Virus record (IMG/VR): IMGVR_UViG_3300046656_000055
Coordinates: 1-44,570 of that record
Length of the DNA: 44,570 bases
Reading direction: 5' to 3' (one strand)
Source of the DNA: a virus
Part shown: positions 1 to 44,570 of the stretch, one piece after another
Layout of the letters: every line of letters starts with the position of its first letter
How positions within the stretch are numbered: the stretch's first letter is position 1
Notes under the pieces: model-generated
Told to the model about the DNA's origin: nothing
Database searches by the model: none
Seen by the model: the letters and a program-made list of their open reading frames with translations, nothing else
Translations under genes and position numbers: made by a program

Positions 1-127
1 AGCTGATCTGCCCATATCAACTGATCCAAAAGTAACAGTTCCTTTTGTTTGAAATAATGTCATACCAGAAGAAGAATCCATCGTTCTTCTTCTTCTGGTG
101 CCAGTAGAAGCAAGAGAATTTGTTACG
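1..127. repeat. Terminal direct repeat, left copy (circular overlap)
   Basis: Bases 1-127 are identical to 44444-44570. A perfect end-to-end repeat of exactly 127 bases, a common maximum k-mer length in short-read assemblers, indicates that the contig closes on itself. The reading frame continues without a stop through the join. It is an assembly overlap rather than a biological repeat, although the molecule could still be circularly permuted or terminally redundant in the virion. Confidence 0.95.
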
Positions 128-654
128 AGATAATTATTGAATTGAAACACTCCAGCAGTACCTATGTACTGAATCATCCCCCTTAAACTTTTACCTACAT
201 AATTCCCACTTGTCGCTACGACAGTATGCCCTAAGACAGTTGAATTTTTCCTTACGGTCACTCTGCCATCAGATTCAATGAAACAAGTAATCGTGTATTC
301 AGTGGCAAGGGTGGCAGTGCTATTGACATTATCTGCTGTGTTACCACCTTTTTCCCAGGCGTTTAAATTACCTGTTCCAGTTTGATAGCAACCAACCATT
401 TGAAGATAATCTAATGCGTCAGCATCGACAATTCCAATCATGACATCATTAAATCCAACTCCTGGTTGCTGGATCTTAAATTCAAAAACCATTCCAGAAA
501 CGCCAGTAACAGCAGAAGTTCTTCTTAACCCTGGAGAGCCAGCAACTTCAGTAATAATAATATTAGTACCGTCAGAAACAACGGTAGATCCGCCAGGCTG
601 TGTTAATGTAAAGCCTGTTGTTGCTGCACATGTAGATGAATCAACAGTGGCCAT
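1..654 (-). CDS. Lectin-like virion protein, N-terminal part (continues at 44570)
   Basis: On the minus strand an open frame starts at ATG 654 and runs off the contig start without a stop. Because position 1 equals 44444, it continues at 44570 and ends at 43610, giving one 495-residue protein. This part holds residues 1-218. It is beta-rich and Gly/Thr/Ser/Asn-rich, with a pattern seen in concanavalin-like jelly rolls (for example AWEKGGNTADN, then ESDGRVTVRKNS near the domain end). The ATG overlaps the stop of the upstream gene as TAATG, so translation is coupled. It lies between capsid and tail genes, which suggests a head decoration or head/tail-surface carbohydrate-binding protein. The fold is inferred by eye, not from a search. 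Confidence 0.8.
   Translation of the reverse strand, partial: MATVDSSTCAATTGFTLTQPGGSTVVSDGTNIIITEVAGSPGLRRTSAVTGVSGMVFEFKIQQPGVGFNDVMIGIVDADALDYLQMVGCYQTGTGNLNAWEKGGNTADNVNSTATLATEYTITCFIESDGRVTVRKNSTVLGHTVVATSGNYVGKSLRGMIQYIGTAGVFQFNNYLVTNSLASTGTRRRRTMDSSSGMTLFQTKGTVTFGSVDMGRSA
64..99 (-). other. Hairpin inside coding sequence
   Basis: ACCAGAAGAAGAA (64-76) and TTCTTCTTCTGGT (87-99) are perfect 13-base inverted complements around a 10-base loop. The structure lies inside the split 495-residue gene, in codons for an Arg-run followed by Thr-Met-Asp-Ser-Ser-Ser. The same hairpin is present in the right-hand copy at 44507-44542. It may be a by-product of AGA/TCT-rich codons. Confidence 0.5.
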
Positions 655-1208
655 TAAGCAAGCCAAACCCTGTAATTATCAACAGCAGCCCATTCCCCGC
701 TACCAGCCCCACCAACTCGTGAAACCCAAAAATCTAAATGTAGTTCATGGGCAAGATAAGGATATGGAGCCTGAGAAGTCCCCATGAAATGCCCATCAAG
801 CCAGACTTTTACAAATGAATCATCTTGTAAATAAATTTTCACTTCATAGAATTTATTCGCTTCAATGGCGATTTGAATATCACCGTAATGATTTGATCCA
901 TCTCTAAATAACGCAACGCCACCAGTAAAATAAATACCAACTCCGCTATTATCAGTTAGACCTGGCTTGTCTCTTAAAAGAGTCATGCAATCTGTCGAGT
1001 CAATTGAAGATACTTTCATAGACTGTCTATAAAACTGTCCGGCCGCTCCCACGATTGCGTTAGTTCTATAATGACCAAGAGTATAAGCAGAGTCGGAAGT
1101 AGGAGTAAAAACCTTTTGGCCGTGAGAAAAATCGATTGTCCCACTTGTAGAAACGTCACTCCATCCATTGTTATTCCCAAAATTTGATTGATCGATAATA
1201 GTAGGCAT
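654..1208 (-). CDS. Lectin/LamG-like structural protein
   Basis: This 184-residue protein reads as a single beta-sandwich of concanavalin/LamG type. It has alternating beta segments, an aromatic-rich end (HLDFWVSRVGG, then WAAVDNYRVW) and a late segment FVKVWLDGHFMG typical of such folds. It is preceded by a good ribosome site (AGGAG, 6 bases before the ATG). It overlaps the next gene as TAATG, and that gene encodes a longer protein of similar character. Its place downstream of the capsid and cement genes suggests a surface adhesin or decoration protein. It has no signal peptide. Exact function is unknown. Confidence 0.75.
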   Translation of the reverse strand: MPTIIDQSNFGNNNGWSDVSTSGTIDFSHGQKVFTPTSDSAYTLGHYRTNAIVGAAGQFYRQSMKVSSIDSTDCMTLLRDKPGLTDNSGVGIYFTGGVALFRDGSNHYGDIQIAIEANKFYEVKIYLQDDSFVKVWLDGHFMGTSQAPYPYLAHELHLDFWVSRVGGAGSGEWAAVDNYRVWLA

Positions 1209-1234
1209 AAATACTCCTATTCCATTTGGTTTAA

Positions 1235-1585
1235 CTAAAGCACACTTTCACTGTTTCGTTTTCTTGGGGTATGGACTGGTTCTGCACGGAAAGGTTCTGC
1301 AACCACCGGCTCTGGATTAGCAGATTTCTTAATCTCAAACTTAATTTCTTTCCCATTATCATCCACAGGAATCATCCACTTATCAGAAAAAATCTTTGGC
1401 CTGATAATCATATCTCCTGTTGGGATCTTCCTCCCTGTCTCTGGGTCTGCTGCAAGGACTGGTACTTGAATCATGTTATCAGGAATATCAAACACATCAT
1501 CTTCGCGAAGTCTCCTACCAGCGTGATACCCAATAACTTGAGGTGGATCTTTTGGACTTCCAAACCTTCTTACTTTAACTTTCAT
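1235..1585 (-). CDS. Conserved structural-module protein, function unknown
   Basis: The protein has 116 residues and starts MKVKVRRFG. Residues 1-85 look globular and beta-rich; the last 30 are a Pro/Glu/Arg tail, probably disordered. A strong ribosome site (AAAGGAGATAGGTC) precedes the ATG. It follows the cement-protein gene after a hairpin at 1605-1633 that could lower its expression relative to the capsid proteins. The position suits a minor head or head-completion protein, but no family was recognised. Confidence 0.7.
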   Translation of the reverse strand: MKVKVRRFGSPKDPPQVIGYHAGRRLREDDVFDIPDNMIQVPVLAADPETGRKIPTGDMIIRPKIFSDKWMIPVDDNGKEIKFEIKKSANPEPVVAEPFRAEPVHTPRKRNSESVL

Positions 1586-1604
1586 GACCTATCTCCTTTA
1601 AATA

Positions 1605-1633
1605 TGGCCCCTCCTTATTTAAGGGAGGGGCCA
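1605..1633 (-). terminator. Terminator or attenuator hairpin after the capsid/cement genes
   Basis: TGGCCCCTCC (1605-1614) and GGAGGGGCCA (1624-1633) form a perfect 10-bp GC-rich stem with a 9-base loop, in the gap between the cement gene and the 116-residue gene. Reading on the minus strand, the hairpin is followed by ATATTTAAAGG, only a weak U tract. Partial termination or protection of the upstream mRNA 3' end is more likely than a full stop, since late genes continue downstream without another obvious promoter. Confidence 0.6.
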
Positions 1634-1648
1634 AACCATAAACAACAA

Positions 1649-2080
1649 TTAACTAATCGTGTACCCCTTGGCGTACGGCACATTCTTATCAATGCCCATA
1701 ACGATTCCAGAAGTGAAAGTACCAGCAGTCAAGTTGCTACCGATAGGATCATAATACAACTGAACGTACTGGTAACGAGTCGATACCATCGGGCTGATCT
1801 TGCCAAAGATCTTAAAACCAATAGCAGACACCGCTGGCACAGTGAAAATGCGCTGCTGTGCATCAGGCGTAAACGTAGTGGTCGTATCGTATCTAAGATA
1901 CACATCCATCACAGAGTCACTTCCTGAGTCAGTCATCGCTACATCCACTGTCAGAAACACATATAAATCTTCGCCAATGCCAATATCTCTGGCAACGCTA
2001 AGATTGATATAGTTTGTCGATGCGGCGGCTGCAGTAACAGCCTGTGCATCTGAAAATAAATTCTGTCCGTCTAGTAACAT
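1649..2080 (-). CDS. Bbp16-like capsid cement protein
   Basis: The 143-residue protein opens with LLDGQNLFSDAQAV and contains a SDSVMDVYLRYDTTT segment, the pattern I know from the Bbp16 capsid cement family of Bordetella phage BPP-1. Cement proteins of this family bind the outside of the HK97-fold shell and stabilise it. Its gene lies 18 bases downstream of the major capsid gene, as expected, with AAGGAG upstream of the ATG. A GC-rich hairpin follows the stop. The family assignment is by recollection of the sequence pattern and is fairly strong. Confidence 0.85.
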   Translation of the reverse strand: MLLDGQNLFSDAQAVTAAAASTNYINLSVARDIGIGEDLYVFLTVDVAMTDSGSDSVMDVYLRYDTTTTFTPDAQQRIFTVPAVSAIGFKIFGKISPMVSTRYQYVQLYYDPIGSNLTAGTFTSGIVMGIDKNVPYAKGYTIS

Positions 2081-2098
2081 GTGTCATTCTCCTTTTAA

Positions 2099-3103
2099 TT
2101 AAGAAACCGTTGTCTCGGCTTCGGTAATTTGGTCAGAAATGCGAACTGGAATACCACGGAATGTGGTAACCGGCATGCCAGCGACGACTTCGTATTTCAG
2201 TTGACCGCCTGAAATAACATCATCACGACCTAAAATATCTAACATCTGCATACAAGTTCGGTTCATGTAAAACACCGGCTTACAAGCAGCAAGATTTGGA
2301 ATCCTATGGGTTGCCTTAATCATCAGTTCCCATAGATCAGCGTTCGCAGTCTTTGTGACTAATGCGCTGATATCGATATTCGGAATGCGAACTGCATAAC
2401 GCCAGTCCTTTACGCACAAACCGCACTTCCACTCCCAGTGATCTTGATAAGCACGCATACGTGTGCCACCAACACCAGCGGTAGTTTCAACAGTCACTAG
2501 CCCAAGATTCTCATGGACTAGACCTGCCTTAGAACCCTTCGGATAAATACCGAAGATTTTCTCATCGCCCCAGCCAACAAGCCAGATAGATGAATTATCG
2601 CCACCGCTACCGCCACCACCAGTAATGACATTCGAAGCAGTAGTTCCACTCAAAGAGTTATAACGAGGGGCTAACCCTGTAAACTCTTCTGGTGCAGTAC
2701 CTACGTTACCGTAGATCACAGTCCCAGCAACTTCCTGAGCCATCGCTTCAACGAATGCGGTAGACTCAGACAATCGAAACTGTTCTGTGTTTCCGTTTAA
2801 ATCGGCAATATGTTTATCCACTTCGAACCAAGCATCCAGAATAGCAAGCGAGTCTTCTGCCTGGCCAGTTGTCGATTTGCTAGGAGTCGAACCTGTATTT
2901 AAAGTCCTCCACCCAACGGTAGGTAAAGTCGTCCGAACGGTCGTGCGATGCGACGTTGGCAGGTTACTTTCCTTCCAAGCCATATCTTGCAACATCGGGT
3001 TCATCTGCGCTAGCAGCTCCGCAATGTCAGCAATCGTCCCATCCGGGTCTAATCTTTTAGCGACATCTACAAGCGTAGTCGCTGCTGTTCCTAATTCGCC
3101 CAT
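2099..3103 (-). CDS. Major capsid protein (BPP-1 Bbp17-like)
   Basis: The 334-residue protein carries hallmarks of a widespread podovirus major capsid family. These include NLPTSHRTTVRT-LPTVGWRTLN near residues 47-70, SKSTTGQ, EVDKHIADLNGN, FRLSES, YGN and FTGLAPRYN, then NSSIWLVGWGD, FPKGSKAGL-like IYPKGSKAGL and VKDWRYAVRI, and a C-terminal FRGIPVR. It builds the HK97-fold icosahedral shell. AGGAG lies just upstream of the ATG. The order scaffold, capsid, cement matches BPP-1-like head modules. No N-terminal delta domain is evident; the scaffold is a separate gene. Confidence 0.93.
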   Translation of the reverse strand: MGELGTAATTLVDVAKRLDPDGTIADIAELLAQMNPMLQDMAWKESNLPTSHRTTVRTTLPTVGWRTLNTGSTPSKSTTGQAEDSLAILDAWFEVDKHIADLNGNTEQFRLSESTAFVEAMAQEVAGTVIYGNVGTAPEEFTGLAPRYNSLSGTTASNVITGGGGSGGDNSSIWLVGWGDEKIFGIYPKGSKAGLVHENLGLVTVETTAGVGGTRMRAYQDHWEWKCGLCVKDWRYAVRIPNIDISALVTKTANADLWELMIKATHRIPNLAACKPVFYMNRTCMQMLDILGRDDVISGGQLKYEVVAGMPVTTFRGIPVRISDQITEAETTVS

Positions 3104-3125
3104 TTTATATTCTCCTAATTAAGTA

Positions 3126-3839
3126 TTATTGGTTAGTTCTTACTTCGTTCGTTACCGCTGTACCTGGACCGTAAAGTTTTTTAGCAAGTCTTTCTCGAAG
3201 TGGTAGTTCTTCTTTCTTCTCAACTTGACCGCCGCGAACAAGTTTATCGTCACTAGCCTGACGCCCAAGATCTGCAAAAAGTTTCACTACCTCTGGATGA
3301 TACTTCCACCCAGTTTCTTCTAAAATCTTACGTAATCCTTCCGATCCAAAAGCCTCCATACCGCGTTTGGCAAATCCAGCCGTTTCTTCCAATTGTTGAC
3401 CGCCATATTTCTTGTCGGTCTTAATTGTTTCAAGCCAGCCTTCTTTCTGCCTTTCGTACGCAGCTTCTTTTTCCGCCATAAACTCATTAACAAAGCCATG
3501 GCGTTCGTCTAATTGCTTCTGCGCATCTTCAGGTTTTAACCCTTTAGATTTCACTTCTTCAGTAAACTTCTTTAAATACGCATCATCAAACCTAGACTTC
3601 TCAGGCAATTTCAACTCGTACTTAACTTCGACAGTCTCTTTAGCCGCCTCAGTTTTTCCTTGTTCATTCCCTGCGGCCTTAGTTTCAACTTTATCTGCAG
3701 ATTCAGTTGTCACTTTAGCCTCTTGATTCGCAGCCCCAGTTTCCTGTGCTGTACTTGCAGCCGGAGCTGCTTTAACCGCATCGGTGTTAGTCTTAGCGGT
3801 ATTATTGTCAGCAGTTGCTGACGTATTATCATTGGACAT
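3126..3839 (-). CDS. Scaffolding protein
   Basis: The protein has about 237 residues. The first ~75 are Ala/Thr/Glu/Lys-rich, low complexity and acidic; the rest is strongly helical and charged, ending in a basic segment. This composition and its position directly upstream of the major capsid gene are typical of a procapsid scaffold that directs shell assembly and then leaves. I place the start at ATG 3839 rather than 3848, because GGAGG sits 9 bases before 3839 and almost abuts 3848. It overlaps the preceding gene by 11 bases. It is not recognisably a protease. Confidence 0.82.
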   Translation of the reverse strand: MSNDNTSATADNNTAKTNTDAVKAAPAASTAQETGAANQEAKVTTESADKVETKAAGNEQGKTEAAKETVEVKYELKLPEKSRFDDAYLKKFTEEVKSKGLKPEDAQKQLDERHGFVNEFMAEKEAAYERQKEGWLETIKTDKKYGGQQLEETAGFAKRGMEAFGSEGLRKILEETGWKYHPEVVKLFADLGRQASDDKLVRGGQVEKKEELPLRERLAKKLYGPGTAVTNEVRTNQ

Positions 3840-4188
3840 ATTCTTCATCCTCCTTTAGTTCTTCTTCTGATGCAGTTCGAAGCATCGCTTCTTGCTGCAT
3901 AAGTAAATATCCTTTTGGATCTGCTTGCATAACTTCTGCCAATAATTGAATCCCTATACTTCTTCTTCCTTCATTAAAATGAATCTTGGCACTTGCATCC
4001 CAGATCTTTTCAAATGTTTTGCATTCTCCAATAAGTCTCCATAAAAACCGTCTTCCTTGCGGACTAGATGAAATATGTCTTAAATCCAATTTATCTTCCT
4101 CGCGCATGAAATCTTCTTTTGCCTGCGCTTTTTCAAACTGTTTAATACTTCTTGCATCTGTAACTAACGCTTTCTTAGTGGGCTTCAT
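3829..4188 (-). CDS. Bbp19-like head-module protein
   Basis: The 119-residue protein has the signature of the Bbp19 family known from BPP-1-like phages: DLRHISSSPQGRRFLWRLI, followed by FNEGRRSIGIQLLAEV and YLLMQQEA. The family is conserved between portal and scaffold genes but has no assigned biochemical role that I know of. It ends in an acidic tail (EEELKEDEEYVQ). Its start lies within the last codons of the preceding gene (14-base overlap) and its end overlaps the scaffold start, so the three genes are translationally linked. Confidence 0.85.
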   Translation of the reverse strand: MKPTKKALVTDARSIKQFEKAQAKEDFMREEDKLDLRHISSSPQGRRFLWRLIGECKTFEKIWDASAKIHFNEGRRSIGIQLLAEVMQADPKGYLLMQQEAMLRTASEEELKEDEEYVQ

Positions 4189-5164
4189 TCACAATCACCG
4201 CAATCCCTTGCAACGCAACATCGTTTGCTGATGGTGCTGTCCCAGTAACTTTCACGTAAAACGTTTCACCAGCCGCAATCGTATGCGGCGTAGAAAGTGT
4301 TTTCGAAGTATTGGACGATGATAAAACTGCATCAGCACTTGCCGATAACTGTGTCATTGAACCAAGGCTATTATCCGTTGCGTCATCAGCAACAGCGGTT
4401 AGGTATCTAAGATCTGCATCAAGAGTCACAGACCCAGCGGCAGTTGATTCAACTTGCCCTATCAAATGAAACGAAACGATTGCATCCCCACGATGTAGCC
4501 CAGAGATTGGAACAATTAAAGTTGATGCAGTTGAACCAGATGGTAAATCTCCAAGCATGAAGAGATTATTGGCACCATTCACCAACCATCCGGCTGTCGT
4601 TCCAACCTTTGCGCCAGTATTAAACACATAGGCTTGGCTGGTAGATGCATATGTTAAAGCAGGAATATTAACGACATCCTCTTTAAACGTCATGAGCGTT
4701 ACGTTATCTCTTGTCTTAACAACGCCTTTTTTAATCTCAGCGTCGATATAAACATTGGATACATCTGCCAATGAATAAGAAATCGGCTGACTCGTATGAG
4801 CGTCATCAAAATTGCTAACTCTTAAACGAATAAAGACAGGCGTAATCAAATTATTATTCGTATAAGAACCAGTTAATGAAGATTCGCTACCAGTCAAAGC
4901 ATCTGCTAATGAACCTGTGATCTCCTGAATCGTTTCATAACTGTTGTTATCTTTAGATTTCTCAAGAACAACCGTTCCAATAAACCCAGTGGTTGTTGAG
5001 TCAGGAACTAAAGTAAATGTCGCTGAGTCATCAGGAGCCAAATAAAGAGCAGCACTTTTCTGGTCAGCCGCAGTAAACACGCCTGTCTGAGTTGCAGCCC
5101 AAGCAAGTGCTGCCATCCAACCAAGCAGCAGTACAATAAACGACCACGATAAAATTCTTTTCAT
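4175..5164 (-). CDS. Signal-peptide-bearing protein inside the head module
   Basis: The 329-residue protein starts with a basic residue pair, a hydrophobic core and AWAA (MKRILSWSFIVLLLGW, then ALAWAA near residue 23), a textbook Sec signal peptide with a likely cleavage after Ala-24. The mature part is Thr/Ser-rich and beta-rich. Its central part (ADLRYLTAVADDATDNS) somewhat resembles the cement-like protein at 1649-2080 (DVYLRYDTTTTFTPDA). AGGAG precedes the ATG. An exported product encoded between portal and Bbp19-like genes is unusual: head proteins are assembled in the cytoplasm. It might be a surface-modifying moron, or the segment may serve as a membrane anchor. Function is unknown. 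Confidence 0.8.
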   Translation of the reverse strand: MKRILSWSFIVLLLGWMAALAWAATQTGVFTAADQKSAALYLAPDDSATFTLVPDSTTTGFIGTVVLEKSKDNNSYETIQEITGSLADALTGSESSLTGSYTNNNLITPVFIRLRVSNFDDAHTSQPISYSLADVSNVYIDAEIKKGVVKTRDNVTLMTFKEDVVNIPALTYASTSQAYVFNTGAKVGTTAGWLVNGANNLFMLGDLPSGSTASTLIVPISGLHRGDAIVSFHLIGQVESTAAGSVTLDADLRYLTAVADDATDNSLGSMTQLSASADAVLSSSNTSKTLSTPHTIAAGETFYVKVTGTAPSANDVALQGIAVIVNEAH

Positions 5165-5183
5165 TTCTAAAATCTCCTATTAT

Positions 5184-6959
5184 CTATTGTGTCGGAATAG
5201 CATTCCCGGCGTTTGCCTGTTGTAATAACCTCGTTAACGCATTATCTCCTTGCGTATCTGAATCACTTAAGTCTTTCACAGCCCCTGCAATCTGTGGAGC
5301 ATTTTGCGCTGCCTGTTGTGCTTGCATGGCTTTCTGACGTTGCATTCTAATGCTTGCAACTTCATCATCCGGCCTTACAATCCCAGGAGCAATCGATGTA
5401 ATATCTGCATACTCATCAAGCATCTGATCGGTATCAACTTTATCCCCAGCTTCAGGATGAGCAGCAATTACGTTTTGAGCAAAACTAGCGAATCTTTCAA
5501 TGCCAGCAAGGCTAATTAGCTTTTGCGCTTGGGCCATCATGGAAATATATTCAACTTTTATCGGCTGCCCTTGCATCTCTGGCGGAGGAACCGATACCAA
5601 TCCTTGACGTTGCATGTGGTAAAATGTGATATCGATCAAAGGGTCTAGTAAATCTTGATTAAGTCTTTCAAGTACTGGACCTAAAGCAAGTAGCTTCTCT
5701 TCATGCCTTTCGTTAATTTCAGTCGCCGTTGCCCTTTGCATCCTATCATCTTGTGAAATCATTAAGAATAAATTAACAAAAAACGCTTCGTTAATTCTCC
5801 TTTGATGATCCTGAATATCAAGCATTAACTCCTGAACATGCGGCTGCACCTCATGAATAGGCCTAACGCCAGGCTTGCCAGTTGCCTGAGAAAACCAAGT
5901 AAGTTTCCCAGGTAGTAATGAGACTGACTTGCCCATTAAATCCGTATCGGCCTCTAAGGGCGGATTAACCATTTTCTCAACGGCTTGGGCTTTCCGTTCC
6001 TGCATGATCTGAAGTGCTTTTACATCTCCTAACGCTTGCATCCCAGGGCATTCCGTACCGTAAACATCTTCCCCGGTCACTTCCCAACGCGGGCAAAGCA
6101 CAGGAAAAATATCGTACCCGCTTTCCCTTAAATAGCGGTCATCATCGTAACCGCCCGTCTCTAGGTATCCGCCCGGATATTCTCCCGAGACACCTTGTTC
6201 GTAATAGCAGCTACTAAATTTCTTATATTCTGCGCCTAACTTAGTTTTATCGTATTTATCATTTGGCTTTATAATATGCCTGACATCCACCCAAACTTCT
6301 CTATTGCCTCGTTTCCATAAGTTCTGAACGTATTCAGAGAAATTCGACATATCTTCTAACTGTCCTTTGGCATTAAACGTTGCAAACTTCTCAACCAACT
6401 GCCTAACCGTCATGCGAAACTCACGAGCAAAAACGTTAATCTGATTCTTCGCATTAGATCCGATCCAGTAACTACCAATTGGAAATGAATAAAACCTAAC
6501 AACAGTTTTAAAATCTTCCTCAACCATCATCGCTGAAGAACCAAAGCAACCCATATCCCCATAAAGCAAAGGCAATACGTTATATAAATTCGACTTCAAA
6601 AACACCGTATCCATCTTCCGGTCTTCTTTATAAAGCCAATCTTTAATAGGACCAGACTCCATCATGTCAGGATCTTGTGTGGTGAGACGCTTCCATGGAC
6701 GAGCTGGGCTCGTTACTCCTGACATCATCCCAGAGCGAAGTGTTCTTAACGCAATCGTCCCAGTATTATCGACGATATTAAGATTCCTTCTATCGCCACG
6801 ATTGTTATCAGTCACCTGGAAGCGCGCCCGCCTCGGGAGAAGGAAGTCAGCAAGCGCCTTCCAGTGCGACCAAAAAGTACTCCTATCTAAATCTAATTCA
6901 GCGATAAGAAGATTATTTAAAAACCTCTTACTCTCGCCTTTATAAGCTTCAATAACCAA
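5184..6959 (-). CDS. Portal (head-to-tail connector) protein
   Basis: The roughly 591-residue protein belongs to the T7-type head-tail connecting protein family. Near the N-terminus it has FWSHWKALADFLLPRRARF, then IALRTLRSGMMSGVTSPARPWKRL, LYGDMGCFGSSAMMVEED, FPIGSYWIG and later ECPGMQALGDVKALQ. A dodecameric ring of it forms the packaging and ejection gate. No early ATG exists. TTG at 6959 has GGAGG 11 bases upstream and overlaps the previous stop; the frame stays open up to another TTG at 7010 with no ribosome site. The C-terminus is Gln/Ala-rich, as is common in portals. Confidence 0.92.
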   Translation of the reverse strand: MVIEAYKGESKRFLNNLLIAELDLDRSTFWSHWKALADFLLPRRARFQVTDNNRGDRRNLNIVDNTGTIALRTLRSGMMSGVTSPARPWKRLTTQDPDMMESGPIKDWLYKEDRKMDTVFLKSNLYNVLPLLYGDMGCFGSSAMMVEEDFKTVVRFYSFPIGSYWIGSNAKNQINVFAREFRMTVRQLVEKFATFNAKGQLEDMSNFSEYVQNLWKRGNREVWVDVRHIIKPNDKYDKTKLGAEYKKFSSCYYEQGVSGEYPGGYLETGGYDDDRYLRESGYDIFPVLCPRWEVTGEDVYGTECPGMQALGDVKALQIMQERKAQAVEKMVNPPLEADTDLMGKSVSLLPGKLTWFSQATGKPGVRPIHEVQPHVQELMLDIQDHQRRINEAFFVNLFLMISQDDRMQRATATEINERHEEKLLALGPVLERLNQDLLDPLIDITFYHMQRQGLVSVPPPEMQGQPIKVEYISMMAQAQKLISLAGIERFASFAQNVIAAHPEAGDKVDTDQMLDEYADITSIAPGIVRPDDEVASIRMQRQKAMQAQQAAQNAPQIAGAVKDLSDSDTQGDNALTRLLQQANAGNAIPTQ

Positions 6960-7302
6960 GTAAAGTCTTGCCTCCACTTGCCGCGCTAGCTCCTGAATTA
7001 GGAATGCCAAGAGCGCCTGTTAAAATTGTCCCTGCCCTACCAGAAGCTGAGAGTGCTTTTTGCTGTTGTGACAATCTTCCAGCATCTCTAGCCAGCGTTT
7101 GTTTTTCAATGATAGCCTGGTCTTTTTCTTTCTGCTTTTGTTCTTGGATTAGCTGGTCTTGTTTAAACTTTTCTTCAGCCGCTACATTTTTTGCAGTCTC
7201 AGCTTTATTAGAAGAATCTACCGCTTGATATGCAGATAGCCCTGCGCTAGCAATGCTACTAGCGGCAACGGCAACGTTTGCAATTACAGCAGAAATAGCC
7301 AT
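6949..7302 (-). CDS. Ala-rich helical virion-associated protein
   Basis: The 117-residue protein has a hydrophobic Ala/Val/Ser N-terminus (MAISAVIANVAVAASSIASA), a charged Gln/Lys/Glu coiled coil (residues ~30-75, EQKQKEKDQAII) and a Gly/Ala-rich C-terminus ending GKTLLGY. It resembles in layout the gp14-like internal virion protein at 39337-39939, and similar short proteins often precede portal genes. It is probably a minor ejected or connector-associated protein. TAATG couples it to the upstream acetyltransferase gene, and its 3' end overlaps the portal start. Confidence 0.72.
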   Translation of the reverse strand: MAISAVIANVAVAASSIASAGLSAYQAVDSSNKAETAKNVAAEEKFKQDQLIQEQKQKEKDQAIIEKQTLARDAGRLSQQQKALSASGRAGTILTGALGIPNSGASAASGGKTLLGY

Positions 7303-7748
7303 TATTTAAGTCTCCTTGCGTAAAGCAAATCAACCAACTCATAACCCATTCTTGTAAGCATCGGGCTATAGTCATGCGCTTTCTTTAAGTGGTGATAAAC
7401 AACCTGAACATCTTCTTCTTTTAATTGGTTATCTCCCCAGAAAATAAACTTCGCTCCATTCCCTCGGTACGCTGGATCAATGAAAATAATATCAAGAGCG
7501 GCTTGTTTGGAAGTTCTGTAATGGATGTTTTGCATTACGAAGTAGATCATGTAGCCAATGAGCAACTTGTCACTTCGCGCTGTGAACAGACGTAACGATC
7601 CATTCTGATCCATCGTCATGTAGCGTTCAAAGTCAGGCGTTAACGGAATGTCTTTATAATGGGAAATCTCTTCGTAATGTTTACGAAGTAGCGGATAGAT
7701 CTCATCACAGAGTTCTTGTGTTACCGCTTCCCTTGCGTATTTTATCAA
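7302..7748 (-). CDS. GNAT-family acetyltransferase-like protein
   Basis: The protein has 148 residues. The core acetyl-CoA binding motif A is visible around residues 84-100 as LDIIFIDPAYRGNGAKFI, with RGNGA matching the R/Q-x-x-G-x-G/A loop, preceded by the beta4 strand. The N-terminal pattern (LCDEIYPLLRKHYEEI) is also typical. Such genes are frequent next to terminase or portal genes in podoviruses; the substrate is unknown. The start is TTG at 7748, since an in-frame stop lies three codons upstream and the first ATG falls too deep in the fold. The ribosome site is weak. It ends with TAATG into the next gene. Confidence 0.82.
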   Translation of the reverse strand: MIKYAREAVTQELCDEIYPLLRKHYEEISHYKDIPLTPDFERYMTMDQNGSLRLFTARSDKLLIGYMIYFVMQNIHYRTSKQAALDIIFIDPAYRGNGAKFIFWGDNQLKEEDVQVVYHHLKKAHDYSPMLTRMGYELVDLLYARRLK

Positions 7749-7851
7749 ACGCTAAGCACTCAGCTACCTATGCGTAGCCCAGCACTTCTCCCCAAGCGAT
7801 TATTGGCATAGATGCCAAAGACTTGCAAGCCTTTTCATTCGCTCCCACCCC

Positions 7852-9306
7852 TTAAGCGTAAGGATTCCACCGATGCTCAGCTTCATCTGCACGATTACCA
7901 GCATGCGAGAATTTCGGTGCGACTGGATAGGCAAATGTCATGGCTAAAGCGTCAGCATAATCAGGGCTTGCAAGTCCTCGGCGTTTCATTTCTTCTTTAC
8001 TTTCAAGGATTAACTGGTCTTTTTTATTGTGCGCGTACTCGATTGAAGTAAGTTCCATCTCTAACTCAGCCTTGTTCTCAATTGCGCCACCAGATTTCAA
8101 CCATTCCTTAAGCATTACGTACATGTAAGAACGCATATTCGCACATTTTAAGTTTGGGGATGCAGCTCCAAACTGGACTTCAATAACTTTATGGCCAAGT
8201 TGTTTTATCCTATCGCCAACAGGGCCACCAACCCCAGTACCATCATAGAAAAAATAGTCAGGCTTATGATCTTTAATCAATTCAATCGTTTTAGAAACCA
8301 ATCGCATGGAGTCTTTAACTTCGGAACCAGGAATGATAATTGACTTAATCGAACGCGCATCCAATCCCCGACGGAACACAAAGGCGCAGCGGTCATCACC
8401 ACCACGAGCGATATCCAAAGACATAATAAGAGAGTCATCGAAGTTATATCTCTCCTCTCTTTTCATCGCCTCGCTAACCAAATCAGAATCAATTAACTGC
8501 AAGCTCGAAGCATTAGGAAACATTCCACGAACACGAACACGAGCAATGTCGCTATCTTCTCCATAGTCCTCAATGAGTTGATTAGCTTCTGTCTTTGATA
8601 TGCCTTCAACGGTTCTGGAATCGATTTGAGTATGACCCCATCGATGACCCATGCGGCCAAAACATTCTCGAAAAGATCCGGTGTTTCTTGTTGGATTGCC
8701 AAAGACGCACCAGATAATTTCTGTGTTTTCATCGGTTAGCGCTCCTAAAGATACTTCCCAAATCTTTTCAGGAATAGCAGAAGCCTCATCGAATAATAAT
8801 AATATTCTCTTGCCCTTATTATGTAAACCTTGGAACGCTTCAGGATTAGTTTCATTCCAAGTAACCCTGTCACATCTCCAGTTATTCCTAGCGCTTGGAT
8901 CATTGCTAAAAATTGATGTGGCCTCACAAGTAAACCAGTGTGAGTTAATTGCTAAACGATTCCATTTAACAATTTCAGGCCAGGTCTTGGTTTTTAATTG
9001 AGGCTCTGTATTTGCAGTAACAATAATGCGAGTATTTGGGAAGGTCGATAACCCCCAGTGGATGAGCCATCCAACGATAGTTGATTTACCAATTCCGTGA
9101 CCTGAAGCAATGGCTTCTCTGATAACTTTCTTGCCTGATCGGAGTTGATCTCCAATTTTTTCAAGGAACTCTTCTTGCCACTTTCTCGGTCCACGCTCTC
9201 CTTGTAACGCATCTTCGCCCCAAGGGTAAATGAATTTTACAAATGTATAAGGATCATGGGTGAACTTGGCAGTTTCTTTGATTAAACGTAACTCATCGTT
9301 ATTCAC
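7852..9306 (-). CDS. terL: Terminase large subunit
   Basis: The 484-residue DNA-packaging motor has an N-terminal ATPase. Its Walker A is GHGIGKST (residues 69-76), Walker B is ILLLFDEAS (D173, E174), and the coupling region is FGNPTRNTG (about 202-210). The C-terminal RuvC-like nuclease has acidic residues in MSLDIARGG (D298), FFYDGTGVGG (D355) and DYADALAMT (D449/D452). It cuts and translocates the concatemer into procapsids through the portal. The start is GTG 9306. It lies 8 bases after the small subunit gene. A gap of about 100 bases follows before the acetyltransferase gene, in which I see no convincing gene. Confidence 0.95.
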   Translation of the reverse strand: MNNDELRLIKETAKFTHDPYTFVKFIYPWGEDALQGERGPRKWQEEFLEKIGDQLRSGKKVIREAIASGHGIGKSTIVGWLIHWGLSTFPNTRIIVTANTEPQLKTKTWPEIVKWNRLAINSHWFTCEATSIFSNDPSARNNWRCDRVTWNETNPEAFQGLHNKGKRILLLFDEASAIPEKIWEVSLGALTDENTEIIWCVFGNPTRNTGSFRECFGRMGHRWGHTQIDSRTVEGISKTEANQLIEDYGEDSDIARVRVRGMFPNASSLQLIDSDLVSEAMKREERYNFDDSLIMSLDIARGGDDRCAFVFRRGLDARSIKSIIIPGSEVKDSMRLVSKTIELIKDHKPDYFFYDGTGVGGPVGDRIKQLGHKVIEVQFGAASPNLKCANMRSYMYVMLKEWLKSGGAIENKAELEMELTSIEYAHNKKDQLILESKEEMKRRGLASPDYADALAMTFAYPVAPKFSHAGNRADEAEHRWNPYA

Positions 9307-9314
9307 AACGCACG

Positions 9315-9731
9315 CTAAGCATCTTCTGGTTCTTCAGTCGTACGCTTCAAAGCCTTCTCTAAAGCAGAACTGATATTTATACTTCCTGTTATTTCTTTTT
9401 TGTCTGGAGCATCAAGGCCGAGATATTTACTACGCCGTTCTTGAATACGAAGGACTATCGTTGCAGCACCTTGATCTCCTTCTTCTGCTTTCACAGTATA
9501 AATTTGGAGCATTTTATCCAAACGCTCTAATTCAGTCTCGACATAATCTTTTCCAATTGCAGCAGTTTGTTCAGCGAGAGCTTTTAAAGTTTTTTGGATG
9601 TATCTCCAAACAGAAGTATAACTGCAATTTATTTGTTCTCCAATTTCACGATAGGTGAAACCTTGAACGTGCAGTTTCCAAGCCCTTAGCGCTTGTTCAT
9701 CGGAGATTTGTATATCTAATTGACTTGTCAC
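9315..9731 (-). CDS. terS: Terminase small subunit (HTH)
   Basis: The 138-residue protein has an N-terminal helix-turn-helix (residues ~20-48, YREIGEQINCSYTSVWRYIQK) followed by a long helical oligomerisation region and an acidic tail (RTTEEPEDA). This is the layout of DNA-recognition subunits of terminases, and the gene sits directly upstream of the large subunit. The start is GTG 9731 with a weak AGG upstream. It presumably recognises the packaging initiation site; that site was not identified. Confidence 0.87.
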   Translation of the reverse strand: MTSQLDIQISDEQALRAWKLHVQGFTYREIGEQINCSYTSVWRYIQKTLKALAEQTAAIGKDYVETELERLDKMLQIYTVKAEEGDQGAATIVLRIQERRSKYLGLDAPDKKEITGSINISSALEKALKRTTEEPEDA

Positions 9732-9781
9732 GCCTAAACTTTATCACGATTTTCCACATAACCACGCAAAAAAGTCAACAA

Positions 9782-9976
9782 TTATTTATTGACAGCAATA
9801 GCCTCAGCAATCATAGACAACGAATTGGCGATTGCTTCGGTACCGTTTTTAACTTCCATTGCCAACATTTCTACGGCACCCATTTCGGTCATCGCATTGT
9901 TGGTTCCTAATCTTCCAAGTTCATCACCGATTTTTTTAATTGCTTTTAAAATCTCATCTTCAAAATCTCTCGTCAT
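9782..9976 (-). CDS. Small acidic helical protein, unknown
   Basis: The 64-residue protein (MTRDFEDEILKAIKKIGDEL at its N-terminus) is predicted almost wholly helical, with heptad-like hydrophobic spacing. AAGGAAAATAGAA gives a clear ribosome site. It lies between the candidate origin region and the terminase small subunit gene on the same strand. It could be a packaging or regulatory accessory; no family was recognised. Confidence 0.7.
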   Translation of the reverse strand: MTRDFEDEILKAIKKIGDELGRLGTNNAMTEMGAVEMLAMEVKNGTEAIANSLSMIAEAIAVNK

Positions 9977-9999
9977 TTCTATTTTCCTTTTTTTGATTT

Positions 10000-10190
10000 G
10001 TAACCGCGTAACCTGTAACCACCCCTACTTATACCTTTCTGTACCTGTTCCCCCTCCCTCCCCTACCCATCACATACACATACATATATATATATATATG
10101 AGGTTACATGAGTTACAGAGGTACAGATATGGGAATCATTAAGTAATTTCTGTTACCTGTGAAAACGTTGGCTGTAACATCTCGGTTACC
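10000..10190. other. Candidate replication origin: GTAACC repeats, G-rich tract, alternating AT tract
   Basis: The motif GTAACC occurs at 10000-10005, 10008-10013 and 10015-10020. The inverted form GGTTAC lies at 10102-10107, with shorter GTTAC/GGTAC forms at 10112-10116 and 10120-10124, and further copies at 10152-10157, 10174-10178 and 10184-10190 within the 3' end of the VapE-like gene. Between the two blocks are a C-rich run (10050-10068) and a 30-base perfectly alternating pyrimidine-purine tract ending in (TA)n (10071-10100). Iterons flanking an easily melted segment beside a primase/helicase gene look like a phage origin. The alternative is an operator cluster controlling the downstream terminase and late genes. 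Confidence 0.55.
10050..10068 (-). other. Canonical G-quadruplex motif
   Basis: The minus strand reads GGGTAGGGGAGGGAGGGGG: four runs of at least three G with loops of one or two bases. It meets the standard G3-loop pattern with very short loops, which favours a stable parallel quadruplex. It lies on the sense strand of the late genes between the VapE-like gene and the 64-residue gene, so it could form in single-stranded DNA during replication or in the transcript. Confidence 0.75.
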
Positions 10191-11803
10191 TTAACCCATC
10201 TCTTGACAACATGTTTGCCTTTTCTCACACTTTTATTAACAAGACCTAACTTAGCCAATATCTTGCATATCCTACTTGTTGTCTGAAAATCGATTTTAGC
10301 TAGGTCATTTATCTTCAAACACTCCTTTGCGACCTCTAGCGAGGTTACATCATTTCTCATTTCTATGTACTCTTGGATGGGTTCTTGCCAGTCATCAATC
10401 TGCCTATGTTCCTCTTGAATGGCCTCTGTCGCTTCTCTTGGCATATCCCACCACTTGGCAGAAGATTTGAACTTGTGAAAGGCCTCTGCAAAGAACTGTT
10501 CTCTGTCCTGTTCGATAGAATTTTTATCAATCTTACCAACTGTTATTGGCCAAAACCTCCTCCCGCCAGTTTCATCCCTTAGGAATTGTGGTTTATTGGT
10601 TGTGCCAACAAAAACACACTTCCTTGGATGGTCTTGTGGGGTTTTCCCGTAAGGCACCCTAAACCTGTCAGTTGGTCTCGAGATGGTTGCTTTGATTGCC
10701 GATAGGTCCGCGTTTTTAAAAGAATCAAGTTCTGACATCTCAATAATAAGTTTCCCTTGAATGCAAACAGAGAAATCCTTATTCGAGACTTTCTCACTCA
10801 CTTCCGCTGCCCATTTACCACCTACAACACTTACAGATGTAGATTTTAAAGCCCCTTGCTTACCAATTAGGACAACCATATTATCAAGCTTACAACCTGG
10901 CTTAAAAACCCTTGCAGCGATTCCTATCCAGAAGTTTTCAGAAGCGCAGTGCGTGTATAAAGAATCAGAGGCACCGAAATATTTATGAAAGAAACTTTGG
11001 ATTCTTGACACACCGTCCCAAGAAAGAGAATGAATCCAATCCTTGGGTTCATTACGTTTACGACGCATCGCGTAAAGTCTCATTGCTTGATTGGTGACTT
11101 TGTCTGAAACGCGGGATAGCCCCAAAGTACGCTGGAAATAAAGCATGAGCTCTAGGTCTTCTGCTTCGCTCCACTCTCTCGGTTCCGTTGAACGGCAATT
11201 TCCTGCCTTCCAGGTTGTGAAATATTTCAAATGAAAATCATCCCACCAGGCGAAGTCTTTGAACTCTGGTAATCCTTCAAGCGCTCGAAAGACATTATCT
11301 GCTGAATGACCAACGCTGCCTTGCCGGTTAGGCTGAACCCCTAACATCTGCCAGACAGAAAGCTTATCTGGCATCATCGGAGAATCAAGCGCATCCTCAG
11401 ATAACTGAACGATGTTAGTTATGTGCTGCGCTGGAGGTTCTGTCTGTGGCCAGTCTTCTGTTATGGCCACAGCTGGTTTTAAATAAACCTTAGCGGTGTT
11501 GACAGCAATATTAGCTTTTAAGTCGATTACTTTAGACTTGCGGTTGTTTTCAATCCATTCGGCTAGCCGTTCATGGGCAGCTTCAACGGTTAACCCGCGA
11601 AGATGAGCGTAGAAGGCGGTGAAGTTCTCATAAAGAGTGCCAGACTGTCCACGACTTGAACGTCCAGACTCTAAGTTAATTCCATAATCTCCAGAAGTAT
11701 ACCAATGCCCATTTATAACCCCATCAGGAAGTACAATAGCTAGTATCTCAGGTAATGAGGCGATTAAATCGCGCTCATAAGCATTATCCTTGTCTCCAGA
11801 CAT
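10139..11803 (-). CDS. VapE-like primase/helicase
   Basis: The protein has 554 residues. The N-terminal ~90 residues resemble the degenerate primase-type N-domain of phage helicases (GHWYTSGDYGINLESGRSS, then FTAFYAHLRGLTVEAAHERL). The C-terminal half is a virulence-associated-E type P-loop ATPase: Walker A is GKQGALKST (314-322), Walker B KLIIEMSELD (351-360), then FVGTTNKPQFLRDETGGRRFWP (398-419), whose arginines are the likely finger. A C-terminal winged-helix-like segment follows. It is the best candidate for the replication initiator/helicase, and the repeat-rich candidate origin lies at its 3' end. AGGGAG precedes the ATG, which overlaps the upstream gene. Confidence 0.87.
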   Translation of the reverse strand: MSGDKDNAYERDLIASLPEILAIVLPDGVINGHWYTSGDYGINLESGRSSRGQSGTLYENFTAFYAHLRGLTVEAAHERLAEWIENNRKSKVIDLKANIAVNTAKVYLKPAVAITEDWPQTEPPAQHITNIVQLSEDALDSPMMPDKLSVWQMLGVQPNRQGSVGHSADNVFRALEGLPEFKDFAWWDDFHLKYFTTWKAGNCRSTEPREWSEAEDLELMLYFQRTLGLSRVSDKVTNQAMRLYAMRRKRNEPKDWIHSLSWDGVSRIQSFFHKYFGASDSLYTHCASENFWIGIAARVFKPGCKLDNMVVLIGKQGALKSTSVSVVGGKWAAEVSEKVSNKDFSVCIQGKLIIEMSELDSFKNADLSAIKATISRPTDRFRVPYGKTPQDHPRKCVFVGTTNKPQFLRDETGGRRFWPITVGKIDKNSIEQDREQFFAEAFHKFKSSAKWWDMPREATEAIQEEHRQIDDWQEPIQEYIEMRNDVTSLEVAKECLKINDLAKIDFQTTSRICKILAKLGLVNKSVRKGKHVVKRWVKVTEMLQPTFSQVTEIT

Positions 11804-11969
11804 TTTCTTCTCCCTTGATATCCATCACCAAATTATAAAATTCCTCATCCGTATCTTTAAGCCAAGTCATAAAGTCATTAAAATTACCTTTCCCACCACC
11901 GCGAAGCCAAAGTAATAGTTGACGACCTAATAAAATAGCAGTGCCTGTGTCTTGCGAACGGAATTCCAT
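11784..11969 (-). CDS. Small conserved-looking protein, unknown
   Basis: The 61-residue protein (starting MEFRSQDTGTAILLGRQLLL) has a hydrophobic first half, a Gly-rich turn and an acidic Trp-containing second half (FMTWLKDTDEEFYNLVMDI). A perfect AGGAGG lies 5 bases before the ATG, one of the strongest ribosome sites in the window, and its 3' end overlaps the VapE-like start. It may partner the replication protein. No family was recognised. Confidence 0.72.
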   Translation of the reverse strand: MEFRSQDTGTAILLGRQLLLWLRGGGKGNFNDFMTWLKDTDEEFYNLVMDIKGEENVWRQG

Positions 11970-11978
11970 TTAGTCCTC

Positions 11979-12302
11979 CTAAGAAATAAGGTTGATAAAA
12001 TCGTCAACTGACCGGCATACCCCTGCAATGCCGCCTGACATATTGACTTGATCGATAAAATTTTGCTGCTCCTTGGTCGGATATTTTCCTGGGCGTTTGA
12101 GTTCGACGGCGAGAAAGATTGCATCTTTAATAATTGGGCATTTCTTCCACCCAATCAAATCACTCCCGCCAGGTCTTCCAACGCCAAACCTAATCCACTT
12201 ACCACGCGAGTCTTTAAACATGCCTGAGTTGTTGCGAAATAGGACGCAGCCATGCTTGGGGGCTTCGAGTAAGATTGCTTTTAGGATTTGGGATTCAGAC
12301 AC
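11979..12302 (-). CDS. VRR-NUC-like nuclease
   Basis: The 107-residue product carries the compact VRR-NUC arrangement: N-terminal helix (SESQILKAILLEAPKHGC), the NN(S/T)G segment FRNNSGMF, then GRPGGSDLIG with the catalytic Asp, and FLAVELKRPG with the E-x-K pair. A C-terminal helix with QQNFIDQVNMSGG follows. These PD-(D/E)xK enzymes act as phage resolvase-like or recombination nucleases. The frame is open to TTG 12368, but I choose GTG 12302 because a small gene ends there (TGA 12297-12295) and the homologous core begins at VSES. TTG 12305 is equally possible. Confidence 0.82.
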   Translation of the reverse strand: MSESQILKAILLEAPKHGCVLFRNNSGMFKDSRGKWIRFGVGRPGGSDLIGWKKCPIIKDAIFLAVELKRPGKYPTKEQQNFIDQVNMSGGIAGVCRSVDDFINLIS

Positions 12303-12420
12303 CAAGACACCATAGAAGCAACGAAGTTGTAGCCCATGAAACGAACACAATGATTGCGATAAACTCAAGGCAAGGAATTATTTCAAATTCCCAGTCGAGG
12401 TTTTTAATGTATTTAAACAT
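12295..12420 (-). CDS. Small membrane protein (41 residues)
   Basis: ATG 12420 lies inside the last codons of the preceding gene, and TGA 12297-12295 overlaps the nuclease start. It encodes 41 residues: a charged N-terminus (MFKYIKNLDWEFEI) and one hydrophobic span (residues ~19-40, FIAIIVFVSWATTSLLLW). The frame overlaps the N-terminal extension of the nuclease frame, and only one of the two readings is likely used. Overlap at both ends and the coherent membrane segment favour a real gene. It could act with the adjacent 65-residue membrane protein. Confidence 0.55.
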   Translation of the reverse strand: MFKYIKNLDWEFEIIPCLEFIAIIVFVSWATTSLLLWCLGV

Positions 12421-12610
12421 TGAAATAAATAACCAATCCAGCAACTAAAAAAAATATAAATAATATCGCCCAAGCAATCCTTGACTCAGTGCGTTGTTGG
12501 TCTTCGAGGTCTTTTATATGCTGTTTTGCTTCTTCGTTATATTTATGAAGTCTAAGTAAGGCTGCTTTATATTCAAAATATTCTTTGTCCAATATTGGTA
12601 TGTCTTTCAT
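12413..12610 (-). CDS. Coiled-coil tail-anchored membrane protein
   Basis: The 65-residue protein has a charged helical N-terminal region (residues 10-45, LRLHKYNEEAKQHIKDLEDQQ) and a C-terminal membrane span (IAWAILFIFFLVAGLVIYF) leaving only two or three residues outside. The start overlaps the helicase stop as ATGA and follows GGGGGAGGAG. It is followed by another single-span gene. The role is unknown; it might tether replication or nuclease proteins to the membrane or be an early membrane-active factor. Confidence 0.72.
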   Translation of the reverse strand: MKDIPILDKEYFEYKAALLRLHKYNEEAKQHIKDLEDQQRTESRIAWAILFIFFLVAGLVIYFNV

Positions 12611-13974
12611 CTCCTCCCCCTTCCCTGCAATTTCATCTGCGCCCAGTAATAAGGATTGCGATAACCACGACTACGTCCCACAGCGACCAACTCTGCCATT
12701 GTCTTAGCCATACCTTCTTCACGTTTTCGTTTCGCACGGTTGATAATTTTTATTTCTTCCAGTTCTCCTTCGATTTCTTCAACAGTCCTAGGTTCAATTG
12801 GGTACAGTTCGCCACAATATGGGCACGCTTCTTGACCGCGAAATGAACAGGCGTAGCATTTTGGACAGATGCGGATACTTGGCCCAGTGGCAGCCTTACA
12901 CTCTTGCTTGGTTCTGCCTTCAAGGCTCCAGATAATCTCTTCATCTGGCAAGCCATGGCGTTGCATGTTGCCAGCCGCGTCCATAATAATAGCGTAATCT
13001 TTACCAGGATGAGTACGAAGACAACGGCCAATCATTTGCCTATGCAGTGACCGAGATTGTGTTGGTCTCAGGACGAGTAATGCTTCAATGCCAGAAATAT
13101 CTAGCCCTTCGCCGAATAAATCTACATTACTTAGGACTCTTATTTCTCCTCGTTCGAATTTTTTCATGATTCTATCGCGCTCATCGTAAGGAGTGTCTCC
13201 ATCGACATGAGCTGCAAGCATCCCTGCTATTTGGAATTGTCTAACGACGTTCTTTGAATGTTCTATGGATACACAGAAAATCAAAGTACGTTTACCTTTG
13301 GCTAATTTATTGTAATGGGAAAGCGCTTCGCCGGTGATGGTAGGTTTATCAACTGCTACTTGCAAGGCTGGTTTATAAAAATCTCCCATTCTCGTATGGA
13401 TACCAGAGACATCAATAGAAGTTTTCGGTGCAAAGACTTTGTAATCGGATAAATAACCTTGGGCGATAAGCGAACGAACGCTTGGCCCGTGAATCATATG
13501 TGTGAAGAATTTTCCTAGGCCTTTGCCGTCAAGACGTTCTGGGGTAGCAGTAAGGCCAATATGAAAAGCATGTGGATAGGAAGCATAAACTCTAGCCCAG
13601 GAGGCTGCAGAAAGGTGTTGGCATTCATCCCAGATAATTAAATCTGGCTTATCGAAACTGTAATGCCTATTTTTAAGTGTCTGAACGCTGCACACTTGAA
13701 CAAGTGGGTGAGGGTTTGCCGCAATACCAGCGCTTATAAGGCCATGTTCTACCCGTTCAGCAGTAAAACAATTCGCTGCCTGCATGAGAAGTTCTCGTCT
13801 ATGCACATTAAACCATGACCGCTTACGGCGTAATGCGGCAGATTTCAACATGTGGACGGCAAGTATGCGCTTACCACTACCGGTGGGTGCCTCAATTAAT
13901 ATTTTCCTTACGCCGCACCGCATCATAGATTGCGCTTCTTCGATAATAGCTTCCTGATATGGGCGAAGAATCAT
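12607..13974 (-). CDS. SF2 DEAD/DEAH-type helicase with C-terminal zinc ribbon
   Basis: The 455-residue protein has all core superfamily 2 motifs: RPYQ near residue 4, Walker A APTGSGK (29-35), DECQ (116-119), TATP (142-145), DGDTPYDER, and motif VI QMIGRCLR (313-320). Residues 370-387 hold four Cys in a CxxC...CxxC pattern (C370, C373, C384, C387) plus C376, a zinc ribbon. It probably unwinds or remodels DNA during replication or recombination. It is the first gene of the minus arm; upstream lies the divergent control region with a dyad at 13983-14016. Confidence 0.92.
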   Translation of the reverse strand: MILRPYQEAIIEEAQSMMRCGVRKILIEAPTGSGKRILAVHMLKSAALRRKRSWFNVHRRELLMQAANCFTAERVEHGLISAGIAANPHPLVQVCSVQTLKNRHYSFDKPDLIIWDECQHLSAASWARVYASYPHAFHIGLTATPERLDGKGLGKFFTHMIHGPSVRSLIAQGYLSDYKVFAPKTSIDVSGIHTRMGDFYKPALQVAVDKPTITGEALSHYNKLAKGKRTLIFCVSIEHSKNVVRQFQIAGMLAAHVDGDTPYDERDRIMKKFERGEIRVLSNVDLFGEGLDISGIEALLVLRPTQSRSLHRQMIGRCLRTHPGKDYAIIMDAAGNMQRHGLPDEEIIWSLEGRTKQECKAATGPSIRICPKCYACSFRGQEACPYCGELYPIEPRTVEEIEGELEEIKIINRAKRKREEGMAKTMAELVAVGRSRGYRNPYYWAQMKLQGRGRR

Positions 13975-13982
13975 TGTCTTTG

Positions 13983-14016
13983 GTTAGGTGTTGTAGTAAG
14001 TATGCTTCTACCTAAC
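13983..14016. promoter_or_regulatory. Dyad upstream of the helicase gene
   Basis: GTTAGGT (13983-13989) and ACCTAAC (14010-14016) are perfect inverted complements separated by 20 bases, directly upstream of the helicase ATG. The pattern suits an operator or a 5'-leader stem. A related GGTTAGGT string occurs near 19873, upstream of the other minus-strand gene. The minus-arm promoter itself was not confidently located; AT-rich TATAAA strings lie at about 14015-14060. Confidence 0.4.
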
Positions 14017-14097
14017 ATTTTATAAAGGTAACGCAACTAAAAAATTCAGTATTTTATAAGCCATGGTAATCATTAAAGTATATTTTTCATTAAAACG

Positions 14098-14126
14098 TTG
14101 ACACGTAATATGGTCTGGCATAATAT
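14098..14126 (+). promoter_or_regulatory. Sigma70-like promoter for the plus arm
   Basis: TTGACA (14098-14103) is a perfect -35 box. CATAAT (14119-14124) preceded by TGG gives an extended -10 at a short 15-base spacing; TAATAT (14121-14126) gives a 17-base spacing. Transcription would begin about 25-30 bases before the first plus-arm gene at 14163. This implies host RNA polymerase starts the early genes, consistent with the lack of a phage RNA polymerase. Confidence 0.65.
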
Positions 14127-14146
14127 GCAGTTATATAACACGTAAT
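14101..14146 (+). repeat. Direct repeat ACACGTAAT at the early promoter
   Basis: ACACGTAAT occurs at 14101-14109, overlapping the -35 box, and at 14138-14146, downstream of the -10. The start-to-start distance is 37 bases. Paired sites bracketing a promoter are a plausible operator for the HTH protein encoded at 14744-14956; this is inference. Confidence 0.4.
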
Positions 14147-14162
14147 TTAGCGGAGATTATAA

Positions 14163-14375
14163 ATGATCTACTACGAATGCACATGCGATACATGCGGAGA
14201 AACGTTTGCTAATGAGTCTGCTAACTGTATTGATGAAGTTATCAGAGAACTAAAAGATTTAGATAATGAGTGTGACACTGGAGATAAGATGCTTTGTGAA
14301 GAATGCATGTTAAAGCATCAAGAGAAACTAGAAAGAGAAGATGCCATGCAATTTCAGTATGCGAAGGATTTATAG
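14163..14375 (+). CDS. Cys-rich zinc-binding-like early protein
   Basis: The 70-residue protein has an N-terminal CxCxxCGxT motif (YECTCDTCGET) and a later CEEC pair, with an acidic helical middle. The Cys pairs suggest one zinc site. It is the first gene after the early promoter, with GGAG 8 bases before the ATG. The N-terminal motif is shared with the protein at 21501-21716, so the two may be paralogues. Function is unknown; small zinc proteins made first after infection often modify host machinery. Confidence 0.75.
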   Translation: MIYYECTCDTCGETFANESANCIDEVIRELKDLDNECDTGDKMLCEECMLKHQEKLEREDAMQFQYAKDL

Positions 14376-14377
14376 AG

Positions 14378-14551
14378 ATGAAAGAACGCATCATATTATT
14401 AGTCATACTTGGCTTGATTGCATTATTTTTTATTACCTCAACTGCAATTTGTCTAAGTTGTTGGGGTCCATGTAATTCAAATATGGATTGTGAAGGCGGG
14501 TGCCATTGTCGCGGTGGGACAGTTCAAACCATTGGAGATTGTGAGTACTAA
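14378..14551 (+). CDS. Secreted or membrane-anchored cystine-knot-like peptide
   Basis: The 57-residue protein has an N-terminal signal or membrane segment (residues 4-24, ending TSTAI) followed by 33 residues with seven Cys at 25, 28, 32, 38, 42, 44 and 55. The spacing C25-x6-C32-x5-C38-x3-C42-x1-C44-x10-C55 matches the inhibitor cystine knot pattern, and the DCEGGCHCRG segment resembles squash-type knottins. C28 is the extra one. ATG 14378 lies two bases after the previous stop, with AGGA upstream. If exported, disulfides could form in the periplasm. A zinc-binding anchor is the alternative. Confidence 0.72.
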   Translation: MKERIILLVILGLIALFFITSTAICLSCWGPCNSNMDCEGGCHCRGGTVQTIGDCEY

Positions 14552-14552
14552 T

Positions 14553-14747
14553 ATGGAAAAACATGACAGAAACGAATTAAGAATGGAAGAAATTAGTCAA
14601 ACACTGTTTGAATACATCATTCATAAAATGTCCTGGGAAAAGAAAAAAACCACAACTGGTTTGGAATATGAAACAGCGCACTCTTTTTTATGGGAAATGA
14701 AAGAACCATCCGGGAGAATAAGTTATTGGAGGCAGTTAAAAAAATGA
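14553..14747 (+). CDS. Small charged early protein, unknown
   Basis: The 64-residue protein (MEKHDRNELRMEEISQTLFE at its N-terminus) is helical and charged, ending GRISYWRQLKK. The start at 14553 follows the previous stop by one base; an earlier in-frame ATG at 14490 would overlap the preceding gene by 60 bases. It overlaps the next gene as ATGA. No family was recognised. Confidence 0.65.
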   Translation: MEKHDRNELRMEEISQTLFEYIIHKMSWEKKKTTTGLEYETAHSFLWEMKEPSGRISYWRQLKK

Positions 14748-14956
14748 GTATTTATAAAAATTTGTTATTCGGCCGTAAGGTAAAAGAATATAGACAACTG
14801 AAAGGAATTACCCAAGAAGCATTAGGTAAGAAGCTCGGGTGCTTGCCCAGTCGGATTTCCGAATTAGAGAATGGTGACAGCAAGCGTTTAGAGCTTATTA
14901 CCGTGCTTAGAATCTGTAACGCCTTTGGCATTAAATTTGATGAATTGGTTGGATAG
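14744..14956 (+). CDS. XRE-family HTH regulator
   Basis: The 70-residue protein is a single Cro/C1-type helix-turn-helix domain: GRKVKEYRQLKGITQEALGKK, then LPSRISELENG and a closing LRICNAFGIKFDELVG. The recognition helix lies around residues 33-43. GGAGG is 10 bases before ATG 14744. It may repress or time the nearby early promoter, whose direct repeats are candidate targets. It lacks the C-terminal dimerisation/peptidase domain of lysogeny repressors, so it is not by itself evidence of a temperate life style. Confidence 0.88.
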   Translation: MSIYKNLLFGRKVKEYRQLKGITQEALGKKLGCLPSRISELENGDSKRLELITVLRICNAFGIKFDELVG

Positions 14957-14964
14957 GAGGGAAT

Positions 14965-15324
14965 ATGAGAGTAGTAGCGATCATATTATTAGTCTGCCTG
15001 ACAGCCTGTGCTTTAAAGCCAGCGCCGATCACTCTGCTTGATGTCAGAGAAGCGCTTGTTAGTTTGCCAGTTTCTAAGCGCGCTATCAAGGCAGAAGAAA
15101 TTTCTTGTCAGATTCAAGAAAGAAAGGCGCAGTTATTGGCGAAGAAAAAAGACCTTATGCCTACCTGGTGGATTATTATGTTTGCCCCGATTGCTGTAGG
15201 TGGCCCTTGGTATTTAGCGCAAATACCGGCAAGAAAAGCAACTGTGAAAGAAATAATACTCATGAACGATAAAGACCAAATTGTAAAAGAAATCATGTTA
15301 ACTACGCCAGCATCATCTAAATAG
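14965..15324 (+). CDS. Early lipoprotein
   Basis: The 119-residue protein starts with a short lipoprotein signal (MRVVAIILLVCLTAC); LTAC is a good lipobox with Cys-15 as lipidation site and Ala at +2, predicting outer-membrane sorting. A second hydrophobic stretch (residues ~68-88, WWIIMFAPIAVGG) may span or associate with membrane. AGGAGG precedes the ATG. Early phage lipoproteins often act in superinfection exclusion by blocking receptors or DNA entry; here that role is an inference from type and timing only. Confidence 0.82.
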   Translation: MRVVAIILLVCLTACALKPAPITLLDVREALVSLPVSKRAIKAEEISCQIQERKAQLLAKKKDLMPTWWIIMFAPIAVGGPWYLAQIPARKATVKEIILMNDKDQIVKEIMLTTPASSK

Positions 15325-15335
15325 GGAGAAAAATA

Positions 15336-16379
15336 ATGTTCAAACCAGCAGAAAATCAACAAGCATTTTTAAAGCTAGGAGTGTACGGTAATGCGGGTTC
15401 CGGGAAGTCATACACCTCAGCGTTAATCGCAATTGGTATCTTCAAGCGCCTTACTAATGGTGCGCCTGCTAAGCCAGTATTCATGCTTGATACGGAATCA
15501 GGGTCTGATTATTTAATTCCGTTATTCAAAAATAATAACGTTCCTTTTCATACTGATAAAACCCGTTCGTTCTCAGAACTTGTTGATGCTGTCTCGGTTG
15601 CTGAGAAAGAAGCGTCTGTCTTAATTATAGATAGTATCACTCACTTCTGGTCTGAGATTCAAGACGCCTACCTTAAAAAGACAGGGCGCAAACGTTTAAC
15701 GTTAGCAGACTGGGGGCAGATTAAATCGACGTGGAGGATTTTTACTGACGCATTCCTTAATAGTAAATGCCACATTATTGTTTGCGGCCGGGCAAGAGAT
15801 GTAACTGATTTCCAGGAAGAAGAAGACGGCACGAAGCAATTCGTTAAGGTGGGGACGATGATGGCTACAGAGAAAAATCTCGCCTATGAGCCAAGCTTAT
15901 TGGTTGAAATGGTAAAAGAAATGCGGCCAACAAAACAAAAAGAAGGGCAGATGTGGAATCATACGGCGTATGTCCTTAAAGACCGTTCAACCTTACTTGA
16001 AGGCAAATCATTTATCAACCCAACCTTCAAAGAATTTGAACCGTTTTTTAATTTCCTTAATATCGGCGGAGAACATCTATCGGTTGATACAACTCACGAT
16101 TCCTCTGCCATGTTCGAAGACGGCAATGACAGGAACTACGCTTGGAAGAAAAAACAATGTGAAATCATGGTTGAAGAGATTGAAGGGCTTCTAACTTCAT
16201 CTTACCCAGGGCAATCTGCAGCAGAGAAGAAGATTAAAGTTGACTTGATCGAAGAGTGTTTCGGTACTCGATCATGGAAGAAAGTGGAAGAAATGATGAT
16301 GGATGACTTAAAGATTGGAACGGAACGATTAGTTAAGGCAATTAAAGCAAGGAAGGAAACGCCAGATGCCGCACATTAA
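15336..16379 (+). CDS. Sak4-like / AAA_24 phage ATPase (recombinase)
   Basis: The 347-residue protein has Walker A GNAGSGKS (18-25) close to the N-terminus and Walker B VLIIDSI (95-101, D99), with MLDTESGS in between. This matches phage nucleotide-binding proteins of the AAA_24 type that include Sak4-like single-strand annealing recombinases. It is followed directly by a DUF669 SSB-like gene, the usual partner. It probably loads on single-stranded DNA for recombination-dependent replication. GGGAG precedes the ATG. Confidence 0.85.
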   Translation: MFKPAENQQAFLKLGVYGNAGSGKSYTSALIAIGIFKRLTNGAPAKPVFMLDTESGSDYLIPLFKNNNVPFHTDKTRSFSELVDAVSVAEKEASVLIIDSITHFWSEIQDAYLKKTGRKRLTLADWGQIKSTWRIFTDAFLNSKCHIIVCGRARDVTDFQEEEDGTKQFVKVGTMMATEKNLAYEPSLLVEMVKEMRPTKQKEGQMWNHTAYVLKDRSTLLEGKSFINPTFKEFEPFFNFLNIGGEHLSVDTTHDSSAMFEDGNDRNYAWKKKQCEIMVEEIEGLLTSSYPGQSAAEKKIKVDLIEECFGTRSWKKVEEMMMDDLKIGTERLVKAIKARKETPDAAH

Positions 16380-16824
16380 TAATAAGGAAGCGCCGGAACC
16401 CACTGATAAAATGGATTACGATGCAGTGCCTGAAGGAACTTATCACGTAAAGGTTGACGAAATTTATGAACGCTCTACATCCAAGGGAGATTGCATGTGG
16501 GGATTAAGACTAAAAATTGTTGACGGTCCACATGAAGGCGCATCCATTTTTGATAACATGGTTTTTTCAGATAATAAACGCGCTAAGTCAAGAGTGAAAC
16601 TTATTACTAGCAGACTCGGGATTCCAAAAGATTACATCGGCGAACTCACCATGGCCATGCTTCTTGATAAAGAGTGCAAGGTTGTTACGACTGTAGATTT
16701 CTATCAAGGGAAAAAGAAAAACGTAATTCCTTTTGATGGGTATATCCGTATCGATGATGAACCAGCTAAAGAAACAGCGGCGGCACCCGCTAAATTGGAG
16801 GACTCGGACGATATTCCGTTTTAG
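16366..16824 (+). CDS. DUF669 single-strand-DNA-binding-like protein
   Basis: The 152-residue protein has the DUF669 core (VPEGTYHVKVDEIYERSTSKG, then LRLKIVDGPHEGASIFDNMV), which reads as an OB-like beta barrel. It ends in an acidic tail with DSDDIPF, the same DDIPF tip that bacterial SSB uses to recruit partner proteins. This strongly suggests an SSB that cooperates with the Sak4-like ATPase upstream, which it overlaps by 14 bases. AAGGAAA lies upstream of the ATG. Confidence 0.85.
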   Translation: MPHINNKEAPEPTDKMDYDAVPEGTYHVKVDEIYERSTSKGDCMWGLRLKIVDGPHEGASIFDNMVFSDNKRAKSRVKLITSRLGIPKDYIGELTMAMLLDKECKVVTTVDFYQGKKKNVIPFDGYIRIDDEPAKETAAAPAKLEDSDDIPF

Positions 16825-16827
16825 TCT

Positions 16828-17010
16828 ATGGCCCTAGATCCAATAACAGCAATAGCCAATGCGGTAGATAGCGTCTCGATGACAATCGGTGAGGTTATCA
16901 GAAACTACGCAGACCCAGAGAAGGTAAGGCAAAGGAAAATTAGAAAACTAAACGAGAAGATTGAGAAGCTGGAGAAGAAATTACGGGAGATTATGGGTTA
17001 TGGGAAGTGA
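16828..17010 (+). CDS. Small basic coiled-coil protein
   Basis: The 60-residue protein has an N-terminal amphipathic stretch (LDPITAIANAVDSVSM) and a Lys/Glu coiled coil (KIRKLNEKIEKLEKKLREI). It has the look of small phage holin-region or membrane-peripheral proteins but no span. The ATG follows the SSB-like stop by three bases with no clear ribosome site, so translation is probably coupled. It overlaps the next gene by 11 bases. Confidence 0.6.
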   Translation: MALDPITAIANAVDSVSMTIGEVIRNYADPEKVRQRKIRKLNEKIEKLEKKLREIMGYGK

Positions 17011-17218
17011 GATCTGGCTAAAGAAAATTTCTAGTTATTATACAGATCAAGAAGATGAAGACAGTGAATTTTTTGATAGCTATTTATTGCCACGGAACGA
17101 AGCAGAGAAGATTTTGGAAGCGTTGAAAATATCAGAAAAATTAGTTGGAGATGAATACGGAGGTATATATTTAAATGAAATTAACACAGCCATCGCCATC
17201 ATGACGAGGAAGCGATGA
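17000..17218 (+). CDS. Small acidic early protein, unknown
   Basis: The 72-residue protein starts at ATG 17000 (MGSEIWLKKISSYYTDQEDE), inside the preceding gene, with GGGAG upstream. It is acidic in the middle and helical at the end, finishing IMTRKR. It overlaps the next gene as ATGA. No family was recognised. Confidence 0.65.
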   Translation: MGSEIWLKKISSYYTDQEDEDSEFFDSYLLPRNEAEKILEALKISEKLVGDEYGGIYLNEINTAIAIMTRKR

Positions 17219-17424
17219 AAACATTCGATGATTATTTATTTTCTTTTGCTTGCTTAGTATTTTTAATTGGAGCGTTTGCTTGTATCAGACAAATTATAAA
17301 ACCAGACACATTACCACTTTGCCAGAAGTTATTAGTAGAATGCAAAGAGCGCTCTGATAATATGGGTAAAATTATTGCTGATTATGAAGACACAGTTAAC
17401 GAGTTAAGGCGGGAATGCAAATGA
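17215..17424 (+). CDS. Single-span membrane protein with coiled coil
   Basis: The 69-residue protein has an N-terminal membrane span (residues ~7-25, LFSFACLVFLIGAFACI) and a charged helical C-terminus (KERSDNMGKIIADYEDTVNE). The topology resembles a miniature inner-membrane spanin, but its place in the early arm argues against a lysis role. The start overlaps the previous stop as ATGA. Confidence 0.65.
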   Translation: MKTFDDYLFSFACLVFLIGAFACIRQIIKPDTLPLCQKLLVECKERSDNMGKIIADYEDTVNELRRECK

Positions 17425-17624
17425 GGTCAGTAGCCGGGAAATACTTCGTCAAGACAAGCGGCATCTTAGCGCCGATAAGAAAGCTACCTGATAAGGCAAG
17501 TTGTGGACATAAGCAGATTCAATTCTGGAGTGACGTTTTTAAAATGTGGATTAGGTGTTCATGCGATATCTGTAACCCGACATTATTTAGGAGGAAATAT
17601 AATGGGAAGAAAGATGCATCTTGA
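17421..17624 (+). CDS. Small Cys-containing basic protein
   Basis: The 67-residue protein, from ATG 17421 overlapping the previous stop, has one Cys/His group (CGHKQ, then CSCDIC) that could hold one zinc ion, and a basic C-terminus. An ATG two codons earlier is also in frame. Its 3' end overlaps the next gene. No family was recognised. Confidence 0.6.
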   Translation: MRSVAGKYFVKTSGILAPIRKLPDKASCGHKQIQFWSDVFKMWIRCSCDICNPTLFRRKYNGKKDAS

Positions 17625-17796
17625 AGTTATAAAAAATAGGTCATGGACTGCTGGAGAACCGCTAAGAATTAGGCGCACTAGGACGGATGACTTGCTAAAG
17701 CCGAAGGAACAGGAGCCTAACTATATCGTGAACGCTTTGTTCATTGTGTTTGGAATGTATTTGATGGGGCATTTAATTTGGCTGACAATTAAATAG
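17602..17796 (+). CDS. Small tail-anchored membrane protein
   Basis: The 64-residue protein starts MGRKMHLEVIKNRSW with a perfect TAGGAGG before the ATG. The first 40 residues are basic; a C-terminal span (YIVNALFIVFGMYLMGHLIW) ends two residues before the terminus. It is an early membrane protein of unknown role. Confidence 0.68.
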   Translation: MGRKMHLEVIKNRSWTAGEPLRIRRTRTDDLLKPKEQEPNYIVNALFIVFGMYLMGHLIWLTIK

Positions 17797-17804
17797 GAGA
17801 GCAA

Positions 17805-17951
17805 ATGAAAAAATCAAAAGGTAAATACTTTAGGCTTTGGATTTCAAACGAGATGTATAAGAAGTTGAGTAAGAAGAAAAAAGGCAGCAAGCGGTTTAAT
17901 GTGAATACTACGGAGTTGATTGGGTATCTGCTTGGTGAGAGTTTGAAATAG
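17805..17951 (+). CDS. Ribbon-helix-helix-like small basic protein (48 residues)
   Basis: ATG 17805 with AGGAGAG upstream encodes 48 residues. KYFRLWISNEMYKKLSKK followed by a basic turn and FNVNTTELIGYLLGESLK gives a strand-helix-helix layout like Arc/MetJ repressors. The match is by secondary-structure logic, not by signature. It would bind DNA as a dimer and might regulate phage or host promoters. Spacing to its neighbours (8 and 6 bases) fits the operon. Confidence 0.6.
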   Translation: MKKSKGKYFRLWISNEMYKKLSKKKKGSKRFNVNTTELIGYLLGESLK

Positions 17952-17957
17952 GATTGT

Positions 17958-18209
17958 ATGGGAATTAATACAGATAACATTAAAAGTTTGGTTCCAAAGA
18001 TAGATATGAGTCTATGTTTAGACGACGCCTACTGGCTTAGGATGTTTGCTATGGCAGCAATGCAGGCGCTTCTTCCAAAAACATATGAATTGGTTAAAGG
18101 AACAACAGTTGATTTATCAATTTTAATGAGTAAATGCCACACAGAGTGCGTTTATCATGCAAAAAACGTTCTCGCTGAAATCCATCGCGTTGAGGGAGAG
18201 AAGAAGTGA
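17958..18209 (+). CDS. Small helical protein, unknown
   Basis: The 83-residue protein is mostly helical, with DDAYWLRMFAMAAMQALLP in the centre and Cys-His residues near the end (MSKCHTECVYHAKNV) that could bind a metal. AGGATTGT precedes the ATG. It overlaps the next gene, which starts GTG within its stop. No family was recognised. Confidence 0.65.
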   Translation: MGINTDNIKSLVPKIDMSLCLDDAYWLRMFAMAAMQALLPKTYELVKGTTVDLSILMSKCHTECVYHAKNVLAEIHRVEGEKK

Positions 18210-18436
18210 GTTTAGCTACTCCTATAATTGATAAACTACTGGATGAACGCGACCAACTCCGCGCTGACCTGGCTGTGTGTATTGAGGCGTTAAATAAATT
18301 AAAATCACAAAAATATCAGACCATAATAATGGAAACAAAATCTGGAGATGCAGCGTTTAATTTCCTTCCAGGGCAATGTTCATGGGATATTGCAAGTGAA
18401 GCCCTAGCCAAGGTGAAACATGCGCAAGAAAAGTAA
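18206..18436 (+). CDS. Small protein with coiled coil, unknown
   Basis: The 76-residue protein starts GTG 18206 overlapping the previous TGA, with GGGAG upstream. An N-terminal coiled coil (IIDKLLDERDQLRADLAVCIE) is of the kind common in small phage ea-type proteins, followed by a short beta-containing part. The C-terminus overlaps the next gene by 17 bases. Confidence 0.65.
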   Translation: MSLATPIIDKLLDERDQLRADLAVCIEALNKLKSQKYQTIIMETKSGDAAFNFLPGQCSWDIASEALAKVKHAQEK

Positions 18437-18623
18437 GAAGGCGAGGAAGCCAAGAGATTTTGAGCGAGACTGGTGCAAAGCAGATGGTGGATTTGTAGAA
18501 ATAATATTATCACAAATAAAGCCTGACCCTGGCCCGAATGGAATTGATGGTAGTGTAAAGGATGCAAGATATTTAATTAATTGGCTTACACAATATATCG
18601 CCTGGGCCAAGGAGCAGAGGTGA
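18420..18623 (+). CDS. Small protein with basic N-terminus, unknown
   Basis: The 67-residue protein begins with a strongly basic run (MRKKSKKARKPRDFERDW) and continues as a mixed domain ending in NWLTQYIAWAKEQR. AAGGTG lies before the ATG. The basic start suggests nucleic-acid binding. No family was recognised. Confidence 0.62.
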   Translation: MRKKSKKARKPRDFERDWCKADGGFVEIILSQIKPDPGPNGIDGSVKDARYLINWLTQYIAWAKEQR

Positions 18624-18627
18624 AGAA

Positions 18628-18831
18628 ATGAGTGCTGATAATAAATTAAAGTGGGAAGCGATAATCTGGCCAGTTGATGGCCCAAGACCATGCAGTGGTA
18701 AAGGTAGATGCCTAGCAATCCCAGAATCAGAAGCAATTTACCTATCTACCTGCGAGCGCCTGCTTAAAGCAATCGTCCTAGACAAAGACTACACAGCAAG
18801 GGCTGAAGCGCTGGAGATGTTTAAGAAATGA
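18628..18831 (+). CDS. Small early protein, unknown
   Basis: The 67-residue protein has a GPRPCSGKGRCLAIPESEA turn and a C-terminal helix. GAGGTGAAGAA precedes the ATG. It overlaps the next gene as ATGA. The SGKG string is not a Walker motif in context. No family was recognised. Confidence 0.62.
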   Translation: MSADNKLKWEAIIWPVDGPRPCSGKGRCLAIPESEAIYLSTCERLLKAIVLDKDYTARAEALEMFKK

Positions 18832-19481
18832 GTGAAGAGAAGAAAAAAGTTTGGTGGGTGTGGAATCATTCCCAGTGGGATTGCAATTACAGCCGCGTTG
18901 ATAAACATTATCCTGAATGCAATACATATGGATGGTTACCATGCTTTGAATGCAAACCTCACTACTGGGTTGAGTCAGTCGAAAAGCCAGCACATGATCC
19001 TGATAAAGGCTTAGATAACTATCACAACCAAGTCAAAATCACCGTCGATTGCCACGGTGGTTGCGGTAGAAGAAAAGATGTACCATCTGGATGCCTATTT
19101 CTTTGCGATGTTTGTGGAGAAGAGATGGCTAGATATCCTTTAAACACGCCGGTTAAAACATCGGAACCCCAGCGCGCTGACTCAGCTAAGGGCGATGGTA
19201 TGGAGGCTGATGAGGGTGCAGGTCAGTGCAACGGCCCGAAGGCATTCCATAAACCGGCTCTTACCCAAAACCCCATGCGCTTTCGTGGTCATATGCGTGG
19301 GTGCAATGCTTGGAGATGGGAGAATTATAATCGATGTTCATGCTGGAGATGGCTTAATGATTATCGAGACGGTCATGATTGTATGTCTGCTGATTATGAT
19401 GCTTGTAAATACACGACCAAAGACATTGAAAACAAATTTGTAGACCCATTCATCCCCCGCTTCGATTCGGATTTGGATTAA
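18828..19481 (+). CDS. Cys-rich multi-zinc-ribbon protein
   Basis: The 217-residue protein has many Cys and Trp. Pairs include CNTYGWLPCFEC (about residues 31-42), CHGGCGRR and CLFLCDVCG (about 75-96), and CNAWRWENYNRCSCW (about 158-173), separated by a low-complexity acidic linker near residues 110-135. At least two zinc ribbons are likely. The linker may mark a fusion of two small proteins. It is the last gene before the opposite-strand Ig-like gene, and a hairpin follows at 19487-19513. Function is unknown. Confidence 0.7.
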   Translation: MSEEKKKVWWVWNHSQWDCNYSRVDKHYPECNTYGWLPCFECKPHYWVESVEKPAHDPDKGLDNYHNQVKITVDCHGGCGRRKDVPSGCLFLCDVCGEEMARYPLNTPVKTSEPQRADSAKGDGMEADEGAGQCNGPKAFHKPALTQNPMRFRGHMRGCNAWRWENYNRCSCWRWLNDYRDGHDCMSADYDACKYTTKDIENKFVDPFIPRFDSDLD

Positions 19482-19486
19482 AATGA

Positions 19487-19513
19487 AGACTAGGCAGCAA
19501 AACCACCTAGTCT
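19487..19513 (-). terminator. Terminator-like hairpin, probably for the Ig-like gene
   Basis: AGACTAGG (19487-19494) and CCTAGTCT (19506-19513) form a perfect 8-bp stem with an 11-base loop. On the minus strand it follows the stop of the gene at 19535 by 21 bases and is followed by TTCATTTTAA, a moderate U tract. On the plus strand no T run follows, so it would end the minus transcript more efficiently than the plus one. Confidence 0.6.
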
Positions 19514-19534
19514 CCATGGAGTTATTATGTTGAA

Positions 19535-19855
19535 CTATTTAGTTTCTGGAGTCCCGGCAGTTAATCCAAGGCTGGTTGCTAAAGCCCCTTCAACGGTTAG
19601 CTTCACGGAGTCCGTGATGTTAACAACTCCTTGGCCTAGATCAGCATCGGCTGAGACAACGAACATGGTTTCACCTGGAATATCACTTGAGATGAGATCA
19701 GCGGATAGTCCATCAGCGGAAGGCACTACGGTTGAATCCCCGCTAGATACCTGCCAAGTTGGCACGCCGTCTAACTTTGCTGGCCTGCCTGCAGCAGTGA
19801 CCGGGGTAAGAGTAACTTTAACTTTCTGTTCATTAGTAATTGAAATTTCAAGCAT
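19535..19855 (-). CDS. Ig-like (BIG-type) small protein on the opposite strand
   Basis: The 106-residue protein starts MLEISITNEQKVKVTLTPVT with AAGGAG 7 bases upstream. Its pattern (GVPTWQVSSGDSTVVPSADG, then PGETMFVVSADADLGQG) fits a bacterial Ig-like beta sandwich as found on phage surfaces. It is the only minus-strand gene in the plus arm and has its own hairpin terminator, the layout of a moron, or of a structural gene displaced from the late operon. The 165 bases upstream (19856-20020) hold no gene I can support and must carry its promoter. Confidence 0.75.
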   Translation of the reverse strand: MLEISITNEQKVKVTLTPVTAAGRPAKLDGVPTWQVSSGDSTVVPSADGLSADLISSDIPGETMFVVSADADLGQGVVNITDSVKLTVEGALATSLGLTAGTPETK

Positions 19856-20020
19856 GGGAATCTCCTTATCTTTTAGGTTAGGTAAGCCAATTTTCCAGCG
19901 GAAATGCTTCCTTGGAAAAAAACGTCTAGGGAATAAAAAATCGCAAAAAAAGCACACAAGGCTTTCTACCATGGAATGTGGGATTGGTGCAAATTATTTG
20001 ACGGAAAGTGGAGCATAGCC

Positions 20021-20431
20021 ATGACCGACGAAGCGCAGAAATGGAAAGAGGCGGTGAGGGATATTTTTAAATTATTCCTTGATCGCATTGACATGAAAAA
20101 AGCCCTTCTCGATGAAACTTTTTTGCCCATGGCTAAACGTGCTCAACATCCAGACGCAATTAAAACAGAGATTTATGCTGATAAATTCATACTATCAAAA
20201 CTAGAAAAAATACTCACCAAGCACGGCCTGAGTCTGGAAGATCCAGCGTTATGCAATTGCGACCATCCTGTTGGTTGGCACTTTCGCAGCCTAGGTTCTT
20301 GTCTTGAATGCGGATGCTTAGAGTTTAAAAAGAAGAAAGAGGAGAAAGTCGCTAACGCTCCTTGTGAGCATGTATGGTGGCCAGAAAAAGACTATATTCG
20401 TTGCACTCACTGCGGAGAGCCAAAGCCATGA
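20021..20431 (+). CDS. Early protein with C-terminal zinc ribbons
   Basis: The 136-residue protein has a helical N-terminal half (EAVRDIFKLFLDRIDMKK) and a Cys-rich second half with CNCDHPVGWHF, CLECGC, then CEHVW and CTHCGEPKP, enough for two zinc sites. I choose ATG 20021, which has GTGGAGC upstream; ATG 19976 is in frame but has no ribosome site. It overlaps the next gene as ATGA. It may have arisen from adjacent small zinc proteins. Function is unknown. Confidence 0.68.
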   Translation: MTDEAQKWKEAVRDIFKLFLDRIDMKKALLDETFLPMAKRAQHPDAIKTEIYADKFILSKLEKILTKHGLSLEDPALCNCDHPVGWHFRSLGSCLECGCLEFKKKKEEKVANAPCEHVWWPEKDYIRCTHCGEPKP

Positions 20432-20718
20432 CGCGCCATAGCCCTTCGGGCGACGCGACCAAAAGTCGCTATAGGCTGGCAAGATGTATATGCGGATTGT
20501 GTGAGACACGGGGAACTCGAGTCTGCTCGGCATGTAAAGGCACCGGCTACGATGGCTACAAGATCAGCGATAAGGAGTTGGATGAAATTATCTCAGATCT
20601 AATCGAATCACAAAAAATAATTCACGAAGATTATTGCGGCAACGTTTGTTGTAATCAATGCAAGAATAATAAAGAATCAATCTCAATCTTAATCGAGGAA
20701 GAAAATGAAAAAGCGTAA
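20428..20718 (+). CDS. DnaJ-type zinc-finger-like protein
   Basis: The 96-residue protein contains CICGLCETRGTRVCSACKGTG near residues 18-38, a CxxC..CxxCxGxG arrangement like one DnaJ zinc module, and a second cluster CGNVCCNQCK. The remainder is acidic helix. There is no J domain, so it is not a co-chaperone in the full sense. The first codons overlap a small GC-rich inverted repeat. It overlaps both neighbours. Confidence 0.68.
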   Translation: MTRHSPSGDATKSRYRLARCICGLCETRGTRVCSACKGTGYDGYKISDKELDEIISDLIESQKIIHEDYCGNVCCNQCKNNKESISILIEEENEKA

Positions 20719-20860
20719 CCGAATGACAAAATGGAAAAAGCGCTATGTGCCGATGGCTCTGGTTGGTGGACTGCAAGAATTTATTCCTTACAGATATTGG
20801 GGAAGAACCATTGTTTATAGAATTGAATGGAAACTTGCGAAGGAGCGGATGAAGAAATGA
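20705..20860 (+). CDS. Small basic protein (51 residues)
   Basis: ATG 20705 with GAGGAAG upstream encodes 51 residues, very basic at both ends (MKKRNRMTKWKKRYV and KLAKERMKK) with aromatic residues between. It lies within the overlapping chain: the start is inside the previous gene and the TGA overlaps the methyltransferase ATG. It possibly binds nucleic acid. Confidence 0.62.
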   Translation: MKKRNRMTKWKKRYVPMALVGGLQEFIPYRYWGRTIVYRIEWKLAKERMKK

Positions 20861-21504
20861 CCCCCTATTACCAAGAAAAAGGCATTACGATTTATCATGG
20901 GGATTGTCGGGAGATACTGCCGCAACTAGACCCAGTTGACCTTGTACTTACTGATCCGCCGTATGGCATTGGTGAGGCGGCAGGTGCCAATAAATCACGA
21001 GGCAAACTTGCTATGGCAAAAGATTATGGGTGTCAATCTTGGGACGATAAACCTATTGAGCAGAGCTTTATCACTTCAATAATGTTTAAGGCGAAATACA
21101 TGATTATGTTCGGTGGTAATTTTTATTCGATGCATCCGAGTAGTTGTTGGCTTGTATGGGACAAAAACAATACCGGGGACTTTGCTGACGCTGAACTAGC
21201 CTGGACGAATCTAAAAAAAGCGGTGCGTTTGTTCAAGTACACCTGGAACGGAATGTTACAACAGCATATGGGATATGAAAAAGAAACTCGCTATCATCCC
21301 ACCCAAAAACCAATCGCCGTTATGGAATGGTGTATTCAGCAAGCCCCAGACGATGTAAAAACCATCCTCGACCCCTTCATGGGTTCCGGCACTACGCTGG
21401 TAGCCGCCAAGAACCTAGGCCGTCAGGCTATCGGCATTGAACTTGAGGAAAAATATTGCGAAATTGCGGTGAGACGATTAGCCCAAGGAGTGCTTCCATT
21501 ATGA
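20857..21504 (+). CDS. DNA methyltransferase (beta-class amino-methylase)
   Basis: The 215-residue protein has catalytic motif IV DPPY (33-36) near the N-terminus and the S-adenosylmethionine motif DPFMGSGTT (172-180) near the C-terminus, the order of beta-class N6-adenine/N4-cytosine methylases. YHPTQKP, typical of this group, lies just before. The region between is short, so target recognition may be relaxed. No restriction enzyme gene is adjacent, so it is an orphan, most likely protecting phage DNA against host restriction. It begins ATGA on the previous stop. Confidence 0.9.
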   Translation: MTPYYQEKGITIYHGDCREILPQLDPVDLVLTDPPYGIGEAAGANKSRGKLAMAKDYGCQSWDDKPIEQSFITSIMFKAKYMIMFGGNFYSMHPSSCWLVWDKNNTGDFADAELAWTNLKKAVRLFKYTWNGMLQQHMGYEKETRYHPTQKPIAVMEWCIQQAPDDVKTILDPFMGSGTTLVAAKNLGRQAIGIELEEKYCEIAVRRLAQGVLPL

Positions 21505-21716
21505 CCACTGAAACAATCCACACCTACTGCGAATGCACACAATGCGGCAAGACTGTGCCAGGTAGCCTGCATCGGTGTAGCGTGGATGTGGAGAGGCTGG
21601 CGAAGTTTGAAGAAATAGCCACAATATTACGAAAATTTTTAGATGATGAAGGAATTCAGAGATCTTGGGAAATGAAAGTTGATGATCTTCTCCGAGAAGC
21701 CATGGAGTGGAAATGA
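21501..21716 (+). CDS. Cys-rich small protein, possible paralogue of the first early gene
   Basis: The 71-residue protein has YCECTQCGKTVPGSLHRC at residues 9-26, sharing CxCxxCGxT with the 70-residue protein at 14163-14375. It then has a helical half (KFEEIATILRKFL). A single zinc site is likely. It overlaps the methyltransferase stop as ATGA. Function is unknown. Confidence 0.68.
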   Translation: MTTETIHTYCECTQCGKTVPGSLHRCSVDVERLAKFEEIATILRKFLDDEGIQRSWEMKVDDLLREAMEWK

Positions 21717-21937
21717 AAATTAACATATTCGTTGTTAAAGAAAGTGATACGCCTGGGTATCAGTCTGCTTATCACGTTTTTTTAGCCGATCCAGAACATC
21801 TTTTTAACGATAAAAAAATTAAGTGTGCTATAGATTTTTCTGATTTTATTGTTGATGAATTTGACGGTGATAGAATGTTTCCAGGTGTTTCTGCCTATCC
21901 AGCAATTAAAAAATTTACCATGACCATCGAGGACTAA
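21713..21937 (+). CDS. Small protein, unknown
   Basis: The 74-residue protein starts at ATG 21713 overlapping the previous stop (an in-frame GTG lies at 21707). It is beta/alpha mixed and acidic with aromatic residues (FSDFIVDEFDGDRMF). It overlaps the next gene as TAATG. No family was recognised. Confidence 0.65.
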   Translation: MKINIFVVKESDTPGYQSAYHVFLADPEHLFNDKKIKCAIDFSDFIVDEFDGDRMFPGVSAYPAIKKFTMTIED

Positions 21938-22239
21938 TGACTATCAACGGACTCCCCATCCACACCTGGCTACTCTACGAACTCTGCCCAAGCTTTTACG
22001 TCAATGGACCTAATTGGAAGGACATGCGAAAGGAAGCCTCTGGCTGGTTATTTCAACATATCCCGCTAGGCTTTATGTTCTACGCTTTCGTTCCGCATTT
22101 ATGGGCCATTGCCTTGGCAGCGCTAATCATCGAAGTCATCGAATCTGCCCGCGTTAAATTCGCCTATGTAAACCCTATAAATAGCCTGCTGGATATTGGG
22201 TTTTATGTGCTTGGGGGAGTGATATTCATATGGAGGTGA
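21937..22239 (+). CDS. Membrane protein with two or three spans
   Basis: The 100-residue protein has a hydrophobic segment at about 47-66 (LGFMFYAFVPHLWAIALAAL) continuing toward IIEVIES, and a C-terminal one (LLDIGFYVLGGVIFIW). Its end (NPINSLLDIGFYVLGG) suits a small integral membrane protein. It is in the early arm and away from the lysis cassette, so a holin role is not favoured. Confidence 0.65.
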   Translation: MTINGLPIHTWLLYELCPSFYVNGPNWKDMRKEASGWLFQHIPLGFMFYAFVPHLWAIALAALIIEVIESARVKFAYVNPINSLLDIGFYVLGGVIFIWR

Positions 22240-22244
22240 ATATA

Positions 22245-22355
22245 ATGACAAATCTATTTTACATAAATAGCTTTATTTCTGGATTTACTGGAGGAATGAT
22301 TGGAGCAGCTATATTCCTAATAACTCTAGCTATCGTTATGAAATATTCTAAATGA
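22245..22355 (+). CDS. Single-span mini-protein (36 residues)
   Basis: ATG 22245 follows TGGAGGTGAATATA, a strong ribosome site. It encodes 36 residues with one Gly-rich span (FISGFTGGMIGAAIFLITLA) ending MKYSK. The stop overlaps the next ATG as ATGA, so the gene is set firmly in the operon. Function is unknown. Confidence 0.65.
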   Translation: MTNLFYINSFISGFTGGMIGAAIFLITLAIVMKYSK

Positions 22356-22555
22356 TTTATCCAACGCCTAAAGAATACCTAGTTAAAGTGACAAGTAAAG
22401 ATAACGCAGAAGGATTGGCTATCGCTTGGTTTATGGATAGCGAGACTAAGGACATGCAGTGGCTTGTTATCGGTTTAGATACAGGAGAACCTTGGTGGGT
22501 GCCTAATTATGAAATTAGATTCCATCCTAACTGGACTTATGGGAGTAATCGATGA
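22352..22555 (+). CDS. Small beta-rich protein, unknown
   Basis: The 67-residue protein (starting MIYPTPKEYLVKVTSKDNAE) is beta-rich and Trp-rich (DMQWLVIGLDTGEPWWVPN), suggesting a small SH3-like or Tudor-like barrel. Both ends overlap neighbours as ATGA. No family was recognised. Confidence 0.66.
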   Translation: MIYPTPKEYLVKVTSKDNAEGLAIAWFMDSETKDMQWLVIGLDTGEPWWVPNYEIRFHPNWTYGSNR

Positions 22556-22695
22556 CGCAATGCTGCATTGCCTGTGGCCGAGATGTTCATCCAGACGATA
22601 TAGATTTAGACGGATTCTGTAGGTTCTGCACAGACACTGTTGAGACAAGCCCATCTATTGGCAAGCCACCTGACGATATTGAACCTGAAGATTAG
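22552..22695 (+). CDS. Zinc-finger mini-protein (47 residues)
   Basis: ATG 22552, overlapping the previous stop, encodes 47 residues with CCIACGR (residues 4-10) and CRFC (23-26), a single zinc knuckle, and an acidic C-terminus (PPDDIEPED). It is the last of the early mini-gene chain; the next gene, a large virion-type protein, starts 21 bases later. Confidence 0.66.
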   Translation: MTQCCIACGRDVHPDDIDLDGFCRFCTDTVETSPSIGKPPDDIEPED

Positions 22696-22716
22696 GCATG
22701 ATATACACTTAGGCTA

Positions 22717-24804
22717 ATGCCTAAAAATCTTGAGCGACAATCAAAGCATGTCGTTGTAGTTAATTCATCTTCAGCCCCAATCACAATAAATGATGGCGGC
22801 GGATCAATCACTGTTGATGGTCCATTAACTGATACGCAGCTACGCGCAACTCCAGTTCCAATATCAGGAACTGTAACAGCTACAGTATCTGGCGGATCAG
22901 GTACTTCTATGATTGATGACGCAGCATTTACAGTAGGAACAACAGCATTCAATCCGTCAGGAGGAACATATAAATCGGTTCGAGATACAGTAGATGATGG
23001 AGACGGTGGCGCTTTTGCTATGAATGCAAAGCGCGGCATGTTTGCAACTCTTGAAACCTCTGCATCCGTTGAGACTGGAGTAGCCGCAAATCCACTACAA
23101 GTAAGCCTTGCTAACCATGCTGCAAATGCAACTGCTGTAAAGGTTGATGGAAGCGCTGTCACTCAACCTGTCAGCGGTACTTTTTTCCAAGTAACGCAAC
23201 CGGTATCTGGAACCGTTGCAGCCACACAATCTGGCACATGGACTGTTCAGCCTGGCAACACTGCAAATACAACTGCTTGGAAAGTTGATGGGTCTGCAGT
23301 TGCCCAACCTGTTACAGATAATTCAGGATCGCTTACCGTAGACCAGCCAACCGGAACTAATTTGCATATGGTTGTTGATTCAGGAACAGTGACAACCGTT
23401 TCAACTGTTACTAATCTTGCTCAACAAGGTGGAGTTGCAATATCTCTTAATACTGGAGTTAGAGATACTGGTACGCAACGTGTCACCATTGCAACCAATG
23501 ACGTTGTTCCTGTTACAGATAACTCAGGTTCATTAACAGTTGACTACGCAACAACTGGATCTGGAACAGCGACAGGAGCATTACGTGTAGAACTACCGAC
23601 AAATGGAACTGGTGTAATAGCGACTGTTGGCGCTGTTACGGCTATTACAAATGCTTTGCCTGCTGGATCAAATGTGATCGGGGCTCTTACGGCAAACCAA
23701 TCGGTTAACACGGCCCAAGTAAATGCAGTGACCGTGCTGACAGGAACCGGGGCAACTGGAACTGGCAGCCAAAGGGTAACGGTTGCGGTTGACTCAGCAA
23801 CGGTTGCCGGATCGGCTTCGCTTCCGGCTGGAACCAATGCGATAGGGAAACTTGCAGCAAACTCCGGGGTCATTATCGGAGATGTGAACGTAGTCAGTTT
23901 GATTCCAGGGGTTGCTGCGACGAGTCTTGGTAAGGCAGAAGATGCGGCGCATACAACTGGCGACACTGGTGTTATGATGTTTGCAGTTCGCAACAATAAT
24001 GGCGCTACAACGTTCACCGATACTAATTTGGATTATTCTCCTATCTCAGTAAGCGCCAATGGTTCTCTATATTTAGGAAGCGTTATACCTGGGACAACTG
24101 CAACGGAATTAGGGAAGGCTGAAGATCAGGCAAGCGCAGGTGGAGACGTTGGGGTTCTTGCCATGGCCATGCGCAGGGATACGCCGGTTGCGAATGACAA
24201 CACCAATGCCGATGGCGATTACACACAAATCAAACTCGATAATCTTGGGAAATTATGGACAGCGCAAACACAGACTGAAGACGCAGCGCATACGAGTGGG
24301 GATCGAGGATCGTTCATACTTGGCGTTAGGAACACAGCAAATACTACGCTTGCTGGTACAGATGGGGATTACGCTCCTATCGCTGTAGATATTATGTCTG
24401 GTCCGGTCAGTGGCGTACGCAGGCAGTCAACGATTCTTACGGCGATCAATACAACTTACGATGATTCTCCGACGACAGCAACTTCGGCATCCGTTGACTG
24501 CAGTATGTTTAGGCGTGGAAGTTTTAACGCGATTGTTACGGAATCAGGGACGGCAACGGATATCACTTTCACGCTTCAGTTCTCCAATGACGGCGGAACG
24601 ACTTGGTTTGATTACCGTGTCGGTCCGTGGGTGAAATATCGATTTGATGATGCGACCATTGCAGCACATGCGAGTAATCAACTAAAGATTTGTGAGCCGT
24701 TTGAGTGTGTTGCGCCAAATGTAAGGATGATTGTCACGGGCGTTGGAACGGATGCGAGCAATTCATTTACCGTTGCCAATGCAACTTTTGAGTTGGTGAA
24801 CTAA
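22717..24804 (+). CDS. Large repeat-containing virion surface protein
   Basis: The 695-residue Gly/Thr/Val-rich beta protein has several internal repeats. One (DDAAFTVGT...VRDTVDDGDGG) is at about 67-98. Three related units follow at about 404-453, 464-514 and 520-560, with the pattern GKAEDAAHTTGD, AVRN, then DYSPISV. KVDGSAV-x-QPV repeats occur near 142-151 and 189-198. The last 125 residues look like a jelly-roll domain. Such proteins are common in aquatic phages and are probably tail- or head-surface parts. The start has TAGG just upstream. It is on the strand opposite the main structural operon. Confidence 0.75.
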   Translation: MPKNLERQSKHVVVVNSSSAPITINDGGGSITVDGPLTDTQLRATPVPISGTVTATVSGGSGTSMIDDAAFTVGTTAFNPSGGTYKSVRDTVDDGDGGAFAMNAKRGMFATLETSASVETGVAANPLQVSLANHAANATAVKVDGSAVTQPVSGTFFQVTQPVSGTVAATQSGTWTVQPGNTANTTAWKVDGSAVAQPVTDNSGSLTVDQPTGTNLHMVVDSGTVTTVSTVTNLAQQGGVAISLNTGVRDTGTQRVTIATNDVVPVTDNSGSLTVDYATTGSGTATGALRVELPTNGTGVIATVGAVTAITNALPAGSNVIGALTANQSVNTAQVNAVTVLTGTGATGTGSQRVTVAVDSATVAGSASLPAGTNAIGKLAANSGVIIGDVNVVSLIPGVAATSLGKAEDAAHTTGDTGVMMFAVRNNNGATTFTDTNLDYSPISVSANGSLYLGSVIPGTTATELGKAEDQASAGGDVGVLAMAMRRDTPVANDNTNADGDYTQIKLDNLGKLWTAQTQTEDAAHTSGDRGSFILGVRNTANTTLAGTDGDYAPIAVDIMSGPVSGVRRQSTILTAINTTYDDSPTTATSASVDCSMFRRGSFNAIVTESGTATDITFTLQFSNDGGTTWFDYRVGPWVKYRFDDATIAAHASNQLKICEPFECVAPNVRMIVTGVGTDASNSFTVANATFELVN

Positions 24805-25463
24805 TGCCGATAGTTGGAGGGCCAAACCCTTTTATTGTAATCACTGATCCAGTGGAAGGTAAACGCATTGATCGAATCGTATTATCAGCAACGCTTAATT
24901 TAAGTTGCTTTCCTGCCTGCGATGGTCGGGAAATTTTAATAACCCGTTTAACCACGCAAACTGTAACGCCTTATTATTTAGAGACGAATACCAAAGGCAG
25001 CACGATCAACATTGCCACCAACCCGGTTGGCATTTGGAAGGATGGAAGATTCCTTTGGAAAATATCTTCTACCGGATCTCTTGTTCAGGTTGATTTAGCA
25101 ACGGCAACTATTCTTGATACGATTGCTTTGCCTGCCGATGTTTACGCTGGGTTAACGGGCGATGGTAGGTTTTTATGGACCATGGATACCACGAGCGGAA
25201 ACGTAGCACAAATTGATCCGATAACAGGGACGATCGTTGGGACATTTACCAGGCCGACAAATTCAACTGATCTTCATCATGATGGTAGATTTTTATGGTT
25301 TCTGACTGGGGCGGCAAGTACTCAAGGGACTATTAAGCAATATGATCCAGCAACGGGAACAGAAATAGGAAGTTTCAATGTAACCAATTATGGGCTTTCA
25401 GATGGCCCAGTAGGATTATGTGGAGATGGGAGATATCTTTATAACACAGAACTTATCCAATAA
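24804..25463 (+). CDS. Beta-propeller repeat protein
   Basis: The 219-residue protein has four blade-like units, each with a DGRFLW-type core: KDGRFLWKIS, GDGRFLWTMD, HDGRFLWFLT and GDGRYLYNTE. They are spaced roughly 40-45 residues from about residue 78 onward, with IDP/TGT-type turns between. Four units plus the N-terminal ~70 residues could make a five- or six-bladed propeller. It starts TAATG on the previous stop, so it is probably co-produced as an adhesin or enzyme-like surface partner of the 695-residue protein. Confidence 0.75.
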   Translation: MPIVGGPNPFIVITDPVEGKRIDRIVLSATLNLSCFPACDGREILITRLTTQTVTPYYLETNTKGSTINIATNPVGIWKDGRFLWKISSTGSLVQVDLATATILDTIALPADVYAGLTGDGRFLWTMDTTSGNVAQIDPITGTIVGTFTRPTNSTDLHHDGRFLWFLTGAASTQGTIKQYDPATGTEIGSFNVTNYGLSDGPVGLCGDGRYLYNTELIQ

Positions 25464-25719
25464 GGATCGGTATTGCATTGAGATCTGTAAGGCAAAGTGC
25501 TGCCATACTTTTACAGGCGGTCGGTGCCCAAATTTGGCTAAAGATTTTAGGTGCTCCATTTATTCACAATGGAAAAACAATACCTGTGGTTATAAAGAAT
25601 ATGGTATAAAAACTTCATCAATTGAATTTGCAATTGAACACAATTTGTTAAGGCCAGAGGTTTTGGTCGGATGCTGTTATGCGCATCCAGAACTTTTGGA
25701 TAAATTAAATGGCAGGTAG
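25420..25719 (+). CDS. YkgJ-like cysteine-cluster protein
   Basis: The protein has about 99 residues with eight Cys in a pattern of the YkgJ-type metal-chelating domain: CIEICKAKCC, then GRCPNLAKDFRCSIY and later NNTCGY and VGCCYAHP. It likely holds an Fe or Zn cluster. ATG 25420 overlaps the propeller gene by 44 bases; ATG 25426 or a non-ATG start nearer 25463 is also possible. A metal protein among adhesin genes might be a maturation factor. Confidence 0.65.
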   Translation: MEMGDIFITQNLSNKDRYCIEICKAKCCHTFTGGRCPNLAKDFRCSIYSQWKNNTCGYKEYGIKTSSIEFAIEHNLLRPEVLVGCCYAHPELLDKLNGR

Positions 25720-26053
25720 AAGAACACAGACAAGAACTCTAAGAGCCACAAAGAACCAAGTCGCAAATCAATTGCAATCCATTCAGCCTGGGATAACCGG
25801 CTCCGATATCATTGCAGTGCAGCGTTCACCAGACGCTACGTTTTGGCAGGCAACAATCACAACTGGTTTTGTTCCGTTCAACCCAATAGAAGATAAAAAG
25901 GATACATTCGTTGAGTTTGACGCGCCTTTTTTAATTACCAATTTAATATCGGCAATAGACCCAACTGTCACGGCAGCAATGATCGAAGATGTTTTGATTT
26001 CTCCAACTGATGCCACAAAGATTGAAGTGATTCTTAAACGTGTAAAAATATAG
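25709..26053 (+). CDS. Small structural-type protein, unknown
   Basis: The 114-residue protein has a basic N-terminus (MAGRRTQTRTLRATKNQVAN) then a beta-rich body (DDVLI-type strands, LISPTDATKIEVILKRVKI). It starts within the preceding gene. It directly precedes the tailspike gene, so it may be an adaptor or chaperone for it. No family was recognised. Confidence 0.65.
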   Translation: MAGRRTQTRTLRATKNQVANQLQSIQPGITGSDIIAVQRSPDATFWQATITTGFVPFNPIEDKKDTFVEFDAPFLITNLISAIDPTVTAAMIEDVLISPTDATKIEVILKRVKI

Positions 26054-26061
26054 GAGGATTT

Positions 26062-27282
26062 ATGGAACAAGAAATTCAAGAGATGGAAGCATTGGTTAAG
26101 CAGCGCGCATTGGCTATCGCCATAGCGCCAAATCTTTTTGTCATCAATTTACCAGCAGGAGATAACCCAGCATTTAATATTGATTTCCATCAGAGCGGTC
26201 ATAACCCACTTGTCTATGATTCTAATGTCTGGATCTCTCAAGGATTTGATGGAGTTCTTTTTAAAGGAGCCGGGCGAGGAGTCACAAGAATCATTCCTCA
26301 AAATGCTGATGAAACAATTTTTGTTAGGCAGCATAACGGCATTGTCGCTTTTCAAGATTTAAGCATTCATTACAAAAGTAGGTTTGGTAGAGGCAAAGCA
26401 GTTCACATGGGCTTTGAAAACCCAAGCGGTCCTGTATTTGAAAAGTTTGCACTTCATTTAACAAGGTGCTCTGTAGATGAAGTAGGAACTTTGAATGTAG
26501 ATAACGGAGTATGGGGTTTGTTTGGTTACCAGTTTGATGGCGTTCTTGAGGATGTTATTTTCAATATGACGAACTCTCATGAACATGGCGCTTACTGGCA
26601 TGGGTTTTCTAAAAATGGTGTGTCTGTAAATAAACTTGTTGTAAATGGGGTAGGCGCTGAATGCCTTAAATTTACTGCAAGACCTCATGAATGTCGCTGG
26701 GTAAAAAATGCACTGATTAAAGTAACCAATTCTGTATTTAAGAATTGGGCTAACCCAGTAACTTCTTGGAGAGGCGGTGCAGGGTTTACCAGCCAGGGGT
26801 CAAGCGCAAACGTTTGGATAGAAAACTGTCGCTACTACGGTGGCAACACGATGGATCGGGCGCATTGCATAATGTTTGATGATTCTGGATTAGACTTCTA
26901 TGGTGCCGTCGATGGTGTGCCAGGTGTTGGCCCGGCTAATGGCCACCTATTTATTAAGAACACAGGATGCGCTTTAAATGGGATCTCTGATCCTTGGAAT
27001 AACAACATCAGTTGGATAGGCAACTTGAACCCCTCAAGGCCGCCACCAATCATCAGCGCTCGTTCTTTGTTAGTTGATAACTGTGGGTACTACGGTCAAA
27101 ATACGTTATGGAATGTATCTGGTAAAAATGGAGACCTAGTTGGCGGAAGAGGCCAGTTTAGTAATTGCAATACTCCACAAATAAGGCAGCTTATGGCAAA
27201 CTTAGGATTCCGTGTAGATACGGAAACCATGATTGCAGGGCCTACTGGGTTAGTTCCTATGAGCCGTGGGTTGACGTTTTAA
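26062..27282 (+). CDS. Beta-helix tailspike/receptor-binding protein
   Basis: The 406-residue protein reads as a right-handed parallel beta-helix: short beta strands with repeated patterns of N-rich turns, for example GVLFKGAGRGVTRIIPQ, then FQDLSIHYKS, FALHLTRCSVDEVG and VWIENCRYYGGN. The GAGRGVTRI segment is a typical first-coil motif of phage tailspikes and pectate-lyase-like depolymerases. It probably binds or cleaves host surface polysaccharide. AGGAGG precedes the ATG. The N-terminus lacks a recognisable tail-attachment domain, so it may attach through a neighbouring protein. Confidence 0.8.
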   Translation: MEQEIQEMEALVKQRALAIAIAPNLFVINLPAGDNPAFNIDFHQSGHNPLVYDSNVWISQGFDGVLFKGAGRGVTRIIPQNADETIFVRQHNGIVAFQDLSIHYKSRFGRGKAVHMGFENPSGPVFEKFALHLTRCSVDEVGTLNVDNGVWGLFGYQFDGVLEDVIFNMTNSHEHGAYWHGFSKNGVSVNKLVVNGVGAECLKFTARPHECRWVKNALIKVTNSVFKNWANPVTSWRGGAGFTSQGSSANVWIENCRYYGGNTMDRAHCIMFDDSGLDFYGAVDGVPGVGPANGHLFIKNTGCALNGISDPWNNNISWIGNLNPSRPPPIISARSLLVDNCGYYGQNTLWNVSGKNGDLVGGRGQFSNCNTPQIRQLMANLGFRVDTETMIAGPTGLVPMSRGLTF

Positions 27283-27686
27283 TGCCAGATCAAAATATAA
27301 TTAAAATAATAAACTACATCAGCCATGTTGATCGTTATAGCGCTTTCAAAGAAGAGCTGAATATTATTCGAGAGACTAAGTATGTAGTTAAATCCTGGTA
27401 CGATTTATTCCCATCTGCAACAACAACTTGGGGAGAGCGCTATGTTAAGCTCCAAAGAAACCCAATACCAGGGGATAACAAATGGCAAGGATTTTTTAAT
27501 TTAAATATTAGAGATCAATCAGCTACTTTAATACATGAAACTGTACATCAAAAACAATACAAGCAATACGGAGAAGTTCAATTTTTGATTCACTATCTGA
27601 AAGAGCAGATCATCAATGGATATAACAATAATCAGTTCGAGAATAAAGCTAGAGAAAGAGAGAACCAATTCAGAAGAATAACCTAG
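27282..27686 (+). CDS. HExxH zincin-like protein
   Basis: The 134-residue protein contains LIHETVHQKQYKQYG (HExxH at residues 85-89, followed by Gln at the HExxHxxQ position), then FENKARERE, where E120 is a likely third zinc ligand. This matches small gluzincin domains (DUF4157-like). It has no signal peptide. It starts TAATG on the tailspike stop. Its TAG stop shares CTAG with the stop of the convergent lipoprotein gene. It may be a virion-carried peptidase or a structural zincin. Activity is inferred from the motif only. Confidence 0.75.
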   Translation: MPDQNIIKIINYISHVDRYSAFKEELNIIRETKYVVKSWYDLFPSATTTWGERYVKLQRNPIPGDNKWQGFFNLNIRDQSATLIHETVHQKQYKQYGEVQFLIHYLKEQIINGYNNNQFENKARERENQFRRIT

Positions 27687-28141
27687 TGTTGGTTAAACTC
27701 ATAAGTTCTTTCTTTTGTTTCTGTCCATTTTTTAGTTAAACTAATTGCGATCATTTCGCTTAAGCACTTATCACTAAACTGAGAGTTCCTAGAGTGAATG
27801 TACTCATGGAATAAAACATCTACCTGGCCAATAGGATAGATTACAAAATTAGAAGTCTGGTTATGCATTCCAACTATCTTATTGTAATTAAACGCATGGT
27901 ATGAATTTGTCTTAGGCTTTAGCATCTGATCTAAGTTTGCCTGGCAGACATCGTTGAATATCTCTTCTGGGTATTCTTCCTTCATCATTCTACCTGTCTC
28001 TTCCCAAGTTCTCTGTTCCCATTCCTCAGCATTACCTGGAAACAAATCTGTATAATATAAAGGGCTCGTTGTGAAAAATGTACCTGCATGGAAATATGTG
28101 CAGCCAGTTAAAATAAAAATCAATAATGAAAACTTTCTCAT
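27683..28141 (-). CDS. Lipoprotein with HExxH metallopeptidase motif, o-spanin position
   Basis: The 152-residue protein starts with a short lipoprotein signal (MRKFSLLIFILTGC, lipobox LTGC, Cys-14, Thr at +2, predicting the outer membrane). Residues 112-116 are HEYIH, with SEMIA (E129) as the likely third ligand. It is the last gene of the lysis cassette, overlapping the preceding coiled-coil membrane protein as ATGA, exactly where an outer-membrane spanin subunit is expected. It is much longer than classic o-spanins and carries a zincin motif instead of a Pro-rich linker. It may be a moron lipoprotease or a lysis factor. Confidence 0.78.
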   Translation of the reverse strand: MRKFSLLIFILTGCTYFHAGTFFTTSPLYYTDLFPGNAEEWEQRTWEETGRMMKEEYPEEIFNDVCQANLDQMLKPKTNSYHAFNYNKIVGMHNQTSNFVIYPIGQVDVLFHEYIHSRNSQFSDKCLSEMIAISLTKKWTETKERTYEFNQH

Positions 28142-28578
28142 TTCTTTTCAATCATATAGTCTCTGAGATAATTCGTCTCTTGTCTTAACTCTTTAGCAAC
28201 TGATTCAAATTTATCAACGATTCTTTCAAGGCTTATCAATATTTTATCTTGGTCTGTAATTATTTCCTTGATGAATACCTCATGTGTTTTCGCAAGCATA
28301 AGTCCCTCACTTAATCTATGATGATCCTCTGGGTGGAATAAACAATCTATATCCTTTATCTTCTCATGATCTTCTTCCCTAAATTTACAAGTGAACTTTT
28401 CCAAGTCCATTTCATTTTTCATCATGAATCTACACTGTTGCTGCTCTGATTGCTCTTCTCTTATCTTCTGAAATTTCTTATCTTTATAAATCTCTCTAAA
28501 TAAGTACACTCCAAAAAAACCAATGATGGGTAAAACCCCACTGTCTACAATCCAATGCAAAAATTTAGTATCATCCAC
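28138..28578 (-). CDS. Inner-membrane spanin-like protein
   Basis: The 146-residue protein has an N-terminal membrane span (residues ~9-27, IVDSGVLPIIGFFGVYLF) and a long charged helical periplasmic-type region with coiled-coil stretches (KILISLERIVDKFESVAKELRQE). The topology and place after endolysin and holin suit an i-spanin that joins with an outer-membrane lipoprotein to fuse membranes. CRFMM...FTCKF...DCLF provides a few Cys. The start is GTG 28578 with a weak ribosome site. It has no sequence likeness to lambda Rz that I can see. Confidence 0.65.
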   Translation of the reverse strand: MDDTKFLHWIVDSGVLPIIGFFGVYLFREIYKDKKFQKIREEQSEQQQCRFMMKNEMDLEKFTCKFREEDHEKIKDIDCLFHPEDHHRLSEGLMLAKTHEVFIKEIITDQDKILISLERIVDKFESVAKELRQETNYLRDYMIEKK

Positions 28579-28586
28579 AAATCAAT

Positions 28587-28790
28587 TTATTTAAAGAACC
28601 CAGTGATTTCGGATGACGTAAAATTTCTGATGATAATTCCAACAACTCCAAATGCAATCGCACCAATGGTAGCCCCAGTTGACAATTGTCCAGCAACGTA
28701 AGCAGCGCATGCGCTTGCAATCATAAGAACGTTCGCCCAAAAAGTTTTACTCACAATAAGAGCCTTAGCATTTGCTTGTAAATCAACCAT
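28587..28790 (-). CDS. Holin
   Basis: The 67-residue protein has two hydrophobic segments (residues ~18-37, FWANVLMIASACAAYVAGQL, and ~41-55, GATIGAIAFGVVGIII), a cytoplasm-type basic/charged N-terminus and a short charged tail. This is the size and layout of small two-span phage holins that open the inner membrane for the endolysin. AAAGGATGG precedes the ATG, and its start overlaps the endolysin stop. Confidence 0.78.
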   Translation of the reverse strand: MVDLQANAKALIVSKTFWANVLMIASACAAYVAGQLSTGATIGAIAFGVVGIIIRNFTSSEITGFFK

Positions 28791-29232
28791 TTTTTTCCAT
28801 CCTTTCAGTTAGTCCCATGGCATACATACCACCAGGAATGAGTGTGAAAACTTGCCGCCTAGGAACCCCTCCAGGGAGACAAAGACCATAATGAACCCAT
28901 GACCACTCTTGAATAAGTTGGTCAAAAGGCAAATCACTATCTAAAATTTTTCGACATACTTCGATTGGTGTTCCCAATTCAGGACAAATAAAATCTCTTG
29001 CAAGACCTAGCATGTGACGAGAATTAGATGATCCATGAACAGCAGCGTTTAATTTCGGGCATCTATAACCACTTGTGGTTGTACCTTTGTGCCCCAGAAA
29101 TGAAATAACCTTTTCGCTTTCTTCTGCTAATCGTTTTAAATTAGGCATTATTTCAGAAGGAGGAGTATTATCAATACTCCGATGCTGCGTGATGCATAGT
29201 TCTTCTAATGTAAAATGTTCTGTTAGTTTCAT
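28783..29232 (-). CDS. Endolysin, peptidase M15 family
   Basis: The 149-residue protein has the M15 zinc peptidase signature: SGYRCPKLNAAVHGSSNSRH with H73, GLARDF with D80, and WSWVHYG with E109 and H114. These correspond to the SxHxxGxAxD and E-x-W-x-H zinc and catalytic residues of L,D- or D-Ala-D-Ala type peptidases that cut peptidoglycan cross-links. The start is ATG 29232, overlapping the fibre stop as ATGA; an in-frame upstream start at 29256 is unlikely. There is no signal peptide, so it depends on the holin. Confidence 0.9.
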   Translation of the reverse strand: MKLTEHFTLEELCITQHRSIDNTPPSEIMPNLKRLAEESEKVISFLGHKGTTTSGYRCPKLNAAVHGSSNSRHMLGLARDFICPELGTPIEVCRKILDSDLPFDQLIQEWSWVHYGLCLPGGVPRRQVFTLIPGGMYAMGLTERMEKNG

Positions 29233-31073
29233 ATGCTCTCGATAATAATAGACCAACGAGAGCCAGTATCACCGCCAACCGTGACGTTCGTCACTGTCGA
29301 TGTTGCTGTATCGCTCATCCATTGAAATTCAAAACCTTTTGAAATATCAGTGATATTGCATTTCATTATTTGTTCTTCTGTAAGCCCACCAGCATTATTA
29401 TTAGAAGATACCCCATTGCTTGAAGCATTTGTTGTCGAATCCGTAGTATTCCTAAGTCTTACAAGAATATCTCTAGTTCCGCTTGAAGATTGTAAATTGG
29501 TAAGAACAGCGGTTATTTTATATTTACCAACAAATGGGAACGTTAATGTATTGGTTGATCTAGTCACCGGCAAACCAGATGTAAAATTAGCTGCTGTTAA
29601 AGTTGGAGAGGCGAATGCAGTTGGTATGGTAACTGATCCGACTGTAAATGGTCCTTCGAACACAGTGAAACTTTTTTGTTGTGATCCTTTAATAAAATAA
29701 TCTGTGCCATCACTCCAAATTTCCCAACCGCCACCATTAATAGCAGCAGTATAATTAGCCGCAATGTTGTCAATTTTTTCACTGCCATTTCTAGCGAATG
29801 TAATGTTGTTAGTATCTGATTGAATAGTTGAATCTTTTATCGTTGTTTTCCATCCAACCCTTGGCACTGGCAGTGATATAGTCCTAGCAGATGCGGTGCT
29901 AACATTATAAATAACTCCGTGTTTTGGAATGAAATTAGCCGCTCTTGTAAATACAATATCTTCGTGCAGCGGAGTAAACCCTGGTGAAACTTCAGTAATA
30001 GCAGAAGCCCAAGTCCCTGCTGTGGTCTGTGTGCTTAATAGCCTTCCGATTAAACGAATCGCTACGTTACTTCGCCCAGTAGTTGAATATAAAGTAGCAG
30101 CATCATCAGCACCTGAACTCATAGAGGTAGTTGTATACCGCGTGCCTTCATCCCAATGGCTGCTACTGCTAACTGCTAGCTCAACTGTCCCAGCATTATC
30201 AATTGCATAGACATAAATGTAATCTGCTAACGCATCGTTATGGCCAAGGGTTGCTCCAGAAGTGACGACAATAGATAGAGCCGATACTACTGAACGACTT
30301 AATACTGAACCTGTGGCAAGCGTTGAAGAACGAAACGATATTCCAACATTAGCAGGGCTTACTCCTGGGTCTGTTGTTCCGTCAGCCTGGGTTAAGTTAA
30401 TGGTCAATGCAGAGGCAGCAACTGATGTTGATAACCCAACATTTAACAGCCCATAAGGCGTCCCTGTGCCAGCAAACGCAGCAGCCTGGGCAGCGCTAGC
30501 GGCTGCGGCTGCGGCTGAAGCTGCGGCATCGGCAGCATTATCAGCAGCATCGGCTATGTCAGCAGCAGACGGCCAATCAGCAACAGAAGCCCATCCATCA
30601 CCTGCATCATTTGTCATTGGGCAAACATTCACGCTCCCTGAGATATCATCTGGAGTCTCAGGATCGAAATCATCAGGATCGGCTATTTCATTATTTCTCC
30701 AAGCACGCGCAGAATCATCTTCTTGTCTTTGGCAAAGTCTAACAACATGATCAAATGCTTCTTCATGATCATCGCCAAAAAAAGTAGATTGGTTTCTAAA
30801 TGTATAGGGCTGATTAAAAGGCTCTTCGATAAAAATTGTAACTGTATATAGATTAGGTGGCGGCACAACGAATGAAACATTTCCACCAGCAGCGTCACCA
30901 ACACCAGTTACTGTATAATTTGTAGTGATAACTTCTGTAGTTGAAACACCTGCTGTGTCTGTCAGGACTACTCTTAAATGATCTTCATCTGTTATACGAT
31001 TCGTATAAGCGAAATCTGTAGCCACTCCATTGCCAGTATATTGGAACCTCACAATTGTATTTGATATGGTCAT
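29229..31073 (-). CDS. Tail fibre protein with T7-type N-terminus
   Basis: The protein has 614 residues. Residues 1-130 match the T7 gp17-type tail-attachment domain (NTIVRFQYTGNGVATDFAY, then FRNQSTFFGDDHEEAFDHVV and RLCQRQEDDSARAWR). Residues ~175-200 are an Ala-rich coiled coil typical of trimeric fibres. The central part is beta-rich. The last ~145 residues look like a C1q/TNF-type jelly roll (FVGKYKITAVLTNLQS near the middle), a plausible receptor-binding tip. It follows the large internal virion gene with no gap and precedes the endolysin. Confidence 0.88.
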   Translation of the reverse strand: MTISNTIVRFQYTGNGVATDFAYTNRITDEDHLRVVLTDTAGVSTTEVITTNYTVTGVGDAAGGNVSFVVPPPNLYTVTIFIEEPFNQPYTFRNQSTFFGDDHEEAFDHVVRLCQRQEDDSARAWRNNEIADPDDFDPETPDDISGSVNVCPMTNDAGDGWASVADWPSAADIADAADNAADAAASAAAAAASAAQAAAFAGTGTPYGLLNVGLSTSVAASALTINLTQADGTTDPGVSPANVGISFRSSTLATGSVLSRSVVSALSIVVTSGATLGHNDALADYIYVYAIDNAGTVELAVSSSSHWDEGTRYTTTSMSSGADDAATLYSTTGRSNVAIRLIGRLLSTQTTAGTWASAITEVSPGFTPLHEDIVFTRAANFIPKHGVIYNVSTASARTISLPVPRVGWKTTIKDSTIQSDTNNITFARNGSEKIDNIAANYTAAINGGGWEIWSDGTDYFIKGSQQKSFTVFEGPFTVGSVTIPTAFASPTLTAANFTSGLPVTRSTNTLTFPFVGKYKITAVLTNLQSSSGTRDILVRLRNTTDSTTNASSNGVSSNNNAGGLTEEQIMKCNITDISKGFEFQWMSDTATSTVTNVTVGGDTGSRWSIIIESI

Positions 31074-31074
31074 T

Positions 31075-34000
31075 TCAATCCCTCTTTTTACCTGTTACAG
31101 CCGCTCTCCAAAAAAATTCCATTGGATTCGCAGGCTGTTCATCTCCAGTCATATAATCATGCAAATACTCTGCCGTTTGCCAAGTCTGTCTAGTCGGGAA
31201 TCCTGCCATAAAGCCACCTGCATCATATAATGTCCTTATATCATGCCTGGTTAATTCTTCATCGGAGAATAATTTATAAGCCAATAAGTATCCAGCTGTG
31301 CCTACAGTTTCTACAGCGGCATTAACTGGAGACATCTCATAATTAGCGTATCTTCCCTCGGCCTTATTTTCTATAAAATGCGCTAAATCTCTTGCCCCAA
31401 TAAATTGCTGAGCCGGATAATAAATTGCATTATTCATTGCCCATTTAGCCCAAGTCTCTTGATCATCTTCAGATGAAGGGCCTCGACCACGAATCATATC
31501 TTCCATTAAAGATTGCGCAAACCATAATGTAGCAGCGCCTGCAATTAACTTTGATATATCTTTCGTAACTTTATATTCTCCTGGAATGCTTAAAAATTGA
31601 TTAGCCTGAATAGAAGCCTGAGAATAAAACATGGTAAATAATTTGAATGCTTCCGATCCTCTTTGAATTGATGCAAGATCCTTAGCCCCTCCAGCAGACT
31701 GTGTTTTACGAACTACCGAATCAGCGTAATCAATTGCTTTTAATTCATCGCCAGCCTTAATATTCTCAAGATGACCATCCATGGCTTTACGATAAGCCCC
31801 CATCCAAGAAGGAATAGAAGTCATCAAATCCATATAGCCAATAAAATGGAAATAAGATTTTTGAACGTTATGCGTATAAACATCAGCAGCAGCAAGATAA
31901 CCTGACTTACCACTCGCATAACCAAGTCGATTGGCAGCGTCTCTTACATCACGATCATACCCACCTTCCATTCGGTGATTCATCATCTCGGAACGTTCTT
32001 TAATAAAATCCCAATTCTCTTTGATTTTAAAAGGATTACCGAATGAATCTTGCAAGCCTTGTGCTGCATATTTAGGCCCCAGTTCTTTCACCGTATTTAA
32101 ATACCCCAATGTCTGAACAACAGCAGAGGTTGTTTTAAAGCCAAGATTTACAATGGTTGCTCCATTTCTGGCCCTACTAAGCAAACCTTCATAGAAATTT
32201 TTTGATTCAACTCCTCGATCATTAGCAATGCCTTTTAACCATGGAGCTAATTCTTTATACATTTCCTTGCCAACAGCACCTTCAATTGTTGCTTTAATTT
32301 CTTCATTGCCAAGCAATTTAGATGCGTTAATAACAGCCTCACGGTGCGTTAAATCATGAATCACGCTGCCAATATGATCGTTCAAAACTGACAACTCTAA
32401 CTTCAAAGCATTACCCGCAGAGTAGGTTCTTTCTTTTGTATGACCATGTTTCGTCATAGCTCTTGCATATTGACCACCGAATAATTCATTAACCCTCACT
32501 TTTTCATCTAACTTCGCTTGTTTATCACTAAATTTTGCATCAAATTTAATTGGGTAATAACCACCTTCAATAAATCCAGAATCGGTCTGATAACCTTCGC
32601 CAGTTACTTTTTCTGGTGCAATTCCATTAACCGCTTCTTCAAGTCTCTTAACTTCAGGCCAATAGGTTTCAATGTGGCGTCCTATCTCATTTATAGTTTG
32701 AATATCCCTTGCATCCAGATGAGCAATAACGGCCTTTAGTTGTTTGTCATTCCAACCGTATCCTTCCATTAGTGCAGTTTTATTGTATTCATTGCGCAAA
32801 TTTAATCCTACTGAAATTATATTCTTCTTGGTTAAGTAAGGAGTTATTTTTCCACCTTCTAATTCTTTTATATAAATCTTTTCAATCGACCAAAGAGCTC
32901 GCTCTTTCTTGGTATATTTAGAAAATATATCATCCATTGCCTTGCCGGCTTCCATCTTAAGTCTATTCTCATGGTTTTCCGCATCGGCAAATGGTTTATA
33001 AAAAGTCTCCCAATATCTCCCACCAGGCTTGTAACCATCTAAAGCATTAAATAAAAACTCCATCTTCGTATGAGCGGCGATTGCCTTATCCTTTAATTTG
33101 GCAAGGTTTTTTCCGATAGATGGATTTAAATCTACAGCCGTTGATTTAATCTTATAATATTCAGCCGCAACGGAATGAAGTTCTTTGGCTAATTCTTCTA
33201 ACTTAATTTTTTTATCAGCATATTTAAAATCATTCACTCCATTTGCGATATGCTTTAAAGTTTTTACAGAATCTTTCAAATCAAGTAATTCTGAATAAGT
33301 AAGATCATTATAATTTTTGGTAAATGTCTCATTCATGACATTATCAGATAAGCCGACATCATAACCTTGCGTATGAAGATCTTTTAAAAACTCATATAAA
33401 GGTGGTTTATTTTTTGATTCTTCAGTTCCTTCCTTAACTCCAAAACGATCAAGGATAGCATCAATTTGATGAACAAACCCCATGCCAGCCTTGCCAATTG
33501 TTGCTCGGTATTTATTATCTGAAAACTTTTCAAGATATTTTTCAGTTTGTTCTATTTTTCTTCTGGCCTCAATAGAGGCTCTATATAATTCATGGTTTAT
33601 CAATTCATTACGCTTCGCAAGAAATGCTCCATCTAAATCACCTTTCGTTAGAGCATCCCCTGATTCTTTACGTGCGCGACGTTCCGCTAATTGGTAAGTA
33701 TATGGATCGATTTCAGTATGGACTTTATCACCAATAATTCGTTCCACTTGATTGCGTATTTGTAAGTCAGTTGGAACGGCTCTAGTAATTTTACGAATAG
33801 CTTCTTTTAATGTTGGCATGTCATTAGATGCCAAGTGTTCTAATTCAAACCGAAGCAATTGCGCTCTCTTTGTATTATGTACTGCCTCATGTGCTGCTTC
33901 TGGCAAAGAACCATCAATTAAAATATCCCCATGCAATTGCTTGACTTTTGCTTGAGTTAATAAATCAACAACTTTATCTTTTTCACCAGTTGATTTAAGA

Positions 34001-37000
34001 CCATCGATCAATTCATTAGCATTCTTAAAACCAAGAATATCTGCCGCTTGTTCTGGCCCTAAGCCATCCTTACCAAATATTCTATTCGGCAATTCACCTG
34101 GCGTATCTTTACCGAACATTTCAATTACAGCCTTGCGACTTAATTTAATGTCATTTTTAACCGCTGTACCGTCAGGCAATGTTCCATCTTGGAGTATAGA
34201 ACGAGCAATATATTCTTTCTTCTGATTCACTTCATGTTCAACATCTGGACGTAAACGATCAAACTCCCCATCTAAAAATGACTTTCTCTGCTCTGTCTGG
34301 TCAACAAACATATCCTTAGAAAGTAAACGCACACCTTCCGCTTCAGCATCGGCAAGCGCAGTAACGTAGCGATCCAATTTAGAACCCTTCATGAAGTAAG
34401 CGGCAGGATTTTCTTCCATCGGGTATTTTCCTAGATCTTCTTTTGCTTTAGTAATCTCTTCATCTGTAGAAGTCAGCCGTTCAAAGAAATCGGTAAATTC
34501 TGGAGATAATTTAATCCCGTCAATTTTTAAACTTTGATATAGTTTAGATAGCCATTTTGAGAACACATTAAAAACGCGCTGCATCGATGAAGATGATGTT
34601 TTCCCATCAACAACGAAACGCATGTATTTATCTACGAATGTTTCTTTTTGTTCTGGCGTTAATGTTTTCCAAGATTCAGCACCAAGTTCTTTTAACACTG
34701 CGTCACTGGCTTTCAGAAATGCTTCTTGGTTAGGCGTCCTCGTTTCTAATGATCTTAATAACTCAACATCATGCGCAACTTCATCATGAAAACTGTGAAT
34801 CAATTCATGTAGGCCAGTAGACCGATTAGCCTTAGGAAGAAGCCCTATATCAATTCTGCTATTGCCGTAATGGTAAAAACCACGGATATTATTTTGGTCT
34901 TTTTGTAGTAAAGTATCATTAAATTTCTTTAATCGATTCGGATCCCAAATAACGTAAGCGGATGTGTCTTTAATATTTGGATTTGTATTTTTTTCACGAC
35001 TAGCATTTGGATTATCGTATTTATTTCCAAGAACGCCTCTCTTTAAAAATTCTTCTGATGCAGCTTGATCTCTTGTATTGCGATCACCAGCAGGGGCTAA
35101 ACGTTTACCAGTCTCATTATATAATTGTTCACCTGTTTTATTAGGGTCAGTACCAGGGAAAGCATCTTTAACAATCTGAGGTTGATCAATAAATTTCTTA
35201 TCCCAGTGAAGCAATTCATGATCTTCAGGTATATCAACTTTTAAAATATGTGATTCATCAAACCTATCTGCTATGGCCTTTCGATATGTTTTGGTAAACT
35301 CCAAGTCTTTTGAAAAATAAAACCCATGGCCAAAGGAACGAGAGCCAGATCCTGTACCAATATGAGACATATCAAACTTATCAAAGCGGTAAGGGGTCGC
35401 ATGATAAACATCTTGCGGTAAAACATCTCCTTTAAGAGCCTCCAAAACTCTAGGCGCTTCTTCAGGCCCATGAACTTGGCGTTTAATCTCATTAAATAAT
35501 TCTAAAGGATCACGTCCAAGTAATTCACCACGAGTTCGGTAACGCTGTTCAATTAACTTGCCCAATCCACGAGCAACCTGCTTTTGCTGACCAGCATCTT
35601 CCAACATCTTTGAAATTTGTTCACCAACCTGTTTAGCACTATCTGGCTTCTCCGGTTCAGGATTTGCCAACTTATCTATCTCTTCAGGAAGGCCTTTAAG
35701 CACCTCTGCGGCTTCGGCCATGGTGTTACCCCTTGATCCTCTGGCTTTCTCTGAAAGACCCTTTAATTCATCAACTGAGGCTATTTTGCCTAGGTAGTCC
35801 TCAACAGGAATATGGATCATGCCACCAGTTTCCTTGGCTTCCTGATACGATTTTAAAGCCTCTGGAGATAACGCTTCGGCGGCTTGTTCTGGAGATGTTC
35901 CTTTATCCTTAAAAAACTTATCAAACTCATCAACCTGATATAAAACTTTGCTCCCACCACCAGACATCTGAATCAATTCTTCAGCCTGAGAAGGAGATCG
36001 TTCATTAAGTTTTGATTCTTTAACCTTTGTTGCTGCTTCATTCAGTATAGTCAGTTCATGCAGCGACTGGATTGCGTTATCTGCTTTCTCAGTTAAAGCA
36101 GTAACTTGGCGTTCAGTTTCTTTGGAGTAAACTTTTACTAATGGCTCGCCTCGTTTAACTCCTGCAATAGCCTCAAATCTTGCTGCGGCATCTTGTTCCT
36201 TTGGTGTTAATTCTTTCCCATGGCCACCATGAACACTAGACATCATGCCTTCAAAATAAATATTTGTTGCTAAAGCTTCAATGCTTCCTTTAACAGCACC
36301 GCCAAGGCTGATATCTTTTCCTTCTGATGCTTGTTCTACTAATTCTGCTCCAGTTTGCGCAGCGCTCATCAGCCCAATATTTGCACCATGTACAGCTGTC
36401 TTTTTTATTAACCCTGCTTCTGCTCCTGCTTTAAATAAATTAGCAAACATCAAAGTTGCTGTATTAAGAGCCGTACTTTTTAGAGCTCCAATACCGGATT
36501 CATTTTTTATTTTATTCATCAATGGAACATTATCTATCATGTCACGAATTTGCTGTTCATTCTCTGGGTCAACGCCATTAGCAATCATAGCCTGTTCAAA
36601 TTTACCGCCTAAAGATCCTGGAAAATAAGCAGCAGCAAATCCAGCCGCACCCATTGCAGAAGCCCCACTAATCATTCCAGGCAATCCTCCAGGAGCGCCT
36701 TCTCCAGCTCCGTAAGCCATGCTTGCTAATGTAGAAGTTAATAGTGGCAAGCTTAGCGGAGGCAATCCTTCAGCAAATTGATTAAAAGTATCTTTTGGAT
36801 TTTTTGTATATTGTCTAAATAAATCTAATGCAGCGCCAACTGTACCGACTGCTCCTGTTGAAATCTCATTCAATGCATGACCTATGCCTTGACTATTATG
36901 ATCATCAAGACGCGTTGTTAATCCATGAATAAAAGTATTAAAACTCTCATCAATTGATTTTACGTTATCTTCTTTGGTCTGTTTAAATTGATTAAGATTT

Positions 37001-37638
37001 ACATTTAATAGATCAGCCTTCTTTATTTGTGCCTGCCTTAAATTATTATTTGCATTCATGATGGATTCAATGGCTTGTTCCTTATCAACAATCCCTTGTG
37101 ACAATCCAAACCAGTAAAGATTCTTCTGGTTCTCATTCCATCCACGACCTAAAGCCCCTTCTATATCACCAGGCATTTTCCAGCCTTTAGGGTTAAAGCT
37201 TGGGATATAAGGAGAGAGCAATCTATTATTTTTATACTCACTTGTTAACTGGTCAATCTGAGAAACATTATGAAGATCATCCTTAGAAACAGCCATGTTA
37301 TCTGGGTTCTCAAGGAAGTGTGCTGCATTAGGAGCATGTCTCATAATCTGTTCGTAATTATTATTTCTCTGTTCTGCTTCATGGGCAAGAGATTCATAAT
37401 CACCACCAGCTACAAATCTTGGAGGAACATTTAGCTTCTTGGCGATATCAATTATTTTAGCGTATTTATCTGGCTCGTTATCTGCTGCAATAAAAGCAGA
37501 TTTTCTTAAACTAATTGGATCTTGGCCAACCGTCTGATCAATAGCTTGATCTAATGGATCGCCTTTAGGTTTACCGCCTTCAATAAGGCTAGGCGCTACT
37601 TGATCTACCGCAATATCTAATGAATCATTTATTGGCAT
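31075..37638 (-). CDS. Giant polyvalent internal virion protein with ART and zincin domains
   Basis: The 2187-residue protein is in the position of T7 gp16 (largest ejected core protein). Around residues 743-907 it has an ADP-ribosyltransferase-like domain: VYHATPYRFDKFDMSH, then SFGHGFYFSKDLE and the closing YVIWDPNRLKKFND, as in ART domains of phage polyvalent proteins. Directly after lies a zincin motif, LHELIHSFHDE (HELIH 944-948). Gly/Ala-rich hydrophobic stretches at about 260-345 and 385-430 could insert in membrane. The C-terminal ~1000 residues are helical, like channel-forming core proteins. Encoding ejected enzymes in one chain would deliver them with the DNA. No transglycosylase motif was seen. 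Confidence 0.85.
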   Translation of the reverse strand: MPINDSLDIAVDQVAPSLIEGGKPKGDPLDQAIDQTVGQDPISLRKSAFIAADNEPDKYAKIIDIAKKLNVPPRFVAGGDYESLAHEAEQRNNNYEQIMRHAPNAAHFLENPDNMAVSKDDLHNVSQIDQLTSEYKNNRLLSPYIPSFNPKGWKMPGDIEGALGRGWNENQKNLYWFGLSQGIVDKEQAIESIMNANNNLRQAQIKKADLLNVNLNQFKQTKEDNVKSIDESFNTFIHGLTTRLDDHNSQGIGHALNEISTGAVGTVGAALDLFRQYTKNPKDTFNQFAEGLPPLSLPLLTSTLASMAYGAGEGAPGGLPGMISGASAMGAAGFAAAYFPGSLGGKFEQAMIANGVDPENEQQIRDMIDNVPLMNKIKNESGIGALKSTALNTATLMFANLFKAGAEAGLIKKTAVHGANIGLMSAAQTGAELVEQASEGKDISLGGAVKGSIEALATNIYFEGMMSSVHGGHGKELTPKEQDAAARFEAIAGVKRGEPLVKVYSKETERQVTALTEKADNAIQSLHELTILNEAATKVKESKLNERSPSQAEELIQMSGGGSKVLYQVDEFDKFFKDKGTSPEQAAEALSPEALKSYQEAKETGGMIHIPVEDYLGKIASVDELKGLSEKARGSRGNTMAEAAEVLKGLPEEIDKLANPEPEKPDSAKQVGEQISKMLEDAGQQKQVARGLGKLIEQRYRTRGELLGRDPLELFNEIKRQVHGPEEAPRVLEALKGDVLPQDVYHATPYRFDKFDMSHIGTGSGSRSFGHGFYFSKDLEFTKTYRKAIADRFDESHILKVDIPEDHELLHWDKKFIDQPQIVKDAFPGTDPNKTGEQLYNETGKRLAPAGDRNTRDQAASEEFLKRGVLGNKYDNPNASREKNTNPNIKDTSAYVIWDPNRLKKFNDTLLQKDQNNIRGFYHYGNSRIDIGLLPKANRSTGLHELIHSFHDEVAHDVELLRSLETRTPNQEAFLKASDAVLKELGAESWKTLTPEQKETFVDKYMRFVVDGKTSSSSMQRVFNVFSKWLSKLYQSLKIDGIKLSPEFTDFFERLTSTDEEITKAKEDLGKYPMEENPAAYFMKGSKLDRYVTALADAEAEGVRLLSKDMFVDQTEQRKSFLDGEFDRLRPDVEHEVNQKKEYIARSILQDGTLPDGTAVKNDIKLSRKAVIEMFGKDTPGELPNRIFGKDGLGPEQAADILGFKNANELIDGLKSTGEKDKVVDLLTQAKVKQLHGDILIDGSLPEAAHEAVHNTKRAQLLRFELEHLASNDMPTLKEAIRKITRAVPTDLQIRNQVERIIGDKVHTEIDPYTYQLAERRARKESGDALTKGDLDGAFLAKRNELINHELYRASIEARRKIEQTEKYLEKFSDNKYRATIGKAGMGFVHQIDAILDRFGVKEGTEESKNKPPLYEFLKDLHTQGYDVGLSDNVMNETFTKNYNDLTYSELLDLKDSVKTLKHIANGVNDFKYADKKIKLEELAKELHSVAAEYYKIKSTAVDLNPSIGKNLAKLKDKAIAAHTKMEFLFNALDGYKPGGRYWETFYKPFADAENHENRLKMEAGKAMDDIFSKYTKKERALWSIEKIYIKELEGGKITPYLTKKNIISVGLNLRNEYNKTALMEGYGWNDKQLKAVIAHLDARDIQTINEIGRHIETYWPEVKRLEEAVNGIAPEKVTGEGYQTDSGFIEGGYYPIKFDAKFSDKQAKLDEKVRVNELFGGQYARAMTKHGHTKERTYSAGNALKLELSVLNDHIGSVIHDLTHREAVINASKLLGNEEIKATIEGAVGKEMYKELAPWLKGIANDRGVESKNFYEGLLSRARNGATIVNLGFKTTSAVVQTLGYLNTVKELGPKYAAQGLQDSFGNPFKIKENWDFIKERSEMMNHRMEGGYDRDVRDAANRLGYASGKSGYLAAADVYTHNVQKSYFHFIGYMDLMTSIPSWMGAYRKAMDGHLENIKAGDELKAIDYADSVVRKTQSAGGAKDLASIQRGSEAFKLFTMFYSQASIQANQFLSIPGEYKVTKDISKLIAGAATLWFAQSLMEDMIRGRGPSSEDDQETWAKWAMNNAIYYPAQQFIGARDLAHFIENKAEGRYANYEMSPVNAAVETVGTAGYLLAYKLFSDEELTRHDIRTLYDAGGFMAGFPTRQTWQTAEYLHDYMTGDEQPANPMEFFWRAAVTGKKRD

Positions 37639-39334
37639 TTGTCTCGTTTAACTTCCATAATTTCCAAGCTCTTAGACCGGTTTCATCTGACCATGCTCTC
37701 CCTTTTTCAGCGAACTTTTTCTTTAGCAATTCAACATCTGCTTTAGGAATTTTAGAAATGTCAGTAAATTTATAGATAGGCACATTAGAATCCCAAAGCA
37801 CTCCATCAATTGTTACTTTCGTAGCAGCCTTTTTAAATTGATCTTCTTGTTCTTTTGGAGATAAAGGTCTACCTAGGCGAGCACTTTCTTGCCTTACATA
37901 CTCAGCGCCAAGTCTTCCATAATTATCATAATTTGTTTTATTCGATGTCCCATTTTTTGCGTCAGGACGAAGGCCTGCAGTGATAGCAACCGTATCTCTA
38001 GTCACTTTATCCCCACGCATCTTTTCAATTTCTGTCATCGTCTTTTCGTCTTTTTTATCTATGTCTTGTTGGTATTTAAATAGCCTGTCACGGTCTTGAT
38101 AATTCAAATAAGGCCAATATTGAGATAAATCCTTCTTAGCGAATTTCTGTGGATCAACTTGCATCTCTCTTTCCAATTGTGCCTTTACACCCCAATCAGT
38201 TTCGGGAGGCGGATTTGCCAAGGCCTCTGTTTTTTTCATTAAATCAGGCCTTGCTTGCAACTGAGATTTCATAGATGGCGGCATATATTCAAAATAATCG
38301 GTGCCAGCATCTGGATGTTCATTTTGTGCTTTTACTAAATAAGCAGCACCACTTTTAACCAACCCTTCTTCTGCAGTCTTAATGGCCAATTCTCTTTCAT
38401 GATCCCTACGATCAAGAAAAGTTGTCATGGATTTATATAGTTCAGGATTACCACCAGCCCATTTATCGCGTAAAGCATATTGCGCTCTTAAATCTCCAGG
38501 ATGGGCATCTGCCGCTTTATTCGCTAAAGTAATCGCTGTTAAATCATCTTTGGCAGTCTTAAGAGATTTATCAATATGATTTAGATCTAAGCCAGTTAAC
38601 CCTTTGGCATCAAAAGCTTCGTCTCTTAATTGTTTTGCTAAACCAATATTTCCATTATCAACCAATTGCATGATCGATCCTGTGTAAGCCTTGCTAGTAG
38701 TTTCCTGCATTTTTTCTAACATAGTGTCAGATGACGCACCGCGTAAATCAGGATGATTCATTACTTGGCTTTTTAATAAATCAACATTGTCTCTGACTTT
38801 ATCCAAATCATGTGCATTATAAACCGTGTCAGTAATAGTAGAGTTAATTGCAGAGTTTGCTGTTTGCGATGCATATTTTTTAGACTCAGAAAAAAAATGT
38901 TGCTCAAGATGGTTATTTAATTCTGAACCAACTTTAGAAGCAATATGGCCAGCCATGAATTGTTGAGTATTATTTGATAACCCACCAATTATTTTATCAG
39001 CGTTATCCTTATACCGTTTACTATAATCTTCTAAAGCTCCTGCAGTATCTTTGCCTTGAATATTCATGAACCCAGTTTTTGGATTGAATATCAAATCATT
39101 TTTAAGATTAACTAATTTAGAATAAGCATCTTGCACTGCAACATCATCAGCCTTCTTTTGCTCCTCTAAAGCAATCCCTCTGACCTGATGTAGAAAACCT
39201 TGTTCAGATTGTTGTACTTGTTCTAATGAAGCGCCTCCACCAAATGCTTCCAATGGAGCATTCGTATCTGCGCGAACATTTGGTAGCTGCTCTGGTAAGA
39301 CTTGTTGCTGTCCATATGTAGGTGCGGTAGGCAT
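37625..39334 (-). CDS. Internal virion protein (gp15-like)
   Basis: The 569-residue, almost wholly helical, charged protein starts MPTAPTYGQQQVLPEQLPNV and has typical core-protein features: GGGASLEQVQQ, FNPKTGFMNIQGKDTAG and NTQQFMAGHI. It matches T7 gp15-type ejection proteins that line the DNA channel through the periplasm. The stop overlaps the start of the giant gene by 14 bases, and the start follows the gp14-like gene by two bases. Confidence 0.85.
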   Translation of the reverse strand: MPTAPTYGQQQVLPEQLPNVRADTNAPLEAFGGGASLEQVQQSEQGFLHQVRGIALEEQKKADDVAVQDAYSKLVNLKNDLIFNPKTGFMNIQGKDTAGALEDYSKRYKDNADKIIGGLSNNTQQFMAGHIASKVGSELNNHLEQHFFSESKKYASQTANSAINSTITDTVYNAHDLDKVRDNVDLLKSQVMNHPDLRGASSDTMLEKMQETTSKAYTGSIMQLVDNGNIGLAKQLRDEAFDAKGLTGLDLNHIDKSLKTAKDDLTAITLANKAADAHPGDLRAQYALRDKWAGGNPELYKSMTTFLDRRDHERELAIKTAEEGLVKSGAAYLVKAQNEHPDAGTDYFEYMPPSMKSQLQARPDLMKKTEALANPPPETDWGVKAQLEREMQVDPQKFAKKDLSQYWPYLNYQDRDRLFKYQQDIDKKDEKTMTEIEKMRGDKVTRDTVAITAGLRPDAKNGTSNKTNYDNYGRLGAEYVRQESARLGRPLSPKEQEDQFKKAATKVTIDGVLWDSNVPIYKFTDISKIPKADVELLKKKFAEKGRAWSDETGLRAWKLWKLNETNANK

Positions 39335-39336
39335 AT

Positions 39337-39939
39337 TTATTCAAATGGTGAAGCTTGTAAGCTTCCTCCTCTATCAGAGCCGCTAGATCCGAACCAAGAT
39401 TTATAAGTGTCAGAGCCATAAAAATCATGGCTTGCTGTTAGTAAACTGGATGATCCTTGGATAATTCCAGAAGCTAAAGCGTTACTTGAAGCATTCGCTG
39501 CAGACAACTGAGTTAATCTTGAAGCGCCTTGATATTGTTGCGCTTGAAAATTATACCCCCAAGCTTCTCTCCATGCATTATTACGTACTTCTAATATATC
39601 TTTAGCAGCTAGTTGAGATGTGTCTTTCTGTAATTCTGCATTTGTTCCTTCATCAACAACAACGTTACCAGCAGCGCCAGCAGCCCTTTGCGCTCCAATA
39701 ATACGATTTCTTTTAATGCCAATTTGTGTTGCTTTCTTTTCTCCTATTTTAATCGCTTGGTCTGCCTGCATATGCGCTAATTCAGCATTAACCTGCAATT
39801 GCCCAGATTGATAAGCACCTTGAGCTGCAAGTGCTTTTGATTGAGCAACACCACCTAAAATACCAGTTGCTGCAGAGCCAACGCCTGATAACGCAGCCGC
39901 ATCTGCTCCAGAACCTGTAAATGATGCCATTTCGCCCAT
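39337..39939 (-). CDS. Internal virion protein (gp14-like)
   Basis: The 200-residue protein has a Gly/Ala hydrophobic N-terminal segment (GVGSAATGILGGVAQSKALA), a helical middle (HMQADQAIKIGEKKATQIGIKRNRI) and RAAGAAGNVVVDEGTNAEL. This pattern is well known in gp14-type core proteins, which form the outer-membrane pore at ejection. It starts TAATG on the tail-tube gene stop. ATG three codons in is an alternative start. Confidence 0.85.
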   Translation of the reverse strand: MGEMASFTGSGADAAALSGVGSAATGILGGVAQSKALAAQGAYQSGQLQVNAELAHMQADQAIKIGEKKATQIGIKRNRIIGAQRAAGAAGNVVVDEGTNAELQKDTSQLAAKDILEVRNNAWREAWGYNFQAQQYQGASRLTQLSAANASSNALASGIIQGSSSLLTASHDFYGSDTYKSWFGSSGSDRGGSLQASPFE

Positions 39940-42533
39940 TATGTTGATCCTAACTTTCTAAAAGGAAATTCACCAGAAATAGATATAGCCAATACTGACA
40001 TTGGAACTGGATCTATATTTCTTAAAAATAACCTACCATTATCGTTCCAATCAGATTTAATAATCCCATTGATAATTCCTGTTTGTAAATCAATTGGATC
40101 TTCGTAGCTTTCAAAAGATCTTAACTTCATCGGTATTAAATTTTCTAATGGATCAGCGTCATCATCTGTTGGTGGTTGGGCTCCTGCCCAAAACCCCCTT
40201 GTTTTTTCTACATGAACTGAAATCCCATCTATCTTCTTATTTTTATCAGCAAGCGTTTCGGCTTGATTTGTATCTATATCCAATGTCTCTATATCTGAAG
40301 TTATCGGCAATCCGACATGGATAACAGAAAATGGTCTTGTTAAAGTAATGGTTCCATTTGTCACTGTATAAGTTTCATACTTAGGATTTAACGGAGATGC
40401 GATTACAAAACCATCTGCGAATATTGAAACATCCTCACCTTCCAAATGCCAAAGTCCTTGCAATTCATCAACAGCCATTGACCAATCAGTAGTTGCAGAT
40501 CTCATAGCTAATGGCACTGTTTTATCAACATGGCCAGTCATCACAGTTGAACTTGTATAAGCATCAAGAGAAAATCTAATTATTGTCCCATCATCGCCAG
40601 TTAAGTGGATTGCATTTCCAACATCTAACGCTGTAAATATTCCTGAGCTAGAAGTAATTGTTAGATTCTCATCGTATGTATAATTTGTCCCGCCAGAAAT
40701 AGTCATGGTAGTTGATCCAGTATTTCTACCATCGTAACTTAACGCGGCATCTAAAAAAATACAGTCTTCAACCAAATCAATAGTTCTTGTCGCAAGCTTT
40801 TCTACATAGCGAACAGTCTTACTATTTATTGTTCGTTTGATCACAAAATAAACATCATCTTCTGCGCCTTCAGGAATGCACGTAACATTTTCAACTTCAC
40901 CATTATCAAAATCATGACGATGCCAACCCCAAATCTCATGTTCCCTAATATAAGTTAAAGCAACTACTTTGCCGTCATCCCTGACAGCCCATACAATATA
41001 ATTAGGAATTTGCTGAAAACTCCAATCCTCTATTTCAAAACCATCAAATAAATGAGGCGCAAAAATAGTAAGATCATTCCCTCTATACCCAGATGATTGC
41101 CAGTCATAGGCAATATCTCTTATCGCTGACCCTCTGGCTTGAACATAAATTGCAGTTGTTCCGATAACTAGCGGAACTAAATTACTAGCAGAACCGTTAT
41201 AAGAATGTTGCTTCACGTTAATTTCAGTAGGAGTAATCGCTCCTGATACGTCTCCATTTATTGACCATTCACCAGAAGCAGTCATGATAACAGGGCCATT
41301 TAGATTAAATAGGTTAACAATTCTATTAACCTGATTTCCTGAAATCGTAAAATTTATAGCATCATCATCCTGCACCGGAGTGTTAATAGTGAATGAATTA
41401 AAAGCGCCAATCCTAGAAGCCCAAACTTTCTCAGGTTCTGTATTGCTGCTTGCAAAAAATCTTCTCTGTTGAATGTATGCGGCAACAGATGGATAGTTAT
41501 TGCTACTTGCAAAAACTGTTTTTGATGTTGGAGGCTGATCAGAATAATCTGCAGTTAGCCCAATATCTCTATAATCAGATGTTGTTGAACTTCCAACATA
41601 ACCAAAAATCCCATTGGCATTATCGTCACGATAAATATTATAAAGCACTGCTCCAGATACAGCGTTCCAATCAACCGTCACAATGGCAGATGGGGTTGGC
41701 ACTGAAGACGAACTGGTTGAACTAGACGGCAAACTTTCTTCATATGTCTCTGCCTTAACAGCCGTTATCTTCCACGCTGTTGTAGTCCCAGCCCCTCCAT
41801 TATTTGTCTGCCCTGTAGGAGCAGAAATGCTTGGAGCGAATGAAACTGTAGTAATCGTCCAAGCAGCATCTCCAGTCCTAGCCACTTCCCTAACAACATA
41901 GCTAGGATGAGTCATTGTCATGACATCAGCAGATTGAACATATTTCAATGCAGGCAAATCCGCTTCAACATAAGTAGTTGTTACGGTATATATTCTCTCA
42001 GCAGTCCCGCCAGATATATATGTTCCATACGATGTAGAATCTAAATTCGTCCCATCCAATAAATCCATTTCAAATGTATTGGCACCAGTATTAACATTAA
42101 CTACTTTAAAATTCCTACCGTTAACCTGAGTCATGCCAAGGACTCCAGATATACGGAATTCGTCTCCGTCTGCTGGATCTGTTCCTGTATAAGTTAAAAC
42201 AGCAGGATTGGCTTTTGTTATTCCAGTAATCGTTAAAGTTAAATCAGAAACGTAAGATCCATCTTTAATTATTCTGAAATAAAGATTACCAAACTCAAGA
42301 ACATAAGTTTGTGAAGTATTGAAAATAAACGGAACTAATTTTACTGTTTTCGATGAATCCTTAACCTCACCAATAAATACACTCCCAGGCCTGTTAGCAG
42401 TGCCACCATGACGAAGAAGGATAGTATTACGGCAAGTATGAAGACCTGTTGCGTATTTAACGGTATCAATTCTAGCGTATAAAGCAGGGGCTAATTCTCC
42501 GCCTGAAAAACTTCTTTGTGATAAAGTAGTCAA
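39939..42533 (-). CDS. Tail tube nozzle protein (gp12-like tail tubular protein B)
   Basis: The 864-residue protein begins LSQRSFSGGELAPALYARID and NTILLRHGGTANRPGS, typical of podovirus tail tubular protein B / nozzle. Residues ~93-190 have an FCCH-like insert (ITKANPAVLTYTGTDPADGD). Residues ~235-340 look like a fibronectin-III-type domain (WNAVSGAVLYNIYRDD). The later part has FASSNTEPEKVWASRIGAF. The start is TTG 42533 with AAGGAG 14 bases upstream. It makes the distal tube that contacts fibres. Confidence 0.9.
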   Translation of the reverse strand: MTTLSQRSFSGGELAPALYARIDTVKYATGLHTCRNTILLRHGGTANRPGSVFIGEVKDSSKTVKLVPFIFNTSQTYVLEFGNLYFRIIKDGSYVSDLTLTITGITKANPAVLTYTGTDPADGDEFRISGVLGMTQVNGRNFKVVNVNTGANTFEMDLLDGTNLDSTSYGTYISGGTAERIYTVTTTYVEADLPALKYVQSADVMTMTHPSYVVREVARTGDAAWTITTVSFAPSISAPTGQTNNGGAGTTTAWKITAVKAETYEESLPSSSTSSSSVPTPSAIVTVDWNAVSGAVLYNIYRDDNANGIFGYVGSSTTSDYRDIGLTADYSDQPPTSKTVFASSNNYPSVAAYIQQRRFFASSNTEPEKVWASRIGAFNSFTINTPVQDDDAINFTISGNQVNRIVNLFNLNGPVIMTASGEWSINGDVSGAITPTEINVKQHSYNGSASNLVPLVIGTTAIYVQARGSAIRDIAYDWQSSGYRGNDLTIFAPHLFDGFEIEDWSFQQIPNYIVWAVRDDGKVVALTYIREHEIWGWHRHDFDNGEVENVTCIPEGAEDDVYFVIKRTINSKTVRYVEKLATRTIDLVEDCIFLDAALSYDGRNTGSTTMTISGGTNYTYDENLTITSSSGIFTALDVGNAIHLTGDDGTIIRFSLDAYTSSTVMTGHVDKTVPLAMRSATTDWSMAVDELQGLWHLEGEDVSIFADGFVIASPLNPKYETYTVTNGTITLTRPFSVIHVGLPITSDIETLDIDTNQAETLADKNKKIDGISVHVEKTRGFWAGAQPPTDDDADPLENLIPMKLRSFESYEDPIDLQTGIINGIIKSDWNDNGRLFLRNIDPVPMSVLAISISGEFPFRKLGST

Positions 42534-42539
42534 ACGTAA

Positions 42540-43136
42540 CTAACTCCTTCCGCGAATCCACTCAGCCTTTGGCTCTTCCGCTCTTGATTCTTCGTTTACT
42601 GATGATGAAGACGCTCTTCCTACTTGCATAAGATATAGTTTGAAAATTGAATCTCTCATCTTATATGGATCTCCTCTTGTCACTTGAGGAGCTATATAAA
42701 ATGCTAATAGATAAGATAGAGCCATTATAAAATCAGCAGGATACAATTGAGGATCATCAACTAATGATGTGTATTCTCCTATCGCTTCTTCCATATCGGT
42801 CCAGATTACATTATCCCGTGAAATTTTATATTCAATTTCTGATTGTCTGTTGTCTGTCCTTAACCCACTTTGAATCTTTCTAAAGAACACGCAATCAGAA
42901 GGATACTCATAGGAAAATTTCCATTCATTGTTTGGATCTTCTTCTATCAAAGCTAGAGTTTGGATCTTGGTAGCAAACGGCCATTCAAAATCGGCAAGCA
43001 ATTGTTCTAGAGCAATCGCGTAGAACTGATTGCAAGCGAAAGCTTCTTGGCTTTGATCAGTATCAATATTAGTAATTAACTTACCAGTACCAAGATGCGC
43101 TAAAGCTAAATTAGCAATTTCTGTAGCAGAAGCCAT
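42540..43136 (-). CDS. Tail tubular protein A (gp11/gp4-like adaptor)
   Basis: The 198-residue protein has the N-terminal pattern ATEIANLALAHLGTGKLITNI, then SQEAFACNQFYAIALEQLLADFEWPFA and YEYPSDCVFFRKI, typical of tail-tube adaptor proteins that join portal and nozzle. It is immediately upstream of the nozzle gene, as in T7. It starts TAATG on the stop of a tiny basic gene. Confidence 0.9.
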   Translation of the reverse strand: MASATEIANLALAHLGTGKLITNIDTDQSQEAFACNQFYAIALEQLLADFEWPFATKIQTLALIEEDPNNEWKFSYEYPSDCVFFRKIQSGLRTDNRQSEIEYKISRDNVIWTDMEEAIGEYTSLVDDPQLYPADFIMALSYLLAFYIAPQVTRGDPYKMRDSIFKLYLMQVGRASSSSVNEESRAEEPKAEWIRGRS

Positions 43137-43270
43137 TATTTCTTACCGCGATACCCATTAGCATACGCAGCGCGACCTTGTTTGGCTGCCTTTGCTTTGG
43201 CACCTTTTCCCTTATAAACCTTGCCTTTTGATCCCCATCTATACCCGCCACTTACTTTTTTAACCGGCAT
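43136..43270 (-). CDS. Tiny basic protein with capsid-tail-like motif (44 residues)
   Basis: ATG 43270 preceded by AAGGAGG encodes 44 residues: MPVKKVSGGYRWGSKGKVYK, then an Ala/Lys helix and ANGYRGKK. The GGYRWGSKGKVY...A-x-QGRAAYANGYR pattern recurs at C-termini of other phage capsid-related proteins and as free small proteins. It is highly basic and may bind DNA or the capsid interior. Its stop overlaps the next start as TAATG. Confidence 0.75.
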   Translation of the reverse strand: MPVKKVSGGYRWGSKGKVYKGKGAKAKAAKQGRAAYANGYRGKK

Positions 43271-43279
43271 AATTCCTCC

Positions 43280-43600
43280 TTATGTAAATCTTCCAATAGC
43301 TCTTACTTTAATATTTAAACCAGTTGTAACTTGCCAAGAGCCAGTCCTGCTAAGTGAGGCAACGATAATATGGAATGGCTTAAGGCTGCTAACTGAACTT
43401 GCTCCGCCAGGGAAAATCTCATACGCAGTATCAGATCCATCCTTAATCGAAATAGCTCCAGGAGAAGCTGTGGCTGGAGTGCAAATTAGGTGTGATAAAA
43501 AATCACCTTGCTTTGTAGTTGCAGTACCAGGGCCTAACACTTGCGCTGTCTGAGAAGCAGCGACATCTTCATAATCCCAAGGATGATTTAACGTTGACAT
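43280..43600 (-). CDS. Small structural-module protein
   Basis: The 106-residue, beta-rich protein (MSTLNHPWDYEDVAASQTAQ at the start) has an SPGAISIKDGSDTAYEIFPG segment seen in small phage proteins encoded near head-tail joining genes. It probably forms a compact beta sandwich. AGGAG precedes the ATG. It lies between the lectin-like protein and the tiny basic gene. The exact role is unknown; a decoration or head-completion protein is possible. Confidence 0.72.
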   Translation of the reverse strand: MSTLNHPWDYEDVAASQTAQVLGPGTATTKQGDFLSHLICTPATASPGAISIKDGSDTAYEIFPGGASSVSSLKPFHIIVASLSRTGSWQVTTGLNIKVRAIGRFT

Positions 43601-43609
43601 AGAAATCTC

Positions 43610-44570
43610 CTATTTTTTACGTTTGATAATATTAAAAACTTCAATTTCTTCTTCTTCATCGCCACCAGCTAAAGGTGGGTAAAAAACCAAATTACTTGGA
43701 TCTGCAATATCCTCATCATCTCCATTTAAAGGAACGACCCGGTAATCATGATCAGCATCTGCGACAAGACCAGTATCGTTATATGAATTTGTTAAAACTT
43801 TTATTAAAAATACACCTTCTCGATAAACAGCATATGCTGCAGCGCCTAATGATGCCGTCCAAGTTAAATCATTCTCTGTAGATGTAATATGGTTTAAAGC
43901 CAGATCAGTGATAGCAGTAGTGATGACTCCATCTGCGCTATAAATCCAATTATCAACATAGACAGAATCATTATTATCGCTAACAGCATCTCTGAAAAGA
44001 TTAGCGCTAAAATAAATATTCCCAGCAGCAAATGTTCCAGAGGATGCTGTAGAAGAACCTATTGATGTATAACCAACATCTGTTGGTCTTTTAGCAGAAA
44101 AAGTTATCGTCCCATCAGCGTTAACAACTGCCTTTAAGTTTATATATTCACCATCAACGTTATCTTCTGTAATCCCAGGCGGATAAGTTCCGCCAATTGT
44201 AGTGCCGGAATCAAAAATATTCATATTACTAGAAGCAGCATAAATAGCAGCGCTAGTTAGGATTTCTAATCCTGTCGTATGACGAAATCCCATCATGAAA
44301 TCTAATGATGTATTGGTAGGTCTGAAATCCCAATAAAAAGTTTCGCTACCTGTTCCGCTAGTGGAGTCTGGAGTTGGTGGATTAACTACAGTGCCAAGTT
44401 GATCCCAATCAATTACATTATTATCTGTTCTATCAATCTTACAAGCTGATCTGCCCATATCAACTGATCCAAAAGTAACAGTTCCTTTTGTTTGAAATAA
44501 TGTCATACCAGAAGAAGAATCCATCGTTCTTCTTCTTCTGGTGCCAGTAGAAGCAAGAGAATTTGTTACG
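43610..44570 (-). CDS. Lectin-like virion protein, C-terminal part (continues from 1..654)
   Basis: This is the second part of the 495-residue protein cut by the contig ends; the frame is open to 44570 and continues at position 127 to ATG 654. The ATG at 44524 is internal. This portion carries a second jelly-roll-like region (TFYWDFRPTNTSLDFMMGF to VYVDNWIYSA), then a fibronectin-III-like domain (NDLTWTASLGAAAYAVYRE) and an acidic-basic tail (GGDEEEEIEVFNIIKRKK). Together with 1..654 it has two lectin-like modules plus FN3. The ribosome site for the following gene lies just after its stop. Confidence 0.82.
   Translation of the reverse strand, partial: VTNSLASTGTRRRRTMDSSSGMTLFQTKGTVTFGSVDMGRSACKIDRTDNNVIDWDQLGTVVNPPTPDSTSGTGSETFYWDFRPTNTSLDFMMGFRHTTGLEILTSAAIYAASSNMNIFDSGTTIGGTYPPGITEDNVDGEYINLKAVVNADGTITFSAKRPTDVGYTSIGSSTASSGTFAAGNIYFSANLFRDAVSDNNDSVYVDNWIYSADGVITTAITDLALNHITSTENDLTWTASLGAAAYAVYREGVFLIKVLTNSYNDTGLVADADHDYRVVPLNGDDEDIADPSNLVFYPPLAGGDEEEEIEVFNIIKRKK
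44444..44570. repeat. Terminal direct repeat, right copy (circular overlap)
   Basis: Identical to bases 1-127. After removing one copy the circular unit is 44,443 bp. Joining here restores an uninterrupted 495-codon gene, independent support for closure. Confidence 0.95.

What the first reader, a model, noticed from the sequence alone, without database searches (positions are those of the whole stretch)
14378..14551. Phage-encoded cystine-knot-like peptide behind a signal sequence
A 57-residue early protein has a hydrophobic export segment followed by a 33-residue domain whose Cys spacing (x6, x5, x3, x1, x10) fits the inhibitor cystine knot, with a DCEGGCHCRG core close to squash-type knottins. 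Such folds are known from eukaryotic toxins and inhibitors; I know of no described case in an early phage gene. It could inhibit a periplasmic protease, block a receptor, or act on the envelope.
Basis: partly seen in the sequence, partly recalled or inferred. Interest (0 to 1): 0.7.

Follow-up and report, generated by a model that had tools for sequence, protein, structure and literature searches.

The report
Exported cystine-knot-like phage peptide
An uncultivated bacterial virus makes, from its early operon, a tiny exported protein built like the disulfide-knotted mini-proteins of plants and venoms, and the same cysteine module turns up in the tails of other phages, so this kind of fold may be in regular use by phages; what the peptide does is not yet known.

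Summary
The gene is real: 57 aa, second gene of a tightly packed rightward early operon behind a TTGACA-17-TAATAT promoter in an epsilon15-like podophage. There are seven Cys (25, 28, 32, 38, 42, 44, 55), not six, and C28 was skipped. The best knot candidate is C28-C55 (x3, x5, x3, x1, x10), which is closer to cyclotides (tight x3/x1 ring) than to squash inhibitors. Direct homology searches found nothing. Degenerate DNA-pattern scans of IMG/VR then uncovered an unnamed module, C-x-G-x-C-x4-D-C-x2-G-C-x-C-x4-C, often in tandem, in proteins of uncultivated phages, at least two of them in tail cassettes. P0001 shares all eight of its invariant positions. The scans also found a second exported peptide, L244 (81 aa), in a different phage: 39% identical, all seven Cys conserved, same long last loop. 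A profile of the tail modules hits PDB knottins only, but weakly (E 0.16-1.5). AlphaFold models without an alignment are low confidence, so the knot is inferred, not shown. Squash-type protease inhibition is disfavoured: no intact x6 loop, no P1 Lys/Arg. Best mechanistic guess (about 0.3): an oxidised periplasmic, possibly membrane-anchored, envelope or receptor blocker, acting like Llp/Cor in superinfection exclusion.

The parts
14098..14126 (+). sigma-70-like promoter TTGACA-17-TAATAT reading into the operon
   Evidence: consensus scan, 10 of 12, -35 perfect (3 promoter-like sites found in the region against 4.4 expected in shuffles, so the scan alone proves nothing; position 5' of the first gene, in the gap between divergent gene sets, supports it)
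14163..14375 (+). first gene of the operon, 70 aa, Cys-rich (CxC, CxxC, CxxC), zinc-finger-like, no significant family
14364..14368 (+). AAGGA, probable Shine-Dalgarno of the peptide gene (9 nt to ATG), inside the end of the upstream gene
   Evidence: sequence
14378..14551 (+). P0001, 57-aa exported cystine-knot-like peptide
14378..14446 (+). residues 1-23: n-region MKER and a long hydrophobic stretch; possible signal peptidase I site S-T-A/I after residue 23, or an uncleaved anchor
   Evidence: sequence; AF2 helix 2-26
14450..14452 (+). Cys25, the odd seventh Cys between the hydrophobic segment and the knot candidate; also present in L244 (C31)
14459..14542 (+). Cys28-Cys55: six-Cys module x3, x5, x3, x1, x10 (C-W-G-P-C-N-S-N-M-D-C-E-G-G-C-H-C-x10-C)
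   Evidence: all 8 invariant columns of the tail module; profile score
14553..14747 (+). next operon gene, 64 aa, no family
14744..14956 (+). HTH (Cro/CI-type) regulator, overlaps the previous gene by 4 nt
   Evidence: Pfam HTH_3 E 4e-13
14965..15324 (+). 119-aa putative lipoprotein (LTAC lipobox) with a second hydrophobic segment; second predicted exported protein of the operon
   Evidence: sequence
15336..16379 (+). AAA_24 / Sak4-like annealing protein, followed by an SSB gene; marks the operon as early

Best explanation
P0001 is a genuine early phage gene product: a membrane-targeted, probably periplasmic mini-protein. Its C-terminal domain is a six-Cys module (C28, C32, C38, C42, C44, C55; expected pairing 1-4, 2-5, 3-6) of the inhibitor-cystine-knot type, plus one membrane-proximal extra Cys (C25). 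The module belongs to a family found here in phages: the same framework occurs, often in tandem, in virion proteins of uncultivated phages, and one other exported peptide (L244) has the same architecture. Likely course: early transcription; Sec-dependent insertion with N-in/C-out topology; oxidation of the domain by the host's periplasmic disulfide machinery; the resulting rigid knob, with its long loop 5 (RGGTVQTIGD), binds an envelope target. The most likely purpose is to alter or block an envelope component during infection, for instance exclusion of a second phage by jamming a receptor or injection route from the periplasmic side, as Llp/Cor do. Shown: the gene, its operon, the hydrophobic segment, the shared framework, the second peptide. 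Inferred: export and oxidation, knot topology (about 0.65), envelope or superinfection role (about 0.3). The confidence below is for the structural reading as a whole, not for the superinfection role.
For: Gene reality and early operon. P0001 carries all 8 invariant columns of 16 modules translated from other phages. Cys28 and Gly30 were not required by the scan that found those modules, yet they are invariant in them and present in P0001. Profile of 27 modules without P0001: mature P0001 22.6 bits and L244 22.9, against at most 16.7 for 14 chance ORFs matching the same scan pattern; 0.15% of Cys-fixed shuffles reach P0001's score. L244: 81 aa, hydrophobic segment followed by 7 Cys, loop 5 of 12, 39% identity, plus conserved G30, D37, G41, T51, G53. 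A profile of the tail modules hits only knottins and engineered knottins in the PDB (squash inhibitors, kiwellin, WCI, type-9 conotoxins). The low-confidence model of the mature domain is nearest to squash inhibitor 1mct (TM about 0.5). Functional analogy: small periplasmic phage proteins jam receptors (T5 Llp, PMC9586334).
Against: All PDB sequence and fold matches are individually insignificant (E 0.05-10). AF2 confidence is low. Seven Cys leave one unpaired. Loop 5 (x10) is longer than in the tail modules (x4; x6 in three). The modules were found with patterns derived from P0001, so part of the agreement (D37, G41) is by selection. No isolate phage or plasmid carries a close relative, and nothing directly ties the gene to superinfection exclusion. 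Neither this phage nor L244's shows a tyrosine integrase, so a role in lysogeny is not supported.
Confidence: 0.5

Rival explanations
1. A small single-span membrane peptide whose Cys act on the envelope redox system, bind metal, or simply crosslink dimers; no cystine knot. The resemblance to knottins is convergent or fortuitous.
For: Long hydrophobic stretch modelled as helix 2-26; odd number of Cys; generic ICK spacing fits 12% of random placements of 7 Cys; low-confidence models.
Against: Specific conserved positions shared with L244 and with the tail modules and the knottin-only profile hits are hard to explain by chance; no zinc-binding family matches P0001.
Confidence: 0.25
2. A secreted protease inhibitor working like a squash trypsin inhibitor, protecting phage proteins from periplasmic proteases or disabling a host protease.
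For: NSNMDCEGGCHCRG resembles the squash core; the weak phmmer hits include MCoTI-II and relatives.
Against: Squash inhibitors use the x6 loop between C1 and C2 with P1 Lys/Arg (own knowledge). Here that stretch is LSCWGP, split by C28 and without Lys/Arg; the last loop is x10 and not x5. The tail-module profile gives MCoTI-II only 3.6 bits.
Confidence: 0.06
3. A secreted or virion-associated copy of a receptor-binding tail module: the peptide competes for, or decorates, the same host structure that tail modules bind in other phages.
For: The same module occurs in proteins encoded next to tape-measure and tail genes.
Against: The window's own tail proteins lack the module (one search finds only P0001 in the window), and L244's record holds only the peptide copy, so neither phage is known to use the module for binding.
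Confidence: 0.12
4. Spurious ORF or recent orphan without function.
For: No homologue at ordinary sensitivity.
Against: Tight spacing with both neighbours, Shine-Dalgarno, codon test P = 0.008, homologous peptide in a different phage.
Confidence: 0.05

Closest known systems
Inhibitor cystine knot / knottin fold (squash trypsin inhibitors, cyclotides, type-9 conotoxins, kiwellin N-terminal domain)
   Same: Small secreted domain, six Cys with compatible spacing and Cx1C between C4 and C5; x3, x5, x3, x1 is close to the cyclotide x3, x4, x4, x1; DC..GC.C core as in squash inhibitors; profile hits confined to knottins.
   Different: Phage-encoded; seventh Cys; x10 loop 5; C-x-G-x-C signature; no significant sequence match to any one family; disulfide pairing unproven.
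Unnamed Cys-module of phage tail-cassette proteins
   Same: All 8 invariant positions and the x3, x5, x3, x1 spacing.
   Different: Those are repeats or domains in larger, mostly leaderless proteins with x4 last loop; P0001 is a single exported module with x10.
L244 peptide (IMGVR_UViG_3300038415_000184)
   Same: Hydrophobic leader, seven Cys in register, long loop 5, G/D/G/T/G positions; 39% identity.
   Different: 81 aa with a C-terminal tail; lies near a Tlde1/YkuD gene and, further on, RecT, in a phage in which the epsilon15-type portal family was not found.
Llp/Cor superinfection-exclusion lipoproteins (T5, T1, phi80)
   Same: Small, phage-encoded, exported; Llp and Cor contain a disulfide (PMC9586334).
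   Different: No lipobox at either candidate Cys of P0001; no sequence relation; different Cys framework.
Virus-encoded knottins of eukaryotic viruses
   Same: Virus-encoded small Cys-knot peptides; the KNOTTIN classification has a 'Virus1' family (PMC2984590).
   Different: Viruses of eukaryotes (own knowledge); no phage example turned up in the papers searched.

Membership tests
Inhibitor cystine knot (knottin) | six Cys with spacings within the ICK range | tested here: met
   C28-C55: x3, x5, x3, x1, x10; but 12% of random placements of 7 Cys also fit a generic ICK range
Inhibitor cystine knot (knottin) | disulfide pairing C1-C4, C2-C5, C3-C6 with the third bond through the ring | not testable with these tools
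   needs mass spectrometry or NMR; no coordinates of the models were available
Inhibitor cystine knot (knottin) | small antiparallel beta-sheet core | tested here: inconclusive
   low-confidence model has a hairpin over residues 42-51 (pLDDT 57.8); Foldseek top match 1mct_I E 2.0
Inhibitor cystine knot (knottin) | significant sequence relation to a known knottin family | tested here: not met
   best PDB hits E 0.05-5; no Pfam, PHROG or NCBIfam hit of significance
Squash trypsin inhibitor family | spacing x6, x5, x3, x1, x5 | tested here: not met
   C28 interrupts the x6 loop; last loop x10
Squash trypsin inhibitor family | P1 Lys/Arg in loop 1 | tested here: not met
   loop is LSCWGP
Phage tail Cys-module (C-x-G-x-C-x4-D-C-x2-G-C-x-C-xn-C) | eight invariant positions | tested here: met
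   profile score above all pattern-matched chance ORFs
Phage tail Cys-module (C-x-G-x-C-x4-D-C-x2-G-C-x-C-xn-C) | last loop of 4 residues | tested here: not met
   10 in P0001, 12 in L244; tail modules mostly 4, some 6
Exported peptide pair P0001/L244 | hydrophobic leader followed by seven Cys in register and long loop 5 | tested here: met
Llp/Cor superinfection-exclusion lipoproteins | lipobox with lipidated Cys | tested here: not met
   residue -1 of C25 is Ile; C28 has Cys at -3 and Leu at -2 (by inspection)
Zinc-binding domain | recognisable zinc-ligand family | tested here: not met
   no zinc family among Pfam hits up to E 1

The most novel reading that the evidence does not exclude
Phages possess their own lineage of cystine-knot modules, used as tandem domains in tail proteins and, detached behind a signal segment, as exported early effectors that act on the host envelope: a prokaryotic-virus counterpart of venom and plant knottins.
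Probability: 0.35. Interest if true: 0.85.

Novelty: new variant of a known kind. Interest (0 to 1): 0.6.

Why it matters
Cystine knots are regarded as a fold of eukaryotes and their viruses. A phage lineage of such modules would show the fold in prokaryotic viruses, give ultra-stable scaffolds with a natural bacterial-envelope target, and point to a new class of small early phage effectors made in the host's oxidising periplasm. It can be tested directly with a short peptide.

Tried and rejected
Ordinary homology: tblastn of P0001 in phages and plasmids and peptide-pattern search of IMG/VR: nothing. The single hit in bacterial genomes (L184, Nitrospiria) is an out-of-frame reading antisense to two genes, hence chance. 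Close relatives of the phage through its AAA_24 and primase/helicase genes: none in IMG/VR. The Pfam CD59 hit (E 0.024) and serum-lectin hit (E 0.05) rest largely on the leader plus Cys and are not significant. The Foldseek search of viral models gave noise. The Altiarchaeum virus and cyanophage hits carry a different, four-Cys repeat. Literature searches for phage knottins in the open-access library found none.

Full report
OBSERVATION. The 57-codon ORF at 14378-14551 (+) exists as described. It is the second gene of a compact operon: 14163-14375, 14378-14551, 14553-14747, 14744-14956 (HTH), 14965-15324 (putative lipoprotein), 15336-16379 (AAA_24/Sak4-like), 16366-16824 (SSB). The operon is divergent from a helicase gene (12607-13974, minus). 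TTGACA-17-TAATAT stands 36 bases before the first gene. The ORF has an AAGGA at 9 nt and starts 2 nt after the upstream stop. Its synonymous codon use matches the phage's large genes (P = 0.008). So it is a gene, and by its position and company an early one. The contig is a 44.6-kb virus record with a portal about 45% identical to those of epsilon15-type phages and terminase, head and tail genes of that kind. No tyrosine integrase was found.

CORRECTION. The exported part has seven Cys, not six: C25, C28, C32, C38, C42, C44, C55. Read from C28 the spacing is x3, x5, x3, x1, x10. In ICK terms this gives a tight ring (x3 plus x1) as in cyclotides (x3, x4, x4, x1, x4, own knowledge) rather than the wider ring of squash inhibitors (x6, x5, x3, x1, x5). 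Spacing alone is weak evidence: 12% of random placements of seven Cys fit a generic ICK range, although only 0.13% give the exact squash-like run x6, x5, x3, x1.

RELATIVES. Direct searches failed, and the one genome hit is a chance antisense match. A scan of viral contigs for C-x6-C-x4-D-C-x2-G-C-x-C gave 65 stretches. Among them is a set of real ORFs with a module that begins C-x-G-x-C, a feature the pattern had not asked for. In tandem arrays the unit is C-x-G-x-C-x4-D-C-x2-G-C-x-C-x4-C. In L207 and L201 the module protein lies a few genes after the tape-measure gene (ORF maps), so it is probably a tail-tip protein. Pfam, PHROGs and NCBIfam gave no model for the module in the proteins tested. 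P0001 has all eight invariant columns. A second scan on the unit itself returned about 27 module copies with an x4 last loop and a handful with x6, plus one striking case. L244 encodes an 81-aa peptide with a hydrophobic leader, seven Cys in register with P0001 and a 12-residue last loop, preceded by a strong Shine-Dalgarno. The two peptides are 39% identical; besides the seven Cys they share G30, D37, G41, T51 and G53. L244's phage has a Tlde1/YkuD gene and RecT nearby. The epsilon15-type portal family was not found in it, but that search rang in no control genome; it is read beside, where the same family fits the window's portal at E 1e-143. The two phages are probably not close kin.

STATISTICS. 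A profile of 27 tail modules, P0001 left out, scores mature P0001 at 22.6 bits and L244 at 22.9. Fourteen chance ORFs that satisfy the same scan pattern score at most 16.7; 0.15% of Cys-fixed shuffles reach P0001's score, no full shuffle does. In the whole six-frame window only this ORF stands out (E 5e-5, next 2.5; all). The modules were found with patterns taken from P0001, so D37 and G41 are partly selected; C28 and G30 were not asked for in the first scan. L244 was found by the second scan, which did ask for the C-x-G-x-C core, so its agreement outside that core (leader, seventh Cys, long loop 5, T51, G53) is the independent part.

FOLD. Two AF2 runs without an alignment gave low confidence (mature 57.8; full length 66.9 with helix 2-26). 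The mature model has a hairpin over residues 42-51 and is nearest, insignificantly, to squash inhibitor 1mct. More telling is the profile of the tail modules against PDB sequences: all ten best hits are knottins or engineered knottins (squash inhibitors, kiwellin, WCI, type-9 conotoxins; fold assignments from own knowledge), though at E 0.16-1.5. I put the knot at about 0.65. Because P0001 and L244 both have an odd Cys between leader and knot, a disulfide-linked dimer or a mixed disulfide is possible.

MECHANISM. Shown: early operon, hydrophobic export or anchor segment, conserved module. Inferred: Sec insertion, N-in/C-out (K2 and R4 at the N terminus), oxidation in the periplasm, binding through loop 5. 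A squash-type inhibitor is unlikely because loop 1 is split by C28 and has no P1 Lys/Arg. No lipobox is present, so it is not an Llp/Cor-type lipoprotein, but it may work like one: T5 Llp is a small phage protein that jams the receptor FhuA from the periplasm and excludes further phages (PMC9586334). I commit to an envelope-blocking or exclusion role at about 0.3.

NOVELTY. ICK peptides are known from eukaryotes and from some of their viruses (a 'Virus1' knottin family is named in PMC2984590). I found no phage example in the open-access library, which omits most subscription journals. I rate it a new variant of a known kind; the wider claim of a phage lineage of cystine-knot modules needs disulfide mapping.

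Noticed in passing
L189, L190, L207, L223, L233, L240, L264 (tail-cassette ORFs): A family of about 160-300-aa phage proteins beginning M-x-C-x-C-C and carrying one to three six-Cys modules; no Pfam or PHROG model matched those tested.
   Followed up: partly
L202:2-3064 (-); also L247, L251, L252, L273, L274: Very large ORFs (800-1780 aa) with many different Cys-rich modules, several of the knot type.
   Followed up: no
L187:7121-9283 and L235:9283-11874: Large proteins starting with a hydrophobic segment followed at once by the six-Cys module, then a weakly baseplate- or connector-like body.
   Followed up: no
window 18828-19481 (+): 217-aa early protein with many Cys in pairs and no PHROG match.
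   Followed up: no
window 14965-15324 (+): 119-aa putative lipoprotein (LTAC lipobox) with an extra membrane segment in the same operon; possible partner of the peptide.
   Followed up: no
L244:9003-9512 (-): Secreted 170-aa protein directly downstream of the homologous peptide; a Tlde1/YkuD gene lies upstream, so the peptide sits among envelope-directed genes.
   Followed up: partly
L238:3902-4522 (Synechococcus phage S-SCSM2R) and L239:3899-4324 (Altiarchaeum virus): Four-Cys repeats C-x4-DC-x2-G-x2-C-x2-G-x-C in a cyanophage baseplate-hub protein and an archaeal virus protein, perhaps distant cousins of the six-Cys module.
   Followed up: partly
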